Source of the DNA: Gemmatimonadaceae bacterium
Lineage (GTDB): Bacteria > Gemmatimonadota > Gemmatimonadetes > Gemmatimonadales > Gemmatimonadaceae
Direction of reading: 5' to 3'
Length of the DNA: 64,000 nucleotides
Assembly (NCBI GenBank): GCA_035606695.1
Contig: DATNEW010000040.1
Location: 1 to 64,000, forward strand
Shown here: positions 1 through 64,000 of the stretch, piece by piece
Numbering within the stretch: position 1 is the stretch's first letter
How the letters are laid out: the number at the start of each line of letters is the position of its first letter
Translations under genes and position numbers: made by a program
Notes under the pieces: generated by a model
What the model saw: the letters and a program-made list of their open reading frames with translations, nothing else
Told to the model about the DNA's origin: nothing
Database searches by the model: none

Positions 1-460
1 TCGGACCCACCTCCGTCGAGTCGAGCGTGCCGGTGCTCGTCGAATCGCGGAGCAGGATCGTGAGCCGCAGCGGACACGTCGATCCACCGCCGTCGCGCTG
101 CGCATCGGCGAGGCACGACGACAGGTCCACCTGCAGCGGCACCTGCTGGGTTCCGGTAGAAGTGACTGGAACGCTCTGACGCAGCAGCACGACGCGCTCG
201 CCCGACGTTCGCGAGTACGACGCGTCGATGTCGATCGACCGCGCGAGCGCCGCGAGCGCGTGCGTCTCACTCACCGCGAGACTGAGACTGGCGCGCGCGC
301 CGGAGACCGGCGCGCTCACGATCGGTTTGTCGATGCACGCCGTCGCGATCGATGCGACGAACGCGACACTCAGTCCTACGAAGGCCGCGGCGCCGCGCGT
401 ATCATGGTGCGCGCAATCCAGTAACCACCACCGGCGTAGCGCGTTGAGTGAGGCTGCCAT
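1..460 (-). CDS. Lipoprotein of the two-cysteine-module family (3' end outside window)
   Basis: Only the first 153 codons are present; the gene leaves the window on the left. I read it by translating the minus strand from ATG at 460, which follows an AGGGAGA ribosome binding site. A hydrophobic segment ends in a lipobox (IATAC, Cys42), so it is probably an envelope lipoprotein. About 80 residues later comes VPLQVDLSSCLAD and then TCPLRL, the same module seen in the genes at 402, 4509 and 6170. It overlaps the last 59 bases of the preceding gene (402-2177) in another frame, as the apparent last gene of a four-gene operon reading leftwards from 4350. Function unknown; repeat domains like those of its paralogues may follow outside the window. 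Confidence 0.8.
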   Translation of the reverse strand, partial: MAASLNALRRWWLLDCAHHDTRGAAAFVGLSVAFVASIATACIDKPIVSAPVSGARASLSLAVSETHALAALARSIDIDASYSRTSGERVVLLRQSVPVTSTGTQQVPLQVDLSSCLADAQRDGGGSTCPLRLTILLRDSTSTGTLDSTEVGP

Positions 461-2177
461 CACCGATTTCTCCCTGAGTATTGCCACCCCAACAGAGAAG
501 TTGGTGTGTCGTGGTAATGCCGCAGGCGTGCGTGGCGCCCGCGGAGATATATGAGAACTTGGAAGTCGTCGTGACGGCCACCGGCGTGCCGGTGCACGGA
601 AAGACGCCGCCCAGGGTCGTGACATTGCACGTCGTCGCCGGAGGTGGAACCGCGCCGAGTTGGCCCTCGTCGCTCGCACCCCAGCAAAAACCGGTGCCGG
701 CGGTGGAGACACCGCAGGTCACCGTTTCGATGTTGTTCGCCGGTCCCTGTGTGATGCTGGACCACTGAATGCCGCCGCCGACCGTCGTCGGAAGTGTGTC
801 GGGCGTGGTGAGCGATCCGTTGCCCAGCGAGCCGAACTCGTTGATTCCCCAACACACCGCGCTGTTCGTCGTCGTGACGCCGCAGACGTCGACGAAGCTC
901 GACACCAGCGTCTTCAATGGCGGGCTCTGCACGGTCAACGGCGTGGTCGTGAGCCGTGACGTGAAACCGCGTTGGCCGAGCGTCAAGAACGACGATTGTC
1001 CCCAACAATGCGCGATGCCGCTCGCATCGAGACCGCACGCGCTGACGCCGCCGGCGGCGATGACCTGAAATTTGAGACCGCCAGACACGGGCGTCGGCGT
1101 CGTCTTCGTCGATGTGTCGCTGGTCCCCAACCGCCCGGCATTCGCGCCCCAACAGTACGCGCTCGAGTCATCCGCCAGCGCACACGCGAAGGACGACCCA
1201 ACACTCAACGACGTGAACGGAACCGTGCTCGTCACCTGCACGGGAAGTCCTGTCGCGCTCGTGGTGCCGTTGCCCAACTGCCCCGCGGTGTTGACACCCC
1301 AACAGTAGATCGTACGCTTCGTGCTCAGGGCGCACACATGCCGGTCGCCGACACTGATTTGCGTGAATCGCTCCTGAGCCGGCACGGCGACCCGCACGGG
1401 CGTCGGGCTCGACGTTGCTCCTGCGACCCCGAGCTGGCCCAGGTTGTTCGTGCCCCAGCAAAACGGCTGGCCGAATGCATCGAGCGCGCAGGTGAGGAAC
1501 GTGTTCGCGCCGAGTGCATGATCCGGCCGCGGCGACACGAACACGCGACTCGCCGTCACACCCGATGACGTGCGGGTCCTGACCGTCGTCGCACCGACGT
1601 TCCGCGAAACGATGATGCCGCCGCTCGTCACGACCGCCACGCTCGTATCAGAGCTTTCATATGTCGCGCCGGCCGGCGGGGTCGTGGACACCGCGACCGA
1701 ATCACCAAGCCGCACGAACGAGGTGTCGGTGACGTCGGTCGCCACCGACAGCGGCACCGACGCGGTGCCTGGCTGTTCCGCCAGCGGCCCGATCGAGGTG
1801 TTGTCGACGACCGTCCCCGACGCGTCCAGGAAGTCGAGATCCACCACGATGGGGCACGAGTCGCGCGGTCCGATGCGATTCTCATCCGCCAGACACGCCC
1901 TCAAATCGACGGTCAGGGGAATCTGCTGAGTGGTGTCGGACAAATTGAACTTCTGTGACAAGAGAATCGGGCTCGGTCCCGTCGCCGCCACATACAACAC
2001 GATGATGTTCACCGCGGTCGGCGCGGCGCTCGTCTGCCGCGCGAACGACGACGACAGCACCAACCGCAGCTCCGAGCTGGATCTCCCACTCGGCATCGTC
2101 GCCACACTCTTGTCGATACATCCTGCCACGCCGACAACCGCGGCCGCGCCGGCCACATAGCGCCACCAGCGCGTCAT
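402..2177 (-). CDS. RCC1-repeat lipoprotein with Ig-like domain
   Basis: A 591-residue exported lipoprotein. Start ATG at 2177 is chosen over an upstream in-frame ATG because it gives a clean signal peptide with lipobox (VAGC) and overlaps the previous stop as ATGA. Order of parts: signal peptide; two-cysteine module (IPLTVDLRACLAD, then SCPIVV); a Big_2-like Ig segment (SDTSVAVVTSGG); then seven RCC1-type repeats with recurring GDRHVCAL...CWGxNxxGQLG. RCC1 repeats normally build a seven-bladed beta-propeller, so the count suits one complete propeller on the cell surface. RCC1 lipoproteins recur in Gemmatimonadota and Myxococcota, where partners are mostly unknown. Cotranscription with the barrel-type protein at 2174-3385 suggests surface display. 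Ligand or enzymatic activity cannot be told from sequence. Confidence 0.9.
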   Translation of the reverse strand: MTRWWRYVAGAAAVVGVAGCIDKSVATMPSGRSSSELRLVLSSSFARQTSAAPTAVNIIVLYVAATGPSPILLSQKFNLSDTTQQIPLTVDLRACLADENRIGPRDSCPIVVDLDFLDASGTVVDNTSIGPLAEQPGTASVPLSVATDVTDTSFVRLGDSVAVSTTPPAGATYESSDTSVAVVTSGGIIVSRNVGATTVRTRTSSGVTASRVFVSPRPDHALGANTFLTCALDAFGQPFCWGTNNLGQLGVAGATSSPTPVRVAVPAQERFTQISVGDRHVCALSTKRTIYCWGVNTAGQLGNGTTSATGLPVQVTSTVPFTSLSVGSSFACALADDSSAYCWGANAGRLGTSDTSTKTTPTPVSGGLKFQVIAAGGVSACGLDASGIAHCWGQSSFLTLGQRGFTSRLTTTPLTVQSPPLKTLVSSFVDVCGVTTTNSAVCWGINEFGSLGNGSLTTPDTLPTTVGGGIQWSSITQGPANNIETVTCGVSTAGTGFCWGASDEGQLGAVPPPATTCNVTTLGGVFPCTGTPVAVTTTSKFSYISAGATHACGITTTHQLLCWGGNTQGEIGDGSLTQRATPVVVTGLRAP

Positions 2178-3385
2178 CGCGCTTCCTGACGCGCGGCGAT
2201 CGCCCACACGAGCGACAAGCCCATTCCGTTCGTGGAGCTCGTCCCCGTATTGAACTGTCCATATTGCCCGTGCAGCGCGATCCGCGACACCAGCGTGCGC
2301 GACGGCAGATCGACACCGAGCGTAACGCCGCCCGCGCGCACCGCGGTCCCCACGAGCGCATCGGTGAACGACAAACCGGTGTGATAGCGCGCATCGACGC
2401 CAAGGATCAATCCCGTTCCAATGGAGCCGCCGCGAATCCCCTGCAGCGATCCCTCGAGATACGAACCGGCCGAGCCGGACACCTTCGAGCCGCTCTGATC
2501 CGTGAACGCGCTGCGATAGCGCAGACTCATCGTCCCCGACGCGCTCCGCCAACCCGGCACGGCGAGATCATACCGCGCCAGGCCGGTGACCTGCGGTCCG
2601 AGGGTGTAGTCGGACGACGTGTTCGTCGCATCCGGCGTCGTGAGCAGCAGCTTGTCCTTACTGAACACGTCGGCGACGACGAGCATCGCCAGCCGATTGT
2701 CGCCGACGGGACGATCGCTGCCCAAGCTCAAATGCACCGCGGTGCCGGGCGTGACCTTCGTGAGCGACTGCCCGCTCGCCAGCGCGAGCGCGATCGGCGT
2801 GTACTCCGTGCGCTGCTCGACGGATCCCCCGAGTGCGAACGACCAGTCGCCGCTCTCGATGGCCTGCACCGCGCCGAGCGTGACGCCGGTGCCGATGCCA
2901 AGCGCGTTGACCGGCATGCCGAGCGCCGGCGCGCCGATCACCTGGAGCACGTCGGTCTGCTCGCCGTTGAGACCAGTCGTCCCGGTCGGAAGATTGAGCC
3001 CGCCGGTGAGCAGCAGCCGATCGTCGTTGAACGATCCCGACATGCGCAGCTTGACGTCGGTCAGGCCGCTCAGCGTGAGCGATTGGGTCGAATCGCCATT
3101 CTTGGTGCTGACCGAGGTGCGCGCCGCGGCGCCCGTGACGTCGAAGGTCCAACGTTCGTTGAACACCGCGCGAGCGCGCAGCGGCAGCGCGAACTGCTGC
3201 ACGTCGGTCACCCCGCCGGCGCTTTGCGCCAGCGGCGTCGAAAAGTGCCATGCGGTCACCACGGGCGCCAAGCCCCAACTCGCCGACGGCAGCAGCGATT
3301 CCTGCGCCGGCAACACGGCGGCGCCCAGCGCCAGCAGGGCCGGCGCGACGAAGCGTGCAATGTGAGTCGTCCGTGCGCGCGTCAT
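2174..3385 (-). CDS. Probable outer-membrane beta-barrel protein
   Basis: A 403-residue protein with a Sec signal peptide (hydrophobic core about residues 11-25, cleavage near VLPAQ). The mature part alternates short polar turns with strands such as RWTFDVTGAA, LRMSGSFNDD, LAMLVVADVF and GTMSLRYRSAF, without hydrophobic helices, as in outer-membrane porin or transport-type barrels. No family is securely recognised. Its ATG shares a base with the stop of the CsgG-like gene (TAATG), and its stop overlaps the ATG of the RCC1 lipoprotein (ATGA), so the three products are likely made in fixed proportion. It could be a channel or anchor for the lipoproteins of the operon. That role is inferred from position only. 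Confidence 0.75.
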   Translation of the reverse strand: MTRARTTHIARFVAPALLALGAAVLPAQESLLPSASWGLAPVVTAWHFSTPLAQSAGGVTDVQQFALPLRARAVFNERWTFDVTGAAARTSVSTKNGDSTQSLTLSGLTDVKLRMSGSFNDDRLLLTGGLNLPTGTTGLNGEQTDVLQVIGAPALGMPVNALGIGTGVTLGAVQAIESGDWSFALGGSVEQRTEYTPIALALASGQSLTKVTPGTAVHLSLGSDRPVGDNRLAMLVVADVFSKDKLLLTTPDATNTSSDYTLGPQVTGLARYDLAVPGWRSASGTMSLRYRSAFTDQSGSKVSGSAGSYLEGSLQGIRGGSIGTGLILGVDARYHTGLSFTDALVGTAVRAGGVTLGVDLPSRTLVSRIALHGQYGQFNTGTSSTNGMGLSLVWAIAARQEAR

Positions 3386-4350
3386 TAGAAAACCCTCACG
3401 GTGATGAGAAGCGTGAGCACCTGCGACGCCAGGGCCACGTCCGCCGCCTCGGGCGGCTTGGTCACGACCGGCGCGTTGATCGCGGACGCGGTGAGCTCGA
3501 GCACGCGTTGTGTGCCGCGCGAGCGCTCGGACGTACTGGAGGAATTGCCGGCGAGCTGTGTACGCGCCGCGTTGAACGCCACGTCCTGGCGCGCCGCTTC
3601 CTCGAAGTGCGCCGCCGCCGCCGCCGCATCGCCGTGCGCCTCGGCCTCGAGACCCTTACCGAAGGCGACGGTCGCCGCGACGTTGGTCGTTTGCTTCTGC
3701 TCGACCGCGATGCGCTGCGCCGGCGTCAGCGTGATTCCCAGCTCATCGAACACTCGAAGCGCCAGCGCCTTCTCGGCGTCGATGGCGCGGTCGACGGGCG
3801 CGGTGGCCGACACCAGGTTCTGGACGGTGCCGGCGAGCACGTCGACGATGCGCGCGTCGATACGTACGGAGCCGCCCGGCTCGGCGTGCATGTCGCCGAT
3901 CAGCAATCGTCGCGCGCCAACGAGCTTGCCGACGCGCGGGGCGGTGCGCGGATCGACCGTCCCGCGATCGACGAGGTTCAGCTCGCGCATGATCGCGTCG
4001 GTGCGCAGTCGATCGACGATCTGCAGCTCGCTCGACCGCGACAGATCCGTCGTGAGAAACTCGGCCATGGCGAAGCCGAGTGGTTGAAGCAGCGTGTCGC
4101 CTTGATCGACCGTGAAGGGCAGCACGCCGATCGCGCGCGCCGGGATCTTCGCGGGGTCGATCTGTGATTCGCGGTCGAGCGCGCGCTTCGCGTCTCGATC
4201 GGCGTTGGTGATCGCGGCGGCCTGCCGGTTGATCGGGGCGCTGGCGCATGCGGTCGCGAACACACTGGCGAGCGAACCGGCGAACGCGATCGCGGGGACA
4301 CGGCACAGACGGCACAGCCGGACGACATGAGTGGAGCGGCTCGGCATCAT
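3385..4350 (-). CDS. CsgG/TolB-like envelope lipoprotein
   Basis: A protein of about 321 residues. I use the ATG at 4350 (or 4347) because it places a lipobox (ATAC) after a short signal peptide; an upstream in-frame ATG at 4401 would give a 17-residue longer N-terminus. The core (AIGVLPFTV, then LGFAMAEFLTTDLSRS, IVDRLRTDAIMRELNL, VGKLVGARRLLIGDM) is the pattern of CsgG/FlgO/TolB-N proteins: a beta strand, a helix recruiting low-copy partners, then the activity-specific 'VG..LGA..LV.G' strand. The C-terminal 120 residues are helical and alanine-rich, TPR-like. CsgG forms the curli export pore in the outer membrane; whether this divergent relative does so is unproven. It is the first gene of the leftward operon and is divergent from the lipoprotein gene at 4509. 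Confidence 0.8.
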   Translation of the reverse strand: MMPSRSTHVVRLCRLCRVPAIAFAGSLASVFATACASAPINRQAAAITNADRDAKRALDRESQIDPAKIPARAIGVLPFTVDQGDTLLQPLGFAMAEFLTTDLSRSSELQIVDRLRTDAIMRELNLVDRGTVDPRTAPRVGKLVGARRLLIGDMHAEPGGSVRIDARIVDVLAGTVQNLVSATAPVDRAIDAEKALALRVFDELGITLTPAQRIAVEQKQTTNVAATVAFGKGLEAEAHGDAAAAAAHFEEAARQDVAFNAARTQLAGNSSSTSERSRGTQRVLELTASAINAPVVTKPPEAADVALASQVLTLLITVRVF

Positions 4351-4401
4351 CGGACTCGTATTGGCGAGGGTGGGCCAAATTGTGAATCCGGGACGCGCCA
4401 T

Positions 4402-4500
4402 CGCAATGGGCCGCGTGACCTATTGCGACGTGGGCCGCGGTGCACGCAGGTTGGGCCGCCAGAGACTTTACAAAACGCTCATAGGCTGAACGACCCGGAG
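4402..4500. promoter_or_regulatory. Three-site regulatory block between divergent genes
   Basis: Three direct copies of TGGGCCGC lie at 4407, 4431 and 4452 (spacing 24 and 21 bp, about two helical turns each), with CCTATTGCGA between the first two. They are followed by AACGCTCATAGGC at 4474. The same arrangement recurs at 6045-6140 upstream of the paralogous lipoprotein gene. No sigma70 hexamers are convincing. The block lies between the CsgG-like operon (leftward) and the lipoprotein gene at 4509, so it could serve both. Conservation of order and spacing is seen directly; an operator role is inferred. Confidence 0.65.
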
Positions 4501-4508
4501 GCCAGGCG

Positions 4509-6038
4509 ATGCAGACGTGGCGGAGTATCCCCAAGACGGTGGTGTGGGGGGCGGTCATGATGGCGCTGGCCAGCTGCATTGGTCCCGATGCGACGACCGG
4601 CGTCAAGGTTCCCGCGGGCACGGCACGCTTCGCGTTGCGCGCGAACATCACCGCGCCGGCCGCGACGCAGGTGTTTCTCGCGGCGTTCTATGTGAAGAAC
4701 GGCAAGCTGACCGGCATCGATTCGACCGGGGATCTCGACAGCCTCGACATCAATAACGACATCGGCGTGCTGGGCGCCCAGATTGTCGATCTCAAACAAG
4801 CGGCGGGCGATCAGAGCATTCCGCTCTCGGTGAACGTCGGCCCGTGCCTCGCCGACGCGTCGGTGGCGAAGACGAACGGCGGTTGTCCGGTGTTCATTTT
4901 CGCGGAGCTGTTGAAGGGGCAGAACACGCTCCCGGCCAATCCGGTCGACTTCGATCCGGGCGACAACGCTCTCGATGATGACGCGATTGGTCCGGTGTTC
5001 GTAGCGCCCGGCAGTACCGTGTCGATGCCGCGGGCGCTCGAGCTGCACCAGATCTCGAATATCCTCGTGCAGCCGTCTGCGCTCGCGGTGCAAATCGGTC
5101 AATCGACCGTGCTCCAAGCGACGGCCTTCGACAACACCGGTACTCCAGTCGCCAATCCGGGGTTCACGTTTACATCTGCCTCGCCGAGCATCGCTACCGT
5201 CAACGCCGGAGGTGTGGTCACCGGCGTCGCGATCGGTTCGACGACGGTCACCGTCACGGGCGGCGGTCGCAGCATCGCGGTCCCCGTTCAGGTCACTGCG
5301 GCCCCGAACCTCGTCTTGCCGAGTGATACCACGGCTCAATTCACGATCAAGCCGGGTGGGGCGGGAAGCGGCCAGGTATCCATTCCGATCGTGAGCAGTC
5401 TGGCGTCGAGTGGAGTGCAGGCGGCGCTCCAAGCACCGTCGATCGCGTTCCTCGGCGCGGCCACTGGATGGCTGTCCGTTCAACTGTCGTCACCGACCAC
5501 GCCGGCGTCGCTGAACATGGTCGTCACGTCGAGCGCGGCGTCGCTGTCGCCTGGAAGCTATGTCGCGGCGGTCACAGTGAAGTCCACCAATCCATCGGTG
5601 GCGGCGCGCACGGTCGTCGCGGTGCTCACGGTGTCGTCAACCGCCAGCGTTTCGGGCGCGACCAGCATCACGTTCAACGGCTCCAACTTCTCGCCGAACT
5701 GCACCTGGACGTTCGCGACGACGTCGCAGTTGCAGATGACCGTGACGCCGAGCGCCGATGGGAGTGTGAGCGGCACCGTACAGCTTTCCGGAAACACGAC
5801 GTTTGCGCCGGCCGCGTCCGGGACGGGCTGCAACGACGGGGGTGGCGCGTACTCCGTTTCGTTGCCCGTGACCGGAACGGCGTCGCATCTCACGTTCACC
5901 GGCGCGATCGTGAGCTGGTTGACCGCGACGTTCTCGGGATCGCTGAGCAACGGGGCCGTGACGGGCACGCTGACGCTGTCCTTCACTGAGCCGCCCGCGT
6001 CGTCGGGATCGGGCAGCGCATTGGTCACTATGAAGTGA
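4509..6038 (+). CDS. Lipoprotein with Ig-like and BACON-like domains
   Basis: A 509-residue exported lipoprotein. It starts at ATG 4509 behind a GGAGG-like site, and a signal peptide ends in lipobox ALASC (Cys about 23). Next come the family module IPLSVNVGPCLAD plus GCPVFIF, a bacterial Ig-like (Big_2) domain (QPSALAVQIGQSTVLQATAF to VTVTGGG), and a second beta-rich region containing WLSVQLSS and SPGSYVAAVTVKST, which resembles BACON/Ig folds. A C-terminal beta domain contains two cysteines (NCTWTF, GTGCNDGGG) and resembles the stand-alone lipoprotein at 47989-48441. It probably sits on the outer surface and binds polymers or partner proteins. Ligand unknown. It reads away from the CsgG-like operon and is followed by the related gene at 6170. 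Confidence 0.85.
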   Translation: MQTWRSIPKTVVWGAVMMALASCIGPDATTGVKVPAGTARFALRANITAPAATQVFLAAFYVKNGKLTGIDSTGDLDSLDINNDIGVLGAQIVDLKQAAGDQSIPLSVNVGPCLADASVAKTNGGCPVFIFAELLKGQNTLPANPVDFDPGDNALDDDAIGPVFVAPGSTVSMPRALELHQISNILVQPSALAVQIGQSTVLQATAFDNTGTPVANPGFTFTSASPSIATVNAGGVVTGVAIGSTTVTVTGGGRSIAVPVQVTAAPNLVLPSDTTAQFTIKPGGAGSGQVSIPIVSSLASSGVQAALQAPSIAFLGAATGWLSVQLSSPTTPASLNMVVTSSAASLSPGSYVAAVTVKSTNPSVAARTVVAVLTVSSTASVSGATSITFNGSNFSPNCTWTFATTSQLQMTVTPSADGSVSGTVQLSGNTTFAPAASGTGCNDGGGAYSVSLPVTGTASHLTFTGAIVSWLTATFSGSLSNGAVTGTLTLSFTEPPASSGSGSALVTMK

Positions 6039-6044
6039 ACGACA

Positions 6045-6140
6045 CGAATGGGGCGGGTGGCCTATTGCGAGATGGGCCGCCCGTTTCACACGTTAGGCCG
6101 CCGGCTGTCAGAGAACGCTCATAGGCCGAACGATCCCTGT
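6045..6140 (+). promoter_or_regulatory. Second copy of the three-site regulatory block
   Basis: TGGGGCGG at 6049, TGGGCCGC at 6073 and TAGGCCGC at 6094 repeat the 24/21-bp spacing of the block at 4402-4500. CCTATTGCGA (6061) sits between sites one and two and AACGCTCATAGGC (6114) follows. Between the two copies the conserved stretches are nearly identical while the bases in between differ, which suggests that protein contacts are preserved rather than a recent copy event. It lies between the stop at 6038 and the start at 6170, giving the second lipoprotein gene its own control region. Confidence 0.65.
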
Positions 6141-6169
6141 CATTCTCCTTTCCTTCGCCGCTGGATGAG

Positions 6170-8554
6170 ATGCCGAATCCCGTCGTAAGCCGCCGTCTTC
6201 GCGGACTGTTGGGCGCCGCCGCCGCCGCCTCGCTCGTCGTGCTCGCCGCGTGTCTCGACAAGGAAGTGCCGACGCAGAGCGTCGTGGGGTCGCCGCGTGT
6301 GAATTTTCAGTTGGCCGCCAGCTTTCAGCGGCAGAACGCGCCGTCGGCGCGAACGATCGACGTGAATGTCGGGTATTCGCAGCAGGGCAAGTTCGTGCAG
6401 CTCGTGCGGGATACCGTCCCTGCCGTCGCGGGAACGACGGTGTCGGTTCCGTTGAGTGTGGATCTGACGACGTGCCTCGCCGATACGCTGCGTGACAAGA
6501 GGCCGGGCGGTGGGTGTCCGTTGCTCGTGAGTGTGGCGCTGCGCGACTCCGTGAAATTCGCGCTCGACTCGGTCATGCTCACGGGGAGCGCGAATGTCGG
6601 GAAGCCGCCGATTTTGCCGCCGGTCGATCTGGCGAACACGCGGTTTACAGTTCGTGAATGGGTGGAGGATGATCCGCTGCGGCTCGGCGGGGCGGTTCCT
6701 ACCTTGAGTACCGGGGTCGTCGGCCTCGCATCCGGGTCAGGACTTCCGACGCTGTATTCCGCGATGACCGACACGAGCGGCGATCCGGCGCTGGGCATCT
6801 TTCAGAACGGCTCGTGGCAGTTCGTCCGGAGCCATCTGGGACGCGGAAATGGCTTCAACGGCATTGCACCGCTCGCGGCGAACGACGTCTGGATTGCCGC
6901 CAATTCCGGACTGTATCATTACGACGGCGCCACCTTCACCGCCGTCTCCCAGGTTCGCGACTCATTGCTCAGTGTCGCCGCGCTCGTCACGCCGGGCGGT
7001 GGCCGATTCATCGTCGCGGGCGGATTTGGCGGCATCATATGGCAAGGCGACGGCGCGACGTGGACGAAAAAGGTTGTCGCGACAGCAACCGAAGTGATCA
7101 ACGAGACCTGCGTGACGGGTCCGAACGAAGCGTTTGCGACGTCCGTCAACAGCGCCACCAACACCATCGCGAATACCGCCACCGGTAGTCTGTTTCACTT
7201 CAACGGCACGGCGTGGAGTGGAACGCTAACCAGCATTCCGAACTTCAAGATCGAGCTACAGTGCCCAGCGCCCGGTATCGCGTACGCGATCGCGAGCGGG
7301 TCCGGCACATTTCGATGGAATGGAACGGGCTGGGTCGGATCCGGCGTGCCCGGCTTGCCAGGTCGTCTCTTCGACTGGGGCATAACGTCCCCGAGCGAGA
7401 TGTACGCATACGGGGATTCGAACGCGATCAGCCGTGCGTTCTATGTCGGCACCGGCACCTCATGGCGCGAGGTCGGGCGTTCGTCGTTCACGCAGGCACT
7501 CGGCTTCATCGGTGGTCTCGAGATGTGGGCGGACCCGCGCAGCGGCGCCGCGTACCATCTGAGCGCGTTCGGCAGGCTCGAGCAAGTCACGCCAAACGGA
7601 TACCATGTGCTCAGCTATATCCCCGCGATGCGCGATCTCATCGTCACGTCGCCGACGAGCGCATTCGCCGTGGGCTGGAATCTCTTTCTCGCGCGATGGA
7701 ACGGCTCGTCGTGGACGGTCGACGCTCCTCCGGCCGGAACACCCGGCGTTCGCATCCTGCAGGGTGTGTGGAGCGATGGGCCGTCGAACGCATGGGCCGT
7801 GGGCGGGGCGAGCACGATTCTCCGATGGAATGGCACTGCCTGGTCGGTGGTCAGCGACGTGCTGAAACCGATCACCGGCATCACCGACAACTACAACGCG
7901 GTGTGGGGAGTTGGGTCGTCGGTCATCATGGTTGGCGACACCGGCATCGTCGCCTGCCAATCATCAGGTGGAGTCTGTAGTCGCCAAACGGGCCTCCCGG
8001 GCGCCGGAAGCTTGTTCAGCGTTTGGGGCACGGCCGCGAACAACGTCATCGCGGTCGGCCAGAAGGGACGCATTCTACACTTCGACGGCACCTCGTGGTC
8101 GCTGGTCGAAAGTCCGACCAGCCGCACCCTCGCGCGCGTATGGGGCAGCTCGGCGAGCGACGTGTGGGCCGTCGGGGACAGCGTCCTCATTCATTTCGAC
8201 GGCACCAAATGGGCGAACGTCCCGATGACTGGTGCGCTCCAGGCTGTGCAAAGTCCAGCGCCGTCGACGGTGGCTTCGAATACGTTCCAACTCGGTTTGT
8301 GGGGGAGCGGGCCGAAGGACGTCTACGTCGGTGGAGAAAACGGCCACATCGCCCGTTTCGACGGCGTCGCATGGAGCGACATGACTGGGCAGTCCTCGGC
8401 GCATCGCGTCCTCGCGATCTCCGGATCAGCGGGCTTCGGCGCGATGGCCATACTGGAATCGCAAACCAACCGCCCTGGCCCGACCTTCCTGCGCGGCGTC
8501 GGCGCGAACGGCGGCTTCGGCGCCGTCATGACACCGCCGGCCGTGTGGCCGTAG
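6170..8554 (+). CDS. Large lipoprotein with WG/DVWAVG propeller repeats
   Basis: A 794-residue lipoprotein with a signal peptide ending in lipobox VLAAC (Cys about 28). The two-cysteine module follows (VPLSVDLTTCLAD, GGCPLLVSV). From about residue 190 to the end come at least seven propeller-like blades with variants of VWGxxxxDVWAVG and a HFDGTSW-type strand, for example SSASDVWAVG and GPKDVYVGGENG. Such blades are common in predicted surface proteins of Myxococcota and Gemmatimonadota and form beta-propellers. The catalytic or binding role is unknown. Its own upstream regulatory block matches that of the gene at 4509, so the two are probably co-regulated paralogues with different outer domains. 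It is convergent with the second CsgG-like gene, 15 bp away. Confidence 0.85.
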   Translation: MPNPVVSRRLRGLLGAAAAASLVVLAACLDKEVPTQSVVGSPRVNFQLAASFQRQNAPSARTIDVNVGYSQQGKFVQLVRDTVPAVAGTTVSVPLSVDLTTCLADTLRDKRPGGGCPLLVSVALRDSVKFALDSVMLTGSANVGKPPILPPVDLANTRFTVREWVEDDPLRLGGAVPTLSTGVVGLASGSGLPTLYSAMTDTSGDPALGIFQNGSWQFVRSHLGRGNGFNGIAPLAANDVWIAANSGLYHYDGATFTAVSQVRDSLLSVAALVTPGGGRFIVAGGFGGIIWQGDGATWTKKVVATATEVINETCVTGPNEAFATSVNSATNTIANTATGSLFHFNGTAWSGTLTSIPNFKIELQCPAPGIAYAIASGSGTFRWNGTGWVGSGVPGLPGRLFDWGITSPSEMYAYGDSNAISRAFYVGTGTSWREVGRSSFTQALGFIGGLEMWADPRSGAAYHLSAFGRLEQVTPNGYHVLSYIPAMRDLIVTSPTSAFAVGWNLFLARWNGSSWTVDAPPAGTPGVRILQGVWSDGPSNAWAVGGASTILRWNGTAWSVVSDVLKPITGITDNYNAVWGVGSSVIMVGDTGIVACQSSGGVCSRQTGLPGAGSLFSVWGTAANNVIAVGQKGRILHFDGTSWSLVESPTSRTLARVWGSSASDVWAVGDSVLIHFDGTKWANVPMTGALQAVQSPAPSTVASNTFQLGLWGSGPKDVYVGGENGHIARFDGVAWSDMTGQSSAHRVLAISGSAGFGAMAILESQTNRPGPTFLRGVGANGGFGAVMTPPAVWP

Positions 8555-8569
8555 CGCGTCGATCTCGCG

Positions 8570-9145
8570 CTACGGCTTCTTCGCCGTCAGCGAATCGACC
8601 CACCGCTGCGCGTTCTTGGTCGACGGCCGCGCCGCACCTTGCTGTTGCGGCGCGAACGCGACACCAACCGCCGCGGTGAGCTTTCGATCCATGCGATCGA
8701 TGAGATCGAACAGATCGTCGACTTTGCCTTCGATCGTTTCACGAAACTCGATCTCCGACGTCTCGACGTTCACCGATCGCACGTCGAATCGCATGCGATT
8801 TTTCGGATCGATGAGAAAGCCGCCGGTCACGAAGTGCCGAACGCCGAGCACCTTGCCCAGGCGGACGGCCGTCTCGGGATCGACCTGCCCCGATGCCGCG
8901 AGCCGTTGCTCGGCGAGCAGGTCGCTCAATCGCGCGCGATCGGCCAGGCGAATGTTCGGATTCGACGCCAGCGCGTTCGTGAGCAGTTCCGAGATGCCGC
9001 GTCCCAGCGCCGCGTAGTCGCCGGGGCGCGGCGTCATCGAGCCGCCGGTGAAATTCATCACCGCAACCGTGGGTGCTTCGCTCTGCGCGAACGTCAGAGC
9101 GGGCGCGAGAAGCGCGGCCGAGAGAATGACCGAGGTGTACCGCAT
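8570..9145 (-). CDS. CsgG-family exported protein (short)
   Basis: A 191-residue protein with a cleavable signal peptide (TFAQ at about residue 20). The mature part, starting TVAVMNFTGG, then LGRGISELLTNALAS, LADRARLSDLLAEQRL, VDPETAVRLGKVLGVRHFVTGGFL, is a clear CsgG-type sequence. It is shorter than E. coli CsgG (about 277 residues) and lacks a lipobox cysteine, so it is unlikely to form the same lipidated pore. It ends 15 bp from the convergent lipoprotein gene at 6170-8554. It may work with that lipoprotein set, as the longer CsgG-like protein at 3385-4350 appears to; this is inference from proximity. Confidence 0.85.
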   Translation of the reverse strand: MRYTSVILSAALLAPALTFAQSEAPTVAVMNFTGGSMTPRPGDYAALGRGISELLTNALASNPNIRLADRARLSDLLAEQRLAASGQVDPETAVRLGKVLGVRHFVTGGFLIDPKNRMRFDVRSVNVETSEIEFRETIEGKVDDLFDLIDRMDRKLTAAVGVAFAPQQQGAARPSTKNAQRWVDSLTAKKP

Positions 9146-9210
9146 GCGATAACGTATATCGCGCGCAGGCGGCGGGTAGATGGGTAAATGGCCTAGATAA
9201 ACTTCATGCC

Positions 9211-9313
9211 GTCATCCTGAAGCGCGCAGCGCCGAAAGGATCTCGTCCGCTTGGATGATCCCGATCTCAGGATGCGGATGAGATCCTTTCGCGCCTGCGG
9301 CGCTCAGGATGAC
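9211..9313. repeat. Palindromic dispersed repeat (GTCATCCTGA family)
   Basis: Imperfect 34-bp arms (9211-9244 and 9280-9313) begin GTCATCCTGA and end TCAGGATGAC, with a core AAAGGATCTC/GAGATCCTTT and a 35-base loop. Related elements occur at 14204, 15948, 24963 and 41874. This is the widespread 'GTCATCCTGAGCG-AAGGATCT' type of intergenic repeat. It fills most of the 174-bp gap between the CsgG-like gene and the small exported-protein gene. Confidence 0.75.
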
Positions 9314-9319
9314 CTGCGT

Positions 9320-9547
9320 TCACCGCCGGTCGTACTGCTGCGCCACTTGCAACTGCTTGATCGCCGCGTCGACCGCGCGAATTGCATCCACGCGATGTCC
9401 GCCGAAGTCATGCGCCGCCGTCTGCAGCTCCTTGCGCGCCGCCTGGAGCTCCGCCACCGCGCTACGAATGTGCGGATGCGGTTCCATGACACGCGGCGTG
9501 AACGCGAGCGAACCGGCCATCCCAAGTCCCAACAACATCGATTTCAT
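9320..9547 (-). CDS. Small exported helical protein
   Basis: A 75-residue protein. ATG 9547 is chosen because GGAGG lies five bases upstream and it gives a signal peptide (MKSMLLGLGMAGSLAF). The remainder (HPHIRSAVAEL, then HDFGGHRVDAIRAVDAAIKQL) is a predicted helical hairpin. Small secreted proteins with an HDFGGHR-type turn are found in several phyla, but I know of no assigned function. The two halves carry paired histidines around the turn, which might bind a metal; that is speculation. It stands alone, with the palindromic repeat downstream and a divergent gene at 9771. Confidence 0.75.
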   Translation of the reverse strand: MKSMLLGLGMAGSLAFTPRVMEPHPHIRSAVAELQAARKELQTAAHDFGGHRVDAIRAVDAAIKQLQVAQQYDRR

Positions 9548-9770
9548 GAGTGCCTCCATCCGGGTGACATCGTTGCTACGTCGTACCTGCGTCGTGCCTC
9601 TCGCCGGTACGACGCCCCGTTGTGAGGAAATGTTAAATGCGTGATCTGGCGCACGCGCCGCGAGTACACTGCGTCGCTTATGGAGCGCGCCCAGCCGCGG
9701 CCACGAGAAGCGCGCGCCCATGCACGAAATCGCCGCGACGGAGAGCGGCAGAAGCTATAGTATAACGCCA

Positions 9771-10373
9771 ATGATCCGGACGACCATTGCAATCGCGCTG
9801 CTGTTACCGACGACGATCGGCGCGCAGGACACCACCACGAACAGGCGCGCGCGCGCCGATTCGATCTACACACCGGCGACGGTCTCCGACTATTTGCACG
9901 GCATGGTCGGCCCGCGAAGCGTGCTGCGTGGCTTCGGCCTTGCCGGTTTCGATCAATGGCGCGGCCGCCCGAAACAGTTTCCGCGTACCTGGCGCGGGTT
10001 CGAGGACCGCGTCGGTGAGCGATACGGGCAGGTCGCGATCTCTCATACGCTGCGCTTCGGCGCGTCGCGCATTCTCGACGAGCGCAATCTCCGCTACTGG
10101 CCGTGCAGCTGCGGCGATGGTGACACCCGCGCATCGCGATGGTTCAACGCGCTGACCGGCCCGTTTCGAGTGACGTCCCCGAACGGCATCCATCTATCGA
10201 TCTTGAATCCTGTGACAGAACTGGTAAGCGGCGTGCTCGTCACGAGTGTGCGGCCGGGAGGCTTCCACGTCGGAGAGGGCCTTCGCGACGGAGTGACAGG
10301 GCTCGCCGGCGAGGCGCTGGCCGACGTCGCGCGCGAGTTCTGGCCGTGGAAATGGCGGCCGCCGTTCATCTAG
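9771..10373 (+). CDS. Exported protein of unknown function
   Basis: A 200-residue protein beginning with a signal peptide (MIRTTIAIALLLPTTIGAQD) at ATG 9771; the longer reading from 9720 would add 17 residues that spoil it. The mature protein has no domain I recognise. Notable parts are a cysteine pair in WPCSCGDGD near the middle, glycine-rich helical stretches (GLRDGVTGLAGEALADV) and a tryptophan-rich end (FWPWKWRPPF). It could be a periplasmic or outer-membrane-associated protein. It stands alone and is convergent with the catabolic operon ending at 10550; the gap holds an inverted repeat. Confidence 0.7.
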   Translation: MIRTTIAIALLLPTTIGAQDTTTNRRARADSIYTPATVSDYLHGMVGPRSVLRGFGLAGFDQWRGRPKQFPRTWRGFEDRVGERYGQVAISHTLRFGASRILDERNLRYWPCSCGDGDTRASRWFNALTGPFRVTSPNGIHLSILNPVTELVSGVLVTSVRPGGFHVGEGLRDGVTGLAGEALADVAREFWPWKWRPPFI

Positions 10374-10400
10374 ACCGACAAGGGCAGAAAGAGCCTACCA

Positions 10401-10552
10401 TGGACTACGGCGGACATCCACAGATCGGCACGGAAACAGCATCGAAAAAAGGCGTATGAAGTTGCTCTTCCAAAAGAAAAAAAGAACATACTAAACGAAT
10501 TCAACGCCGTTTCCGTGCCTATCCGTGGACGTCCGATGTCTGTCCGTGGTCA
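10401..10552. repeat. Inverted repeat between convergent genes
   Basis: The left side near 10417-10437 (TCCACAGATCGGCACGGAAAC) and the right side near 10509-10530 are reverse complements with a few mismatches; weaker pairing continues outward. The loop contains an A-rich run (AAAAGAAAAAAAG at about 10472). The last bases supply the stop codon of the gene at 10550. It may act as a two-way terminator or be a small non-autonomous element. Confidence 0.55.
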
Positions 10553-11881
10553 AGCAGTTGAGAAGAGCTCGCGTACCGACGCGGTGTCCTCCATGGCGCG
10601 AATACGTCCGATCACCTCGCGGGCGCCCCCCAGTCGCACGGCCTTCTCCTCGATCTCCTCGCGCGACAACGCATTCCCTGGATCACCCTTCGGCACATCC
10701 GCGCGCCCGCTCAATCGACGGCCGTCCGTGGTCTCCACCTCCACCCGCCCAATCCACCGCCGCGGATACTCGGCATCGACCTCCGGATCGCACACCATGC
10801 GCACCCGGTCGCGCAGCGACGTCACACGCGCATCGGTGAGTCCGTGCTCGTCGAACTCGCGAAGGCCCGCCGCGCCGTGCACGGCGATCAGACCGAGCAC
10901 GGTGCCCATCGAGAATTTGGCTTGATGCACGTTGGTAGGGCGATCCACCTTCCCCAAGACGTCGATCGCGCCTTGATGGACGCGCGCCGTGATCGACGCA
11001 ATGTCCGTGTGCGACAATGACTCGCGCGCCATGAGATCGAGCAGCGCGTCGGCGGACGGATGCGTGTGCCGGCACGACGCATGCCACTTATATGAAGTCT
11101 CTAAAATCGCCCACCGCGTGCCCAGACGGTCGGTGAGTCGCGACGCATCGGCATCGCTGGACATGCCCGCCGCCATGCCCTGCTCGCCGGTGAGAATCGC
11201 GCGCGCGCCGGTGACACCCTCGCGCGCGAGATACGCCGCCAGCAAGCCGTCCGACGCCGCTTTGGCGGTGTGCAGCTGCTTCGAGTCCGCGGCGTCGCGC
11301 AGGAATTCCCACAATCCGGCGGCCTGCGTGCCCGCGGATCCCATCGCGTGCTGGATCTGCTCCGCGTCGAGCTCGAGCAATCGCCCGACCGCGGCCGCCG
11401 CGGCGACCGTGCCCGCCGTTCCCGTCGTATGAAAGATCTTGTAATGCGACCGTCCGAGGAATTCGCCGATGCGAATGCCGACTTCGTAACCGACGATCGA
11501 CGCCGCCAGCACGGCCGCGCCCGTCGCATTCTCCTGCTGCGCCGCCGCGATGACGGCGGGGAACACGACGGTCGCCGGATGAAACACCGATCCGTTGTGC
11601 ACGTCGTCCTGCTCGACCACGTGCGACGACGCGCCGTTGATCAAGGCGGCGAACGCGGCGGTCGTCTTCTCTCCCGTCGGCACGATCGTACACGGTCCCG
11701 TCGCCGGACCCATCGCGCGCGCGAAGTCACGCATCGCCAGCACCGGCCGGCCGTCCTTGCCCGCTACCGCCGAGCCGTACCAGTCGACCATCAGCGACTC
11801 GATCATCTCGAGGACTGGGTGCGGCACGTTCTCCAGCGTCACACTCGCCGCGAACGTCGCCAACTCGCGCTCCGCGCTCAT
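10550..11881 (-). CDS. MmgE/PrpD family protein
   Basis: A 443-residue member of the MmgE/PrpD family, which includes 2-methylcitrate dehydratase and cis-aconitate decarboxylase. The start ATG at 11881 overlaps the stop of the CoA-transferase gene (ATGA); an in-frame extension upstream is an artefact. Family signatures are visible: SHVVEQDDVHNGSVFHPATV, GYEVGIRIGEFLG, GTAGTVAAAAAVGRLL and KWHASCRHTHPSADALLDL. In the Pseudomonas itaconate (rip) operon an MmgE/PrpD gene lies among ict, ich, ccl and an acyl-CoA dehydrogenase; the same set is found here. The substrate is not established; a C5/C6 tricarboxylate or methylene-dicarboxylate is likely. It is the last gene of a three-gene leftward operon. 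Confidence 0.88.
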   Translation of the reverse strand: MSAERELATFAASVTLENVPHPVLEMIESLMVDWYGSAVAGKDGRPVLAMRDFARAMGPATGPCTIVPTGEKTTAAFAALINGASSHVVEQDDVHNGSVFHPATVVFPAVIAAAQQENATGAAVLAASIVGYEVGIRIGEFLGRSHYKIFHTTGTAGTVAAAAAVGRLLELDAEQIQHAMGSAGTQAAGLWEFLRDAADSKQLHTAKAASDGLLAAYLAREGVTGARAILTGEQGMAAGMSSDADASRLTDRLGTRWAILETSYKWHASCRHTHPSADALLDLMARESLSHTDIASITARVHQGAIDVLGKVDRPTNVHQAKFSMGTVLGLIAVHGAAGLREFDEHGLTDARVTSLRDRVRMVCDPEVDAEYPRRWIGRVEVETTDGRRLSGRADVPKGDPGNALSREEIEEKAVRLGGAREVIGRIRAMEDTASVRELFSTA

Positions 11882-13014
11882 AGACCGAGCTCCTTCAGTA
11901 CCGCTTTGGTATGTTGGCCAAGCGTCGGCACGTCGCCCATCGATGCAGTCGACCCGCGCAAGTCGATGGGCGGCCGCAGCGCCGCGATCGATCCATTCTC
12001 CGTCTGCACGTCGGCCCAGCGACCGCGCGCCTGAAGCTGCTCGTGCACCGCGACACCATGTACATCGTTCACGCGTCCGTTCGCGATCTCGGCGGCGTCG
12101 AGCCGCGCGACGATCTGCTCGCTGCTCGATTGCATGAACACGTCTTCGATGATTCGTGTCAGCTCTCCACGATTCGCGACGCGCTTGGTGTTGCGATCGA
12201 ATCGCTCGTCCGCCGCGAGGCTCGGCTGCTCCAGCACCTCGGCGCAGAAGCGCGACCACTCGCGTTCGTTCTGAATGCCGAGCATCACTTCGCCGTCGCC
12301 GGTGCGATGCGGCCCGTACGGCGCGATCGTCGGATGCGACGCACCACTTCGCCGAGGCGGCGCTTCGCCATAGCGGCCGAAATACACAGGCTGCGACATC
12401 CACTCGGCGACCGCGTCGAGCATCGACACCGAGACCGCGGTGCCGTGTCCGTCGCGAGCGCGCTGCATGAGCGCCAGGAGCGTTCCCGAGAACGCATACA
12501 TACCGGCGGCGATGTCCACGATGGACACGCCGCATCGCGCCGGCGAATCGTCGCTGCCGGTCACGGAGAGCAATCCACCCTCGGCCTGCAGCAGCAGGTC
12601 ATAGGCTTTCTTGTCCCGCATGGGGCCGGGCTCGCCGTATCCCGAGATGTCCGTGACGATGAGCTTCGGAAATCGCGCCTTTAGAGATTCGTAATCGACG
12701 CCGAGACGCGCCGCCGATCCCGGTCCCAGGTTCTGCACGAATACATCAGCGCGCGCGAGCAGCCGATCCAGGGCGTCGCGCCCGCTCGCCTCCCTGAGAT
12801 CCAGTACCACACTCTCCTTGCCGCGATTGAGCCACACGAAGTACGATGACAAGCCATGCACCGACTCGTCGTAGCCGCGCGCGAAATCGCCCTCGGGACG
12901 CTCGATCTTGATCACCCGCGCGCCATAATCCGCGAGATGTCGCGTACACAGCGGCCCGGACACCGCGTGCTCCAGCGCCACGACCGTCATTCCCTCGAGC
13001 GGCAAGGCCGACAT
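11878..13014 (-). CDS. ict: Class III CoA transferase, probable itaconate CoA-transferase
   Basis: A 378-residue CaiB/BaiF (family III) CoA transferase. Start ATG 13014 is coupled to the stop of the acyl-CoA dehydrogenase gene by ATGA. Features seen: N-terminal LEGMTVVALEHAVSGP, HLADYGARVIKIERPEGD, and KKAYDLLLQAEGG, whose Asp (about residue 139) matches the catalytic aspartate that forms the aspartyl-CoA thioester in this family. The C-terminal half has the usual GEVMLGIQNEREW segment. In Pseudomonas the itaconate transferase Ict (PA0882) is of this family and sits with the same partners. It would move CoA from succinyl-CoA to itaconate in the cytoplasm. The symbol is given from context, as family III members have varied substrates. 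Confidence 0.75.
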   Translation of the reverse strand: MSALPLEGMTVVALEHAVSGPLCTRHLADYGARVIKIERPEGDFARGYDESVHGLSSYFVWLNRGKESVVLDLREASGRDALDRLLARADVFVQNLGPGSAARLGVDYESLKARFPKLIVTDISGYGEPGPMRDKKAYDLLLQAEGGLLSVTGSDDSPARCGVSIVDIAAGMYAFSGTLLALMQRARDGHGTAVSVSMLDAVAEWMSQPVYFGRYGEAPPRRSGASHPTIAPYGPHRTGDGEVMLGIQNEREWSRFCAEVLEQPSLAADERFDRNTKRVANRGELTRIIEDVFMQSSSEQIVARLDAAEIANGRVNDVHGVAVHEQLQARGRWADVQTENGSIAALRPPIDLRGSTASMGDVPTLGQHTKAVLKELGL

Positions 13015-14162
13015 CAGAACGACCTCGGCAGCCCGAGCACGTGCTCGGCGACATACGAAAGAATCAGATTCGTCGAGATCGGCGCCACCTGATACAACCG
13101 CGTCTCGCGAAACTTGCGCTCGACGTCGAACTCCGCCGCGAATCCAAAGCCGCCATGCGTCTGGAGGCACACGTTCGCAGCTTCCCATGACGCTTTCGCC
13201 GCGAGATACTTCGCCATGTTCGCCTCGGCGCCGCAGGGCTCGCCGGCGTCGAAGAGCTCGCACGCTTTCCAGCGCATGAGATTCGCCGCCTCGACTTCGA
13301 TGTAACTCTCGGCGATCGGAAATTGCACGCCCTGATTGCGCCCGATCGGCCGGTCGAACACGACTCGCTCCGACGCATAGTGCGTCGCGCGATCGACAAA
13401 CCAGTATCCGTCACCGATGCATTCGGCCGCGATGAGCGTCCGCTCGGCGTTCAAGCCGTCGAGGATGTAGCGAAATCCTTTGCCTTCCTCGCCAATCCGA
13501 TTTGCCGCCGGAATCTCCACGTCCTCGAAGAACGCCTCGCTCGTCTCGTGATTCACCATGTTGCGAATCGGCTTGAGCGTGAGCCCGGCTCCAAGCGCGG
13601 CCTTGATGTCCACGATGAAAAGAGAAAGCCCCTCGGTTTTGCGCTGCGTCTCGGCGAGCAGCGTCGTGCGCGCGAGCAGAATCATCAAGTCGGAATGCTG
13701 CGCGCGCGACATCCACACCTTCTGGCCGTTGACGATGTACGAATCGCCGCGCCGCACCGCGGTCGTCTTGGTCTTCGTCGTGTCGGTGCCGGTCGTCGGT
13801 TCGGTGACGCCCATCGACTGCAGCCGAAGCTCGCCACGAGCGATGCGCGGCAGATATTCGCGTTTCTGCGCGTCGGATCCGTGCCGCAGCACCGTGCCCA
13901 TGTTGTAAAGCTGCCCATGACATGCGCCGGCGTTCGCGCCGCTGCGATTGATCTCCTCCATGATGACCGAAGCTTCGGCAAGCCCGAGCCCCGCGCCGTC
14001 GTACTCCTGCGGAATGAGCGCCGCGAGCCAGCCGGCCTTCGTCAGCGCATCGACAAATTCTTCGGGGTACGCCCGCGCCTCGTCCACGCGCTGCCAGTAG
14101 GCCGAGGGAAATTCGGCGCACAGGGCGCGAACCGGTTGTCGTATGTCTTCGTAGTCAGTCAT
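13014..14162 (-). CDS. Acyl-CoA dehydrogenase of the itaconate-type cluster
   Basis: A 382-residue acyl-CoA dehydrogenase with all three family domains: N-terminal helices (GWLAALIPQEYDGAGLGLAE), the middle beta domain with FAD-binding VTEPTTGTDTTKTKT and KVWMSRA, and the C-terminal helices (QTHGGFGFAAEFDVERKFR). The common catalytic position near the end reads LYQVAP rather than YEGT, so the usual Glu is Gln; a Glu in the helix-G position (LNAERT), used by isovaleryl-CoA dehydrogenase, is present. Substrate unknown; it may handle a branched C5 acyl-CoA linked to itaconate metabolism. The start sits in a 23-bp tandem duplication described separately. First gene of the leftward operon. Confidence 0.88.
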   Translation of the reverse strand: MTDYEDIRQPVRALCAEFPSAYWQRVDEARAYPEEFVDALTKAGWLAALIPQEYDGAGLGLAEASVIMEEINRSGANAGACHGQLYNMGTVLRHGSDAQKREYLPRIARGELRLQSMGVTEPTTGTDTTKTKTTAVRRGDSYIVNGQKVWMSRAQHSDLMILLARTTLLAETQRKTEGLSLFIVDIKAALGAGLTLKPIRNMVNHETSEAFFEDVEIPAANRIGEEGKGFRYILDGLNAERTLIAAECIGDGYWFVDRATHYASERVVFDRPIGRNQGVQFPIAESYIEVEAANLMRWKACELFDAGEPCGAEANMAKYLAAKASWEAANVCLQTHGGFGFAAEFDVERKFRETRLYQVAPISTNLILSYVAEHVLGLPRSF

Positions 14163-14214
14163 TCCGAGTCCTCGTAATCAGTCATTCCGAGTCCTCGTAA
14201 TCAGTCATTCCGAG
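14150..14214. repeat. 23-bp tandem duplication of a gene start
   Basis: Two full units and one partial unit of 23 bp (14150, 14173, 14196) share the core CAGTCATTCCGAGTCCTCGT. On the minus strand each begins ATGACTGA(T/C)TACGA(G/A)GA. The two upstream ATGs each open an eight-codon frame (MTDYEDSE) whose TGA overlaps the next ATG; the third ATG starts the acyl-CoA dehydrogenase. The outermost unit runs into the dispersed repeat at 14204. Confidence 0.85.
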
Positions 14215-14332
14215 CCGAAGGCGAGGAATCTTTCGTCCAGATAGAGTGGTCGATGAAGAATCTACGGCCCTCTACGCGAGACGATAGATTCCTCGCTACG
14301 CTCGGAATGACAGCGCTACGCTCGGAATAACA
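14204..14332. repeat. Dispersed palindromic repeat filling a divergent promoter region
   Basis: The left arm 14204-14230 (GTCATTCCGAGCCGAAGGCG...) pairs with 14287-14311 (...GCTACGCTCGGAATGAC). A second right half-copy follows at 14312-14331. It is a member of the same family as 9211 and 15948. Together with the 23-bp duplication it occupies practically the whole 175-bp gap between the divergent starts at 14162 and 14338, so any promoters for the two catabolic transcripts lie in or next to repeat DNA. Confidence 0.8.
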
Positions 14333-14337
14333 GGCTC

Positions 14338-15147
14338 ATGGACCAACTCTCGCAGTGGATCGGCCGGCGCGAATCGCACGACGATTGGGTGACGCCATCG
14401 CGCGTCGCGGCGTGGCACGCGACGCTCGATCACGACGCGCCCGCGGTGAGCGAAGGCGACGACGTACCACCCGCGATCTACTGGGCATTGTTTCCACCCC
14501 TCACGCGCACGAGCGAGCTGAGTGACGACGGGCATCCGCGCCGCGGCGGGTTTTTCCCGCCCGTCGAGCTGCCCAGGCGCATGTGGGCCGGCAGCCGGCT
14601 CGTGTGGCATCGTCCACTGCGTGTCGGCGAACATCTGGTGCGCGAATCGACCATCGCGAACATCGAAGAGAAGCAGGGAAGAGCCGGCCCGCTCGTCTTC
14701 GTCACCGTGCACCATGCCGTGCGCGCTGGAAAGGAGATGCTGCTCGAGGACGATCAGGGTCTCGTGTATCGTGGGGCCGATCGCGCGCCGCTGCGTTCCG
14801 CCGAGGCGCGGCCGTCGACATGGTTGCGTACCCTCAGTCCGAATGAGGTGCTCCTCTTCCGATATTCCGCGCTGATGTTCAACGGCCACCGCATTCACTA
14901 CGATCGACAGTATGCCGAGTCCGAGGGGTATCCGAATGTCGTGGTGCACGGTCCGCTCATCGCGACGCTGCTGCTCGATCTGCTCGCCGCCAACACGCAC
15001 AACGCAACGGTGACGCGCTTTCAGTTCAAGGCCACGCGTCCGGCATTCGCGAATGAACCGCTCACGCTGCACGGCCAACCGGCGGTCGATCGCGGTCACT
15101 TTCACTTGTGGTCCGACGGCGTGGAGGCGGAAGCATGGACGCGCTGA
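14338..15147 (+). CDS. ich: FAS1/MaoC-type hydratase, probable itaconyl-CoA hydratase
   Basis: A 269-residue protein with two hot-dog halves, as in mesaconyl-C4-CoA hydratase and itaconyl-CoA hydratase. The N-terminal half (FPPLTRTSELSDDGHPRRG to VWHRPLRVGEHLVRES) is FAS1-like. The C-terminal half has the hydratase signature HRIHYDRQYAESEGYPNVVV followed by HGPLIATLLLDLL, with the catalytic Asp/His region intact. It would add water to itaconyl-CoA to make citramalyl-CoA. It overlaps the lyase gene by 13 bp, a coupling that matches consecutive steps. The symbol rests on family plus context; a mesaconyl-CoA substrate is an alternative. Confidence 0.8.
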   Translation: MDQLSQWIGRRESHDDWVTPSRVAAWHATLDHDAPAVSEGDDVPPAIYWALFPPLTRTSELSDDGHPRRGGFFPPVELPRRMWAGSRLVWHRPLRVGEHLVRESTIANIEEKQGRAGPLVFVTVHHAVRAGKEMLLEDDQGLVYRGADRAPLRSAEARPSTWLRTLSPNEVLLFRYSALMFNGHRIHYDRQYAESEGYPNVVVHGPLIATLLLDLLAANTHNATVTRFQFKATRPAFANEPLTLHGQPAVDRGHFHLWSDGVEAEAWTR

Positions 15148-15986
15148 CGTCGCCCGCACGGTCGTGGTTGTTCGTGCCCGCGAATCGTCCGGAACGTTTT
15201 GCCAAAGCGGCGGCGAGCGGCGCGGATCGCGTCATCATCGATCTCGAGGACTCAGTCACGCCGGCTGACAAAGCGGCGGCGTGCGCCGGTCTCGCTCGCA
15301 CCGAGTTGCCGGCGTCGGTGCCCGTCTACGTTCGAGTGAATGCGGCGAGCACCGAATGGTTCGATGCGAACATCGAGGTTGCCGCGCATCTCGACGTCAC
15401 CGGCGTGCTGCTGCCCAAAGTCGAGCTGCCGGGCGACATCAAGCGCGCCGATGCCCGTCTGCCGGCCGAGTTTCAGATCGTGCCGATCGTCGAGACGGCG
15501 GGCGGCGTGTGGAACGTGCTGGAAGTCGCGCACGCTCCGCGCGTCGAACGACTGGTCTTCGGCGCGCTCGACTTCGAGCTCGATACCGGCATGCTCGAGG
15601 GAGACGACACCTTCGCGTACGCGCGCTCGCGGATCGTGCTGGCGTCGCGCATTGCCGGACTGGCGCCGCCGATCGATGCGGTGACGATCGGCATCGACGA
15701 CGAAGCGGCATTGACTCGCGACGCCGAGCGAAGCCGCCGCTTTGGGTTCGCGGGAAAACTCTGTATTCACCCGCGGCAGGTTGCGCCGCTCAATCGCCTG
15801 TTCGCGCCGACCGCCGCGGAGATGGCATGGGCGGAGTCGATCCTGGCCGAGGCGGACAAACGGCCGGGCGAGGGGGCGTTCGCGTTGAACGGGACGATGG
15901 TGGATCGTCCGGTGATCGAGCGTGCGCGGCGGATCGTAGCCAGCAAAGTCATCCCGAGCGAAGCGAGGGATTTAACGTCCCGGTAG
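15135..15986 (+). CDS. ccl: CitE-like lyase, probable (S)-citramalyl-CoA lyase
   Basis: A 283-residue HpcH/HpaI-CitE family lyase. Start ATG 15135 (MDALTSPARSWLFVPANRPE) lies inside the end of the hydratase gene. Motifs: DRVIIDLEDSVTPADK, PVYVRVNA, VPIVETAGGVWN (Glu ligand) and VFGALDFELDTG (Asp ligand) form the Mg-binding site, and GKLCIHPRQVAPLN is the usual C-terminal signature. It would split citramalyl-CoA into acetyl-CoA and pyruvate, the last step of itaconate breakdown. The last dozen codons (VIPSEARDL...) are not native: they are the start of a dispersed repeat that supplies the stop codon. Malyl-CoA or methylmalyl-CoA substrates are possible alternatives. Confidence 0.85.
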   Translation: MDALTSPARSWLFVPANRPERFAKAAASGADRVIIDLEDSVTPADKAAACAGLARTELPASVPVYVRVNAASTEWFDANIEVAAHLDVTGVLLPKVELPGDIKRADARLPAEFQIVPIVETAGGVWNVLEVAHAPRVERLVFGALDFELDTGMLEGDDTFAYARSRIVLASRIAGLAPPIDAVTIGIDDEAALTRDAERSRRFGFAGKLCIHPRQVAPLNRLFAPTAAEMAWAESILAEADKRPGEGAFALNGTMVDRPVIERARRIVASKVIPSEARDLTSR

Positions 15987-16037
15987 AGGGACGTCCCTCC
16001 GTCGTGGCGAGATTCCTCGCCTGCGGCTCGGATTGAC
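15948..16037. repeat. Dispersed palindromic repeat overlapping the ccl 3' end
   Basis: The left arm GTCATCCCGAGCGAAGCGAG (15948) pairs with a right arm that ends CTCGGATTGAC (16037); an inner perfect pair ACGTCCC/GGGACGT lies at 15975-15994. The left arm is translated as the last residues of the lyase. It ends about 35 bp before the promoter of the GntR/ABC operon. Confidence 0.8.
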
Positions 16038-16072
16038 AGCCGGTGTGCCACTCTGTCACCGATCGCGGTCTC

Positions 16073-16101
16073 TTGACGCGGTGCCGTGCCTAGTGTACTA
16101 A
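16073..16101 (+). promoter_or_regulatory. Sigma70-type promoter of the GntR/ABC operon
   Basis: TTGACG (16073-16078) and TACTAA (16096-16101) are separated by 17 bp. Transcription would begin near 16108, about nine bases before the ATG at 16117, giving a very short or no leader. The -10 box lies inside the left arm of the operator, so repressor binding would block polymerase. Confidence 0.6.
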
Positions 16102-16117
16102 TTGAACTAGTACACTA
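16091..16117. promoter_or_regulatory. YtrA-type operator palindrome
   Basis: A perfect 10-bp inverted repeat, TAGTGTACTA (16091-16100) and TAGTACACTA (16108-16117), with a 7-bp spacer. Read as half-sites it is AGTGTA-13 bp-TACACT, the arrangement I recall for YtrA of Bacillus subtilis. It covers the -10 box, the probable start of transcription and the A of the regulator's own ATG, which indicates autorepression. Confidence 0.8.
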
Positions 16118-16515
16118 TGTCACTCGCCATCGTCGTCCACCCGGGCAGCACCGTGCCGATCTATCGGCAGATCGTCGAGCAGGTGTGCGCCGCCGCGATC
16201 GCGGGCCGCCTCCGCGACGACGAGGCGCTGCCCAGCGTGCGCGCCCTGGCCGAGCAGCTCGTCGTGAACCCGAACACCGTCGCGCGCGCGTATGCCGAGC
16301 TGTCGCGCGACGGGATCATCGAAGCGCGCTCGGGACGCGGCATGTATCTCTCCGAGCGCCGGCGGATCTACAGCGGGCCCGAACGCGCGCGGCGCATGGA
16401 GCAGGCTGTCTCCACCTTCGTCTCGGAAGCATTCGTGCTCGGGTACGAGCCCGACGAGATCGTCGAACACGTCGCGCGACGCGTGAAAGCGGCGCGCAAA
16501 GGAGGCCATCGATGA
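16117..16515 (+). CDS. GntR-family (YtrA-type) transcriptional regulator
   Basis: A 132-residue regulator with the compact YtrA layout: an N-terminal GntR winged helix (VPIYRQIVEQVCAAAIAGRL, LPSVRALAEQLVVNPNTVARAYAELSRDGII, SGRGMYL) and only a short helical C-terminal dimerisation part (about residues 85-130) instead of a large ligand domain. Regulators of this class sit at the head of ABC transporter operons and respond to cell-envelope antibiotics or related stress. This one overlaps the ATPase gene by ATGA and has its operator over its own start codon, so the operon is probably repressed until an inducer is present. Confidence 0.92.
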   Translation: MSLAIVVHPGSTVPIYRQIVEQVCAAAIAGRLRDDEALPSVRALAEQLVVNPNTVARAYAELSRDGIIEARSGRGMYLSERRRIYSGPERARRMEQAVSTFVSEAFVLGYEPDEIVEHVARRVKAARKGGHR

Positions 16516-17438
16516 GGTCCGACGCCGTCATCAGCATCCGCGATGTCACGCACTACTTCGGCAGGCGACGCGTGCTCGATCAGGTCTCGCTCGACGTTCC
16601 GCGAGGGAGCGTCTTCGCGTTTCTCGGCCGCAACGGTTCCGGCAAGACGACGATGATTCGCATCATGCTCGGCCTGCTCGAGCCGACGCGCGGCGGAACC
16701 CGCGTGCTTGGCGACGACGGCCGGCGCATCTCGCCCGAGACGCGGGCGCGGATCGGCTACATGTCCGAGTCGCACGCGCTCTACGACTGGATGACCGTCG
16801 AGCAGTTGGGCGCGTATCAAGCGACGTTCTACGCGCGGTGGAACCAGAGGATCTTCGACTCGGTCGTCGGTCACTTCCGGCTGAATCGCGAGACGAAGGC
16901 GGGGAGTCTTTCGCGCGGCGAGCGTGCCGGACTCTCGCTGGCCATCACGCTCGCGCCCGAGCCCGAGCTTCTCGTGCTCGACGATCCCGCGCTCGGCCTC
17001 GATCCCGTCGCGCGGCGCGCGCTGCTCGAGTCGATGTTGTACGTCACGCGCGCCGCGGATCGCACCATTTTCTTTTCGTCGCACCTCCTCGACGACGTCG
17101 AGCGCGTCGCCGACCATCTCGCCATTCTCGATCGCAGCGTACTGCGCGCGAGCTGTTCGGTGGATGCCTTCCGCTCGAGCATCTCGCAGTTCCGGCTGCA
17201 GTTCGCCGCGGGCAGCGTGCCGCCGAATCTGCCGCCCATTCGCGGGATGTTGCACGCTCGCACGGCGACGGACGCGCTGTGGCTCACGATCGCGCGTCCC
17301 GACGACGAGACGCAGCGTGTGCTGCATTCGCTCGGCGCGCCGATCGTGGATGAAGTGCCGCTCAACTTCGCCGACGCACTCACCGGCTACCTGGGCGAGC
17401 GCGACGTCCGTGGATCGTTCCTCGGGGGTGTGGCGTGA
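16512..17438 (+). CDS. ABC transporter ATP-binding protein
   Basis: A 308-residue ATPase that starts at ATG 16512 inside the regulator's stop (ATGA). Walker A is GRNGSGKTT (about residues 39-47), Walker B LLVLDDPALGLDP, the H-loop SSHLLDD. The signature motif reads LSRGERAG instead of LSGGQ, a degenerate form found in some export-type ATPases. Domain order and the C-terminal 80-residue extension fit the bacitracin/antibiotic-resistance-type or YtrB-like exporters. The partner permease follows with a GTGA overlap. Substrate not deducible; control by a YtrA-type repressor suggests envelope-active compounds. Confidence 0.92.
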   Translation: MRSDAVISIRDVTHYFGRRRVLDQVSLDVPRGSVFAFLGRNGSGKTTMIRIMLGLLEPTRGGTRVLGDDGRRISPETRARIGYMSESHALYDWMTVEQLGAYQATFYARWNQRIFDSVVGHFRLNRETKAGSLSRGERAGLSLAITLAPEPELLVLDDPALGLDPVARRALLESMLYVTRAADRTIFFSSHLLDDVERVADHLAILDRSVLRASCSVDAFRSSISQFRLQFAAGSVPPNLPPIRGMLHARTATDALWLTIARPDDETQRVLHSLGAPIVDEVPLNFADALTGYLGERDVRGSFLGGVA

Positions 17439-19603
17439 AGACGCTTCGCACGATGACGGTGCGCGAGATGCGCGAGCACGCGACGGCGGGGCTGGTCGCA
17501 TTCGTCATCATCGGATTGTTGCTGGTCGCCTCATATGGCATGAGCCAACCGGGCATCCGCGCCTTTGGACGGCCGGTCGGCGTTGGCACCGAGATGACGA
17601 CGACCGTCGAAGTCGGCGTGGGCAACACCGGTCTCGGAACGGGGCTCTCGTTGTTCATGCTCAGTGCCGCGCTGGCCGCGTTGATGCTCGGTCGTGCCGT
17701 CACGCGTGACGATCGCTACGGCGACGCGCGTGCGTTTCTGTTGCATCGTCCCGCCGACGCGTCGCTCATCTTCGCGTCGAAGGCGATTGCGGCGGCGCTG
17801 TTGTATCTCGTTGCGGCCGGCGTGCCGATGCTGCTGCACGCGGCGTGGCTGGCGGTGCCGGGGCATCGCGCCGCGCCGTACGACGCGCGCCTGATGCTGC
17901 CCGACGTCGCCGATCTCTGCGCCGGGCTCGCGTACGTGTTCGCCGGGATGTTGATGACGCTTCGCGCGAAGCGATTCTTCGACCGGGGCGTCTTCGCGTT
18001 GGGCGGTGCCATCATCTGCTCGGTGCTGGTGCTGAGCGTCAACGAATTCTGGCAGGCGTTACTGGCGGTCGTCGTCGGCGTGATCGTCACGGGGATCGCG
18101 GCGCGTGCGACGTTCACCGCCATCGGCGGCTATGAGTCGCAACCGCGAGGTGCGCGGCTGGCGCTTGGCGTCAATGTTCTGCTTGGCGTTCAGATCGCGG
18201 GTCTGATCCTGTACGCGATTCTGTCACTCTTTCAGAGCGCGCAAGCGTCGGAGGATTTCCGAACGACGTCCACGGTGCTCGACTCGCACGGGCAATTCGT
18301 GCGCGTGACGACGTCGTTCGGCGGCATCCGATCGCCCGGCGAGCGAGTGATTGCGGTTACTGATCTTCAGGGACGGCCGATTCCGGAATACGCGGACAGC
18401 GCGTCGTGGCGGCACATCGGCGACGGCGTGCTCGCCGCGCCGGAGATGCCGCTCGTGCCCGACCGCTGGTTTGCGACGATGACGCCGACCGGATACCGGG
18501 CCCCCGATCGCGTGTACCAGCAGTTGTACGCCGGCGGCATGAACTTACTGTTGTGGTACTATATCCCCAGGCAGGGTCTCGTCGCGGCATACGATCCGCG
18601 CACGGCGCGCCAGATCGGCTGGCTTGGGCCCGCGGGCTTCCACGAGGGGCTCGACGAACCCAGCGAACGCTTCGCGGGGACGCTGCGCGCGGGTCCGGGA
18701 TATTTTCCGCAGCAGATGCTATTCACGTTCTCTCACGCGGTGTATCGCGCGAGTCTCGAGCATCGCGCCATTCAGCGAATCTTCATGGCGCCGCCGGGTG
18801 AGACGGTGGCGTCGGCGTCGCTCAGCGAGTCCACGGAGAATCCATTCCTGCCGCGCGGCGGAGATTCGGGCCCGCCGGTGGACAGCACGCAGCGTTTCTA
18901 TGCGGTGGCGACGGATCGCGCGGTGTATGTCCAATCGATGGCCGGCACGCCCGTCGCGCATCTCGCGCACGATCCATCGGTCGCGGGCTATGGAATTGTG
19001 ACGGTCGTTCGTCCAACGTTTGCGCCCGGCACTCCGACGTTCGTGCGCTACTCGCCACGCTGGGGAACGCTGGATCGGCACGCCGAGGCGCACGCGCCGG
19101 AGCGGGTATTCGAGATTCGTGATGGATCGACCGTCGCGGCGCGGTACACGTTGCCGGAAACCTCGCACCCGCCGGAGTCGCATACCGACTGGACGACGCC
19201 CGTCGCCGCGTTCGGCGTGCCGCTGGTGGAACGTGTGGCCGAGCGGGTGAATGACATCATTCTCGGAAACGCGCCGGGGGATTTGGACACGCCGCTCATG
19301 TGGACGCTGACCGTCCTTGCCGCGCTGATCAGTGCCGCGGCCGTCATTGCCATCGCGCGACGGTATGCGTTCGACGCTCGGCGCACGGTGGCATGGGCGG
19401 TGGTCGCGCTGGCGTTTGGTCTGAACGGTCTGGTGTTGATGCTGGCGCTCGTCTCTCGTCCGGCGCGAGAGCGGTGCCCGCATTGCGGCCGCATGCGCGT
19501 CGTGTCGCCTGAGCGATGCGAGCATTGTGGAGCCGCATTCGCGCCGCCGGCGCCCGATGGCACGGAGATCTTTGGCGCGGAGACAATCACGGCGGCGGTG
19601 TGA
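17435..19603 (+). CDS. ABC permease-like membrane protein with C-terminal zinc ribbon
   Basis: A 722-residue protein starting at GTG 17435 within the ATPase stop. The N-terminal 270 residues hold about six membrane helices (GLVAFVIIGLLLVASYG, FMLSAALAALMLG, AAALLYLVAAGVPMLL, GGAIICSVLVLSV, LLAVVVGVIVTGIAA, LLGVQIAGLILYAIL). A soluble part of about 330 residues follows, probably outside, then two more helices (WTLTVLAALISAAAVIAI, VVALAFGLNGLVLMLAL). A cytoplasmic tail ends in a zinc ribbon CPHCG-x8-CEHCG. It is the likely membrane partner of the ATPase. The large extracytoplasmic loop and the ribbon are unusual for a permease. Loop function unknown. Confidence 0.85.
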   Translation: MKTLRTMTVREMREHATAGLVAFVIIGLLLVASYGMSQPGIRAFGRPVGVGTEMTTTVEVGVGNTGLGTGLSLFMLSAALAALMLGRAVTRDDRYGDARAFLLHRPADASLIFASKAIAAALLYLVAAGVPMLLHAAWLAVPGHRAAPYDARLMLPDVADLCAGLAYVFAGMLMTLRAKRFFDRGVFALGGAIICSVLVLSVNEFWQALLAVVVGVIVTGIAARATFTAIGGYESQPRGARLALGVNVLLGVQIAGLILYAILSLFQSAQASEDFRTTSTVLDSHGQFVRVTTSFGGIRSPGERVIAVTDLQGRPIPEYADSASWRHIGDGVLAAPEMPLVPDRWFATMTPTGYRAPDRVYQQLYAGGMNLLLWYYIPRQGLVAAYDPRTARQIGWLGPAGFHEGLDEPSERFAGTLRAGPGYFPQQMLFTFSHAVYRASLEHRAIQRIFMAPPGETVASASLSESTENPFLPRGGDSGPPVDSTQRFYAVATDRAVYVQSMAGTPVAHLAHDPSVAGYGIVTVVRPTFAPGTPTFVRYSPRWGTLDRHAEAHAPERVFEIRDGSTVAARYTLPETSHPPESHTDWTTPVAAFGVPLVERVAERVNDIILGNAPGDLDTPLMWTLTVLAALISAAAVIAIARRYAFDARRTVAWAVVALAFGLNGLVLMLALVSRPARERCPHCGRMRVVSPERCEHCGAAFAPPAPDGTEIFGAETITAAV

Positions 19604-19675
19604 TGCGCGGTCGAACGATGTCGCGCGAGTCGGTTGGGTGGCGCCGAATAATTGTCGGCGCGTCAATGTGTGGGC

Positions 19676-20089
19676 ATGTCGGAAAACCTGAAGGACGCAG
19701 ACCTGACCGGTCGCATCATCGGCGCGTTTTACGCCGTGTATGACAAGCTGGGGTATGGCTTTCTGGAAAGTGTGTACGGTGCGGGCTTCGAGATCGAGCT
19801 CGAGCGACACGGCATCCGGTTCACTCGCGAACAACCCGTCGACGTCTTCTACGATGGCCGGCCGATTGGACGGTATCGAACGGATTTCATCATTGAAGGT
19901 CGGGTCGTCGTCGAGATCAAAGCGTCGAGGGCGTTCGACGAGTCGTACGACAAACAAGTATTGAACTATCTACGGGCGACGCGAATGGAGCTCGGGATGC
20001 TGTTGCACTTCGGGCCGAAGCCGAGCTTCAAACGGTACATTTTCGAGAATTCGCGGAAAGGGGCGTTGGAGGTGTTCGTCAATCGGTAA
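19676..20089 (+). CDS. GxxExxY family protein (PD-(D/E)XK fold)
   Basis: A 137-residue protein from ATG 19676 (an ATG at 19652 is also possible). The family signature GYGFLESVY (GxxExxY) is present, followed by a nuclease-like core: TDFIIEGRVVVEIKAS gives D...ExK, the PD-(D/E)XK arrangement, and QVLNYLRATRMELGMLLHFG completes it. The family is widespread, often in many genomic copies, and has no established function. The stop is only 11 bp before a large inverted repeat (20101-20279), as is nearly the case for the second copy at 32060. A role linked to the repeat DNA is an open possibility. Confidence 0.9.
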   Translation: MSENLKDADLTGRIIGAFYAVYDKLGYGFLESVYGAGFEIELERHGIRFTREQPVDVFYDGRPIGRYRTDFIIEGRVVVEIKASRAFDESYDKQVLNYLRATRMELGMLLHFGPKPSFKRYIFENSRKGALEVFVNR

Positions 20090-20100
20090 GACTGGGGAGG

Positions 20101-20279
20101 GCGCACGCGGACCAACGCGGGCACATCGCGGGCTAACGCGGACGAACACCAGGGACTCCGCGAGCTGAGCGAGATTGTAGTTCGTGGGTTGTGCTTTTTT
20201 TCTCGCGTGTTCTGGTGTTCTGGTGTTCTGGTGTTCGTCCGCGTGAGCCCGCGATGTGCCCGCGTTAGTCCGCGTGCGC
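20101..20279. repeat. Long near-perfect inverted repeat between convergent genes
   Basis: Arms 20101-20151 and 20229-20279 are 51 bp each and match at 49 positions as reverse complements, with a 77-base loop. The loop contains a T run and the element holds TGGTGTTC three times in tandem (20213-20236). It lies between the stops at 20089 and 20288. As RNA it would fold into a very stable hairpin, so it may end transcription from both sides; it could also be a small transposable element. Confidence 0.9.
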
Positions 20280-20287
20280 TCTGCCCT

Positions 20288-21601
20288 TCACCCCACGGGC
20301 GCCCACGCTGCCGCATACTCACGCCCCCACCGCATCATCGCGTCCGCGTCGCCGACAATCCGCCCAGTCGCCGGATCGATACGCAGCTTCCGCCCCGTCT
20401 GCTGCGAAATGGTCCCGAGATGGCACAGCATCCCGGTCTTCGCCCCATCCGAAATCGGCGCATTGAGCTTCGCACCCGTCCGTATCGCGTCGAGAAAGTT
20501 CTTCATGTGAAGCATGGTCAGCGCATCGTCGCCGACGGTGTTCAGCGGATCGCCCGCCTGCACGACGGCCGTCTGCGTGACCGTCTTCCCCTTGATATCA
20601 GAGATCTCATATCCATCCTGATCGATGATCATGCTGCCGTTCGTACCCAGGATCATCGTCCCGCGCGCGCGGCCGTACATCGGCAGGCCGTTACAGCTCT
20701 GCCCGTGCCAGACGATCGTCTTGCCGCCCTGGAACTCGAACGTCGCATCCTGCGTGTCCGGAAATTCCCAATCGTCCGCGAAATGCTGGCGCGTCCCGAC
20801 CGAATCCACCGTGATCGGATAGTCGACGCCGAGCAGCCAACGCGCGACGTCGATCTCGTGCGTGCCGTTGTTGCAGATCTCACCCGTGCCCCAGCGCGTG
20901 AACCAGTGCCAGTTGTAGTGAATGACGTTGTCGCGATACGGCGTGCGCGGCGCCGGGCCTTGCCACAACTCATAATCGAGATTGGATGGCACCGGCACGA
21001 CCTTGCCCTTGCCGATACCCACGCGCGTGTTCGCGTACCACGCCCGCGCGAGATACGGTGTGCCGATCACGCCGTCGCGCAGCGCATGCACCGCCTCGAA
21101 GAACCGCGGTCCCGACCGCCGCTGCGTGCCCAGCTGTACGTGCGTTCGGTACTTCGTCGCCGCACGGATCAGCAGCTCGTCCTCGTGCGGATCGTGCCCG
21201 CTCGGCTTCTCGAGATAGACGTGCTTTCCCGCGGCGAGCGCCAGCAGCGCCATCGGCGCGTGCCAGTGATCGGGCACCGCGATCGAGATCGCATCCACTG
21301 ACTTATCGTCGAGCACACGGCGGAAATCACCGACGACCTTCGGCGCCTTCGCTTGCCCCGTCGCGGCGCTCACACCCTTCGATACGACGTTGCTGTCGAC
21401 GTCGCAGATGTACGCCACCTCGCTATTGCCGCTCGACGAAAAATTTTGCGCGTGCACCACGCCGCGCCCGTTCACTCCGATGACGGCGACGACGACTTTC
21501 TCGTTTGGTGATGGTCCGGTGCGGCGCAGCAGCGGCGCGGCCAGTGCGCCGAGTCCGGCCACCGACGACGTCTTGAGAAACTCGCGGCGATCGACGCTCA
21601 T
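20288..21601 (-). CDS. Tat-exported Gfo/Idh/MocA family oxidoreductase
   Basis: A 437-residue NAD(P)-type oxidoreductase. Start ATG 21601 is coupled by ATGA to the gene at 21598-23379. The N-terminus MSVDRREFLKTSSVAGLGAL is a twin-arginine signal, so the folded enzyme with cofactor is exported. The Rossmann part (VAVIGVNGRGVVHAQ, AYICDVD) and the family lysine motif (GKHVYLEKPSGHDPHEDE) are present; the C-terminal part has NGTHEIDVARWLLGVDYP. Periplasmic members next to DUF1080 proteins take part in 3-keto-sugar pathways, oxidising the C3 hydroxyl of glycosides. That role fits the coupled gene but the substrate is not shown by sequence. Confidence 0.9.
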   Translation of the reverse strand: MSVDRREFLKTSSVAGLGALAAPLLRRTGPSPNEKVVVAVIGVNGRGVVHAQNFSSSGNSEVAYICDVDSNVVSKGVSAATGQAKAPKVVGDFRRVLDDKSVDAISIAVPDHWHAPMALLALAAGKHVYLEKPSGHDPHEDELLIRAATKYRTHVQLGTQRRSGPRFFEAVHALRDGVIGTPYLARAWYANTRVGIGKGKVVPVPSNLDYELWQGPAPRTPYRDNVIHYNWHWFTRWGTGEICNNGTHEIDVARWLLGVDYPITVDSVGTRQHFADDWEFPDTQDATFEFQGGKTIVWHGQSCNGLPMYGRARGTMILGTNGSMIIDQDGYEISDIKGKTVTQTAVVQAGDPLNTVGDDALTMLHMKNFLDAIRTGAKLNAPISDGAKTGMLCHLGTISQQTGRKLRIDPATGRIVGDADAMMRWGREYAAAWAPVG

Positions 21602-23379
21602 TTGATCTCCCGAATCTTGATGTTCCGAAACCACACGCCCGCGTCGTGATCCTGCAGCACGATCTGTCCCGCGCGCCGGATTGGAAACCACGACGGATAC
21701 TTCGCGTACTTGCTCTTCGCGAACGCCGAGTCGAACGCCGGCGTCCCGAGATCGAACGACACGACCTTGACGCCGTTCAACCAATGCTCGCCGTGATTGC
21801 CCACGAAGATCAAGCGCGACGAATTCCATTCGCCCGCGGGGCGCGTCGCGCCGGGCTCGCTGGACGCGAACATGTCGTACAGCGCCCCGGTGCGATGCGT
21901 GGCGAGCTTGTTGTCCTCGGCCAGCGAATCGTCGAGCATTTGATATTCCCAGCCCTTGGCGGCATGCGGCGGATCCATGTGCGTCGACAACGATTCAGAG
22001 ACGTTGTATTTCAGTCCGCTGTTGCCGCCCGGCGCGATCTTCCATTCCCACGACAATTCGAAATCACGAAACGCGCGATCGGAGATGAGATCCATTCCCG
22101 TGAGTGGCTGCCCGTCGGCCTGCACGGGCGCGCGCCCGTTCGGCACGCGGACGATGGCGCCGTCCTCTACCACCCACAATCCAGGCGGCGTCTTCTCGTA
22201 GCCCAGTCCGTGCCAGCCCGAGAGTGTCTTGCCGTCGAACAACGACGTCCAAGCCTCGGCGCGCTCGGCGGCGAGCGGCTGCACGTCCCGCAGCAACGCT
22301 TCGAGAAAGTGCCCAGGCTCCTCGAGAAACGGCACGTGCGCGCTCTCCTCGAACGTCACGAACCGCTTGCTCGGCGCCGTGAGACTGTCGAAGTAGCGCT
22401 TCGCCGCGCTGTACGGCGTGTGCAGATCGTGCCGGCCCATCATGAACACGACCGGCACATCGAAGTGACGCGCAAGTTTCGCGTCCTGGCCGAAGAAGTC
22501 GGCGCTGAGCACGCGTGCCGTGACGCGTCCTTCCGCGGGACCGAACGCGCGCATCTCGGCGTCGGTGTATTCGGGACCAAGCCACTGAATCGCGGAGTAC
22601 GCTGACCAGTCCTGGTCGCCGTACCATGCACCGCCGAAAAAGCGCGACCATCGGCGCAGCGTGGCGACGTCGCGCGCGAGCGCGGCACCGGGCACGTTGG
22701 GATAGCCTTTCATGGAATCGAGCTGCGCCACGGCCGTCGCGTTCTTCGCCGCGTGCGCCAGCGCGAGCACGTCGTCGTAGAGCATCGACTCGCCATTCGG
22801 CGACGCCTGGCCGATGCCCACATACACGCTGACCCAGTCCGGGTGACGCGCCGCGAGCTCGGATCCGATCACCGTCCCGAACGAATGGCCGACGATGACG
22901 ATCTTCTGCTTTCCGAATCGCTGCCGGAGCAATGCCACGAGCTCTTCGGCATCGGCGACGTCGCGTGCCACCGAGAACGTGGCCTGCATCGCTTTCGACG
23001 TGTCGGCGAGCGCGTTCTTTCCGCCGCCGCGCTGATCCCACTGCACGACGGTGAAGAAGTCCTCCCACGGCCGTTGAAACGCCCATTCGCGTGTCATCAT
23101 CGCATCGCCGGGGCCGCCGTGGATGAACAACATTAGCGGGTTGTCGCGGTTGGTCCCGCGAATGGAGATCCACTGTTTGCTGCCGCCGAGCGTGACCTGC
23201 TCGAGCGACTGCACGCCGTGCGGATTTCGAATCTTCATCAGGAGCGCCATGTCGTGCTGCGCGTCGGCGCGCGTGAACGACGTGTCGCCGCCGCGAGCGA
23301 CGGCATCCCGCTGCGCGGCGGCGACGCGGGAGCCGGCGATCAGCGCGAGGATCGCGAGCGTCAGGGAAAGGGGTCTCAT
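21598..23379 (-). CDS. Alpha/beta hydrolase fused to DUF1080 (3-keto-glycoside hydrolase-like) domain
   Basis: A 593-residue exported fusion; ATG 23379 gives the signal peptide MRPLSLTLAILALIAGSRV. Residues about 40-380 are an alpha/beta hydrolase of proline-iminopeptidase type: FIHGGPGDAM oxyanion region, nucleophile elbow GHSFGT, acid in MGRHDLHTPY, and ESAHVPFLEEP with the catalytic His. From about 385, TSLFDGKTLSGWHGL starts a DUF1080/LamG-like domain of about 200 residues ending IRRAGQIVLQDHDAGVWF, the fold of 3-keto-disaccharide hydrolases. I have not met this pairing as a standard architecture. The coupled Gfo/Idh oxidoreductase suggests oxidation followed by glycosidic cleavage. It is divergent from the permease at 23511. 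Confidence 0.88.
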   Translation of the reverse strand: MRPLSLTLAILALIAGSRVAAAQRDAVARGGDTSFTRADAQHDMALLMKIRNPHGVQSLEQVTLGGSKQWISIRGTNRDNPLMLFIHGGPGDAMMTREWAFQRPWEDFFTVVQWDQRGGGKNALADTSKAMQATFSVARDVADAEELVALLRQRFGKQKIVIVGHSFGTVIGSELAARHPDWVSVYVGIGQASPNGESMLYDDVLALAHAAKNATAVAQLDSMKGYPNVPGAALARDVATLRRWSRFFGGAWYGDQDWSAYSAIQWLGPEYTDAEMRAFGPAEGRVTARVLSADFFGQDAKLARHFDVPVVFMMGRHDLHTPYSAAKRYFDSLTAPSKRFVTFEESAHVPFLEEPGHFLEALLRDVQPLAAERAEAWTSLFDGKTLSGWHGLGYEKTPPGLWVVEDGAIVRVPNGRAPVQADGQPLTGMDLISDRAFRDFELSWEWKIAPGGNSGLKYNVSESLSTHMDPPHAAKGWEYQMLDDSLAEDNKLATHRTGALYDMFASSEPGATRPAGEWNSSRLIFVGNHGEHWLNGVKVVSFDLGTPAFDSAFAKSKYAKYPSWFPIRRAGQIVLQDHDAGVWFRNIKIREIK

Positions 23380-23457
23380 GATTCGCCGAACATGCCGGGT
23401 CACTCCGGCCCGCGCAATGATGGCGCCGAGGTTGCAGATGTTGCAGAGGTGGCTAAC

Positions 23458-23481
23458 GTGCTCGTTGACGTGCTCGTTGAC
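23458..23481. repeat. 12-bp direct repeat in divergent promoter region
   Basis: GTGCTCGTTGAC occurs twice head to tail (23458 and 23470) in the 131-bp gap between the divergent genes starting at 23379 and 23511; GTTGCAGA is also repeated just before it. The second copy contains a TTGAC-like -35 element for the permease gene, but no good -10 box is visible. It could be a regulator site. Confidence 0.4.
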
Positions 23482-23510
23482 GAAAAAACACGATCACCCG
23501 AGAGCGCCGA

Positions 23511-24926
23511 ATGGCCGACCCTGCGAACCCGACAGCAGTCCCCGACGCCTCCGTGCCGCCCGACCAGCCGCACCTGACGCGCCGGTTCGGCCTCCTGCCG
23601 GCCACCGCGTTGAACATGACCAACATGATCGGCGTTGGTCCGTTCATCACCATTCCGCTCCTGATGTCGGCGCTGGGCGGCCCGCAGGCGATGCTGGGAT
23701 GGATCGTTGCCCTGGTCATCGTCATCTGCGACGGCATGGTCTGGAGCGAGCTCGGCGCCGCGATGCCGGGCTCCGGCGGATCGTTTCACTACCTTCGCGA
23801 AGCGTTCGGCAGCCAACGGTTCGGCCGTCTCATGGCGTTCCTCTTCGTGTGGCAGTTCGTGCTCAGCGGACCGCTCGAGATCGCGTCGGGCTACATCGGC
23901 TTCGGCGACTACACGAGCTACATCTGGAAGGGGATGACGCGGCCGCAGGAGATCGCGCTCGTCACGGTGATTGGCATCGTCAACATCGCGCTCCTGTACC
24001 GGCGCATTCACTCGATCGCGAAGCTCACCATTGCGCTGTGGATCGGCACGCTCGTCACGGTGCTCGCGGTGATCGTCGCCGGCATGTTCCACTTCAATCC
24101 GCGCGTGGCGTTCGACTTTCCGCCCGGCGCGTTCAACTTCTCGATCGGCTTCTTCCTTGGCATTGGCGCCGCGTCGCGCATCGGCATCTACGACTACCTC
24201 GGCTACTACGATGTGTGTTACATCGGCGACGAGGTGCGCGATCCCGGCCGCGTCATTCCGAAATCCATTCTCTACAGCACGGCCGCGGTCGCCGTCATCT
24301 ACCTCGGCATCAATTTGTCGATCATCGGCGTCGTGCCGTGGCGCAGTTTCGTACCGGCGAGCGCTCATCCGGAGTCGAATTTCGTCGTATCGATCTTCAT
24401 GCAGACGTTGTTCGGAACGAAAGTCGCAACGGTGTTCACGCTCCTCGTGCTCTGGACCGCGTTCGGCTCGGTCTTCGCGCTGCTGCTCGGCTACTCGCGT
24501 ATTCCGTATGCGGCTGCCGAGAGTGGGTATTTCTTCCGTGTGTTCGGCCGGTTGCATCCCACGAAAGGCTTTCCATATGTCTCCTTGCTCGTCCTCGGCG
24601 TGATCTCGATCGTCGCCGGCTTCTTCTCGCTCGGCACTGTGATCGATGCGCTGATCGTGACGCGCATTCTCGTGCAGTTCATGGGACAGATCTTCGGGCT
24701 GATGTTATTGCGCAAACGCGCGCCGGATATGCCGAGGCCGTACAAGATGTGGCTGTATCCGGTGCCGGGGCTGGTCGCGCTCTTCGGATGGATCTTCGTC
24801 TTTGCCACCACCGACGCGCGCGTGCTGCTGTTCGGCGTCGGCGTGCTCGCGCTCGGCGGGCTGGCGTTTCTGCTGTGGTCGTGGAATACCAAGCGCTGGC
24901 CGTTTGGCCTCGTGGAGGCGGTATGA
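23511..24926 (+). CDS. APC superfamily permease
   Basis: A 471-residue integral membrane protein with about 12 hydrophobic segments. The first (PATALNMTNMIGVGPFITIP) carries the broken-helix GVGPF motif, equivalent to the GxG substrate-binding loop of amino acid-polyamine-organocation transporters, and the second has SELGAAMPGSGGSFHYLREA, also typical. It is a proton-driven uptake or exchange carrier in the inner membrane. Its neighbours process sugar derivatives, and its stop overlaps the ATG of the GH2 gene behind a strong ribosome site, so an amino-sugar product or amino acid could be the substrate. The exact substrate cannot be read from sequence. Confidence 0.9.
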   Translation: MADPANPTAVPDASVPPDQPHLTRRFGLLPATALNMTNMIGVGPFITIPLLMSALGGPQAMLGWIVALVIVICDGMVWSELGAAMPGSGGSFHYLREAFGSQRFGRLMAFLFVWQFVLSGPLEIASGYIGFGDYTSYIWKGMTRPQEIALVTVIGIVNIALLYRRIHSIAKLTIALWIGTLVTVLAVIVAGMFHFNPRVAFDFPPGAFNFSIGFFLGIGAASRIGIYDYLGYYDVCYIGDEVRDPGRVIPKSILYSTAAVAVIYLGINLSIIGVVPWRSFVPASAHPESNFVVSIFMQTLFGTKVATVFTLLVLWTAFGSVFALLLGYSRIPYAAAESGYFFRVFGRLHPTKGFPYVSLLVLGVISIVAGFFSLGTVIDALIVTRILVQFMGQIFGLMLLRKRAPDMPRPYKMWLYPVPGLVALFGWIFVFATTDARVLLFGVGVLALGGLAFLLWSWNTKRWPFGLVEAV

Positions 24927-27646
24927 TGAAAGTCTTACTCCGTTGTCATTGGAACGCTACGTGTCATCCTGAGCGAGCGCAGCGAGTCGACGGACCCCCG
25001 TCCCGGCGGAGAAGCAGCGGCTCTCCTCGGCGTACGGGGGTCCCTCGACTCCGGCGCTACGCACCTCCGCTCGGGATGACAATCGCGTTGCTGTTTGGCG
25101 CCGCCACGGCCCGCGCCCAGACCCGCCGCGCACTTCACGACGGCTGGCGCATTCAATCCTCCGCGAAAGTCGGCACGGACGGCGCACGCATCTCTTCGCC
25201 GTCGTATCACGGCGGCGATTGGTACGCGGCCACGGTCCCGTCCACGGTCGTCGGCGCGCTCGTCGACGCCGGCGTGTTCAAGGATCCCTTCTTCGGCATG
25301 AACCTGCGCTCCATCCCGGGCATGACGTACAACATCGGCTTGAACTTCGTGCACTTGCCGATGGACCCCTCGAGCCCGTACGCGGTGCCGTGGTGGTATC
25401 GTACGACCTTTAAGGCGTCGGCCGCGCGCGGCAAGCATGTGACGCTGCAGTTCGACGGCATCAACTATCGCGCGAACATCTGGCTGAACGGCAAGCGGAT
25501 CGCCGACTCCACGCAGGTCGCCGGCACCTATCGCCGCTACGAGTACGACGTCACCGCCGATCTCGCGAAGAACGGCGAGAATGCGCTCGCCGTCGAGATC
25601 ACCGCGCCGACACCGCCCGATTTGCAAACGACGTGGGTCGATTGGAATCCGTCGCCGCCCGACAAGGACATGGGTTTGTGGAAGCCGGTGTATCTCGCGA
25701 CGACGGGCGACGTCGCCGTGCGCTATCCGGTCGTCATCAGCAAAGTCGATACGACCCGCCACTCCGCCGACGTCACCATTGGAACGAATCTCAAGAATCT
25801 CGCGGATAGCGCGGTCAGTGGCGAACTGTCGGCGACGATCGGCGGCATGCGCGTGCATCAACGCTTCACCGTCGCGGCGCGCGACAGCTCGTACGTCGAA
25901 CTGCCCGCGGCGCACATGACGAATCCGCGGTTGTGGTGGCCCGCCGAGCTTGGGTCTCCGGAGATGTACGATCTCGATGTCGCGTTCGCGATCGGCGGCG
26001 CAACTTCCGATCATCAGCATTTGCGAACTGGTATTCGCGAAGTGACGTCAGAGATGACGCCGTCCGGTGCCGCGCTGTTTCGCGTGAACGGCCGCCGCAT
26101 TCTCATTCGCGGGGGCGGTTGGGCGCCCGACATGTTCTTCCGCCCGCAACCGCAGCGCCAGGACGATCAGCTTCGCTACGCGCTCGACATGCACCTCAAC
26201 ACGCTTCGCCTCGAGGGCAACTACGAGGACGATCGTTTCTTCGAGCGCACCGACAGCCTGGGCCTTCTCGTCATGACGGGTTGGGTGTGTTGCGAGGCAT
26301 TCGAGGAATGGCCGAAGTGGGGCGCCGAGCAGCACATGGTCGCGGGGTTGTCGCTGCGCGATCAGATTCGTCGGCTGCGCGCGCATCCGAGCGTCTTCGT
26401 TTGGCTCAACGGCAGCGACAATCCGCCGCCGGCCGACGTCGAGCAGATGTACCTCGGCATCGAGAGGAGCGAGCATTGGCCGAATCCGACCGTGTCGTCG
26501 GCCAGCGCCAAGCCGGCGCAATTCTCCGGCGCGAGCGGCGTGAAGATGACCGGCCCGTACGATTGGGTGCCGCCGGGCTATTGGATGCAGGACGCGACAC
26601 ACGGGGGGGGGTGGGGCTACAACACCGAGACGAGTCCCGGCGCGGCGGTGCCGCCCATCGAGAGCATTCGCCGCATGATGCCCGAGCGCGACATCAAGTG
26701 GCCACTCGACAGCGTGTGGCTCTTCCACGCGGCGGGCGGACAGTTCACGCATCTGCTCGATCGATTCAACACCGCGCTCTCGACACGCTTCGGCGCGCCG
26801 ACGACGGCGGAAGAGTACACCTCGACGTCGCAGCTGATGACGTACGAGGGCGAGCGCGCGATGTTCGAGGCGTATCGCCGCAACAAGTACACGTCCACGG
26901 GCGTGATTCAATGGATGTTCAACAACGCGTGGCCGTCGATCTACTGGCATCTCTTCGACTGGTATCTGCTCCCCGCGGGGGGATACTTCGGCGCGAAGAA
27001 GGCGAACGAGCCGGTGCACGTGTTGTACTCGTACGATGATCGCAGCATCGCGGTCGTGAATGCCGAACGGCACGCGGTCAAAGGCGTTCGTCTGCGCGCG
27101 CGGACGCTGGGGATCGACGGATCGGTTCTCTCGACGCGCGACACGACGCTCGACCTTCCGGCGGACAGCAGCATGAAACTGTTCGCGCTGGCGGAGCCCG
27201 CCAACGTCAACGGCGCCTATTTCGCCGATTTGCGCCTCACGACGGCGGCCGGCGCGTCGCTCAGCACGAACTTTTATTGGCTGTCGTCCAAGCCCGACGT
27301 GCTTGCCGATACGTCGACCTGGTACATGACGCCGGTGAAGGCGTTCGCGGATTTCACGGCGCTCAAGACCATGCCGGCGGGTTCGGTGAAGTCGTCTGCA
27401 AGATTCACTCGAGGAGCCACGACGAGCGATGCACGCGTCACACTTACCAATTCTGGAAAGTCGCTGGCGTTCTTCGTGCGGTTGCGGGTGGTCGGCAGCG
27501 ACGGACAGGAAGCGCTGCCCGTATTTTGGGAAGACAACTACGTGACGCTGCTGCCGGGAGAGACGCGGACGATCACGGCGCGGTGGCGGAACCGCGATAT
27601 CCACGGAGCGCCGAAGCTGGTGGTCACGCCGTGGAATAAGCGGTAG
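24923..27646 (+). CDS. GH2 glycosidase, exo-beta-glucosaminidase/beta-mannosidase type
   Basis: A 907-residue exported GH2 enzyme. ATG 24923 follows GGAGG and overlaps the permease stop (ATGA). A dispersed repeat (24963-25080) then interrupts the expected signal peptide in frame, and the hydrophobic part resumes at ATG 25076 (MTIALLFGAATARAQ), the alternative start. Domains: jelly-roll (WYRTTFKASAARGKHVTLQF, ANIWLNGKRI), Ig-like domain, then the TIM barrel with GGGWAPDMFFRPQP, VFVWLNGSDNPPPADVE (acid/base region; GSD as in CsxA-type exo-glucosaminidases) and WGYNTETSPGAAVPP (nucleophile Glu region). It probably trims terminal GlcN or mannose from beta-linked oligomers in the periplasm. A run of nine G at 26613-26621 lies inside the catalytic region. 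Confidence 0.88.
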   Translation: MMKVLLRCHWNATCHPERAQRVDGPPSRRRSSGSPRRTGVPRLRRYAPPLGMTIALLFGAATARAQTRRALHDGWRIQSSAKVGTDGARISSPSYHGGDWYAATVPSTVVGALVDAGVFKDPFFGMNLRSIPGMTYNIGLNFVHLPMDPSSPYAVPWWYRTTFKASAARGKHVTLQFDGINYRANIWLNGKRIADSTQVAGTYRRYEYDVTADLAKNGENALAVEITAPTPPDLQTTWVDWNPSPPDKDMGLWKPVYLATTGDVAVRYPVVISKVDTTRHSADVTIGTNLKNLADSAVSGELSATIGGMRVHQRFTVAARDSSYVELPAAHMTNPRLWWPAELGSPEMYDLDVAFAIGGATSDHQHLRTGIREVTSEMTPSGAALFRVNGRRILIRGGGWAPDMFFRPQPQRQDDQLRYALDMHLNTLRLEGNYEDDRFFERTDSLGLLVMTGWVCCEAFEEWPKWGAEQHMVAGLSLRDQIRRLRAHPSVFVWLNGSDNPPPADVEQMYLGIERSEHWPNPTVSSASAKPAQFSGASGVKMTGPYDWVPPGYWMQDATHGGGWGYNTETSPGAAVPPIESIRRMMPERDIKWPLDSVWLFHAAGGQFTHLLDRFNTALSTRFGAPTTAEEYTSTSQLMTYEGERAMFEAYRRNKYTSTGVIQWMFNNAWPSIYWHLFDWYLLPAGGYFGAKKANEPVHVLYSYDDRSIAVVNAERHAVKGVRLRARTLGIDGSVLSTRDTTLDLPADSSMKLFALAEPANVNGAYFADLRLTTAAGASLSTNFYWLSSKPDVLADTSTWYMTPVKAFADFTALKTMPAGSVKSSARFTRGATTSDARVTLTNSGKSLAFFVRLRVVGSDGQEALPVFWEDNYVTLLPGETRTITARWRNRDIHGAPKLVVTPWNKR
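24963..25080. repeat. Dispersed palindromic repeat inside a signal-peptide coding region
   Basis: GTCATCCTGAGCGAGCGCAG at 24963 and CGCTCGGGATGAC ending 25080 are the outer arms. GTCGACGGACCCCCGT and ACGGGGGTCCCTCGAC form an inner stem with one mismatch. It belongs to the family at 9211, 14204, 15948 and 41874. The element stays open in the reading frame of the GH2 gene and would add about 40 arginine- and proline-rich residues. Confidence 0.85.
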
Positions 27647-27789
27647 GAGAAGCCGGCTTCCGACGTTCGCGACAATCGCTGAACGCAATCTAGCAGTCGC
27701 GGTCTCGGCCGAAGACGCCAGAATCAGGGTCTGGCGATATCTGTAAGACCTTGCACATTAATGCCGATTCGATTCTCGGGGTAAAGACC

Positions 27790-28326
27790 GTGACGACGAC
27801 GTGGGCAGGAAGCGGGGCGGAAAGCGGCTCGAGACGTTTGTATGCCCAGCTGTCGAATGACGAGCGTCTTGAAGTCCTCTTCCGGATGGCCTCATCACTG
27901 CTCGGAGCCGCGCGGCGACACGATTTCTTCTTCCCGATCCGCCAGATATTCCCGGGTGGGATCGACTATTCAGACAGTTCTAAACGCGCACAAGTAATCG
28001 AAGGGCTTCGCATATTGAGCGGAATGCGCGAGCGCGAGGCATTCGACCGTGTCGGGCGAATCGTCTTGCTGTCAGAGCGTCGTCTGCGGGCCATCTCGAC
28101 TGTGTGCGGGCTAGGCGCCTTCGCCGTGCTGCTCTTTATGCCAGCAAGCAATCCCGAAGCGCGCCAAGTCGTCGGAGCCGTCCTTTCTGCAGCCGCATTG
28201 ACGTTGGCGTCGTTGTGGTTCTTCCATTCTCGGTACGGGCGACGTGCAACCGATCCCGTGCCGATAGAAATCGCCGTTTTCGCGCAACGGCTGCTGCAAG
28301 AACTTAGGGTTGAACGCGCTTGGTGA
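27790..28326 (+). CDS. Small membrane protein of unknown function
   Basis: About 178 residues, start placed at GTG 27790 (a TTG at 27751 would add 13). Soluble N-terminal part of about 100 residues (LYAQLSNDERLEVLFRMASSLLGAARRHD, GGIDYSDSSKRAQVIEGLRILSGM), then two membrane helices (ISTVCGLGAFAVLLFMPAS and VVGAVLSAAALTLASLWFF) and a short tail. No family recognised. It overlaps the next small membrane gene (GTGA), so the two probably form a unit. Codon use looks less GC-biased than the surrounding genes, which may indicate acquisition. Confidence 0.65.
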   Translation: MTTTWAGSGAESGSRRLYAQLSNDERLEVLFRMASSLLGAARRHDFFFPIRQIFPGGIDYSDSSKRAQVIEGLRILSGMREREAFDRVGRIVLLSERRLRAISTVCGLGAFAVLLFMPASNPEARQVVGAVLSAAALTLASLWFFHSRYGRRATDPVPIEIAVFAQRLLQELRVERAW

Positions 28327-28661
28327 CGTCGCCCAAACTGTACGACCGGCGCCACCACGCGCTGTCACAAACCGCGCGCAGAGCGGGCGAGGCCACGGGC
28401 TTTGGCGTCATCGGCTTGGCCGTAGGGCAAGCAATCGCAGTGGCCGCCCCATCGCTCGTCGGAGATTCCGTCCTCTTCGCCACGACGCTGGGTGGATTGT
28501 TTGCCGCTCTTAACGCGATCGGCGTCTTGGAGGGCGTGCGACGCAGCGCAGTGCGGGACGTCGCACAGGACCTGAGAGAGATTGATTTGCTATTCTTGGA
28601 CAATCAGCTTGATGAAGACGAGTATTGGAGAGCACGCCAGAGAATCATCGACAAGCTGTAG
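28323..28661 (+). CDS. Small membrane protein with SHOCT-like tail
   Basis: A 112-residue protein; GTG 28323 overlaps the stop of its neighbour (TTG 28320 also possible). A glycine-rich membrane region (GFGVIGLAVGQAIAVAAPSL, VLFATTLGGLFAALNAIGVL) is followed by a helix ending LLFLDNQLDEDEYWRARQRI, which resembles the short C-terminal SHOCT oligomerisation motif (aromatic plus 'L..G.I..EEF...K..LL'). It probably forms a membrane complex with the product of 27790. Function unknown. Confidence 0.6.
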   Translation: MTSPKLYDRRHHALSQTARRAGEATGFGVIGLAVGQAIAVAAPSLVGDSVLFATTLGGLFAALNAIGVLEGVRRSAVRDVAQDLREIDLLFLDNQLDEDEYWRARQRIIDKL

Positions 28662-28811
28662 GTAAAGGAAGGCGGCCGATATGGCGAATCAAGACAGCGT
28701 CCAATGATGGCGAGTTTTGGTCCGGGTCGTTCTCGACTTCCAGATGCCCCAATCCGGATTTCGGGCTCGCGAATACCTTGTCGATGACGCGGGTTCGAGC
28801 CTGAGCATGCA

Positions 28812-29891
28812 TCACCCTCGCGTGCCCTCGGTCGCAACCACCTGCCTGAGGTCATCCACGTTTCGCACCGCCTCCCACCCCGCCATCCCCGCCTTCCACA
28901 CCAGGGTGTCCGCACCAAGCTCTCCGCTCGCCGCCGCCCGCTTGAGTCCCGCTAAGTCCGTCGGTCCGCGACGCTCACCATTTACCACGTAATACCACGC
29001 GTCGCCGTGCGGCACCGGCGGCGGCTCGAGATTCACCGCGGGCGGCTGTGCCTGCGTCTGCGCGACGGCCGCCGACCCCAGTCCGAGGCCGACCACCGCC
29101 CCCATTCCCGATCCCGGATTCTTCGCCGCGTCCCGCACGGCATCGGCACTCTGCAGTTTCGCATACTGATCGAGATTCCCGATCACCCCCAACTTCGCCC
29201 GCTGATCGATCGCCGCCTCGACCTCCGCCGGCAGCGACACATTCTCGACCACGAGTTGAGAGATCTCTAATCCATACTGCGCGAAATCCGGCGCGACCCG
29301 CTGCTGAATGCTCGCACCCAGCTCGCCGTAGCGCGCCGCCAGATCGAAGATCGACACCTGAGACTCCGCGAGCGCGCCCGAGACTTTCGAGACGACGAAG
29401 TCTCGTAATTGCTCGCCGATGAGATCCACCGTGAACAAGGCGTTCGTGCCGACGATCTCGTCGACGAACGTGTGCGGATTCTCGATGCGCACCGAGAACG
29501 TGCCGAACGCGCGCAGCCGAACGGGCCCGAGCTGCGCATCGCGCACGATCACCGGGTTCGACGTCCCCCACTTCCGGTTCGTGAACTGCGTCGTGTTCAC
29601 GAAGACGACTTCGGCCTTGAACGGACTCGCGAAGCCGTACTTCCACCCGCGCAGTCGCGAGAGCACCGGAAGGTTCGACGTCGCCAGCACGTGCCGCCCG
29701 GGTCCGAATTCGTCGGCGACCTTGCCCTGATCGACCAGCAGCGCCGCTTGGCCCGGGCGCACGATGAGCTGCGCGCCGTTCTTGATCTCGTTGTTGGGCC
29801 GAGGAAAGCGCCAGACCATCGTGTCGCGCGACTCGTCGAGCCACTCGATGATGTCGATCAATTCGCCGGCGACGAAGTCACGCAGAGTCAC
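28812..29891 (-). CDS. SPFH-domain protein with C-terminal GYF_2 domain
   Basis: A 359-residue cytoplasmic protein; GTG 29891 (MTLRDFVAGELIDIIEWLDE) has AGGAGC eight bases upstream. Residues about 1-210 match the YdjI/'virion core protein'-type SPFH family: RDTMVWRFPRPNNEIKNGAQ, VRPGQAALLVDQGKVADEFG, GPGRHVLATSNLPVL and LRAFGTFSVRIENP. A glycine-rich linker follows, then a GYF_2 domain (WYYVVNGERRGPTDLAGLKR ... GMAGWEAV) that usually binds proline-rich peptides. B. subtilis YdjI is recruited to the membrane in the phage-shock-like PspA/YdjGHI system. The zinc-ribbon gene 34 bp upstream recalls YdjG/YdjH partners. A membrane-stress complex is plausible. Confidence 0.85.
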   Translation of the reverse strand: MTLRDFVAGELIDIIEWLDESRDTMVWRFPRPNNEIKNGAQLIVRPGQAALLVDQGKVADEFGPGRHVLATSNLPVLSRLRGWKYGFASPFKAEVVFVNTTQFTNRKWGTSNPVIVRDAQLGPVRLRAFGTFSVRIENPHTFVDEIVGTNALFTVDLIGEQLRDFVVSKVSGALAESQVSIFDLAARYGELGASIQQRVAPDFAQYGLEISQLVVENVSLPAEVEAAIDQRAKLGVIGNLDQYAKLQSADAVRDAAKNPGSGMGAVVGLGLGSAAVAQTQAQPPAVNLEPPPVPHGDAWYYVVNGERRGPTDLAGLKRAAASGELGADTLVWKAGMAGWEAVRNVDDLRQVVATEGTRG

Positions 29892-29925
29892 GCGAGTGCT
29901 CCTGGTTGAGGTCCTGCCTACGACG

Positions 29926-30660
29926 CTACGAGAAGAACGAGCGCAACGCATCCTCGAGCAAACTCGACGCGCCGGGCTTGGTGCGGTGAGTCATCGCGGC
30001 GTCGAGCTCCCGAAAGCGCTGGCCGCTCTCCTCGAACTCGCGAATGAGCTTTGCCTGCTCGTCGAGTTGTTGCTTGACGTCTTCCTGGCGTGCGCGCTCG
30101 AACCCGCCGCTGTCGATGAACGCGAGCGCGGCATGCAGCTCGTTGTCCTCGAACCACACGCCGTGCCCCTTGCACACGTCGACGATCACGCCCGAACGGC
30201 GGCCAAAGTTCTGGCGATTCATGATCTTCGCGCACATCGGACAGGGCACATATCGAACGGCCGCGCTGGGCGCCGACCGCGCTGTGGGCGCGCGTGTCGT
30301 CACATCGGCGAAGGCGATCACGGCGCCCCGCTCCTCGCGGTTCGTACATAGCTGTGTGAAGGTTGCGGCATCGAGCCACAGGCTCGCGCAAGCCGCGCAC
30401 TCGTGCATCGGCGTGGTGCCGATGGTCACCGCGCGCATCTCGGCCTTGCAGCCGGGACACGGCAGCGCGGACGCGGCATCGCCCACCGTACGCGCGGCTT
30501 TCGCGCCGCAGTGCGGGCAAAAGTCCATGCCGGCGAACATCGCGCCGAAGCACGACGGACACGCGACAGTCGTCAGCGTCGAGCCGCAGTACTCGCACCG
30601 CGACGCCGTCGCGCTCGGCGCCGGTGCGCCGCAGGTGGGGCAGTTGAGGGACGAGGGCAC
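29926..30660 (-). CDS. Multi-zinc-ribbon (zf-TFIIB-like) protein
   Basis: A 244-residue protein, start placed at GTG 30660 so that translation begins just before the first ribbon. It contains CPTCGAPAPS...CEYCG, CPSCFGAMF...CPHCG, CPGCKAEM...CAACASLWLD and CPMCAKIMN...CKGHGVWFED; the last two are zf-TFIIB type. The C-terminus is a charged helix (RARQEDVKQQLDEQAKLIREF). Probably cytoplasmic and a structural or recruiting partner of the SPFH-GYF protein with which it forms an operon. A TATAGT box seven bases before the GTG suggests a leaderless message. Confidence 0.85.
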   Translation of the reverse strand: MPSSLNCPTCGAPAPSATASRCEYCGSTLTTVACPSCFGAMFAGMDFCPHCGAKAARTVGDAASALPCPGCKAEMRAVTIGTTPMHECAACASLWLDAATFTQLCTNREERGAVIAFADVTTRAPTARSAPSAAVRYVPCPMCAKIMNRQNFGRRSGVIVDVCKGHGVWFEDNELHAALAFIDSGGFERARQEDVKQQLDEQAKLIREFEESGQRFRELDAAMTHRTKPGASSLLEDALRSFFS

Positions 30661-30667
30661 GGACCAT

Positions 30668-30673
30668 ACTATA
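30668..30673 (-). promoter_or_regulatory. Possible -10 box for a leaderless transcript
   Basis: TATAGT on the minus strand ends seven bases before the GTG at 30660, so transcription would begin at or very near the start codon. No ribosome binding site is seen before that GTG. The -35 region is weak, so confidence is low. Confidence 0.35.
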
Positions 30674-30719
30674 ACGCTGAAATGCTTGCGAACGCCACGC
30701 CCGGTGCGCAGTCTATCGC

Positions 30720-32003
30720 ATGACTGTTTCCTCGATTCAGGCGCAACCCGCGCCAATGTACACGCCGGCGTCCGATGCGCTGCCTGTAGCTCCAAGTCTC
30801 CTGCGCCGTTTCGCCGAACGATTCGCGCTGATCGCGTTCGGCCTGTACCATCTGCCGCTCTTCATCAACAACTATCCGTCGCTCGGCGGCGGGGGATTCA
30901 ACGAGACCGGTCTCGCGCCGCGCTGGGGACACCTCTTCACGCCGCCGGCCGTGTGGGTTGCGCGAAACGTGCTGCACGTCGCGCGGATCACACAAAACTC
31001 ATATCAGGGCGATAACGGCGACGTCTCGGAGGAGTACGCGAGACTGCTGCTCGCCGTCGCGATCGGAGTGATCGGTGCCCTCGCGTGGGCGTTCGCCGAC
31101 CGCCGCCGCCCAAAAGGGAAATGGGTCGAGAGCACACTGCGCGTGCTGCTTCGCTATTCGATCGTGCTCGGGATCATGAGCTACGCGATCGCGAAGCTGC
31201 TGCCGCAGCAGTTCCCGCCGGTTCCGATCACGACACTCGAGACGCGCGTCGGCGACCTGTCGCCGATGATGCTCCTGTGGACCTTTATGGAATACTCACG
31301 CGCCTACGCGTTCTTCGGCGGGGTGATGGAATTCCTGGCCGTGGCGCTCCTCTGCTTCCGGCGCACGGCAACGCTCGGCGCGCTGCTCGCGGTCGCGGTG
31401 ATGACGAATGTCGCGCTGTTGAACTATGCGTACGGTGTGCCGGTCAAGCTCTACGCGACGATGATCACCATCTCGGCGGCCGTGCTCGTGTTGTACGATG
31501 CGCGGCGCCTGTTCGATTTCTTCGTGCGCGGCCGCGCGGTGGCGATCGATCGCTCGTCGACGTGGCTCCAGGACAGCATGTCGCCGGCGTGGCGCAACAC
31601 GATCAAGACCGTTGGCGTGGGCAGCGTGATGCTGTCGTCGATCGTGGCGATGGCGCCGACGCTGCATCGTCCGGCGGATTCACCGCTCGACGGCGCGTGG
31701 GTGGTGACCGCGTCGAATGCGGCGACGCCGTGGCGGCGGATGGTGGTGAGCCCATTCGGGGTCGTGCTGACCACATCGGATTCTCTCGTCGGCTGTGGCC
31801 GCACGCCCGGCCGGGGGACTGCGTCCGTTCTCTCGTTGCGGTGCAGGGGCGGCCGCACCGCGGAGCTCAAGTGGGCGCGGGTGCAGGATACGTTGCAGCT
31901 GGATGGGACGTTCGCGGGGGCGCCGCTGCATGTGACGGCGACGCACGTCGGACGTGGGTCGTACAACCTCATGAAGAGCCAGTTCAAATGGATCGTGGAG
32001 TGA
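30720..32003 (+). CDS. DoxX-like integral membrane protein
   Basis: A 427-residue protein. The N-terminal 280 residues hold about seven membrane helices, for example LLLAVAIGVIGALAWAF, YSIVLGIMSYAIAKLLP, AFFGGVMEFLAVALL and ATMITISAAVLVLYDA, with the DoxX-like elements YAIAKLLPQQFPP and EYSRAYAFFGGVME. The C-terminal 130 residues (from about residue 310) are a beta-rich extracytoplasmic domain (GAWVVTASNAATPWRRMVVS ... LQLDGTFAGAPLHVTATHVG). DoxX relatives take part in quinone-linked redox reactions, but this long form has no assigned role. It stands alone, divergent from the zinc-ribbon gene. Confidence 0.75.
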   Translation: MTVSSIQAQPAPMYTPASDALPVAPSLLRRFAERFALIAFGLYHLPLFINNYPSLGGGGFNETGLAPRWGHLFTPPAVWVARNVLHVARITQNSYQGDNGDVSEEYARLLLAVAIGVIGALAWAFADRRRPKGKWVESTLRVLLRYSIVLGIMSYAIAKLLPQQFPPVPITTLETRVGDLSPMMLLWTFMEYSRAYAFFGGVMEFLAVALLCFRRTATLGALLAVAVMTNVALLNYAYGVPVKLYATMITISAAVLVLYDARRLFDFFVRGRAVAIDRSSTWLQDSMSPAWRNTIKTVGVGSVMLSSIVAMAPTLHRPADSPLDGAWVVTASNAATPWRRMVVSPFGVVLTTSDSLVGCGRTPGRGTASVLSLRCRGGRTAELKWARVQDTLQLDGTFAGAPLHVTATHVGRGSYNLMKSQFKWIVE

Positions 32004-32059
32004 TGGTGGCGGCGTCGGAATGATGGTGGTCGTGCGCGGCGGCTATGGCAGTGTCGCGC

Positions 32060-32482
32060 ATGAGCACAAATTCACAACGACCGGATCCGGCCGGATCTGA
32101 CAACAGCGGATTACTGCACGGCGACGTCACCAGAAAGATCATCGCCGCGTTCTATGCGGTGAAACGGGAGGTTGGGCCAGGGTTTCCCGAGTACCTCTAC
32201 GCGAACGGCGTATCGGTGCAGCTTCGTGAGCTTGGCTTGAACGTCCGCCGCGAAGTGCCGTACGAGATGGTCTTCCACGGCGTCGTCATCGGTCTCTTCC
32301 GCGCCGACATCGTCGTCGAAGGACTCGTGATCGTCGAAGTCAAAGTCTCGCGAGGAGTCTTGCTGCCGCACCGCGAGCAGGTCTGGCGCTACGCCAAAAC
32401 CGCCGGCCTTCCCGTCGGCATGGTCCTGAATTTCGGCGAGAACCCCGGCTTCGCGCGCGTGTTAACAAACTCCGGCCCTTGA
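32060..32482 (+). CDS. GxxExxY family protein (second copy)
   Basis: A 140-residue protein from ATG 32060 (ATG 32045 is possible). The signature reads GPGFPEYLY, and the nuclease-like core is RADIVVEGLVIVEVKVS (D...ExK), then WRYAKTAGLPVGMVLNFGE. It is clearly divergent from the copy at 19676, so not a recent duplicate. Its 5' part encodes a stretch (CCGGATCTGACAACAG at about 32091) resembling the arms of the inverted repeat that begins seven bp after its stop. Two copies in 13 kb, both next to palindromes and convergent genes, suggest a link between this family and repeat DNA. Activity unproven. Confidence 0.88.
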   Translation: MSTNSQRPDPAGSDNSGLLHGDVTRKIIAAFYAVKREVGPGFPEYLYANGVSVQLRELGLNVRREVPYEMVFHGVVIGLFRADIVVEGLVIVEVKVSRGVLLPHREQVWRYAKTAGLPVGMVLNFGENPGFARVLTNSGP

Positions 32483-32488
32483 TCTACA

Positions 32489-32565
32489 GATGTGGTCGGA
32501 TCTTGTCGGATGTTGTCGTTTTCAATATTGAAATACGACCAAATCTGACAAAATCTGACCAGATC
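32489..32565. repeat. Inverted repeat with GGTCxGATC/GATxTGACC core
   Basis: Arms of about 35 bp, GTGGTCGGATCTTGTCGGAT on the left and AATCTGACAAAATCTGACCA on the right, meet at the small palindrome TTTCAATATTGAAA. It lies between the convergent stops at 32482 and 32571. The right-arm text CTGACAAAATCTGACCAGATC recurs exactly at 34242-34262. It may be a two-way terminator or one end of a mobile unit. Confidence 0.85.
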
Positions 32566-32570
32566 GGTTC

Positions 32571-34193
32571 TCAATACCGCCAGCCAGAAGATGTCCCCGC
32601 AGGAGCATGTTTTTCCACCTGTGCAGCCATCTTCGGAATGAGCTCGCTCAGAGGCGGTCCCCAGCAATGCGGCGCCATCGGCTGAAACACGATCTCGCCC
32701 GACCACGCTGGTGCGGTCGTCGTCTTCAGAAAGGTCTCGAGCATGTGCACGCCCATGTTCAGGAAATAGGAATCCGCATCGCCCACATAGACATTCATCT
32801 TGTCGGCGAGCTTGGGCCCGAGGGTGCTCCAATGCGTCTCGAGAATGTTTCGCAAATCATAATGTTCCTTCCAGTATGCCGCGACGCGCTTGTCGATCGC
32901 GCCGGTTTGCTTGTCCCAGATCCGCTGCGGATAGCCGTCAGCGCCGACGGGGCCATAAGTCGCCTCCCAGATGTCCCACTGGCCGCCCGAGCGCGAATGA
33001 TCGCCCTGCGCGAGCTCCGACCAGTTCTCGTCCTTCATCATCGCGACGATGTTGCCGTCGGGCCGCCGCTGCGTGGGGCGCTCGACCTTCATCCAGTCGT
33101 GATCGATGTAGTACGCGTTCGCGTCGTCGTAGATGTTCACGATCTGGTGATAGCGAAAATCGACGCCGTCGGGACACAGGGACCACGTGCCGCCGTAGAA
33201 GTCGGGATAGAACACCTGATGCGCGAGTGAGATCCATCCGCCCGTCGATCCGCCGGTGAGCAGTCGCGCCCACGGCTGGCCGATCGCGCGGAACTGCGAT
33301 TCGACCGCCGGAATCAGCTCCTGCGTGATCGCGTCACCATACGGGCCGTTGTTGGCCGAGTTGACGCCGTACGAATCGTCGTAGTAGGGCGATGGGTGTT
33401 GCAGCGTCACCAGCAGCATGCGCGGCGTGTTGTCGGCGAGCCAATAATCCGTGAAGCTCTGTCCACCGCGCGCGCCGCGTCCACCGCGTCCGCCCGTCGC
33501 GCCGAACCCGCCCGGAGCGCCGAGGCTGAAATGTCCTTCGTCGTAGACGACGGGATACTTCACGTCGGGATGCTTGTCGTAATCCTTCGGCAAGAGCACC
33601 GTGGCGCCGAGGTAGATGGGCTGGCCCCACCACTTGGTGAGAATGCGGCTCTGGATCTTGATCCGCTTCACATACTCGTTGTCCGCCGGCACGGTGACGG
33701 GCGGAATGACTTTGTCGGCGACGAGCTTGATCGGCGCGGACGATTTAGGATCGAAGTGGATCTTGATCGGTTCGCCGTAGAGATTGCCCGGCGATCGCTG
33801 CCACTGCTGGCCTTCCCATTGATCCATGTGCATCCAGACGGTGTGCCCGTCGGCGCGCACGAACTTCGTATAAACGTTGATGAACGGCTCGATCCAATAG
33901 TCGCCCGCGGGAATGTCGCGCAGACTCCGAACCGGAAAGCCGAACGCGCGCGCATCGACGATCAACGGTGTGCCCGGCGCGACGTTGTCGATGTCGACCC
34001 CGAACAGCGGGACGCCGGTCTCGCCTGTTTGTCTGATCGGTGGCCGTTGCGCGTCGCTGGTCTTGCTGAGCGCGATGTAGACGCGGCCCGTGATCGGAGC
34101 GGCGTGGGCGGCGCGGGGGAACGTGATCTCTACGCGCTGTGCGGACAGGGTCTGCGCGGCAGCGAGCGCGATCAGCAGGTGTCGAAGCGGCAC
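32571..34193 (-). CDS. Exported alpha/beta-hydrolase (putative esterase)
   Basis: About 540 residues. GTG 34193 is preferred because it gives the signal peptide MPLRHLLIALAAAQTLSAQ; a TTG at 34232 lies in repeat DNA. The N-terminal 200 residues are beta-rich (ITFPRAAHAAPITGRVYIAL). The C-terminal part is a serine esterase of EstD/feruloyl-esterase type: VVYDEGHFSLG, then QPWARLLTGGSTGGWISLAH with nucleophile motif GGSTGG, and a late PHCWGP that may hold the catalytic His. A glycine/arginine insert (GGRGGRGARGG) follows the first strand. Probably a periplasmic esterase acting on polysaccharide side groups. It is bracketed by two copies of the same inverted-repeat family. Confidence 0.8.
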   Translation of the reverse strand: MPLRHLLIALAAAQTLSAQRVEITFPRAAHAAPITGRVYIALSKTSDAQRPPIRQTGETGVPLFGVDIDNVAPGTPLIVDARAFGFPVRSLRDIPAGDYWIEPFINVYTKFVRADGHTVWMHMDQWEGQQWQRSPGNLYGEPIKIHFDPKSSAPIKLVADKVIPPVTVPADNEYVKRIKIQSRILTKWWGQPIYLGATVLLPKDYDKHPDVKYPVVYDEGHFSLGAPGGFGATGGRGGRGARGGQSFTDYWLADNTPRMLLVTLQHPSPYYDDSYGVNSANNGPYGDAITQELIPAVESQFRAIGQPWARLLTGGSTGGWISLAHQVFYPDFYGGTWSLCPDGVDFRYHQIVNIYDDANAYYIDHDWMKVERPTQRRPDGNIVAMMKDENWSELAQGDHSRSGGQWDIWEATYGPVGADGYPQRIWDKQTGAIDKRVAAYWKEHYDLRNILETHWSTLGPKLADKMNVYVGDADSYFLNMGVHMLETFLKTTTAPAWSGEIVFQPMAPHCWGPPLSELIPKMAAQVEKHAPAGTSSGWRY

Positions 34194-34227
34194 AGAATCT
34201 CGATGTCTGGGGTGAGCTAAAACTTTA

Positions 34228-34346
34228 GACAACGACCGGGGCTGACAAAATCTGACCAGATCTGGACGGCCTTGGAGTGTACGGACGCGATAGAGTTTGG
34301 CGCCGTGCGACAGATCTGGTCAGATCTCGTCAGAACTGGTCGTCTC
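34228..34346. repeat. Second inverted repeat of the GGTCAGATC family
   Basis: The left arm 34228-34264 (AACGACCGGGGCTGACAAAA...) and right arm 34311-34346 (CAGATCTGGTCAGATCTCGT...) pair with few mismatches around a 46-base loop. It shares exactly CTGACAAAATCTGACCAGATC with the element at 32489-32565. Together the two elements flank the esterase gene. Confidence 0.85.
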
Positions 34347-34524
34347 ATTGACTGGCTCGCGCCGATCCACTTTCCCTCGAAGAACCCAATCTCTCAAAAA
34401 CTTAAGCTCTGCTGCCCGGAACATTTCGTTCCGCCAAACGGGCCCAAAATTCACCGCGCCGCCCCCTCCACCGATGCTCGTAGGGTCCCAGTCAGCGCGG
34501 CCCACCCGCGCGGGAGACCAGCCT

Positions 34525-34773
34525 ATGAAGAATCCACCATGTATTTGCCTCGACGTCTTCACGGATGCCGCGCTCGGACGCATCGATCGCGACAGCTGGA
34601 TCGTCGAATATGAGCAGCACGTACTCGATGGCCACGTCGCTTCGTGTCACCATCGCTCGCCTCCGCCTGTGACCCATGCGGGCGAACCGGCGCGCGAGCA
34701 TCGCATCTTCGCGCGCATTCTCAACGATCTTCTCACGTACACCGACGAGATGACGATCACCTGGACGCGCTGA
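34525..34773 (+). CDS. Small hypothetical protein
   Basis: 82 residues from ATG 34525, preceded by GGGAGA at a suitable distance. The sequence (CICLDVFTDAALGRIDRDSW, YEQHVLDGHVASCHHRSPP, IFARILNDLLTYTDEMTITW) is helical, with cysteines and histidines near the middle (HVASCHH) that could bind metal. No family recognised. It sits between the inverted repeat and a convergent lipoprotein gene. A longer in-frame reading from 34297 runs through repeat DNA and is not credible. Confidence 0.5.
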   Translation: MKNPPCICLDVFTDAALGRIDRDSWIVEYEQHVLDGHVASCHHRSPPPVTHAGEPAREHRIFARILNDLLTYTDEMTITWTR

Positions 34774-34789
34774 GCCTATCGCTCAGCGG

Positions 34790-35508
34790 CTACTTCAGAT
34801 CCCAGGGCCACCACAACTTGTTCGAGTACCTCTTCCCGAACACCGCATGCAGCGCATCACGCGGATCCTCGGACGCGATCACCGCGTCCAAGCGATCCGC
34901 CAGCTGCAGCGGGTTCGTGTACTCGCGATAGCGCCCGTACGAATGGAAGAAGCCCCACGGCCCGCCGTGCGCGAGCTTCCCGATCCAGATGTCCGGCAAC
35001 AACGCGAACTCGACGGCGTAGAACGCGTTCATCGTCTTGAAGCGCGGCAAATCACTCTCGATCACGCCATGCGGCAGCGATCCGTGTTTGCCCCACTGCA
35101 CGTCGATCGCCGGCGCGCCGCGCTCGCGCCAATCCGCGTGCAGCACCGTGTGATGCCAGTACGTCCAGATGTCCGTCGCCTTGCCGGTCGCGGGATCGTA
35201 GCCGACCCACACGATCTCCTCATCGCTCGGCTTCGCCCACGGCAGCCACTGGCCGTTCACGTCATGCTGCCAGAGCAGATGATATGCGACGATCGGCTTC
35301 GTCGGATGCACGACCGCCGCCGTGCGCACGAGCGGGAACGGTTCGTCGCGTTGAATCCACAGCGTCGGCGCGAGTGCGCGCGCGAGTCGCGCGGCTGAAT
35401 CGGTCGGCGCCAGGATCGCCGGCGACGTGAACGGCGCGACGGGCAGCTCCACCCTCGGCACACAGGCGCCGAGTGCGAGTACGAGTGCGCACGCGGGGTA
35501 TCGCGACG

Positions 35509-35512
<4 letters not shown>
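34790..35512 (-). CDS. Lipoprotein of unknown function, probable CTG start
   Basis: About 240 residues. The reading from GTG 35461 loses the signal, yet in the same frame just upstream the sequence encodes a lipobox peptide (CALVLALGAC). The only likely start that includes it is CTG 35512, overlapping the histidine kinase stop as CTGA. The mature protein has no family I know; it is rich in Trp, His and Tyr (DIWTYWHHTVLHADW, LWWPWDLK) and may bind or hydrolyse something at the cell envelope. It appears to be the third gene of the KaiC/kinase operon. Start assignment is moderately sure; function unknown. Confidence 0.65.
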
Positions 35513-36706
<1,194 letters not shown>

Positions 36707-36720
<14 letters not shown>

Positions 36721-38260
36721 GTGCACCGTCTGCGATACTTGGACGCGGTGCCGCGACATCCGCCATCAGCGGCCCGCTCGGTCCCGTGTACTCCGGCACG
36801 CCCGTCAACACGCCGCGGAAATCGTGCAGCGGCTCGCCCAGGCGAAGGCCGCCGGGCCCGATCCCGAACTCGCGAATGGTCGATTCGTGCATCCCGTTGC
36901 GCTTCTTCACGACCGAGATGGCGCGCCGAACCGAGCCGGAATATTCAAAGTATCGTAATAATATGACGGTATCGGCGAGGTAGCTCACTTCGGCGGCTTC
37001 GTCGACCTCGCCGCCGAAGACACCGTGCTGCACCAGCGTCATGATGATCGAGACGCCGCGGTCGGCGAGATAACTCAGCAGCTCGTGCACCTGCACCAGG
37101 AGCAGCCGCTCGGCCGGCATCGCCTGCATGTAGCCGTTGATCGAGTCGAGGACGATCAACTGTACGCCGTCCTCCTCGACCGCGCGCACGATGTCCTGCG
37201 CGAACTCGCCGGGCGACATCTCGGTCGGCTCGATCTGCCGAAGCACGAGGCGTCCGTCGGTCATCGCCTTCGAGCCGCCGATGCCGAGTCCCTTCGCGCG
37301 CATGTGCGCGGTGGAGATGCGCTCGTCGAACAGATACACGCGCGCGCGCAAGTTCTCGTTCGCCATTCGCTCGGCGTACTGCATGCAGAGAATCGATTTG
37401 CCCGTGCCGGCCGATCCCATGAGCAACGTGCTCGTGCCCGTGAGGAGGCCCCCGCCCAGCAGCGCATCGAGCTCGGTCGAGCCGCTGGTGATCACGCGCG
37501 GCTCTCCGACAGCGCCTCGCTCGTGGCGCAATATGCGCGGATACACTTCCACGCCGCCCGTACGAATTCGAAAATCGTGATACCCGCCGCGGAAGCGCAC
37601 GCCGCGCAGCTTCATCACTTGCAGGCGGCGACGCTCCGCGCCGTACTCCATGGCGAGGTGCTCGAGCAGAATCACGCCGTGCGCCAGGCTTTGCAGTTGC
37701 AGATCGCCCTGGGGGTGGCTGCGATCGTCAAGTAGCAACACCGTGCAGTCGCGCCCGCTGAAGAATTGCTTGAGCGCCAGGATCTGGCGGCGAAAGCGCA
37801 GCGCGTCGCGCGCGAGCATGCGCATCTCGCTCAGCGAGTCGAAAACGACGCGCGCCGGCTTGTGCTTCTCGACCTGCGCGAGCACCAGTTCGATCGTCTG
37901 CTGGAGCTCGACTTCGGCCGGATGAAAGAGCGTGTACGCTTCGTCCGGATCCTTGTCCTGCACCGACGACAGCTCGAGCACGGTGATTCCCTCGAGCGAC
38001 CAGCCGTGCGATTCGGCGGCCGCGCCAAGCTCCTCTTCCGTCTCCGAGAGCGTGACGTAGAGCCCGTGCTCGCCGTGCTCGCGCCCTTCCATAAGGAAGT
38101 GCATGGCGAGTGTCGTCTTGCCGGTGCCGGGCTCGCCGTCGACGAGGTAGAGGCGGTTGCAGGGCAATCCGCCCCCGATGATGTCGTCGAGCCCCTGCAC
38201 TCCAAGGCTCGCGCGGCCCCGGTCGGCAGAGGATTTTCCCGCGGCGTGGCGGTCAGGCAA
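36707..38260 (-). CDS. KaiC-like tandem RecA-type ATPase
   Basis: A 517-residue protein starting at TTG 38260, supported by GGAG six bases upstream. Two RecA/KaiC domains: the first with GLDDIIGGGLP and Walker A GEPGTGKTT (42-50); the second with ELDALLGGGLL and Walker A GSAGTGKS (282-289). Catalytic acidic pairs follow each (SETEEE near 72-77; FDERIS in the second). The C-terminal tail of about 60 residues is basic and proline-rich. Non-cyanobacterial KaiC homologues act as phospho-switches in stress signalling, and no KaiA or KaiB gene is in the window. The histidine kinase gene follows with a 14-bp overlap, forming a likely signalling pair. Confidence 0.92.
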
Positions 38261-38406
38261 GCATGGCTCCGGGACAATGCCGCGGCCAAGCTTCGCCGCT
38301 ACAGAAGGCTATTCAAGCCATGTACCAATCGCCAGCGAACGAATGTTCAGCGAGCACGACCGTACGCCGCGCGATAATTTGGGTTGTCCCCTCATCCGGA
38401 AATGTC

Positions 38407-39291
38407 ATGCAGCTGCGCTGTGCTGTGGTACTGCTCCTCGTCGCCGGTGTCTCGTCTCGAGCGTCGTCACAGACGAGTCACGTGCGCGGCACGCTGATGA
38501 TCGTGGGCGGCGGACCGCAGCCGCCGGCGCTCGTGCAACAGTTCGTCGATCTCGCCGGCGGCAAAGGTCGCGCGCGCATCATCGTGTTCGGGATGGCGAG
38601 CGAGGACGGCGAGAAGGGCGGGGAGGAGAAAGCTCGGGAGCTCCGCCGGCTCGGCGCGAATTCGCGCAACGTCTGGGTGAACCGCGCGCAGGCGAACACG
38701 GATTCGGTGGCGCTGCTCCTCGAGGGCGCGACGGGCATCTGGTTCATCGGCGGCGATCAGGTGAAGCTCATCGCCGCGTTGCGAGGAACGAAGGTCGACT
38801 CGGCGATGCACGCGCTCTATCGCGACGGTGCGGTGATCGGCGGCACGTCGGCCGGCGCCGCGGTGATGTCGGCGGTGATGCTCACCGGGGACGAGCGGCA
38901 TCCCGGCGGCGCGCGTCCCGACACGAGCACGGGCGGATTCATGACGATCGCGCGCGGCGACATCGTCGTCGATTCGGGCTTTGGTTTTCTGCGCGATGCC
39001 ATCGTCGATCAACATTTCCTGCGTCGCAAACGGCACAATCGGTTGATCAGCGTGGCGCTCGAGGATGCGCCGCATCTCGCGGTGGGGATCGATGAGTCGA
39101 CGGCGCTTATCGTGCCGCCGAGTGGGCCGTGGCGCGTCGCCGGCGAGAGTGTCGTCATCGTCTACGACGCCCGGCATTCTCATATAAGTTCTATGAATGC
39201 CGGGGCGCTCGGCGCGACGGACATTCGGATGCACGTGTTGCCGGCGGGAGCGACGTTCGATCCAAAGACGGGCGTGGCGCGGCTGCCTTGA
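38407..39291 (+). CDS. Exported cyanophycinase-like peptidase (S51)
   Basis: A 294-residue protein; ATG 38407 gives a signal peptide (MQLRCAVVLLLVAGVSSRAS). It matches cyanophycinase: GTLMIVGGGPQPPALVQQF, RIIVFGMAS, GIWFIGGDQVKLIAAL, and the nucleophile elbow IGGTSAGAAVMS with the catalytic Ser. DSGFGFLRDAIVDQHF and RLISVALEDAP complete the family pattern. The enzyme releases beta-Asp-Arg dipeptides from cyanophycin; the export signal suggests use of polymer from other cells, since no cyanophycin synthetase gene is present here. Divergent from the KaiC gene. Confidence 0.9.
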   Translation: MQLRCAVVLLLVAGVSSRASSQTSHVRGTLMIVGGGPQPPALVQQFVDLAGGKGRARIIVFGMASEDGEKGGEEKARELRRLGANSRNVWVNRAQANTDSVALLLEGATGIWFIGGDQVKLIAALRGTKVDSAMHALYRDGAVIGGTSAGAAVMSAVMLTGDERHPGGARPDTSTGGFMTIARGDIVVDSGFGFLRDAIVDQHFLRRKRHNRLISVALEDAPHLAVGIDESTALIVPPSGPWRVAGESVVIVYDARHSHISSMNAGALGATDIRMHVLPAGATFDPKTGVARLP

Positions 39292-39302
39292 GCTATCGCG
39301 AG

Positions 39303-40145
39303 CTATCGCGACGCAACCGCGATGCGCATGTAGATCACGCGCCCGACCCCCGACCGGCCCTCGGCGTACCACGCATTCCACTCGGCCGTGCTCGAGTCTT
39401 CGCGGACGGTGAATCCCGCGGCGCGCAGATCACTCGCCATCTCGGCCGGCGTCCACGCGCTGATGTGCGGTTCGCCGATCAGCCGGAGAATCAGGCGCGC
39501 GAACAGCCGCCGGGCTCCGGTATGGTAGTTCACGATCAACGTGGAGCCCGGCGCGCTTCTTCCCGCAATGCTCGCGAGCGTCGCACGCACGGACTCGTGC
39601 GTCAGGTACATCACGACGCCTTCCCAAATCCAGCAGGTCGGTGCGGAACGATCGTGGCCGGCGCGCTCGAGCACCTTATCGAGCGAGTCGCGCTCGAAGT
39701 CGATCGGGACGAAGGTGACAACTCCGATCGCCGGCGGCAGCTCCGCGAGGTGTGAGCGCTTCTCGTTCTGCGTCGCGGGATGGTCGATTTCGAAAACTCT
39801 AATATCGCGCAGCTCGCGCATGCGCCATGCACGTCCGTCGTAACCGGCGCCGAGGATGACGACCTGCCGCGCGCCGCGGGCGATGGCGTCGCGGGCGGCG
39901 GCGTCGATCGCGGCCGTGCGGAGGGCCATGATGTCGGCCATGCCGCGCGCCATCTCGACCTTGGACGAGCGCTTGGCTTGTCGTGCCGCGCGCTCGATCG
40001 CCGCGAGGCGCCGCTTTTGCTTTTCGCCGAGAAACACTCGCGCCGTGGGATCGCTGAAGTCAATCACGTGCGAGATGCCAACGTCAGCCAGTGCGCGGCC
40101 AAATGTGACGAGGCGGGCGGTGCGGCTGGGGCGGTCGGCTTTCAT
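39303..40145 (-). CDS. SAM-dependent methyltransferase (TIGR00027/LCM type)
   Basis: A 280-residue methyltransferase. It shows ARQVVILGAGYDGRAWR (SAM-binding loop), VFEIDHPATQNEKR (acidic residue for the ribose), FVPIDFERDSL, and TCWIWEGVVMYLTHESVRA, the pattern of the leucine carboxyl methyltransferase/TIGR00027 group often annotated as polyketide O-methyltransferase-like. Cytoplasmic. The substrate is unknown. It is convergent with the cyanophycinase gene (11 bp apart) and stands alone. Confidence 0.88.
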   Translation of the reverse strand: MKADRPSRTARLVTFGRALADVGISHVIDFSDPTARVFLGEKQKRRLAAIERAARQAKRSSKVEMARGMADIMALRTAAIDAAARDAIARGARQVVILGAGYDGRAWRMRELRDIRVFEIDHPATQNEKRSHLAELPPAIGVVTFVPIDFERDSLDKVLERAGHDRSAPTCWIWEGVVMYLTHESVRATLASIAGRSAPGSTLIVNYHTGARRLFARLILRLIGEPHISAWTPAEMASDLRAAGFTVREDSSTAEWNAWYAEGRSGVGRVIYMRIAVASR

Positions 40146-40234
40146 GGTTCAGGTGGGTTCGGACAGGGAACACTAGTGCTTCGCGTGTCGTATCACGTAC
40201 ATGGGATTGAAGCACTGTCGTACGGGAGGGGAAT

Positions 40235-40618
40235 ATGTGGGGCAACCGTAGAGTAGCGATGCTTAGGGCGATCGTGGCCGCGTCGGTGGTGGGGTGCGCG
40301 CGTCCGAATGAGCTTGCGGATGGCGACCTCGATCCGACAGCGCCGATCGCCGTGAAAGTTCAGAATCAGAATTTCAATGACGTGGATGTGTTCGCGGTGT
40401 CGGGCGGCATGGCGCGGCGTTTGAGAACGGTGACCGGTGTGAGCAGCGGCATGTTCTCGCTCGATGCATCGTACGCGGCGCGTTCACTATACATCGTGGC
40501 GTCGCCGATCGGCGGGTTTGGCCGTGCATCGAGTGGTCAGCTGAATGTTTCGGCGGGCGATACGGTCGAGTTCAGGGTTGGGCCGAAGTTGGCGAACAGT
40601 GGGGTGTTGATTCGGTAA
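40235..40618 (+). CDS. Small lipoprotein, beta-sandwich-like
   Basis: A 127-residue lipoprotein; ATG 40235 follows a strong GGGAGGGG site. Signal peptide with lipobox VVGC (Cys about 21). The mature part (PIAVKVQNQNFNDVDVFAVS, RLRTVTGVSSGMFSLDAS, GQLNVSAGDTVEFRVGPKL) looks like a single beta-sandwich domain with the 'NQNFNDVDVY' opening often seen in short Gemmatimonadota lipoproteins. No function known. It stands alone; an upstream stretch with imperfect dyad (GTGCTTCG...GAAGCAC near 40172-40213) may regulate it. Confidence 0.75.
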   Translation: MWGNRRVAMLRAIVAASVVGCARPNELADGDLDPTAPIAVKVQNQNFNDVDVFAVSGGMARRLRTVTGVSSGMFSLDASYAARSLYIVASPIGGFGRASSGQLNVSAGDTVEFRVGPKLANSGVLIR

Positions 40619-40643
40619 CGCCCAGGATGACCGTGACGCGTCC

Positions 40644-41045
40644 TCACGCCGCCGGCCCCAGCAAATCCCACCGATTCCCTTCACAATCCAGAAACACCGC
40701 CAGCCGCCCGTACGCCTGATCGCTCGGCTCCCGCACGATCGTCACGCCCGCCCCAACGAGCCGCTGATACGTTCGCTCAAATTCCTCGACGCGCAAAAAC
40801 ATCCCGACGCGTCCACCGAATTGATTGCCGGCGAACGCTGCTTGATGTTCGCCGTCGGCGCGCGCCAGTAGAATCCCGGTCTCCGCACCAGATGGCCGCA
40901 CCACCACCCACCGCTTCGGCCGGCCGTCATTCGTGAGCGACGGGGCATCCTCGGCGAGCTCGAAGCCCAGGATGTCCACGAAGAATCGGATCGCCGGATC
41001 GTAGTCGCGGACGATGAGGGTGACGAGCGCGAGATGGGGCATCAA
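40644..41045 (-). CDS. VOC (glyoxalase/bleomycin-resistance) family protein
   Basis: A 133-residue single VOC unit: HLALVTLIVRDYDPAIRFFV at the N-terminus, LGFELAEDAP, then RVGMFLRVEEFERTYQRLVG and RLAVFLDCEGNRWDLLGP at the C-terminus. Such proteins dimerise and use metal at the interface for isomerase, dioxygenase or drug-binding functions. The usual first ligand His is present (HLALVT) and the last Glu is in DCEGN. The specific role is not predictable. It ends 25 bp from the lipoprotein gene (convergent). Confidence 0.88.
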   Translation of the reverse strand: MMPHLALVTLIVRDYDPAIRFFVDILGFELAEDAPSLTNDGRPKRWVVVRPSGAETGILLARADGEHQAAFAGNQFGGRVGMFLRVEEFERTYQRLVGAGVTIVREPSDQAYGRLAVFLDCEGNRWDLLGPAA

Positions 41046-41118
41046 TAACGATAAGCACGCAGGAACGTTCCTACGTTTGCGTCGATTGGTGAGCTGAACC
41101 CCTTTCCGGAGTCATCCA

Positions 41119-41235
41119 ATGCGCCTCGTTCGATACACCGTGGTCGCCCTGTTGGTCAGCGCCGCCTTCGTCGCATGCCACAAGGGTGGTGGCTATCTGC
41201 GCACCGCGCCGCAGCCGGTAACCATGCAACCGTAA
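41119..41235 (+). CDS. Very small lipoprotein (38 residues)
   Basis: An ORF of 38 codons from ATG 41119, with CGGAG seven bases upstream. The whole product is a lipoprotein signal (MRLVRYTVVALLVSAAFVAC) plus a short tail of 18 residues, HKGGGYLRTAPQPVTMQP. This is the size and form of entericidin-like or similar small lipopeptides. The mature form would be a lipidated 19-residue peptide in the envelope. The site and lipobox are clear; expression is not shown. Confidence 0.6.
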   Translation: MRLVRYTVVALLVSAAFVACHKGGGYLRTAPQPVTMQP

Positions 41236-41287
41236 CCTGAGCCGCCGTCAGACGTACGAAGGGCTGGCCCCGCGCATTAGAAAACTG

Positions 41288-41848
41288 TTACTCGTCCTCG
41301 AAATCGTCCCTCCAGAAGTCAGCGTACCCTTTCTCCGCCCGCCGCTCGAATTCGGCGCGATCGCGTTGATGGAGCGCCGCGACGTCCGTCTGTCCGGCGC
41401 CCTTCAACATGTCGGCGAGAATCGCGTCCATGCGCGCGTCCCACTGCGTGTTGAGGGCAGTCCATTCGTCGGGCGCGTCTTGGAGCACGAAGCTCTCATC
41501 CTCGCGCAGCCCGTGCGCCCGCTCGATATCGTCGATGGCTTGCGATAGGCGCACGAGCTCTTCGTCGACGTACACCACGCCATCGAACGCCGAGTCGAGA
41601 AACAGTCCGGCGAGATAGTAGAACGTGTCGTCGCTCGTGATGAGGCGGTCCGCCAGCTCGCGCGCGCCGCGCATCCAGGGAATCAATTCCGAAGGCCCGC
41701 GAATCTCGGCCCTGATGCGGCCGAGCATCCGCTCGCGCCGCTCGTCGTTCTTTTCTCGAACCATCGCCTCGAGCCGCTCGGCGGGAGGACGCGCATCCGT
41801 CGTCGCGGCGGGCTGCCGTCGCATGCGTCGAAACCGTCGCATCGTCAT
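41288..41848 (-). CDS. Hypothetical charged helical protein
   Basis: 186 residues from ATG 41848. A longer reading from 41959 begins inside a dispersed repeat (its VLRSLRSLRM residues are repeat-encoded) and is rejected. The protein is mostly helical and acidic/basic (RPPAERLEAMVREKNDERRE, RGARELADRLITSDDTFYYL, LSQAIDDIERAHGL, GYADFWRDDFEDE at the end). No domain recognised. It is divergent from the Uma2 gene, with the repeat at 41874-41936 between them. Confidence 0.65.
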   Translation of the reverse strand: MTMRRFRRMRRQPAATTDARPPAERLEAMVREKNDERRERMLGRIRAEIRGPSELIPWMRGARELADRLITSDDTFYYLAGLFLDSAFDGVVYVDEELVRLSQAIDDIERAHGLREDESFVLQDAPDEWTALNTQWDARMDAILADMLKGAGQTDVAALHQRDRAEFERRAEKGYADFWRDDFEDE

Positions 41849-41873
41849 GCCGTGCAAGCTAGCCGCCTCCCTT

Positions 41874-41936
41874 GTCGTCCTGAGGGAGCGCCTCCTCCCC
41901 GTTGTCATCCTGAGGGAGCGCAGCGACCGAAGGACC
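41874..41936. repeat. Two direct half-units of the dispersed GTCATCCTGAGCG repeat
   Basis: GTCGTCCTGAGGGAGCGCC (41874) and GTCATCCTGAGGGAGCGCAG (41904, continuing CGACCGAAGGACC) are side-by-side copies in the same orientation, unlike the inverted pairs elsewhere. This looks like a degenerate or half element in the divergent gap between 41848 and 41983. Confidence 0.75.
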
Positions 41937-41982
41937 TGCTTGTGTGAACGCCTTGCCACCTCTCCAATCTGCCGAGCACATT

Positions 41983-42552
41983 ATGGGCATGGCTGCGCAG
42001 CGACAGCGTCGATGGACGGAGGCCGAGTTCTACACGGCGCGCGACGCGGCGCCCTCGGGTGAGCGCTGGGAGCTCGTCGACGGCGAGGTGCTCGTGACCC
42101 CGTCGCCGCATTGGGTGCATCAGGGCCTCGTGGCGCGCTTGTTCGAATTGCTCGCGCCGTATGTACGCCAGAACTCGCTCGGCCATACGTTCTTTTCGCC
42201 GCTCGACGTAAAGTTCGAGCCCGGGCTCGTTCTGCAGCCCGACGTGCTCGTGGTTCCAGCGGGCGAGCTTCGCACACGCCAGGACGTCATTAGAAAACTC
42301 TTACTCGCCGTCGAAGTCGTTTCGCCGAGCTCGGCGCGGCATGATCGCGTGACCAAGCGGCCGAAGTATCAGAGGAATCGCGTGCCCGAATACCGGGTGC
42401 TCGACGAAGCATCGCGCACGATCGAGCGTTGGCGCCCCGAGGACGAGCGACCGGAGATAATCGCCTAGAAGCTGACCTGGCATCCCGATGGGGCGTCGGA
42501 GCCGTTCACGCTCGATCTCGGCGCATTCTTTGGCGACGTGCTGCCGCCGTGA
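41983..42552 (+). pseudogene. Uma2-family nuclease gene with internal amber codon
   Basis: Translation from ATG 41983 gives an Uma2 (DUF820) protein: RWTEAEFYTARDAAPSGERW, ELVDGEVLVTPSPHWVHQGL, then the nuclease core LQPDVLVVPAGE and LLLAVEVVSPSSARHDRVTK. It stops at TAG 42466-42468 after 161 residues. The same frame continues for 27 more codons (KLTWHPDGASEPFTLDLGAF, ending at TGA 42550), which is exactly the normal C-terminus of this family. So a single GAG to TAG change, or similar, has cut off the last strand. The catalytic residues remain, so a short active form is possible. Uma2 proteins are uncharacterised, very abundant PD-(D/E)XK members. Confidence 0.8.
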
Positions 42553-42616
42553 CTCCTTGTGATTTCAACCGAGTCGCGTTCGTTTGGTGCGAGTCCCGAT
42601 CACACCCGAGGCTATC

Positions 42617-43009
42617 ATGTCGGACATGGGAACTTTCCGCACGACGATGGCAATCGAGAACCCGCTGAATCGCGGACCGCGACACGTCATCGAAAAGGCA
42701 CTCGTGGACACCGGCGCCGAGTTGACGTGGGTGCCCGCCGAGGTGCTGATGGATCTGGGCCTCGCGCGCGTGAAGCGCACGGGATTTCGGACTGCCGACG
42801 GCCGACCGGTGTATCGCGACGTCGGGTACGCGATTGTGCACGCGGGCGGCACGGAAACGAACGATGAGGTGGTGTTCGGCGAGCCTGGCGACATCATTTT
42901 CCTTGGCGCCCGATCCCTCGTGGGACTGAACCTGCGCGTCGATCCGCACGCCAGGCAATTGGTGGACGCCGGGCCAATGCCCGCGATGGCAATGGCGATG
43001 GCGAGCTAG
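42617..43009 (+). CDS. Retropepsin-like aspartic protease
   Basis: A 130-residue clan AA aspartic protease; ATG 42617 lies six bases after GAGG. The active-site motif ALVDTGAELTWVP (DTG) sits about residue 30, with RPVYRDVGYAIVHAGG and FLGARSLVGLNLRVDPHARQ as the later strands (LGA...L replaces the second catalytic half, as the enzyme works as a homodimer). Such small single-domain proteases are common and poorly characterised. No signal peptide. It lies alone, 64 bp after the end of the Uma2 frame. Confidence 0.82.
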   Translation: MSDMGTFRTTMAIENPLNRGPRHVIEKALVDTGAELTWVPAEVLMDLGLARVKRTGFRTADGRPVYRDVGYAIVHAGGTETNDEVVFGEPGDIIFLGARSLVGLNLRVDPHARQLVDAGPMPAMAMAMAS

Positions 43010-43071
43010 CCTCCTCGCGCCGGGCGCCGCGATCGTGCAGAATGTACGATATCTCGACACCAGGACCTTCA

Positions 43072-43878
43072 ATGCCTCGCCCTCGCCGCGACGCGCTCGT
43101 TCTAGTTCTCATAATAACCACACTCGCCGCGCCTCACATGGCATCGGCGCAGCAACGCCCCACCGGTCGCCCCGAAGACACCGAGGTCTGGAGTCCCGAG
43201 CCCAGGATCGTCACGCCTGGCGCACACGATGGCGATGCCCCGTCGGATGCGATCGCGCTCTTCGACGGCCGCAATCTCGACCAGTGGGTCTCGGTGAAGG
43301 ACGGGTCGCCCGCGCGCTGGACCGTTGCCGATGGCATCCTCACCGTGAACAAGCAGGGCGGCAACATCCAGACGAAGCGGCGCTTCGGCGACTATCAGCT
43401 GCACCTCGAGTTCCGCATTCCGCCGGGCATCACCGGCTCGGGCCAGGCGCGCGGCAACAGCGGACTCTTTCTCGCCTCGACCGGCCCGGGCGACGACGGC
43501 TACGAGCTGCAGATCCTCGACTCGTACGAGAACAAGACATACGTGAATGGCCAGGCCGCGTCGATCTACAAGCAGTATCCGCCGCTCGTGAATGCCGCGC
43601 GCAGGCCGGGCGAATGGCAGACGTACGACGTGATCTGGACGGCGCCGCGCTTTCGCGCCGACGGCTCACTCGAGTCGCCGGCATACGTGACGGCGTTTCA
43701 TGACGGTGTGCTCGTACAGAATCACGTGGCGCTCAAGGGGCCGACGTTGTACATCGGGCAGCCGCACTACGCGCCGCATGGTGATTCGCCCATCAAGTTG
43801 CAGGCGCACGGCGATGCGAGTCTGCCGATCAGCTTTCGGAATATCTGGGTACGAGAAACGACGGATCACAAAGGGTGA
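43072..43878 (+). CDS. Exported DUF1080 (3-keto-disaccharide hydrolase-like) protein
   Basis: A 268-residue exported protein; ATG 43072 follows AGGA and gives a signal peptide (ALVLVLIITTLAAPHMASAQ). One DUF1080/LamG-like domain: IALFDGRNLDQWVSVKDGSP, RRFGDYQLHLEFRIPPGITG, GNSGLFLASTGPGDDGYELQ, and SFRNIWVRE at the end, the usual concanavalin-like layout. These domains cleave 3-keto-glycosides or bind glycans. It overlaps the M28 peptidase gene (GTGA). It is a second DUF1080 in the window besides the fusion at 21598, but the two are not close in sequence. Confidence 0.88.
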   Translation: MPRPRRDALVLVLIITTLAAPHMASAQQRPTGRPEDTEVWSPEPRIVTPGAHDGDAPSDAIALFDGRNLDQWVSVKDGSPARWTVADGILTVNKQGGNIQTKRRFGDYQLHLEFRIPPGITGSGQARGNSGLFLASTGPGDDGYELQILDSYENKTYVNGQAASIYKQYPPLVNAARRPGEWQTYDVIWTAPRFRADGSLESPAYVTAFHDGVLVQNHVALKGPTLYIGQPHYAPHGDSPIKLQAHGDASLPISFRNIWVRETTDHKG

Positions 43879-45461
43879 CACGCCTCTCGCTCGTGCGATC
43901 GGCCTTGCTGTCGATCGTACTCCCGTGCGCGGCGACTGCACAGTCGAGCAGCCTCTCGAGCGTCGAGCGCCGCATCGAGCACGGCGTCGACACGCTCGTC
44001 ATGCGCCGCACCACCGAGACGCTGGCGAGCCGCGACATGGAAGGCCGCCGTCCCGGAACCCGCGGCGGCGAGCGCGCCGAGCAGTGGATCGCCGATCGTT
44101 TTCGCGAGCTCGGGCTCGAACCGGGCGGTGATCAGAAAACGTTCTTCCAGAACGTCCCGCTCATTCAACTCGCGCCGCGTGCCGAGACACGCCTTGTCGC
44201 CGGCGCCGTCACGCTCCGATGGCACGACGATTTCACTTTTCTCACACAACAAGCTCCCGACACCGCGGTCCTCACCGCGCCCGTGGCGCTCGTGCGCACG
44301 GGAGGATCATACGAACAGACACCGGCTCATGACGTGCGCGGACGGATCGTCGTCGCGCGAGTCGCGCCGGGCACCGGCAGTGCAGTGTTCATCGCGCGAG
44401 CGTTCGCCGAGCGATTCGGCCCCGCCGGCGCGTTGGCGGTGGTGGTTGCCGGCGTTCAACCGCCCAATCGCCCGTTCGCGCAGCTGGTCACCAACAACTC
44501 GCATCCGGTCATTCGCCGTACGGACGTTCCGCCGCCGCCTGCCGCGCGTTGCCCGACGATGCTCTTGAGCGATGCCGCGGCGCTGCGCCTCTACGCCGCG
44601 CTCGGCCTCGATAGTGCCGTCGCATCACGCCCTGTCGCGCGCGATGCGGCGCCAGTGTGGCGCGACCTCGACTCGACGATCACGCTCGTCGTGCGCGCCG
44701 ACGTCCAGCACATCGTCGGTCGCAACGTGATCGGGCTGCTGCGCGGAACGGACAACGGCGCGCAAGGCACCGCCGTGGTGCTTACGGCGCATCACGACGC
44801 GTTTGGTGTGAACGCCGACGGTTCCGTCAACGCCGGCGCGGTGGACAACGCGATCGCGGTCGGCGACCTGCTCGCCGCCGCGCGCGCGATCGTCGGAGCG
44901 ACGGCACGGCCGCGCCACACCATCATCTTCATGGCAACCACCGGCGAGGAATTCGGCTGGCTCGGCGCGCGGTATTGGGTCGCGCATTCCACCTGGCCGC
45001 TGGCGCGTGTTGCCGCGGACGTGAATCTCGAGGGCGACGATCCCGGCGCACCGCTCACCGGCCGAAAGCGATTCATCTCGTACAATGCATCGGGCGCCGA
45101 TCTGCACGAGGTGTTCGCGAACGTGGTGCACGCGGCGGGACACGACACCGTCGCCGACCCAATGCCCGCCCAGCACGCCGAATTTCACAGTGACGCGGCG
45201 GCATTCTCCGAGGCCGGCGTGCCCGCGTCGTGGATATTCATGTTTCCTGATACGCCGGCCGACGCCATGGCGGCGTACGTGCGCACGGCGCAAGCACGAA
45301 TTCACACGGCGGCGGATTCGATCGTGAGCGGGTGGTCGTACGCCGCGGTGCGAGACAAGGCGGTGATCGCGGCGCTGCTCACGTGGCGCTTGGCCGACTC
45401 GCCGAACTTTCCGGCGCGCGTGACGCCGGTGTTGCCCGGGCTCATGGCGCCGATTCCGTAG
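43875..45461 (+). CDS. Exported M28-family zinc aminopeptidase
   Basis: A 528-residue enzyme starting at GTG 43875 within the previous stop. Signal peptide LVRSALLSIVLPCAATAQ. Zinc ligands in M28 order: VLTAHHDAFG (His), GAVDNAIAVG (Asp), MATTGEEFGWLG (Glu pair), NLEGDDPG (acidic), and QHAEFHSDAAAFSEAG (His). A PA-like insert (residues 140-240) separates the N-terminal part from the catalytic domain, as in periplasmic aminopeptidases of this family. It probably removes N-terminal residues from peptides in the periplasm. Coupling to the DUF1080 gene hints at glycopeptide substrates. Confidence 0.9.
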   Translation: MTRLSLVRSALLSIVLPCAATAQSSSLSSVERRIEHGVDTLVMRRTTETLASRDMEGRRPGTRGGERAEQWIADRFRELGLEPGGDQKTFFQNVPLIQLAPRAETRLVAGAVTLRWHDDFTFLTQQAPDTAVLTAPVALVRTGGSYEQTPAHDVRGRIVVARVAPGTGSAVFIARAFAERFGPAGALAVVVAGVQPPNRPFAQLVTNNSHPVIRRTDVPPPPAARCPTMLLSDAAALRLYAALGLDSAVASRPVARDAAPVWRDLDSTITLVVRADVQHIVGRNVIGLLRGTDNGAQGTAVVLTAHHDAFGVNADGSVNAGAVDNAIAVGDLLAAARAIVGATARPRHTIIFMATTGEEFGWLGARYWVAHSTWPLARVAADVNLEGDDPGAPLTGRKRFISYNASGADLHEVFANVVHAAGHDTVADPMPAQHAEFHSDAAAFSEAGVPASWIFMFPDTPADAMAAYVRTAQARIHTAADSIVSGWSYAAVRDKAVIAALLTWRLADSPNFPARVTPVLPGLMAPIP

Positions 45462-45846
45462 CTGCTTCCGCCAGCCGTTGCACGACGCCGAGTTGACCGA
45501 GCAGCGTCAACCATCCCACTTCGCTGTTGTACTGCACGATCCGCCCGTCCTCGACGCGCGAGATGCTGAGGTTCTGAAACTGAACCGTCCTTCCCGTCGG
45601 CGCGACGCCGAGCAGCGGGCCGTCGTGCGTTCCGCGAAAGATCCATTGAAACGCGACGCGATTCCCATCGACGAGCTGCTGCTTCAACTCGGCGCGGAAG
45701 TCCGGGAATGCCACGCGCATCGGCGGGAAATGCTCGCGCAGCGCCGCGAGACCCGGGTGCTTGTCGAACACGCTGTAATCGCCGGCGAACAGTGATTCGA
45801 AGACGCCGCGAGCGACGTCGGCGGGTGAGCTCACGCGAATGTCCAT
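45442..45846 (-). CDS. SnoaL-like ester cyclase family protein
   Basis: A 134-residue cone-shaped NTF2-fold protein; ATG 45846 (MDIRVSSPADVARGVFESLF) removes a spurious leader. It shows GDYSVFDKHPGLAALREHF, FPDFRAELKQQLVDGNRVAF, QWIFRGTHDGPLLGVAPTGR and ISRVEDGRIVQYNSEVGWL, the usual SnoaL/limonene-epoxide-hydrolase-like pattern. The active-site acid/base residues of true cyclases are uncertain here. Function unknown; probably a small-molecule binder or isomerase. Its 3' end overlaps the M28 gene by 20 bp. Confidence 0.82.
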   Translation of the reverse strand: MDIRVSSPADVARGVFESLFAGDYSVFDKHPGLAALREHFPPMRVAFPDFRAELKQQLVDGNRVAFQWIFRGTHDGPLLGVAPTGRTVQFQNLSISRVEDGRIVQYNSEVGWLTLLGQLGVVQRLAEAATESAP

Positions 45847-45997
45847 TGGAAAAGGATGATGAACGATCGCGGATCGCCCGCGAGCCTGCCGTCCCCAAAA
45901 ACGGGGACGTGCAATTCTCATCGTTGCGGAGGCTCCCCTCCCGAGCTGGCGCCGTTCTCGCCCGGCACCGGTACCGTTTCTGCCATGTTCGCCCGAC

Positions 45998-47107
45998 ATG
46001 CCTGGCTCGACGAATGGGAAAATTGCCGCCCTTCTGCGCGATCTCGCGGCCGTTCAGACGGCGCAGCAGAGCGAGTGGGGCTACAAGCGCGCGGCGGCGG
46101 CGATTCTCGATCTGGACGAGCCCGTTGAGCGCTATCTGCGCCCGGACGGCACGCTCCGGAAGATTCCGCACGTTGGTCCCAAGTCGGAGCAGGTCGTGCT
46201 CGAGGTGCTGCGCACGGGAAAGTCCGCGACCGTCGAAAAAGCCGTGGCGGCGAGTGGAAAGTCGCGCGACGTGCGCAAGCGCCGCGGGCTGCGTGGCAAC
46301 TTTCTGTCGCGGTCGGAAGTAGTCGCGGCGCTTCGCAACAAGCGGCTCAAGGGCCCCGCGCTCGCCGACTACCGCGGCGACCTTCAGATGCATTCCGTCT
46401 GGAGCGACGGCGGCCAGGCCTTCGACGAGATCGCCGATGCGGCCCGGGCGCGTGGTTATGAGTATTGTGCTGTGACAGATCACTCATACGGCCTCACCAT
46501 CGCGCATGGCGTGGCGATGAAGGATCTCGTCAAGCAGCAGAAAGAGATCGACCGCGTGAACCGCGCCCTGCGCGGCAAATTCCGTCTGATCAAGGGCATC
46601 GAGGCGAACATCCGTGCCGACGGTTCGGTGGACATGGAACCGAAGGAGCTCGCTCAACTCGAGCTGGTTGTCGCGGCGCCGCACTCGATGCTGCGTACCG
46701 AAGCCGATCAAACGGATCGGATGATCGCCGCCGTGCGCACGCGGGGCGTGCAGATCCTCGGTCATCCGCGCGGCCGCATGTACGGTTCGCGCCCGGGCGT
46801 GTCGGCGGATTGGGACGCCGTGTTCGAGGCGGCGGCGGAGAGCGGCGTCGCGATCGAGATCGACGGCGATCCCTCGCGGCAGGACATCGACTACGTCCTC
46901 GCTCGGCGCGCCGTCAAGGCGAGGTGTTTGTTCGCGCTCGACAGCGACGCGCACGCGACCGACGAGTTGGCGAATGCCGAGATCGCGATTGCGCACGCGC
47001 GGCTCGCCCAAGTGCCGAAGGATCGCGTCATTAACTGCTGGCCGCTCGATCGGTTGATGGAGTGGTTGGCGAGCAGAAAGCCGCGTGCGCGTCGCTCCGC
47101 TCGTTGA
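45998..47107 (+). CDS. PolX-like PHP phosphoesterase without polymerase domain
   Basis: A 369-residue protein. Residues about 1-90 match the N-terminal helix-hairpin-helix part of DNA polymerase X (IAALLRDLAAVQTAQ, YKRAAAAILDL, IPHVGPKSEQVVLEVL). The PHP domain follows: DLQMHSVWSDGG, AVTDHSYGL, GIEANIRADGSVDMEPKELA, ILGHPRGRMYGSRPG, LFALDSDAHATDELANAE, with metal-binding His/Asp/Glu residues in place. In bacterial PolX the order is HhH, polymerase palm, PHP; the palm is missing here. It may be a 3'-nuclease or phosphatase in base excision repair. Confidence 0.88.
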   Translation: MPGSTNGKIAALLRDLAAVQTAQQSEWGYKRAAAAILDLDEPVERYLRPDGTLRKIPHVGPKSEQVVLEVLRTGKSATVEKAVAASGKSRDVRKRRGLRGNFLSRSEVVAALRNKRLKGPALADYRGDLQMHSVWSDGGQAFDEIADAARARGYEYCAVTDHSYGLTIAHGVAMKDLVKQQKEIDRVNRALRGKFRLIKGIEANIRADGSVDMEPKELAQLELVVAAPHSMLRTEADQTDRMIAAVRTRGVQILGHPRGRMYGSRPGVSADWDAVFEAAAESGVAIEIDGDPSRQDIDYVLARRAVKARCLFALDSDAHATDELANAEIAIAHARLAQVPKDRVINCWPLDRLMEWLASRKPRARRSAR

Positions 47108-47161
47108 CGGAAGGTTCGAGCACGGCATCACGTGGCCGAGTCCTTGCGCGGGTGTTCTGTC

Positions 47162-47743
47162 ATGACTTCCAATGCCATGATGAAGACGACCGCTGCACAC
47201 GCCTCGCGCGCCTCGCGCGCACCGCTCGCTCCGCTCGCCCTCCTCGCGGCTGCGAGCGGCGCGCGTACGATGTCCGGCATCGCCGCCGTGGCGCGGGCGC
47301 GAGCAGGCCAGGCAAGGCAAGCGCGCAGGTCGGGTCCGGCTCCGCGGATCGTTCGCCGCTTCGATGACGGTATCGCCAACATCGCGACCGTGCTCGCGAT
47401 CTTCGAGATGATGGCGGACAAGGCGCCGGGCATTCCCGATCGCGTCGACGCCGGACCGCTCTTTGGGCGAGTGCTTGCTGGGGCTGTCGTTGGTGCGGCC
47501 GTCGCGCAGATGCAGTCGCGGCCGAGACAGCCCTACACGATCGCGGGCGCGCTCACCGCGTTCGCGAGGGCGCAGCTCAGCTTTCGCATGCGGCGTGCGC
47601 TGTCAGAGGCGATGCCGCAGTTTGCGGCCGGGCTTGTCGAAGATGTGGTCGTGATCGGAGTGGTGGCGGCCGGCACGGCGCTGCTACCCTTTTTGGGCGA
47701 TCGCCATGCTCGTCTCCCGAAAGCGGCTCACATTGACGATTGA
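47162..47743 (+). CDS. Small membrane protein, DUF4126-like
   Basis: About 193 residues from ATG 47162. The beginning (APLALLAAASGARTMSGIAA) and the later GPLFGRVLAGAVVGAAVAQM and VEDVVVIGVVAAGTALLPFL are membrane segments in the pattern of DUF4126-like proteins. The last 17 residues (GDRHARLPKAAHIDD end) run over the remains of a VapC gene in another frame, so the true C-terminus has probably been altered by the event that truncated that gene. Function unknown. Confidence 0.65.
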   Translation: MTSNAMMKTTAAHASRASRAPLAPLALLAAASGARTMSGIAAVARARAGQARQARRSGPAPRIVRRFDDGIANIATVLAIFEMMADKAPGIPDRVDAGPLFGRVLAGAVVGAAVAQMQSRPRQPYTIAGALTAFARAQLSFRMRRALSEAMPQFAAGLVEDVVVIGVVAAGTALLPFLGDRHARLPKAAHIDD

Positions 47744-47963
47744 TGTCGCTGATTGGATCGCGAACGTCGAGGCCCTCCCGTTGCTCAGCTTCGTACCAGT
47801 CGACAATCGCATCGCGGTGCGCGCCGTGCAGCTCGAAGGGTTGGCGTCTCGCGATCCCGCCGATCGCATGATCGCCGCCACCGCACTCGGACTCGGCGCC
47901 ATCCTGATCACGGCTGATGCTCATCTTCGCGCATACCGACCCCTCGAGACGCTGTGGGATTGA
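47706..47963 (+). pseudogene. Truncated VapC-type PIN toxin (C-terminal half)
   Basis: 85 codons matching only the second half of a PIN-domain ribonuclease: LTIDVADWIANVEALPLLSF, then SRDPADRMIAATALGLGAIL, ITADAHLRAY and LETLW. The N-terminal strand with the first catalytic Asp (typically LLDTHVLLW) is absent; upstream DNA codes for the DUF4126-like protein in another frame. No antitoxin gene is visible. It is therefore a remnant of a toxin-antitoxin pair, probably cut by a deletion. Confidence 0.75.
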
Positions 47964-47988
47964 TACGGCCCGGCGTCGCACTAGAAGC

Positions 47989-48441
47989 TCATCCCGGTGG
48001 ATTCAGCGTGTAGTCGACCGCGAAGTTCGCGGCGTCGCCCGTCGAGGCCGAGCAGTTGGTGCTGGTGCACTTGCCTGTCACGGGTGCGGGATTCGGCGTT
48101 GGCCCTTGAGCGCTGCATCCGGAACCGGAGATGGACGCCGTCACGGTGCCGTTGATCGAGCTCGAGCTGACGGTGCCCGTCGTGGACGCGCTCATGGTGC
48201 AGCCGCTGCACGAGAGCGAGGGGAAGGCGATCGAATACGTTCCATCGCTCGCGACCGCCGCCGTTCCGGTTGCGGTGGCTTTGCAGCTTTTCGTCGTCGG
48301 ACCCGGCAGCGGGATCCCTTCCTCGAGAGAGTAGCTCCACGTGCCGGCGACCACGGTGATGCCGGCGTCGCCGGCGCACGAGCACACGATGACGGTGGAC
48401 GCCACGGCGGCCAGCAGGGTGGTGAAAAGCTTCGTCGTCAT
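47989..48441 (-). CDS. Cysteine-rich lipoprotein
   Basis: A 150-residue lipoprotein with a signal ending in VCSC (Cys about 22). The mature part is a Ser/Thr/Gly-rich beta domain (GTWSYSLEEGIPLPGPTT, GTAAVASDGTYSIAFPSLSC, TGTVSSSSINGTVTASISGS) with at least six more cysteines that may form disulfides. It resembles the C-terminal domain of the lipoprotein at 4509-6038, so the two may share a binding function. Alone between convergent genes. Confidence 0.75.
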   Translation of the reverse strand: MTTKLFTTLLAAVASTVIVCSCAGDAGITVVAGTWSYSLEEGIPLPGPTTKSCKATATGTAAVASDGTYSIAFPSLSCSGCTMSASTTGTVSSSSINGTVTASISGSGCSAQGPTPNPAPVTGKCTSTNCSASTGDAANFAVDYTLNPPG

Positions 48442-48480
48442 TCTTGGCCGCCCGGGAAAGTGTGAAGCTGCGCGTTATCG

Positions 48481-49863
48481 CTACCGAATCTTCGCCGCCC
48501 GCTGATCCAGCCCATTCTGGTGCAACACCAACGCGCTCACGTTCCCGCTGCCATCCGTGACGAACGTGATCTGCGCATCGACTTCCTTGAGGAAGAAATC
48601 CTTCTGCGATTCCGCCCACAGTTTGAACTTGGGCTGCGCGGTGGCCTGCACCCATAGCGCGCCACCGTCGAGCGTCACGTCGAGCATGAACGTCGGCGCG
48701 AGCTGATAGGTGCCCGTGTAGCGCGCGAGCACCGAACGGGGGACGTCGATCGCCGTGTGCTGCTTCGGTGGCGCGGGTTTGGGCACCAGCGGCAGTGACG
48801 GATTCAGAAGATGCACGCCGATGTCGTCCGCCCCCTCGCCGGCGCTGTTCGTCATCACGACGACGCCGACTTTGCGCGACGGCACGAATCCGATGTACGT
48901 GCGATAGCCGCCCGTGCCGCCGTTGTGCCAGACGATTGTATCGGCGCCGGCGTGAATGATGATCCAGTTCAACCCGATCATCATCGCGCCCGCCGGCGCG
49001 CGCTCCGCGTGCGCGAACGCCATCGCGCGCTCGAGCGGTCCGCGCTCGGGATGCAGATTAGCATCGAGGAATTTCAGCATGTCGATCGTCGTCGAGCGGA
49101 TGGCGCCGGCGCCGGCGAGCGCCGGAATGTCCCAGTTCGACGTCACCGCTCCACCCTCGTCATGCCCCAGGGCGAGATGCTCGCGCATCCACGGCGTGAA
49201 CGTGATCGCCGTATGTGTCATGCCGAGTGGCTGCCAGATGCGCGCGCGGGCCATGTCTTCGTAGGACGTGCCCGCCGCGAGCGACAACGCATTTCCCAGC
49301 AGCCCGACCCCGAGATTAGAGTATTCGAACAACGCGCCAGGATCGCGCGGCAGCGTGTAGCTCGAGAGGAAGTCGTACATCTGCCGCACCGTGTAATCCG
49401 CGTACGGATTCGCTGGGTTCGCCGGATGGAAATTGGTCGGCATCCGCGGCAGCCCCGAGTTCTGCTCGGAGAGGCTGCCGAGCGTGATGACCTTGCCGTT
49501 GTGTGTGGGGATCTTCACGTCGGCGGGCAGGTAGCGCTGCACCGGATCGTTCAGGCTCACCTTGCCTTCCTGCACCATCTCGGCGAGCACTGTCGCGGTG
49601 AACACCTTCGAGATGGATCCGATCTCGAAGACCGAGTTGCCGTCGAGCGGCGGTTGGCCTGGGCCGGCGTCGCCGTAGGCGATGATGCGCGAGTGCCCGT
49701 CGGCATCGAGCAGGCCGATGACGATGCCGGCGCTGCGGTGCTCGGCGACGCGTTGTTTGAGGATCGACAGGATAGCGCTGTCCGATGGAAACACCGGGCG
49801 CTGGGCGAATGCCGCGAGCGGGAACGTCAGGGGGAGCGAATACAGGGCGAGGGCGAGGCGCAT
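48481..49863 (-). CDS. Class C beta-lactamase-like serine hydrolase
   Basis: A 460-residue exported enzyme. Signal peptide LALYSLPLTFPLAAFAQ. Catalytic motifs of the PBP/class C fold: SISK (SxxK, in FEIGSISKVFTATVLAEM), YSN (in FEYSNLGVGLLG) and HNGGTGG (in place of KTG). A C-terminal lipocalin-like domain of about 110 residues (VLARYTGTYQLAPTFMLDVT) is typical of the esterase/D-aminopeptidase relatives rather than resistance enzymes. Probable peptidase or esterase of the periplasm. A second such enzyme is at 59210. Confidence 0.9.
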   Translation of the reverse strand: MRLALALYSLPLTFPLAAFAQRPVFPSDSAILSILKQRVAEHRSAGIVIGLLDADGHSRIIAYGDAGPGQPPLDGNSVFEIGSISKVFTATVLAEMVQEGKVSLNDPVQRYLPADVKIPTHNGKVITLGSLSEQNSGLPRMPTNFHPANPANPYADYTVRQMYDFLSSYTLPRDPGALFEYSNLGVGLLGNALSLAAGTSYEDMARARIWQPLGMTHTAITFTPWMREHLALGHDEGGAVTSNWDIPALAGAGAIRSTTIDMLKFLDANLHPERGPLERAMAFAHAERAPAGAMMIGLNWIIIHAGADTIVWHNGGTGGYRTYIGFVPSRKVGVVVMTNSAGEGADDIGVHLLNPSLPLVPKPAPPKQHTAIDVPRSVLARYTGTYQLAPTFMLDVTLDGGALWVQATAQPKFKLWAESQKDFFLKEVDAQITFVTDGSGNVSALVLHQNGLDQRAAKIR

Positions 49864-50066
49864 GGACGGCTCCGAAGGGGCAATGGAAGGTACGGCGTCG
49901 AGGGAGTCACGGCGAATCGTGAGCTCGCGAGCATGTGCGGATCAGTAGCGACGCAGCCACATCGCAGCATAGGCTTACACCGTGAGACCGCGCGGCGGCC
50001 GATCTCACTCGCCGTCCATACGTGCGGATGACGGCTGTATCCCCGCCTCGAGTCGGGCAGGGATCG

Positions 50067-50735
50067 ATGTGCTTCTCAGCCACCGGGAGCTTTACGCTTT
50101 CGGGTGTGCTCGCCGCCGTCGGCGTGGCGTCGGTCACGCGCAAGGTTCAGGCGCCTGCGCGCATGTTCGCGGCGGTGCCGTTGTTGTTCGCGGCGCAGCA
50201 GGTGGCGGAGGGAGTCGTGTGGCTGACGATGAATTCAGCGCGCGGCTCGACTCCCGACGCACTCGGCGCGATTCATCGGTTATCGGTGTACGCGTTCCTC
50301 GCGTTCGCGCTCATCGTGTGGCCGGTGTGGTCGCCGTTGTCGTTGCGGTTCATCGAGCGCAACCCCGCGCGAAAGAAGATGCTCACGGCGCTGTGCGCGC
50401 TCGGCGCCGCGATTGGAGTGGGAGCGGCTGTGCTACTTTCGCGCTGGCAACCTGTGGCGGCGGTGGCGGGACACTCCATCAATTACAGCTGGGCCGGGTC
50501 GCGCAATCCGATCGTCGAGCTCGTGGTGTTGCTCGCGTATGCGTCGGCGACTGTCGTGGCGTTCTTCGTTTCGACGGTTCGCTATGCGAGAGTCATTGGC
50601 GGCGCGCTGGTCGTGTCGGTGGCGATGACGATGCTCATTCGGCGTGAGGCGTTGACGTCGGTGTGGTGTTTCTTTGCGGCGGTGGTGAGTTGTTTGGTGT
50701 TGGTGGCGGTGGAGGGGATGCGCGGACCTTCGTGA
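50067..50735 (+). CDS. Membrane protein, DUF6629-like
   Basis: A 222-residue integral membrane protein from ATG 50067 (MCFSATGSFTLSGVLAAVG), the characteristic opening MCFSAT of the DUF6629 family. About seven hydrophobic segments follow (FAAVPLLFAAQQVAEGVVW, LSVYAFLAFALIVWPVW, LTALCALGAAIGVGAAVLL, ELVVLLAYASATVVAFFV, GGALVVSVAMTMLI, SVWCFFAAVVSCLVLVAV). Function unknown. Single gene. Confidence 0.82.
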   Translation: MCFSATGSFTLSGVLAAVGVASVTRKVQAPARMFAAVPLLFAAQQVAEGVVWLTMNSARGSTPDALGAIHRLSVYAFLAFALIVWPVWSPLSLRFIERNPARKKMLTALCALGAAIGVGAAVLLSRWQPVAAVAGHSINYSWAGSRNPIVELVVLLAYASATVVAFFVSTVRYARVIGGALVVSVAMTMLIRREALTSVWCFFAAVVSCLVLVAVEGMRGPS

Positions 50736-50739
50736 CGCT

Positions 50740-50898
50740 GTGCACAGCCACGGCGACGCATTCGCCGAGCCGAAACTGGCAGCCAAGATCGCGGATGCAC
50801 TTAGGAGCGGGCAGGATGACGTGTGGCTCCCGAAGCTGCCCGACGCATTGAATGGCGGGCTTGGTCTCCAGGCCGAGTCATGGACGGGGCTGCGTTAG
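50740..50898 (+). other. Possible gene remnant
   Basis: A 52-codon frame from GTG 50740 to TAG 50896 encodes an amphipathic, protein-like sequence (EPKLAAKIADALRSGQDDVW, GGLGLQAESWTGLR). It has no recognisable ribosome site and no known family. It looks like the tail of a deleted gene at the border of the lower-GC nuclease cluster, but this is only a suggestion. Confidence 0.3.
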
Positions 50899-50991
50899 CA
50901 AGCGATTGCGGTCGGATCGGCGCCAAGCTTCGACTAAGTGACTGGAAAATGCTCGATAGCCGGCGCGTTGCGACCCTCCCATATTTCTCGA

Positions 50992-52143
50992 ATGTCAAAC
51001 GTGTTCCTGCTCTACATCCCGCCGGGAAACCCCGAGGCGGTGGTGCATTATCAGGACACGATCAAGCAGCGCGTTCCCCTAGCCCGGATCGCGCCGCGCG
51101 TCTCGGCATCGCTTCGTTCGAAGCTGATATCAGTCTTTGGTCAATCGCCGATCGCCGTGTGGGGCTCGAGTGGCGGCCCGAGAAACCGGAGCAATTTCGA
51201 GCGAATGTCCCGAGGTGATGACATCCTCATCATCGAGGGCGACTCGATCAAGTTGATCGGCAAGGTTGCTGCGAAGACTGAAAGCAAGGAGCTGTCGCGT
51301 GAGCTGTGGCGGCCATTAAAGGGCGACGGCGACACGAGCTGGGAGTTGATCTACTTCATCGCCAACTCGCGCGAGCTGAATGTTCCGTTCGCGGAATTCT
51401 GCTCTCTGTTCGGTTACTCGCAGAATTTCCAACTGCGTGGCTTTACGACTGTCGCGCCAGAGCGCATGGAGGAGTTCAGCAACAAGTACGATGACCTGTA
51501 CTCGATTCTTGTACGGATTCAGAACGGGCAGCCGGTCGCACAGAAGATCATCCCTCCGATCGTCCCCGAGATCGCACCGCCGGATGACCTCGTTCCGTTG
51601 ACGAGCAACGAATTGGACGAGGCCCTGAGAACGCGGATCGTTTCTGACCACGTGCGCATGCAATGGAAGCTGGCTCGACTCGGACTAAAGGCAGGCGAGC
51701 GAGTTTGGGTCCCGGCAAACGATCAAAACAAGCTCCGGCAGGCGTACCAATTCGAGTCGTTCGATGCCGAGTTTTCCGCCGGAATCGATTTACCTCGTTC
51801 GTACGTCGAGAATATCGATGTCGTTTGGAAACAGGAGTTCCGAATCGGCGCCGCATACGAGATCGAGAATTCGACATCCATCTATTCGGGCCTGCTCCGA
51901 TTTGCGGACTTGAACATCATTGCACCGAACACGCTCTATCCGATGTTCATCGTCGCGCCGAAGGAGAGAAAGGGTCAGCTGCGGAAGCAGCTCGAACGGC
52001 CAACGTTCAAGCGGCTCGAGCTGGACAAGAAAGTGCGATTCCTGTCGTATGAAGCGATTGATGAGATTGACGAGTTTTTTTCTGAATCGAGTTCAGGGAT
52101 GAACGTGGACATCATTCTCGCGAAGTCTGAGCAGGCTGCGTAG
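50992..52143 (+). CDS. Candidate modification-sensing PUA-like/PD-(D/E)XK nuclease
   Basis: A 383-residue protein from ATG 50992 (MSNVFLLYIPPGNPEAVVHY). The N-terminal 170 residues follow the EVE/PUA-like pattern seen in modification-dependent restriction enzymes: IAVWGSSGGPRNRSNFERMS, RGDDILIIEGDSIKLIGKVA, SRELWRPLKGDGDTSWELIY. The C-terminal half carries SYVENIDVVWKQEFRIGAAY followed by EIENSTSIYSGLLRFADL, an Asp-x-ExE arrangement that I read as a PD-(D/E)XK-like core. GC is visibly lower than in flanking genes. First of three tandem genes with HNH proteins; a type IV restriction or anti-phage role is likely but unproven. Confidence 0.65.
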   Translation: MSNVFLLYIPPGNPEAVVHYQDTIKQRVPLARIAPRVSASLRSKLISVFGQSPIAVWGSSGGPRNRSNFERMSRGDDILIIEGDSIKLIGKVAAKTESKELSRELWRPLKGDGDTSWELIYFIANSRELNVPFAEFCSLFGYSQNFQLRGFTTVAPERMEEFSNKYDDLYSILVRIQNGQPVAQKIIPPIVPEIAPPDDLVPLTSNELDEALRTRIVSDHVRMQWKLARLGLKAGERVWVPANDQNKLRQAYQFESFDAEFSAGIDLPRSYVENIDVVWKQEFRIGAAYEIENSTSIYSGLLRFADLNIIAPNTLYPMFIVAPKERKGQLRKQLERPTFKRLELDKKVRFLSYEAIDEIDEFFSESSSGMNVDIILAKSEQAA

Positions 52144-52185
52144 GATTGAGCTGACACGTCCCTTCCGAGCTCAACGACGGAGACT

Positions 52186-53007
52186 ATGCGCCGACTCAAT
52201 GTACAATTCAGCCAGATTGAGGAGTGCATACGAACGGCCCTGTTCGCGGTTGACTCCTTGCCTCGAAACCCGCCTCTAGCGCACGGAGAGCTCCTTCTTC
52301 TCCAGCTGGTCAAGTCCGACGCGGAACGATTGGGAAAGCTGGACCGCCGGATCGAGTTCGCGCTGGTCTTCGATAGTGTTCGCCGGGACCTGACTGGCAA
52401 CGAAAGCCGGGCTCATTGGCCGAAAGCGGGAAAGACCTGGAAGTACATTCTCCAGTGTTCGGAGACGCTGCCTGCGATCCCGTTCAGCCTCGAGCGACTC
52501 CCCCTCAGTCGTGACTACGCCGGCCAAACGAACGCCCAATACATTGATCCGAAAGATGAAGCTCTGATTCGCCCGTATCTAAAGGGCGGGCTTGTCGCGG
52601 AATCATTAGCCGCGCTCGCCGGCGTCGTGCCGCTGCTCCGAGCGATTAAGAACTATGACATTGTTGCCCGGCTCTCTCCGCGCCGCGTAATCGCCGTCCG
52701 TGAGCACTCTCGGCGCGCAGCCGACCCGTGGCTTACCGACGCGCTGAAATCGCTTTATGACCACAAATGTCAGGTCTGCACCAATGATTTCAGGCCCCGG
52801 TATGGTGTAGCGTACGCGGATACTCGTTTTCTTGCGCCGCCGAGCAGTCCTGAGGACGTCGTAAGCAAGAACTTGGTAGTCGTTTGCCCCAACCACCGCG
52901 CGATAATCGGCGCGGCGGGAGCGGAGTTCGATGCTTCGTCACTGGCGTTCGTTTATCCGAACGGACTTTCCGAAAAGCTGTTGTTGCGCGACCACCTGTT
53001 GGACTAG
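52186..53007 (+). CDS. HNH-like protein with incomplete catalytic motif
   Basis: A 273-residue protein 42 bp after the previous gene. The N-terminal 180 residues have no known domain. The C-terminus has an HNH-type frame: YDHKCQVCTNDFRPRYG, SPEDVVSKNLVVVCPNHRAI. The CxxC, the Asn and last His are present, but the first catalytic His is not found in the expected place (YADTRFLAPPSS). It may therefore bind DNA without cutting or use another residue. Part of a three-gene, lower-GC unit; possibly specificity or regulatory subunit. Confidence 0.65.
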   Translation: MRRLNVQFSQIEECIRTALFAVDSLPRNPPLAHGELLLLQLVKSDAERLGKLDRRIEFALVFDSVRRDLTGNESRAHWPKAGKTWKYILQCSETLPAIPFSLERLPLSRDYAGQTNAQYIDPKDEALIRPYLKGGLVAESLAALAGVVPLLRAIKNYDIVARLSPRRVIAVREHSRRAADPWLTDALKSLYDHKCQVCTNDFRPRYGVAYADTRFLAPPSSPEDVVSKNLVVVCPNHRAIIGAAGAEFDASSLAFVYPNGLSEKLLLRDHLLD

Positions 53008-53030
53008 GCCGGACCTGACAACAACGCGCG

Positions 53031-53939
53031 ATGGCTGAATTCGATACCGACTCACAGCTGCGATCGATCATCTTTGCGCGCCTGCAGCAGCTCAAATCGC
53101 GCTACGGAGATCGAATTCCCGCCACAGAATTGAGCGTCGGTGTCACCCTGAACGGGGAGCGAATTCCAATCTGGAATTACCAAAAGGGCATCTTCAAGCC
53201 CGCGGTGCTCGGACGGAACGGCGCTGCGATAAGTATTCAGACGTCCGCGGATTCGCCATACGAAGATGAGCAAGACGTCGAGGCAGGTCACTTCATTTAC
53301 AAATATCAGGGCCAAGATCCCAACCACTCCGACAATCGCGCGTTGCGAACCGCGATGGAGCTCAGGCGTCCGTTGGTGTACCTGATGGCCGTAGACCCCG
53401 GCGTGTACGACGCGATCTTTCCGGTGTACGTGACATCCGACGATCCGACCGCGACGCAGGTGACGCTCGTCGCCGACCAGCCGACGTCCGGACTTGGGTT
53501 CGTCGATACTCCGATGGCTGCCGTCGGACGTGCGTACGCGACACGCGCTGTAATGCAACGCCTACATCAGCAGCACTTTCGACGGATCGTTTTGGATGCG
53601 TACGGCGACCGTTGTGCAATCTGCCGTCTGAACTATTTGGAATTGCTCGACGCCGCGCACATCCTCGAGGACAAGCATCCAAAAGGCGAACCGGTCGTGA
53701 CCAACGGTCTCGGAATGTGCAAAATCCATCACTCGGCGTTCGATGCGGACATTCTCGGCATCGATCCGGACGCGCGAGTGCACATTCGCCTGGACGTTCT
53801 CAAGAAGAAAGACGGACCAATGCTCAAGCATGGCTTGCAAGAGCTACACGGATCTCGCCTCGTCCTTCCGAGGAGGCCGCAGCTTCGTCCGAATCGCGAC
53901 TTTCTGGCCGAGCGTTTCGACAAGTTTTCCGCGGCCTGA
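53031..53939 (+). CDS. HNH endonuclease, modification-dependent type
   Basis: A 302-residue protein 23 bp after its neighbour. Residues 1-170 form a probable base-reading domain (PATELSVGVTLNGERIPIWN, AGHFIYKYQGQDPNHSDNRA, RRPLVYLMAVDPGVYDAIFP) with a TamI/ScoMcrA-like feel. The C-terminal HNH is complete: DRCAICRLNYLELLDAAHIL, GEPVVTNGLGMCKIHHSAFD, with AAHI, N and HH residues in place. C-terminal LKHGLQELHGSRLVLPRRPQ is the usual ending of this group. It probably cuts DNA carrying modified cytosine or similar. Last gene of the tandem trio. Confidence 0.82.
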   Translation: MAEFDTDSQLRSIIFARLQQLKSRYGDRIPATELSVGVTLNGERIPIWNYQKGIFKPAVLGRNGAAISIQTSADSPYEDEQDVEAGHFIYKYQGQDPNHSDNRALRTAMELRRPLVYLMAVDPGVYDAIFPVYVTSDDPTATQVTLVADQPTSGLGFVDTPMAAVGRAYATRAVMQRLHQQHFRRIVLDAYGDRCAICRLNYLELLDAAHILEDKHPKGEPVVTNGLGMCKIHHSAFDADILGIDPDARVHIRLDVLKKKDGPMLKHGLQELHGSRLVLPRRPQLRPNRDFLAERFDKFSAA

Positions 53940-53964
53940 ACCGGTCAGATGCCACGGCCAGTCG

Positions 53965-54396
53965 TCAGGCAGACGAAGTTGCTGAATCGCTCGGCAATGC
54001 GGGCCTCACTTTGAGCACGGTCTCCTTCCGAATCTCGACTGTCCCGGCCTTCGCCCCTCTCGGCTTACTGACATTCTTCGCCAGCGTACACGACACCGCG
54101 ACGGTCCCGCCGTTCCTGGCTTTGCTATGATACGCCGCAATCGCCGCCGCCTTTTCGATCGTCGCCCGATCCGGCTCCTCGTCCCGATCGCATCGCAGCA
54201 CGACATGACTCCCCGGCATCCCGCGCACATGGAACCAGTAGTCGTTCGCCGCGGCGATGTTGAGACTCAACCGATCGTTGTCCTCATCCGTCCGTCCCGC
54301 GAGCACCGTCCACCCACCCGGCAGCGTGTACTCGAGCAACCGCCCCGAGTCTCCTCGCGGGGTTGGACGTCGGCTTAGATCATCACGTTCGGCCAT
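53965..54396 (-). CDS. Stand-alone NFACT-R (DUF814) RNA-binding protein
   Basis: A 143-residue protein containing the NFACT-R domain: GGWTVLAGRTDEDNDRLSLN, then NDYWFHVRGMPGSHVVLR and IEKAAAIAAYHSKARNGG, AVSCTLAKNVSKPRGAKAGT. In RqcH/Tae2/NEMF this domain binds tRNA and supports CAT-tail or Ala-tail synthesis on stalled ribosomes. Here it lacks the N-terminal NFACT-N and helical parts. Short stand-alone versions occur in several phyla; the role may be accessory to ribosome rescue. It ends 26 bp after the convergent HNH gene. Confidence 0.88.
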   Translation of the reverse strand: MAERDDLSRRPTPRGDSGRLLEYTLPGGWTVLAGRTDEDNDRLSLNIAAANDYWFHVRGMPGSHVVLRCDRDEEPDRATIEKAAAIAAYHSKARNGGTVAVSCTLAKNVSKPRGAKAGTVEIRKETVLKVRPALPSDSATSSA

Positions 54397-54619
54397 CTCT
54401 AATGATGCAGCGCCGACCGCGCTCGCGCTCGCGGTTCGCCGTCATGTCTCCGCGGCCACCGTCCTCGCCGCGCGGCCTGCGCAGATGCTCGCGGAGTTTT
54501 CGCCCTCGGCAATTCGACGAGACTCCAATGCAAGGCGACGCGCCTCCATATAGCGATGTGGAGCGCCAAATGTCCCTCGGCGAGAGACCGCGGCGGGCCG
54601 CTGATGGCACGTGTTCGTC

Positions 54620-54997
54620 GGCCGGGATCGAATGCCGATCTGCCGAGATCGCATTGTAGCTTGGCGAGACCGTTTGATTCCTTCGCGAGAGCGCTTGCTG
54701 GCTTGGACAGGGCGCTCGCTCGCTTGGCTAGATCGCTCGATCGTTTCGCGAGATGCCTTGCTCACGCGGCGCGACCCATTGCTTTCCTGGCGCGACCGCT
54801 TGCTCGTCCGACGCGACCGCTTGCTGGCGCGGAGCCACGACTTGATCTCGCGGCGAGATGCCTTGCCCGCGCGGCGCGACGACATCGCACCTCCGCGAGC
54901 TCGCATGCGACTGCGGCGCGACGATAGGCCTGACTGACCCGCTCACGTTGCCGCTCCACGAGATCACTCAATAGCTCGCCGAGATGACGTACGCCAT
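54620..54997. repeat. 18-unit 21-bp tandem repeat
   Basis: Eighteen consecutive units of exactly 21 bp from 54620 to 54997, degenerate, with a core like GGCGCGACCGCTTGCTNGC. Every frame in both directions therefore shows a seven-residue period (for example RDRLLxR on the plus strand, KRSRQxS on the minus strand). No frame has a convincing ribosome site, so coding is uncertain. With the surrounding DNA (54397-55218) it forms an 822-bp stretch without a confident gene; the last 130 bp are strongly pyrimidine-rich on the plus strand. Confidence 0.85.
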
Positions 54998-55218
54998 CGG
55001 TGATGAAGCTTGCACGTTTCTGTCACGCTGCATCTCAGATCCGTAAATCGCATTTCCATTCGTCGAGACGACATGTCACCTTGCCGCCTCCACGTGACAA
55101 CAATCTTCCGCCACCTCCATCGATTCTCCCGCCTCTCCCCCAACTACTCCCCACGCAAAGCACTCTGGCGCATCTCCCCCCGCCACCCAATATTTGCCTC
55201 CCTCCCTCAGGCGCCAGA

Positions 55219-57186
55219 ATGCGAACGCGATTCACCGCAGCCGCCTTTCCGCTCGCGATCGTACTCTCGGCCGCCTCCGGCTTCACCTCCGCTGCGGCCC
55301 AATCGGCGCCGCCGCCCCAGACCCAACTCATCGACGTCCTTCCGCCGTCGACAAGCGCCACACAACTAGCGCTCACCGCCGACGCCCAGCGGGTGTACTA
55401 TGGCGACTCTACGCGCGCCCTCTGGTTTTACGATCGCGGCACGAAGCGCACCGTCCCGCTCGCCCCGGGCGAAGTATTCGATCTCACGCTGTCGCCGCGC
55501 GCTGACGCCCTCGCCTACGCACGCGCGACCCTGAGTGGCGCGGCCGAGCACTACATCTATGTACTGCCGCTCGATGCGCGGACGGGCCTTCCATCGGGCC
55601 CGGAACGCCGCGTGAGCGTCACGCCGGGCGATGCGCCCGCCATCGCGCCCGACGGAAAGTCGTTGGCGTTCGCGCGCGACGACGCAAGCGGTGTCAGTCA
55701 AAGCGTCGCTGTTATAGAACTTGGATCGCTCGCATCGATGACCGGCCGCGTTACCGAGCGCACGCTCGCCGGCTCACTGCACTCGAGCATCAGCAACATC
55801 CGCTGGTCGCCCGACGGCCAATCCATCTACTTCGGCGTCAATCCGCCGGTGCCATGCAATCCGGATTGGAGTTGCCTCGAGCTCAAGCCCGAGTTCGTTC
55901 AGAGATCCGGCACGCTCGAGCGGGTGTCGCTGGCGAGCGGGAAGATCGACGTCGTGACGTCGCCGGTCGCCAACGGGTGGCCGGGCCTCTCCGCCGACGG
56001 ATCGCTGCTCGCCTTCAGCGATTCGAGTTTTCCGCCGAACCTCGTCGTCGCGAACACCGACGGCCGCGTTCTGCGCACGGTCGCCGTGGCGCGGGGCCAG
56101 ACCGTCGAAGGGTGGCTCGCCGCGTCGACTTTACTGTTCTCTGATCGAGGTGACGTCCAGCGCCTGCGCAGCTTCTCGATCGCCGACGGTAGCACTCACC
56201 TCGTTGCGGACAGCCTGGCCTCGATCGCGGATCCGCTCGCGTCGCCCGACGGAACGATGATGGATTTCGTCACCTGTGCCGCCGGCCGCTGCGAGATGCG
56301 CATTCAGCACGCCGACGGATCGTCGCCGCGGACAATCGCGCTGCCCGACACCTACCGCGGATTCGGCGCGTGGTCGCCCGACGCGAAGCACATCGCCTAC
56401 TTCGGCGACGCAGGAACGTCGGGCGAGCTGCACCCGAGTATCGTCGACGTCGCCGCCGGCAGCGTCAAGACATTCGACGCCGCGCGCGCCAATGCGTGGG
56501 CCCTGTCGTGGACCGACGACTCGCGCGCGATCACGCTTTCCCTCGTGATCGGCGGAGCGGGTGCCACTCGGCGCCTCTCGCTCGAGCGCATCGCGCTCGA
56601 CGGGTCGGCACAGTTCACTCGCGAGCTGCCGCTTGGCAAGACGCCGAGTGTCGGTCGGGCCGTCGACATGACGTCGGCGGTGACGATTCGCGGCACCGAG
56701 ATCCAACGCGCCGCATTCGATGGCGATTCAGTGGTGTCGACGCTGCTGCCGAAAGTGTCGGCGCGCTATCTCGGCTGGTTCGCCGTCTCTGCGGATCGAC
56801 AGCGGTTCGTCTTTCGTCGCACGACCGATTCCTCGAGCGACGAGCCCAGGATTCTGGAAATCGTCAACCGCGACGGCAGCGGTCGTGTGACCATCCAGCT
56901 TCCGTTCATACTCGTCAACGGCACGACGACCATCCAATTCCTCCCCGGCGGCGCACAGCTCCTCGTCGAGGGCTTCTCGGACGATGTGGACGGCGTCGGC
57001 GTCTATGTGATCGACATCGCGACGAAATCAGCGAAGCGCGTGCTTGCGATTCCGGGCCGCGTCTTCACCCGCGAGCTGTCGCTGTCACCCGACGGCCGCA
57101 CGATCTTCTATGTCACCAACGAACGCTCGACGAGCCGAGTGTTCACGATGGACCTCTCGTCGCTGCGCGATGATCACAAACACTAA
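55219..57186 (+). CDS. Exported TolB/PD40-type beta-propeller protein
   Basis: A 655-residue protein; ATG 55219 gives a signal peptide (FPLAIVLSAASGFTSAAAQ). The long in-frame reading from 55000 is through non-coding DNA. WD40-like PD40 blades recur: DLTLSPRADALAYARATL, DAPAIAPDGKSLAFARDD, SNIRWSPDGQSIYFGVNP, WPGLSADGSLLAFSDSSF, GFGAWSPDAKHIAYFGD, and at the end LSLSPDGRTIFYVTNERS. No peptidase domain is attached. Such propellers bind partners or cell-wall ligands in the periplasm. The next gene follows by one base and encodes a related propeller, so they are an operon. Confidence 0.88.
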   Translation: MRTRFTAAAFPLAIVLSAASGFTSAAAQSAPPPQTQLIDVLPPSTSATQLALTADAQRVYYGDSTRALWFYDRGTKRTVPLAPGEVFDLTLSPRADALAYARATLSGAAEHYIYVLPLDARTGLPSGPERRVSVTPGDAPAIAPDGKSLAFARDDASGVSQSVAVIELGSLASMTGRVTERTLAGSLHSSISNIRWSPDGQSIYFGVNPPVPCNPDWSCLELKPEFVQRSGTLERVSLASGKIDVVTSPVANGWPGLSADGSLLAFSDSSFPPNLVVANTDGRVLRTVAVARGQTVEGWLAASTLLFSDRGDVQRLRSFSIADGSTHLVADSLASIADPLASPDGTMMDFVTCAAGRCEMRIQHADGSSPRTIALPDTYRGFGAWSPDAKHIAYFGDAGTSGELHPSIVDVAAGSVKTFDAARANAWALSWTDDSRAITLSLVIGGAGATRRLSLERIALDGSAQFTRELPLGKTPSVGRAVDMTSAVTIRGTEIQRAAFDGDSVVSTLLPKVSARYLGWFAVSADRQRFVFRRTTDSSSDEPRILEIVNRDGSGRVTIQLPFILVNGTTTIQFLPGGAQLLVEGFSDDVDGVGVYVIDIATKSAKRVLAIPGRVFTRELSLSPDGRTIFYVTNERSTSRVFTMDLSSLRDDHKH

Positions 57187-57187
57187 T

Positions 57188-58510
57188 ATGACAACTCACA
57201 AGCGCTGGCTCATCGCCCCACTCGCGCTACTCGGCGCCGCCGGCCGGCCGGTGCCAACCGTGCCGCCGACGCCTGTGTCTGGGCCGCAGTACGCGCACAT
57301 CTACACGCTCCGCCCCAAGGAAGGCGTGTTCGCCTACGCGCGGATCTCGCCCGACGGGCGCACGCTCGTGTACGCGAGCGAGCAGTCGGACGCGCGGCAT
57401 CCGAGAGGCATCCGGACGCAGGAGACGGTCGTCGACCTCGCGACGAAGAAGGTGGTGTACACCGAGGGCGGCATCGACGCGTACTGGTCGATCGACGGCA
57501 CGCGAATCATCTACTCCGGCACGAACGGCGTGAGCATTCGCGACATGAAGACGGGAACCGTCGCCGGCAACGTCGCCCCGAACGGGCTCGGCGACTACTA
57601 CAGCTGGGCGCGCCGCGATGGGAAGGATCTCATCATGACGATCGACAGCCATTACTACTATTTGAATAACGGCAAGGCCGTGCTGCCGTATGCGACGGTC
57701 AAAAAATGCGACAAGATCGGCACGGGCGAGCGCCCGCTGATCTCGAAGGACGGCATGCGCATCACGACGTTCGTCGACGGCAACATCGTCGTGCGCAACG
57801 TCGACAACTGCGACGACATCTTCGACACGGGCATCAAGGGCGCGAAGGCGGACTTCTCGTGGGACGGCCGATACATCGCCTTCCACTCGCTCAAGCCTCA
57901 AGGGTCGGGCTACGACATTCAGATCGTCGACCTCGAGAAGCGCACGATCCGCACGCTGCCGGGACTCGGCGGATCGGCGCTGTTCCCGAGCTGGACGCGC
58001 GACGGCCGGCTCGAGTTCCGCTATGACGGCCCGGACTATCGCGGCTTCGTGCTCGCGAGCAACGTGCTCGACGTCCCTGCGCGTCCGCTGCCCGCGGCGG
58101 CCGAGCCGTTGCCGTCGCATCGCACGTGGAACGACATCTTTCCTGGGATGGAGCGGCAGCAGCATCACCTCAATGTCGTGTTGATCTGGGCGCCGTGGAG
58201 CACGCACAGCCAGATCGCGTTCACTGAGCTCGACCAGGCGCGCGATTATTTCGCGCGGGAGCGAGCGGACGTGTCGATCGCGGCGGCGGCGGATCCGGGG
58301 AGCGCGGAGCAAGAGATCGCGAGGCAGTGGGCGGCGTTTGAGACGAGTGTGCCGAGGATTCCCCTGACGTCGCGCGGGCTTGGGTTGACGCAGGCGAGGA
58401 ATCAGATGCCGACGACGCTGCTGTTTCGGGATGGAGTGCTGGTCGGCGAGAAGCTCGGGGCGCAGACGGCGGAGCAGCTGCAAGGGTGGATTGAGAGGGA
58501 AGGGAGGTAG
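57188..58510 (+). CDS. TolB-like propeller with redox-dead thioredoxin domain
   Basis: A 440-residue exported protein starting one base after the previous stop. Residues about 35-320 are PD40-type blades (YARISPDGRTLVYASEQ, ADFSWDGRYIAFHSLKPQ, FPSWTRDGRLEFRYDG). The C-terminal 110 residues have a thioredoxin fold: HLNVVLIWAPWSTHSQIAFT, then MPTTLLFRDGVLVGEKLGAQ. The active site reads WAPWSTHSQ, so both cysteines of WCxxC are Ser; thiol chemistry is impossible. It probably works as a binding domain. Immediately downstream lies the inverted-array element. Confidence 0.88.
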   Translation: MTTHKRWLIAPLALLGAAGRPVPTVPPTPVSGPQYAHIYTLRPKEGVFAYARISPDGRTLVYASEQSDARHPRGIRTQETVVDLATKKVVYTEGGIDAYWSIDGTRIIYSGTNGVSIRDMKTGTVAGNVAPNGLGDYYSWARRDGKDLIMTIDSHYYYLNNGKAVLPYATVKKCDKIGTGERPLISKDGMRITTFVDGNIVVRNVDNCDDIFDTGIKGAKADFSWDGRYIAFHSLKPQGSGYDIQIVDLEKRTIRTLPGLGGSALFPSWTRDGRLEFRYDGPDYRGFVLASNVLDVPARPLPAAAEPLPSHRTWNDIFPGMERQQHHLNVVLIWAPWSTHSQIAFTELDQARDYFARERADVSIAAAADPGSAEQEIARQWAAFETSVPRIPLTSRGLGLTQARNQMPTTLLFRDGVLVGEKLGAQTAEQLQGWIEREGR

Positions 58511-58518
58511 GAGAGCAA

Positions 58519-58608
58519 TCGAAAGAGCGAACCGAAAGAGCGAACCGAAAGAGCGAACCGAAACGGCGAACCGAAAAGGCGAACCGAAAGGGCGAACGAA
58601 AAGAGCGG
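58519..58608. repeat. Left 13-bp repeat array of an inverted pair
   Basis: Seven head-to-tail units of 13 bp (the last partial) with consensus CCGAAAGAGCGAA, 58519 to 58608. It begins nine bases after the stop of the propeller gene. The reverse complement of the unit forms the array at 59138-59215, on the other side of the four-helix-bundle gene. Confidence 0.9.
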
Positions 58609-58676
58609 AAGCAAAAAGGCGACGGCGGAAGTCGAATGATGACGGGCCACGGCGCTCGGATGCATAGCATTCCGCC

Positions 58677-59129
58677 ATGCCATCACCAAACGGAGTGCGC
58701 GCGTGGCAGGCCGCGATCCAGGTCGCCGAGCGAACGCGCCAGCTTGTCGCCCTGTTCCCAAGGCGCGGCTACGCGGACCTGCGCGATCAGATGACCCGGT
58801 CCTCGGAGTCGATCGGCAATAACATTGCCGAGGGGCGCGGCTCGAGCTTCGAGCGCGAGTACATCAAGTATCTGGACACCGCGGCGCGTTCCGCGAACGA
58901 GTTGACCTCGCAGCTCGTGACGGTGATGGAGTACGGCATCGTGCCGAGGTCGCTGGCGTTCCATTTGAACGGCACCGTGATTTGTACGAGGCGCATGATC
59001 GAGTCGCTGCGCGACGTCGTGCAGGCGAATTACGAGGCGAGGGAACGTCAGCGCCGCGCTGACGCCAGGAGCCGGCGTAAGGTGCCCAAGGGGAAGCGAG
59101 CGAAGAAGCGAGTGAAGAAGAAAGGTTGA
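58677..59129 (+). CDS. Four-helix bundle protein (S23/Avd-like)
   Basis: A 150-residue protein of the TIGR02436 four-helix-bundle family, also called 23S rRNA intervening-sequence protein: VRAWQAAIQVAERTRQLVAL, LRDQMTRSSESIGNNIAEGR, EYIKYLDTAARSANELTSQL and the basic tail KVPKGKRAKKRVKKKG. Relatives occur in rRNA intervening sequences and as Avd in diversity-generating retroelements, binding RNA. Here it is not in an rRNA gene. It lies between two long inverted arrays (58519-58608 and 59138-59215), inserted between convergent genes. A mobile RNA or DNA element is suspected. Confidence 0.9.
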   Translation: MPSPNGVRAWQAAIQVAERTRQLVALFPRRGYADLRDQMTRSSESIGNNIAEGRGSSFEREYIKYLDTAARSANELTSQLVTVMEYGIVPRSLAFHLNGTVICTRRMIESLRDVVQANYEARERQRRADARSRRKVPKGKRAKKRVKKKG

Positions 59130-59137
59130 GAAAGGCG

Positions 59138-59215
59138 TTCGCCGTTTCGGTTCGCCGTTTCGGTTCGCTCTTTCGGTTCGCCGTTTCGGTTCGCCTTTTC
59201 GGTTCGCTCTTACCG
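59138..59215. repeat. Right 13-bp repeat array of the inverted pair
   Basis: Six units with consensus TTCGCCGTTTCGG (variant TTCGCTCTTTCGG is the exact reverse complement of the left unit). It starts eight bases after the four-helix-bundle gene and overlaps the stop codon of the convergent hydrolase gene (59210). A transcript across both arrays would fold into a long stem with the gene in the loop. Confidence 0.9.
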
Positions 59216-60661
59216 CCCCCGCCGCCGAAACGCCCGCTCTCCCGTGTATAGATACTTGACGCCCCCACTCGCGTCCCGAATCACGGTAAACCGAATCGTC
59301 CCGGTCGCCTTCGTTTCGTCATTCGCAAACCGAAGCTCGAGCGCATTCCACCCAACGATGCGCCCCGATCCGCGCAGCGTTCTCTCTGTCGTATCACGAT
59401 CGACGATCTCGAGCGCGTCACCACCGCCGCTGCGCGCGCTGACGGTGATCACGCGCGTACCATTGAGATAGCGCCCAACAAGTTCCGCCGGCAGAAGAAC
59501 CCGCCCCGTCGTATCGACAGGCGGCGGCTGCCGCCCACCAGCTCCGATCGCCTCAGTGGCAGCACGCTGCGTCGCCGTCGGCGTCGCATCGAGCCGGTTC
59601 TCTAATACAACGAACGCACGATTCACCGTCGGCGCCATCGCCACCCGCGAGCCGAAGCCGTTCATCCGCCCATTCTTGCTCCACAGCAGTACGCCCCCCT
59701 CGTTGACGATCACGCCTAATCCGCCAAAGACGTTCGTCGCTCCGGGAAACGCCATGCGCGGCTTCACAATTGTCTCAATGACCGCGCGATCGATCGCCTG
59801 CCGTCCGTCGATCATGCCGTGATTCATCACCGCGATCGCGAGGCGCGCAATGTCCTCCGCGCTCGCCCACAAAAAGGTGGACGGCAGATGTCGCGCATCC
59901 GTGAGGACGGGTCGCACCAACTGCGGCGGCGCGCCGACAGCGCCGATGTGCCCTTGCGAGAACGGCCACGTGACCGCGCTCTGTGTCGCGAACGTTGCGC
60001 GCGTCATGCCCACCGGCTGCAACACTCGCTCCGCTACGAGATCCGTGTAGCGCTTGCCGCTCGCCGCGGCGATGACGGCGCCCGCGAGGATGTAGCCCGG
60101 ATTCGAGTACGAGTGAACGTCGCCCGGCTCCGTGAACAGCATCGCGTCCGTGCACGCGCGAACGGAGCGAACGAGATCGTCTTCGTTCTCGTCTTCGTCG
60201 ATCGGCGTTGCCGTGATGATCTCCGCGACACCCGCCGTGTGCTCGAGGAGCTGCGCCAGCGTGACTTTGCCAAGTCGTGGCGACAGGCCTTTCATGTATC
60301 GCGCGATGGGCGCGTCGAGCGAGATGCCGCGCGCCTTGGCTTCGGCGACGACGGTGATCGCGGTGACGAGCTTCGTGATCGAGCCCACGCGAAAGAGCAT
60401 GTCGGGCGTGACGGGCGCGCCGGTCTCGACGTTCGACGTGCCGTACCCTTTCGCGTACACGATGCGCCCACTGTCGACGAACGCCACGGCGATGCCGGGA
60501 ATGCCGAGGGTTTGCATGTCGCGCGCGGCCGCGCGATCGACCGCGGCGAACAGGCTGTCGCGCGTGGGCATCCGCTGCGCGCCGACGGCGTGCATTGCGG
60601 CAACCGTCGTTGCGGTCGCCATGACAGCGATGCGAGGAAGGGAGATCTTCACGACACTCAT
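59210..60661 (-). CDS. Class C beta-lactamase-like serine hydrolase
   Basis: A 483-residue exported enzyme; ATG 60661 (MSVVKISLPRIAVMATATTV) gives the signal peptide; longer readings to 61264 are spurious. Motifs: SITK (in FRVGSITKLVTAITVV), YSN (in VHSYSNPGYILAG) and WSKNGRMNGFG in the KTG position. A C-terminal beta domain of about 100 residues follows (VLLPAELVGRYLNGTRVITV). It is probably a peptidase or esterase of the periplasm, related to but distinct from the enzyme at 48481. The final codon lies in the right repeat array. Confidence 0.9.
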   Translation of the reverse strand: MSVVKISLPRIAVMATATTVAAMHAVGAQRMPTRDSLFAAVDRAAARDMQTLGIPGIAVAFVDSGRIVYAKGYGTSNVETGAPVTPDMLFRVGSITKLVTAITVVAEAKARGISLDAPIARYMKGLSPRLGKVTLAQLLEHTAGVAEIITATPIDEDENEDDLVRSVRACTDAMLFTEPGDVHSYSNPGYILAGAVIAAASGKRYTDLVAERVLQPVGMTRATFATQSAVTWPFSQGHIGAVGAPPQLVRPVLTDARHLPSTFLWASAEDIARLAIAVMNHGMIDGRQAIDRAVIETIVKPRMAFPGATNVFGGLGVIVNEGGVLLWSKNGRMNGFGSRVAMAPTVNRAFVVLENRLDATPTATQRAATEAIGAGGRQPPPVDTTGRVLLPAELVGRYLNGTRVITVSARSGGGDALEIVDRDTTERTLRGSGRIVGWNALELRFANDETKATGTIRFTVIRDASGGVKYLYTGERAFRRRGR

Positions 60662-60715
60662 ATTGCGCCCCTCGGCCACAGTGCCGCAACTCGGCCCGCA
60701 TGCTAGTATCGAGGC

Positions 60716-61198
60716 ATGCCCAGCATGTCCTTCCGCCGAAAGCTTCGCGAGTGGCTGCTCCGATACGGGCCCGCGGAACTGGCCGGCCTGACCGTCGCAT
60801 TCATTGCATCGGTCATCGTGCGGCGATCGATGCACAGCGCGATCGCGGCCGGCTACGCCGCGGCGTGGGGCGAGACCATCGGCTACGTGCTGATGATGGT
60901 CGTGCGTGACTACACGGCCGAGGTGCACGCGTCTCCGCAGGTCGAACGACGGCAACACGTGCGGCACGCAAGCAACGTCGCCACGGGGTTGCTCGCTGAG
61001 TTTGGGCCCGCCGGCGTTATCGATACGTTCGTGACCCGCCCGCTCGCGATGACGCTCGGAATTCGGTTCGCCGGGCCGGTATTCGGCCTCGTGATCGGCA
61101 AGCTCGCCGCCGACGCCGTGTTCTACGCACCGGTCATCTACATGTACGAACGGCGCAAACATCGGCGCGCGCGCGCAAAGCGCACAGACGCCGACTGA
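60716..61198 (+). CDS. Small membrane protein
   Basis: A 160-residue protein from ATG 60716. It has an N-terminal amphipathic part (RRKLREWLLRYGPAELAG), membrane segments (LTVAFIASVIVRRSMHSAI, GETIGYVLMMVV, FAGPVFGLVIGKLAADAVFY) and a basic tail (YERRKHRRARAKRTDAD). No family I can name. Divergent from the hydrolase gene, 54 bp apart. Function unknown. Confidence 0.75.
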   Translation: MPSMSFRRKLREWLLRYGPAELAGLTVAFIASVIVRRSMHSAIAAGYAAAWGETIGYVLMMVVRDYTAEVHASPQVERRQHVRHASNVATGLLAEFGPAGVIDTFVTRPLAMTLGIRFAGPVFGLVIGKLAADAVFYAPVIYMYERRKHRRARAKRTDAD

Positions 61199-61283
61199 CA
61201 TTGCACCCCGCGTCCCTCGCGGGCCGCGCGTCCCAGCCGTAACTTTTCCTGCCCGCTCGGCCACGCCCCGCAGCCTGACCCTG

Positions 61284-63719
61284 ATGGAGCTTCGCGACCG
61301 ACTACAAGACGCGCTCGGAACCGCCTACCGCATCGAGCGCGAGCTCACCGGCGGCGGCATGTCGCGCGTCTTCGTCGCGCACGAGCAAGCACTCGGCCGC
61401 ACGGTGGTGGTGAAGGTGTTGCCGCCCGCGGTCGCGGGCAGCGTCAACGCCGATCGCTTCGAGCGCGAGATTCGTCTCATGGCGCAGTTGCAGCATCCGT
61501 GCATCGTGCCGCTGCTCACCGTTGGCGACTTCGACGGACTGCCGTTCTACACCATGCCGTACGTCGCCGGCGAATCACTGCGCGCGCGGCTCGTGCGCGA
61601 GGGTTCGCTGCCGCAGACGGAGGTGACGGGCATTTTGCGCGACGTCGCGTCGGCGCTCGCTTACGCGCATGCACAAGGGGTCGTGCATCGCGACATCAAG
61701 CCCGACAACGTGCTCGAATCCGGCGGCTACGCGGTGGTCACGGACTTCGGCATCGCTAAGGCGCTCGCGTCGGCGCGCATCGATGCGGGTCAAGCCGGCA
61801 CGTTGACGACGGTGGGCGTCACCGTCGGCACCGCCGCGTACATGGCGCCCGAACAAGCACTCGGCGATCCCACCGCGGACCATCGCGTCGATCTCTACGC
61901 GCTGGGCATGACCGCCTATGAGCTTCTCACGGGCGCGACGCCGTTCGCCGGACGAACGCTGCACGCGATGGTCGCCGCGCACGTCGCCGAGGCACCTCCC
62001 TCGATCGCCGAGCGTGTGCCCGAGCTCTCGCGTCGGCTGGCGTCGCTGATCATGCGGTGCATCGCCAAATCGCCGGATGATCGGCCGGCGACGGCGCAGG
62101 AAGTGGTCGCCGAGCTCGACGAGATCGAGCGGCGCGACTCCGTGCGCGGGGAGCGCGCCGTATCAGAATCGTCTAACGATTCCAGCTTGGGCGATGCGAA
62201 GCCGCGCGTGACGAGACGCGCCGTCGCTGGCGCAGCCGTTGTCATCGGCGCGCTCGTGCTGAGCGTAATTGCGACGCGATTCGTTCGCTCGCATCGAACT
62301 GTCGAAGCGCTCGGTGTCGTTCACTCCACGGCGGTGCTGCCGCTCGCGGCGCCGGCGGGCGATACCGCGCTGGCCGAGATGGGCGATCAGATCGCTGATG
62401 AGTTGAGTCAGACGCTGCGACGTCAGCCTGGTTTGACGGTTTCGTCCCGCCTGTCGGCGTCCGCGTTCCGAAATTCCGCTGCGTCGCCCCGTGACGTCGC
62501 CGCGCGATTGCACGCCGACGCGCTCGTCGCGGGCTTGCTGGCGCGCGACGGCCAATACGTGCGCGTCACGTTGAATGTCCTTCGAGGTCGTGATGCGGCG
62601 ACGGTCGCGACCATCGACGCCAGCACCGATGCGGCGCATGACCTGATCGACGTGCAGCGGCAACTCGCCGATTCGCTCGCACGCCTCGTCGCCGGCGGCG
62701 AGGCGGTGTTGCACGGTCCCGGAACCAGGAATGCCGCGGCGTACGATCTGTATCTGCGCGCGCGGTCGCTGGAGTATCATCGCGGCGGCGGATTGCGTCG
62801 CGCCGCCGCGCTCTTCGATTCGGCGACGAAGATCGACAGTACGTTCGCCGAGGCATGGGCGGGTCTCGCCGAGTCGTTGTCGCTCCTGCCGCTGTATGAG
62901 AATGCTCCTGCCGATTCCGTGCAGATGCCGGCGAGCGCGGCGGCGCAACGCGCGCTGCGCCTCGATAGCCGCCTGGCTGAAGCACATACGGCGATCGGCA
63001 ACGTGCGGACGACGCAGTGGGATTGGGAGGGCGCCATCACCGCGTTCGAGGAGGCGCGCCGTCTCGATCCGAGCAACGCGAACGCGTTGCAGTATCTCGC
63101 CGAGGTGTTGTTTCTGGAGGGGCGCGTGCACGAGGCGATACCGATCGTGCAGCGGGCGATCGAGCTCGACCCACTGTCGCCGGTGCAAGCGGCGGTCATG
63201 TCCACGATGTCGCTCTTCGACGGCGAGATCGACACCGCGTACGCGCATGCACGCCGCGCGTACGATCTCGATCCCACGTTTGCCGGTTCGCTCCGCAGCT
63301 ACGCGCGCGTTCTCTACGCGAAGGACAGCGTCGACAAGGCGCTCGAGCTCCTGGCCCGCTCGCCGGCCGGCGTCACGGGAATCGGCGTATTAGGATTCTA
63401 TGATGCCATCGCCGGGCGCCGCGCGGCGGCGCTCGACGCGCTACGCCAGCTGGAGCAGGAAGACGCGCGTCATTCCGTGGCGGCGCTCAACGTCGCGCTG
63501 GTGTACGTTGGGCTTGGCGACACCGCGCAGGCGTTGCGCTGGATCGAGAAGCTGCCGGCGCGACACGAGATGATGCGCCAATCCACCTCTGTTGCCGACC
63601 CGGCGTTCGCACGGCTCTGGCCATCGCCGCGCTTCGCCGCGGTGCTGCGACAATTTGGGCTCGATGCCAGTCAGTATCATCCGCCGGCCACTTCCCTGGG
63701 ACGAGGCTTTCCGCGATGA
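61284..63719 (+). CDS. Membrane Ser/Thr protein kinase with TolB-like and TPR domains
   Basis: An 811-residue Hanks-type kinase. Catalytic part: GGGMSRVFVAHE glycine loop, VVVKVLPP (Lys44), HRDIKPDN (135-142), DFG (154-156), MAPEQALGD and DLYALGMTAYELLTG. One membrane helix (about 312-335, VAGAAVVIGALVLSVIA) is followed by a TolB/CadC-N-like extracytoplasmic domain (VLPLAAPAGDTALAEMGDQI, ADALVAGLLARDGQYVRVTL) and TPRs to the end (AAALFDSATKIDSTFAEAWA, EEARRLDPSNANALQYLAEV). This architecture is typical of Gemmatimonadota and Acidobacteria. It senses an envelope or periplasmic signal. Overlaps the next gene (ATGA). Confidence 0.93.
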   Translation: MELRDRLQDALGTAYRIERELTGGGMSRVFVAHEQALGRTVVVKVLPPAVAGSVNADRFEREIRLMAQLQHPCIVPLLTVGDFDGLPFYTMPYVAGESLRARLVREGSLPQTEVTGILRDVASALAYAHAQGVVHRDIKPDNVLESGGYAVVTDFGIAKALASARIDAGQAGTLTTVGVTVGTAAYMAPEQALGDPTADHRVDLYALGMTAYELLTGATPFAGRTLHAMVAAHVAEAPPSIAERVPELSRRLASLIMRCIAKSPDDRPATAQEVVAELDEIERRDSVRGERAVSESSNDSSLGDAKPRVTRRAVAGAAVVIGALVLSVIATRFVRSHRTVEALGVVHSTAVLPLAAPAGDTALAEMGDQIADELSQTLRRQPGLTVSSRLSASAFRNSAASPRDVAARLHADALVAGLLARDGQYVRVTLNVLRGRDAATVATIDASTDAAHDLIDVQRQLADSLARLVAGGEAVLHGPGTRNAAAYDLYLRARSLEYHRGGGLRRAAALFDSATKIDSTFAEAWAGLAESLSLLPLYENAPADSVQMPASAAAQRALRLDSRLAEAHTAIGNVRTTQWDWEGAITAFEEARRLDPSNANALQYLAEVLFLEGRVHEAIPIVQRAIELDPLSPVQAAVMSTMSLFDGEIDTAYAHARRAYDLDPTFAGSLRSYARVLYAKDSVDKALELLARSPAGVTGIGVLGFYDAIAGRRAAALDALRQLEQEDARHSVAALNVALVYVGLGDTAQALRWIEKLPARHEMMRQSTSVADPAFARLWPSPRFAAVLRQFGLDASQYHPPATSLGRGFPR

Positions 63720-64000
63720 AGACACTGTGGAACGAAGCAGACCGAACGGAATTGCGCGACCGCGTTCGCAGACTCGCGCCGTCGGCGACTCCCCAATGGG
63801 GGCGAATGAACGCGTTCCAGATGATGGTGCACATCACCGATCAACTGCGCATGAGCCTGGGCGAGCTGAAAGTGGGTCAGCTGCGGAGCATCGCGCGATA
63901 CGCGCCGCTCAAGCAGTTGCTCATCTACTGGCTACCGTGGCCGAAGGGAGCGCCGACAATGCCTGAGCTCATCGCGCGCCCGCCGGGCGAGTGGACGGGC
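63716..64000 (+). CDS. DUF1569/DinB-like protein (3' end outside window)
   Basis: The first 95 codons are present, from ATG 63716 that overlaps the kinase stop (ATGA). The reading is MKTLWNEADRTELRDRVRRL, then WGRMNAFQMMVHITDQLRMS and YAPLKQLLIYWLPWPKGAPT, which follows the DUF1569 pattern (helical DinB-like bundle with a metal-binding His in the MMVHITDQ segment). The function of the family is unknown. Translational coupling to the kinase makes it a candidate downstream partner. Confidence 0.75.
   Translation, partial: MKTLWNEADRTELRDRVRRLAPSATPQWGRMNAFQMMVHITDQLRMSLGELKVGQLRSIARYAPLKQLLIYWLPWPKGAPTMPELIARPPGEWTG

Follow-up and report, generated by a model that had tools for sequence, protein, structure and literature searches.

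How lipoproteins cross the outer membrane is an open question beyond the Proteobacteria. Slam, a single polypeptide that combines two TPRs with a barrel predicted to have 14 strands (PMC7857515), adjoins a gene with a lipobox in about 52% of its loci (PMC5449769). Slam is absent from other phyla that display lipoproteins at their surface and this suggests, according to a review, the existence of further translocation systems (PMC7857515). In the PelB/PelC system, a 16-stranded barrel is found together with TPR helices and with lipid-anchored lipoproteins on the periplasmic rim (PMC12141448). Here we describe a gene cassette from the Gemmatimonadota, a phylum whose envelope has been little studied, that provides a defined barrel, an adaptor and a cargo tag with which this question can be approached; no description of the cassette was found in the open-licence literature. 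We consider the chances evenly balanced that the N-terminal module shared by its lipoproteins is the constant docking domain of a lineage-specific system for lipoprotein docking or surface display in Gemmatimonadota, for which we infer export. Even if there is no exporter, the cassette is a conserved envelope system of four to five genes with an undescribed domain.

The window (the whole stretch of 64,000 nucleotides that was analysed) corresponds to bases 1-64000 of contig C40 in a genome of 5.9 Mb, and its base 1 is the first base of the contig, so that the first gene is incomplete. The initial annotation had placed four lipoprotein genes here (at 1, 402, 4509 and 6170), with two CsgG-type proteins and a barrel-like protein among them. 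All four lipoprotein genes are real, although the first is truncated at the contig start and the one at 402 runs from 402 to 2177 on the minus strand. Both CsgG-type genes were recovered, their PF03783 matches being limited to the first half of the profile, and the barrel-like protein is predicted as an outer-membrane barrel. The features are the following:

2..457, minus strand, LP1: lipoprotein with the module (2-340), its C-terminal part cut by the contig end; start codon uncertain (near 457)
402..2177, minus strand, LP2: lipoprotein with the module (1740-2123) and RCC1 repeats (Pfam)
2174..3385, minus strand, BB: predicted outer-membrane beta-barrel (AlphaFold)
3385..4347, minus strand, CsgG-B: predicted lipoprotein with a CsgG/TolB_N-like domain and TPR; start uncertain (4347, 4350 or 4401)
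4509..6038, plus strand, LP3: lipoprotein with the module (4572-5042) and a Big_2 Ig-like domain
6170..8554, plus strand, LP4: lipoprotein with the module (6248-6634) and DVWAVG propeller-like repeats
8570..9145, minus strand, CsgG-A: exported soluble CsgG-like protein, without the TPR tail found in its relatives

Along the minus strand the reading order is CsgG-B, BB, LP2 and LP1; the stop codon of CsgG-B overlaps the ATG of BB (TAATG) and the stop codon of BB overlaps the ATG of LP2 (ATGA). LP3 and LP4, on the plus strand, are divergent from CsgG-B, and CsgG-A is convergent with LP4. No RNA families were found in the window, a promoter and terminator scan gave signals at or near the shuffle level, and none of the cassette proteins of the window has an NCBIfam family above its cut-off.

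The N-terminal module common to LP1-LP4 is about 125 residues long and has, in the alignment of the four copies, 14 invariant columns that include the lipobox Cys, C77 and C90. The motif by which it had been recognized, [VI]PLxV[DN][LV]xxCLAD...CP[LIV], is confined, among the open frames of the window, to these four. Profile searches found five copies in the whole genome (LP1-LP4 and a diverged one on contig C31) and 16 matches in 8 of 59 genomes (the window's genome and relatives). In a wider alignment of 37 modules, roughly 18-34% identical to LP2, full invariance is limited to the lipobox Cys and the two cysteines already singled out in the window, C77 and C90, while L78, D107 and G119 are near invariant. 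The lipobox Cys is preceded by a hydrophobic stretch and present in all 37 (a few further frames, in which the profile match begins inside the module, were left out of this alignment), and given this lipobox start the module proteins should be lipidated at their first Cys. The AlphaFold2 model of the module is a seven-stranded beta-sandwich with pLDDT >90 over most of the core, in which C77 is located in a short helix and C90 opens the next strand. The pair brackets one loop, with a spacing of 13 residues in the window copy that was modelled, and presumably makes a disulfide in the periplasm.

Comparisons of the module with known families gave little: Pfam returned no consistent family over the 37 modules at E 0.1 and a search of the PDB sequences found no relative. 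By structure, the module resembles common beta-sandwiches (Z about 8 or less). Pilotin lipoproteins appear among the best fold matches, namely ExsB (2yjl, Z 8.1) and an alternative pilotin of the T2SS (5wec, Z 7.2), but these pilotin-like matches, at Z 7-8 and 4-16% identity, have scores that common sandwiches also reach and we take them as a lead, not as an assignment. A known fibronectin-like fold devoid of conserved cysteines had been envisaged in the initial annotation as a counter-case; the sandwich is indeed generic, but its cysteines are invariant. We have also considered the module as a part of the RCC1 or Ig protein families and rejected this, since two RCC1 proteins of the same genome (on C34 and C43) do not carry it and since it occurs with at least four kinds of outer domain.

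As for the outer domains themselves, Pfam assigns RCC1 to LP2 and Big_2 to LP3 (gene 4509), as had been proposed for these proteins, but calls no BACON domain in the latter; the outer part of LP4 is propeller-like with only sub-threshold Pfam matches, and that of LP1 is cut off. Outside the window, RCC1 outer domains are present in loci L021, L111, L112 and L121, propeller-like ones in L030, L115-L119 and L122, and Ig-like ones in L025, L026, L113 and L128. The largest group is made up of InlB-like repeats.

The distribution of the cassette was surveyed by a whole-genome profile scan of 298 genomes, all of them Gemmatimonadota. With 13 candidates scored per genome, at least 41 module genes were found, in at least 30 genomes. 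For 37 of the 41, a CsgG-like gene lies no more than 10 kb away on the same contig, against about 0.7 expected (from ~3.5 CsgG matches per 4.3 Mb genome; the species are related and the nominal probability is not to be taken literally), which bears out the enrichment that had been anticipated from the window. The barrel was detected in 124 of the 298 genomes, among them 29 of the 30 with a module (hypergeometric 2e-11, before any kinship correction). The carriers of the cassette are soil and groundwater bacteria.

The fetched loci were annotated with profiles of the four families (module, barrel, CsgG-A and CsgG-B). Most often the genes are arranged as CsgG-B > BB > module lipoprotein < CsgG-A, the first three in a tight operon; in most cassettes the barrel gene immediately precedes that of the module lipoprotein. 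Among the 46 module genes examined in these loci, 33 have a barrel within 1.5 kb, and for 40 a CsgG-A or CsgG-B gene is found in the same stretch. Locus annotation also revealed a module copy, in L128, that the search of the 59 genomes had not picked up. Gene order is rearranged in L027, L111, L113, L121 and L128. It could be argued that these are unrelated envelope genes held side by side by local synteny, given that a single phylum is involved and some of the linkage is inherited. We regard such a coincidence as very improbable: the cassette occurs in many genera, several genomes have two copies of it, its flanking genes for the most part form no clusters from locus to locus, and rearrangements such as those of L027, L111, L113 and L128 retain the same parts. 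The barrel tree and the co-divergence of module and barrel, described below, also disfavour it.

Departures from the usual composition were also found. Most cassettes outside the window have one lipoprotein per barrel, while the window has four beside one barrel. Four module genes stand alone (G000:C31, G032:C322, G025:C50 and G258:C3); three of the four genomes carry the cassette, or its CsgG-B/barrel/CsgG-A set, elsewhere, and in the remaining one, G258, the genome scans detected the module lipoprotein and neither a barrel nor a CsgG-like gene. In L123 and L126, the CsgG-B/barrel/CsgG-A set is accompanied by a metallo-beta-lactamase-fold gene and a Crp-like gene in place of the module lipoprotein, and a paralogous pair of CsgG-TPR and barrel exists without any module. 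The CsgG-TPR/barrel pair therefore has uses that need no module cargo; this and the case of G258 count against the docking and display reading.

Another recurrent neighbor is a membrane Ser/Thr kinase, mostly with one clear transmembrane segment. In 22 of 29 loci its gene is no more than 600 bp away from CsgG-A, and inspection of two others (L022 and L095) showed it to be adjacent there as well. Together with weak matches to the LpoB and TolB profiles, this would suit a role in envelope signalling or cell-wall coordination, in which the CsgG-like proteins would act as LpoB/TolB-like partners, the kinase would read the state of the complex and the lipoproteins would be the sensors. This role seems improbable to us, since those profile matches are mostly under the curated cut-offs, no kinase is near the cassette of the window (the nearest is 52 kb away) and several CsgG-B/barrel/lipoprotein loci lack CsgG-A as well as an adjacent kinase.

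A way to approach the role of the CsgG-like proteins is to compare them, region by region, with CsgG itself. The two proteins of the window score 53.0 and 31.4 bits with PF03783 (cut-off 20.8); for CsgG-A no Pfam family matches better, and for CsgG-B no other exceeds its cut-off. The match covers only positions 34-97 (gene 3385-4347) and 6-97 (gene 8570-9145) of the 210 of the profile, and in the cassette proteins generally it ends at ~97-105. An hhalign comparison shows CsgG-A and CsgG-B to be homologs (E 7e-32), and both families consist of a CsgG/TolB_N-like domain followed, in most members, by TPR helices. Nearly all CsgG-B members have a lipobox Cys, and CsgG-B gives a weak TPR_Slam match; CsgG-A is without lipobox and its signal ends in a conserved Ala-Gln. 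Against the PDB sequences both retrieve TPR proteins and, in the case of CsgG-A, also CsgG at E 0.06. A conserved turn follows the last strand shared with CsgG (VETSEI in CsgG-A, VSTGEI in CsgG). The stretches compared are those that correspond to the two membrane hairpins in CsgG of E. coli. From the glycine that closes the first half to the turn after the strand, the window CsgG-A has ~20 residues of sequence against ~40 in E. coli CsgG, which leaves no room for the first hairpin, and the stretch after the VETSEI turn is also shorter.

A curli-type pore was therefore rejected on the basis of sequence length alone, the CsgG-like proteins being too short for the two hairpins. A channel of this sort, formed by a ring of CsgG-like subunits that would export the lipoproteins, would agree with the PF03783 matches, but these stop at about the middle of the profile and no csgE, csgF or curlin-type (csgA/B) partner was found among the Pfam-scanned neighbors of the cassettes, which are a part of all the neighbors; we give it hardly any credence. 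With the hairpin stretches too short and most members ending in TPR helices, the CsgG-like proteins look like periplasmic helpers rather than an export pore.

BB is confidently predicted by AlphaFold as an outer-membrane barrel with a mean pLDDT of 91.7 and a pTM of 0.86. Its best structural matches include CdiB, PelB, OprB, BamA and FhaC, most of which are 16-stranded barrels. The second best is PelB of the PelBC complex (Z 18.6 over 272 residues, 4.4 A), tied with other barrels. Within 41 members of the family, Pfam gave no match to DUF560 or the Slam barrel at E 0.1, and weak matches to the porin-type families Phenol_MetA_deg and OMP_b-brl in two (best E 0.0013). BB has no TPR, the PDB sequences gave nothing meaningful, and the one named relative found by search comes from a Gemmatimonadetes groundwater MAG.

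In a tree of 43 barrels, those flanked by modules are set apart from the others: the labels change 2 times, against 7.5 in shuffles. One of these changes is due to L130, a barrel whose cassette is interrupted by contig ends (G078), and the deeper split of the tree is weakly supported. The barrels that adjoin modules are one subfamily. The distances between pairs of loci are correlated between module and barrel (r 0.90), module and CsgG-B (0.74) and barrel and CsgG-B (0.82), and when modules and barrels are swapped within each of six genomes that have two cassettes, their true pairing ranks 1 of 64. This co-divergence shows that the genes are inherited as a unit and fits a contact between their products, though linkage alone could give the same. 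BB is nearest to the barrels that go with propeller-like lipoproteins, yet LP2, in its own operon, is RCC1-like; it is thus the module, and not the outer domain, that goes with the barrel. The constant membrane partner of the module lipoproteins is the barrel and not the CsgG-like proteins. Hence the docking to a dedicated apparatus suggested in the initial annotation survives in modified form: co-divergence and an exclusive barrel subfamily support it indirectly, but the CsgG-like proteins are too short to be its pore and the partner in the membrane is the barrel.

The same co-divergence would also be expected of the main rival explanation, a stable outer-membrane complex without export, in which the lipoprotein would arrive by the general route and its module would dock on the barrel and CsgG-B. 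The lipoprotein would then be a periplasmic partner or a surface lid, as in the uptake pairs of barrel and lipoprotein, with outer domains that bind ligands and a barrel that passes small molecules. The confident barrel prediction, the porin-type matches of a few members and the single lipoprotein per barrel of most other cassettes, as a 1:1 complex would give, are in line with this arrangement. We find it rather unlikely nonetheless, since a shared machine fits better with the presence of four lipoproteins for a single barrel in the window and of lone module genes in genomes that bear a cassette at another place, and since the Pfam-scanned proteins gave no domain of the TonB or SusC/D type.

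The cassette, the module, the barrel prediction and the missing pore length of the CsgG-like proteins are established, and from them we infer the contact between module and barrel and the direction of transport. In such an export system, CsgG-B would be tethered by its lipid to the inner face of the outer membrane and, with its TPR helices, would keep an incoming lipoprotein at the barrel. The barrel, bound by the module, would let the outer domain, whether of RCC1, propeller, InlB-like or Ig-like type, reach the cell surface and stay there. One barrel would serve several cargoes: the window has four module genes, and lone module genes are found in genomes that bear a cassette. For CsgG-A we suppose the role of a soluble helper in the periplasm, and for the membrane kinase, its neighbor in most cassettes, that of a regulator. 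The most specific version of this proposal, which we put forward tentatively and with somewhat more doubt than belief, is a new class of surface-lipoprotein export machine, in which the barrel and a lipid-anchored CsgG-like/TPR adaptor would recognize the disulfide-closed module and carry interchangeable outer domains to the surface, independently of the Slam, BAM-type and Bacteroidota routes.

The comparison with the known systems can now be made part by part. The small outer-membrane lipoproteins of the pilotin/YscW and TssJ types share with the module a beta-sandwich build, but the module has no sequence match to them, is joined to large additional domains and has a barrel, in place of a secretin, as its neighbor. 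CsgG (type VIII) has in common with the cassette a CsgG-like domain, with PF03783 above its cut-off, and the N-terminal lipobox seen on CsgG-B; in contrast, the cassette has an extra TPR tail and a separate barrel, and its CsgG-like proteins are too short where the membrane hairpins would be. PelC, whose fold is of the CsgG/TolB type, was not found by sequence search with the CsgG-like proteins. The barrel of PelB/PelC is similar in fold to BB, and both systems include TPR helices and lipoproteins; the TPR of the cassette, however, is on the lipoprotein CsgG-B and not on the barrel, and the neighbor is a lipoprotein gene, no polysaccharide synthesis gene having been called among the Pfam-scanned part of the cassette neighbors. 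With Slam, the cassette shares a TPR part and an outer-membrane barrel beside lipoproteins that have one domain in common and are otherwise variable. The two parts are on one chain in Slam and separate here (CsgG-B and BB), the TPR partner carries here a CsgG-like domain, the best barrel matches are mostly 16-stranded, and the domain common to the predicted cargoes of Slam is an eight-stranded barrel, unlike the N-terminal two-cysteine sandwich shared by the lipoproteins of the cassette. The cassette thus lacks the features by which membership of Slam can be tested, and of those of the CsgG channel it has PF03783 but not the hairpins. The best reading, by analogy, is that of a system that would work like Slam or PelB/PelC without belonging to either.

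A TPR tail is present in close relatives of CsgG-A, the CsgG-like protein usually encoded convergently to the module lipoprotein, and the window copy (8570-9145) stops before this tail; it may be a shortened or degenerate copy. In the loci fetched from Gemmatimonadota genomes (L-numbers), CsgG-A is adjoined by a Ser/Thr protein kinase gene in about 24 of 29 cases, usually head-to-head, and most of these kinases have one clear transmembrane segment. No such kinase gene adjoins CsgG-A at the window locus. Three example loci are:

L023:4133-5959, Ser/Thr kinase adjoining CsgG-A
L024:13063-14922, Ser/Thr kinase adjoining CsgG-A
L028:13939-15696, Ser/Thr kinase adjoining CsgG-A

Two related CsgG-B/barrel/CsgG-A loci have other genes in place of the module lipoprotein, namely a Crp-like regulator and a metallo-beta-lactamase-fold gene (L123:5707-7498 and L126:1251-2991; translations inspected). 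A paralogous pair of TPR-CsgG protein and barrel was also found without any module lipoprotein (L034, on contig C9 of the window genome, L124, L125, L127 and L129), in most cases in a syntenic position beside genes for a RadA/DnaB-type ATPase and an ABC exporter.

The window genome (G000) encodes a fifth module protein, with no CsgG-like gene nearby and the contig end 1.8 kb away:

G000:C31, L021:11606-14227, minus strand, diverged module protein with RCC1 repeats

Among the module lipoproteins of L024 and L097-L109, the number of cysteines in the InlB-like C-terminal part is often a multiple of four (20, 24, 28, 32), and these counts suggest that such outer parts are four-cysteine, disulfide-rich extracellular repeats.

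What the first reader, a model, noticed from the sequence alone, without database searches (positions are those of the whole stretch)
58519..59215. Four-helix-bundle gene between inverted 13-bp arrays: suspected mobile element
The left array (CCGAAAGAGCGAA, seven units) and the right array (reverse complement, six units) enclose a TIGR02436 gene exactly, between convergent genes. Intervening sequences in 23S rRNA are built in a similar way, with a hairpin stem and this type of protein in the loop, but no rRNA is here. It could be an RNA-based or hairpin-based element that uses the bundle protein.
Basis: partly seen in the sequence, partly recalled or inferred. Interest (0 to 1): 0.75.

Follow-up and report, generated by a model that had tools for sequence, protein, structure and literature searches.

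The report
Hairpin mobile element with S23-family gene
A small gene for a ring-forming four-helix protein sits inside a mobile DNA hairpin with ends built of short tandem repeats; the same layout recurs with related genes across bacteria and archaea, and gene-less hairpins with matching repeats are scattered through the genomes that carry the gene, so the protein probably recognises and spreads these repeats, whose origin has been unexplained.

Summary
A PF05635/TIGR02436 gene (58677-59129) lies between 13-bp tandem arrays, 58512-58607 and 59137-59211, that are reverse complements. They fill the gap between two convergent genes.

It is one case of a general rule. In this bacterial family 98 of 120 such genes have locus-specific inverted arms (permutation control). 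Loci from many phyla and archaea show the same, mostly with 7-nt units.

Two copies in one genome match from arm to arm with unrelated flanks; a sister species lacks the element at both sites. Gene-less hairpins with the same unit are dispersed in the same genome and nearly absent from congeners: 0 separated-arm hairpins in 520 kb of a relative with no such gene, 11 in 540 kb of a relative with eleven. Proteins of at least 55-60% identity share unit sequence even across phyla. The protein is under purifying selection (dN/dS 0.05-0.20).

Best reading: a REPIN/RAYT-like two-level mobile repeat system in which an S23-type (Avd-fold) pentamer replaces the transposase. No RAYT in 5 of 6 congeners; no reverse transcriptase in 8 of 12 genomes. 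The chemistry of movement is unknown. The Xanthomonas GGGAATC repeats appear to be one instance.

The parts
58512..58607 (+). left arm: tandem array, 13-bp unit (AGAGCGAACCGAA), 7.5 copies
   Evidence: pairs with the right arm
58608..58676 (+). spacer between left arm and start codon
   Evidence: sequence
58677..59129 (+). S23 / TIGR02436 four-helix-bundle gene, 150 aa
   Evidence: model pLDDT 94.6; fold match 2GSC
59137..59211 (-). right arm: tandem array, reverse complement of the left unit, 5.5 copies
57044..58510 (+). upstream neighbour ORF (PD40-like), whose stop abuts the left arm
59210..61264 (-). downstream convergent ORF with a beta-lactamase/serine-hydrolase domain, whose stop abuts the right arm; true start uncertain

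Best explanation
The feature is the gene-bearing ('master') form of a hairpin mobile element. It has two inverted arms of short tandem units, and its only gene encodes an S23-type four-helix-bundle protein whose homologues form pentameric rings. The protein most likely recognises the unit of its own arms, on DNA (cruciform or single-stranded hairpin). It promotes copying of the hairpin, with the gene and, in trans, without it, into intergenic sites beside gene ends. This gives each genome its own family of gene-less hairpins, in the way RAYTs are thought to serve REPINs. Slippage lengthens and changes the units. Exchange between the arms, or selection for pairing, keeps the two arms matched. 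Shown: the arms, their locus specificity, co-movement of arms and gene, absence from orthologous sites, gene-less copies tied to the resident unit, purifying selection on the protein, and unit-protein covariation. Inferred: binding of the unit by the protein, its causal role in spread, and use of host replication or repair for the chemistry.
For: Inverted arms in 98 of 120 family genes above the 99th percentile of permuted arms; median score 64 vs 22 permuted and 23 at random places. Phyla set: median 39 vs 20 permuted and 21 at nearby places. Arm-to-arm copy L087/L114 in one genome, 90% over 527 bp, unrelated flanks. Element absent at both orthologous sites in G060. Unit-by-genome matrix nearly diagonal. 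G048 (no S23) 0 separated-arm hairpins in 520 kb; G023 (11 S23) 11 in 540 kb, 5 matching own S23 arms, none matching 92 foreign arms. Unit similarity tracks protein identity, also between phyla: id >=0.60, cosine 0.24 vs 0.105 null, p=0.0002. dN/dS 0.05-0.20. Matched arm changes in orthologues, 24 of 25 double changes to the same base. Left arm G>C on the gene strand in 85 of 94 and 53 of 60. Xanthomonas S23 loci carry the GGGAATC unit that is dispersed 186 times in Xcc (PMC4692102). Y1 transposase absent in 5 of 6 congeners.
Against: No binding or movement assay. S23 proteins have no known catalytic activity and no target-site duplication was seen. At both sites lacking the element the relative carries other sequence (a 103-nt hairpin; a 55-bp GC-rich stretch), so replacement and independent insertion cannot be told apart. 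22 of 120 genes lack clear arms, including a syntenic, apparently vertical group. Transposases other than Y1 were not surveyed. Unit sharing at high protein identity could partly be common descent. The matched-change test is biased upward because the arms were chosen by their similarity. Most genomes are draft assemblies.
Confidence: 0.62

Rival explanations
1. An RNA-level element like the 23S rRNA intervening sequences: the transcript folds into a long stem, is cut by RNase III, and the protein binds the RNA or regulates its own mRNA through the purine-rich 5' arm.
For: Same protein family as rRNA IVS ORFs, and IVS stems are cut by RNase III (PMC4990558). The RNA folds far better than shuffles (z -9.85). 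The G-rich arm is always on the gene strand. Related Avd belongs to a ribonucleoprotein.
Against: Arm mismatches show no G-U over A-C excess (202:169, p=0.10; 40:51). Gene-less hairpins disperse without the gene. No rRNA here.
Confidence: 0.15
2. The hairpins are MITEs moved by an unrelated transposase, with the S23 gene as a passenger or an autoregulated cargo.
For: Gene-less copies greatly outnumber gene copies. The protein has no known catalytic fold.
Against: The same architecture recurs with this gene across phyla. Unit sequence follows the S23 protein, not only the host. Y1 transposase is absent from most congeners. The unit is genome-specific and follows resident S23 copies.
Confidence: 0.12
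3. Passive mutational dynamics: slippage and template switching build and homogenise palindromic arrays at gene ends, where they serve as terminators, and S23 genes are merely tolerated there.
For: Matched changes in the arms are expected from template switching. Position between convergent stops.
Against: Arm-to-arm transposed copy. Gene-less families with one shared unit at dozens of sites. No separated-arm hairpins in 520 kb of a congener that lacks S23.
Confidence: 0.07
4. A retroelement in which the S23 protein acts like Avd with a reverse transcriptase supplied in trans.
For: Fold and family relation to Avd (PMC10053308).
Against: No reverse transcriptase found in 8 of 12 genomes with S23 elements, including G038, which holds the recent duplicate; assemblies are drafts.
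Confidence: 0.04

Closest known systems
REPIN / RAYT system (PMC3116915)
   Same: Dispersed gene-less hairpins whose repeat matches the flanks of a resident gene; several distinct families per genome; gene and repeat appear to coevolve; intergenic.
   Different: Protein is an S23/Avd-fold four-helix bundle, not a Y1 HUH transposase; arms are mostly tandem arrays of 7-16 bp units; the gene-bearing form itself was copied between sites (L087/L114), unlike RAYTs, which that paper describes as single-copy.
23S rRNA intervening sequences with S23p ORF (e.g. Coxiella, PMC4990558)
   Same: Same protein family inside a hairpin; regarded as selfish elements.
   Different: Not in rRNA; arms are tandem arrays; many gene-less derivatives; no sign of RNA-level constraint.
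GGGAATC repeats of Xanthomonas and GGGGA(C/T)T repeats of Nostoc (PMC4692102)
   Same: Heptameric arrays, in 70-75 cases as convergent inverted pairs in Xanthomonas, a mean 28 nt after the 5' ORF; the S23 gene of four other Xanthomonas species has GGGAATC arms.
   Different: The paper proposes no mobile origin and names no associated gene; the link to the S23 gene comes from this work.
Avd of diversity-generating retroelements
   Same: Same fold, related family (PMC10053308).
   Different: Reverse transcriptase absent from most host genomes tested; template and variable repeats were not looked for systematically.

Membership tests
PF05635 / TIGR02436 (S23, 23S rRNA IVP) protein family | Profile match above the curated cut-off over the whole domain | tested here: met
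   fold match 2GSC
23S rRNA intervening sequence | Located inside an rRNA gene | tested here: not met
   no Rfam match in the window; lies between two protein genes
23S rRNA intervening sequence | Excision of the stem from the transcript by RNase III | not testable with these tools
   needs RNA data
REPIN/RAYT | Y1/HUH tyrosine transposase (RAYT) | tested here: not met
   PF01797 absent from G000 and from 4 of its 5 congeners; the element's own protein is S23-type
REPIN/RAYT | Inverted repeat doublets dispersed in the genome and matching the flanks of the master gene | tested here: met
Diversity-generating retroelement | Reverse transcriptase in the genome, next to the Avd-like gene | tested here: not met
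   absent in 8 of 12 genomes; the single hit in G000 is on another contig (C14)
Mobile element (general) | Same unit at different sites, and sites without it in a relative | tested here: met
   L087/L114; G060 lacks both. For the window copy itself inconclusive
Mobile element (general) | Target-site duplication or a defined target sequence | tested here: inconclusive
   no duplication seen; the orthologous sites hold other sequence

The most novel reading that the evidence does not exclude
S23-type four-helix-bundle pentamers are a previously unrecognised class of mobiliser with no known catalytic fold. They recognise short tandem repeat arms and disperse hairpin DNA in bacteria and archaea, and so account for many of the widespread heptameric repeats of unknown origin.
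Probability: 0.4. Interest if true: 0.93.

Novelty: new variant of a known kind. Interest (0 to 1): 0.82.

Why it matters
The S23 / four-helix-bundle family is very widespread and without known function, and heptameric repeats in bacterial genomes have been described without a cause. Linking the two gives both a testable role: a protein that specifies a repeat unit, and whose repeats populate its own genome. If true, it would be a mobile repeat system built on a fold not known to catalyse strand transfer, related to the accessory protein of diversity-generating retroelements.

Tried and rejected
RNA-level constraint, tested through G-U versus A-C mismatches between the arms: no signal. RAYT and reverse transcriptase as movers: mostly absent. 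The orthologous locus of the window element in G004 keeps only the upstream gene pair, so it is not a clean site without the element. The orthologous site of a gene-less hairpin (L258) in G060 was confounded by about 2.2 kb of other sequence. Density of tandem arrays alone does not separate genomes with and without S23 (24 vs 70 per Mb in one sample, but 48 vs 20 the other way for G048 vs G023); separated-arm hairpins do. Phage records hold no S23 relative at the threshold used. A first alignment of 27 proteins was too diverse for a collection scan. In one search the loci L032-L051 were not centred on the gene and were disregarded; one search replaced that analysis.

Full report
What is there. 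The window holds an S23 / 23S-rRNA-IVP type gene at 58677-59129 between two arrays of a 13-bp unit, 58512-58607 and 59137-59211, which are reverse complements of each other (88% over 83 columns). It is by far the strongest inverted repeat in the 64 kb, and as RNA it folds far better than shuffles (z = -9.85). The element fills the gap between two convergent ORFs, whose stops lie at 58510 and 59210. No known RNA family is in the window. A genome in the same taxonomic family contains a replicon of 1,106,233 bases with an S23 gene at the same place as Gemmatirosa kalamazoonensis record CP007129, so the host is probably a member of the Gemmatimonadaceae.

It is a rule, not a curiosity. The window genome has 4 such genes and its congeners 6-9 each; 47 of 59 family genomes have at least one. 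I oriented 120 distinct genes and compared each left flank with the reverse complement of its own right flank. The median score is 64, against 22 for arms of different loci and 23 for random genomic places; 98 of 120 exceed the 99th percentile of the permuted pairs. In loci fetched from many phyla, including ANME-1 archaea, the median is 39 against 20 permuted and 21 at nearby non-S23 places (loci); 58 of 73 score at least 30, the 95th percentile of nearby places. Cyanobacterial plasmid copies show the same, for example between ribonucleotide reductase genes and between cas6 and cas4. Where the left arm is clearly periodic, 7 nt is the commonest period in both sets. On the gene strand the left arm is G-rich in 85 of 94 and 53 of 60 decided cases.

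It moves as a unit. L087 and L114 are two copies in one genome (G038), 90% identical over 527 bp from arm to arm, with unrelated flanks. In the sister species G060 the flanks of both sites are adjacent without the element: 103 bp and 55 bp lie there instead of about 540 bp. At the first site G060 carries a different strong hairpin (z = -7.9). No target-site duplication was seen. Mobility of the class is therefore well supported, while the exact junction chemistry is not.

Gene-less relatives are tied to the resident gene. The arm of L114 occurs alone at about 100 matches in G038, many as inverted pairs; whole gene-less hairpins of about 130 bp are about 80% alike among copies. In the window genome the 13-bp unit recurs at several other places, one of them a complete gene-less hairpin (C13:69584-69724), and at none in five congeners; the unit of another of its S23 genes (L002) recurs at about 35 places there and at most once in the congeners. 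The reciprocal test with units from five congeners is nearly diagonal: the L012 unit at about 25 places in its own genome, the L017 unit at about 37, the L013 unit at 8, none of them in the window genome. One unit (L003) is shared with congener G004. In G048, which has no S23 gene, 520 kb hold no hairpin with separated arms; in its congener G023, with eleven S23 genes, 540 kb hold 11, of which 5 match arms of the six own S23 copies compared and none match any of 92 foreign arms.

The protein matters. dN/dS is 0.05-0.20 between pairs of arm-bearing copies. Arm-unit similarity rises with protein identity: at identity of at least 0.60 the 4-mer cosine is 0.356 against a null of 0.105, and still 0.240 when only pairs from different phyla are used (p = 0.0002; wider set). 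Examples: AGGATTG in Bacteroidota and Proteobacteria records, AGTAGTC in Firmicutes and Deltaproteobacteria records, GGTGGAC in Hydrogenedentota and Planctomycetota records. The phylum labels are those of the assemblies, many of them metagenome bins. At such protein divergence unconstrained non-coding arms should not be alignable (inference), so the unit appears to be specified by the protein. Between related copies, 24 of 25 positions changed in both arms changed to the same base; this test is biased upward because arms are chosen by similarity.

What it is not, or is not shown to be. Mismatches between arms do not favour G-U pairs, so RNA stem selection is unsupported. RAYT-type transposases are missing in 5 of the 6 genomes of the genus and reverse transcriptases in 8 of 12 genomes, including the one with the recent duplicate. 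The predicted structure (pLDDT 94.6) matches the pentameric XCC0516 (2GSC) and, more weakly, Avd (profile search). No catalytic function is known to me for this fold.

Link to published repeats. GGGAATC heptamers in Xanthomonas (186 arrays in Xcc, 70 convergent pairs, mean 28 nt after the 5' ORF) were described without a mechanism or an associated gene (PMC4692102). In four other Xanthomonas species the S23 gene carries GGGAATC-type arms, next to a gene pair that I read from the flanks as accB and accC; the Xcc locus itself was not checked. The protein's presence in cas loci was noted earlier (PMC3936711), and its relation to Avd too (PMC10053308). None of the papers found in the searchable library links the family to these arrays; subscription papers and preprints are largely outside it.

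Conclusion. The element works like a REPIN/RAYT pair (PMC3116915) but is not one: the defining transposase is absent and the protein belongs to another family. It resembles rRNA intervening sequences in protein and hairpin, but lies outside rRNA. I commit to a two-level hairpin mobile element specified by an S23-type protein (0.62). That the protein itself drives movement is inferred.

Noticed in passing
L045 (G000 C9), L034, L033, L037: An S23 gene without arms is conserved in synteny in four genomes of the genus (flanks 84-89% identical), dN/dS 0.09-0.12 in two pairs: possibly a domesticated copy.
   Followed up: partly
L297:874-1233: S23 gene with AGCTTTT-type heptad arms lies between cas6 and cas4 on a Pseudanabaena plasmid; this may explain the earlier report of the family in cas loci.
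   Followed up: no
L251 (G060 C107, reverse complement 1398-1500): A different strong hairpin (GGGATCGAC-type) sits where the sister species has the S23 element: a possible insertion hot spot.
   Followed up: partly
L284, L285, L289: Some gene-less elements carry an inner palindrome (AAGGGCGACGGAGAGATTCCGTCGCCCTT-like) between the arrays.
   Followed up: no
window 14145-14333: Three copies of a 23-bp unit (GTCCTCGTAATCAGTCATTCCGA) and a nearby 20-bp tandem repeat; a separate repeat family without a clear inverted partner.
   Followed up: no
window 54644-54880: Degenerate tandem repeats of 21-bp period just upstream of the PD40-like genes.
   Followed up: no
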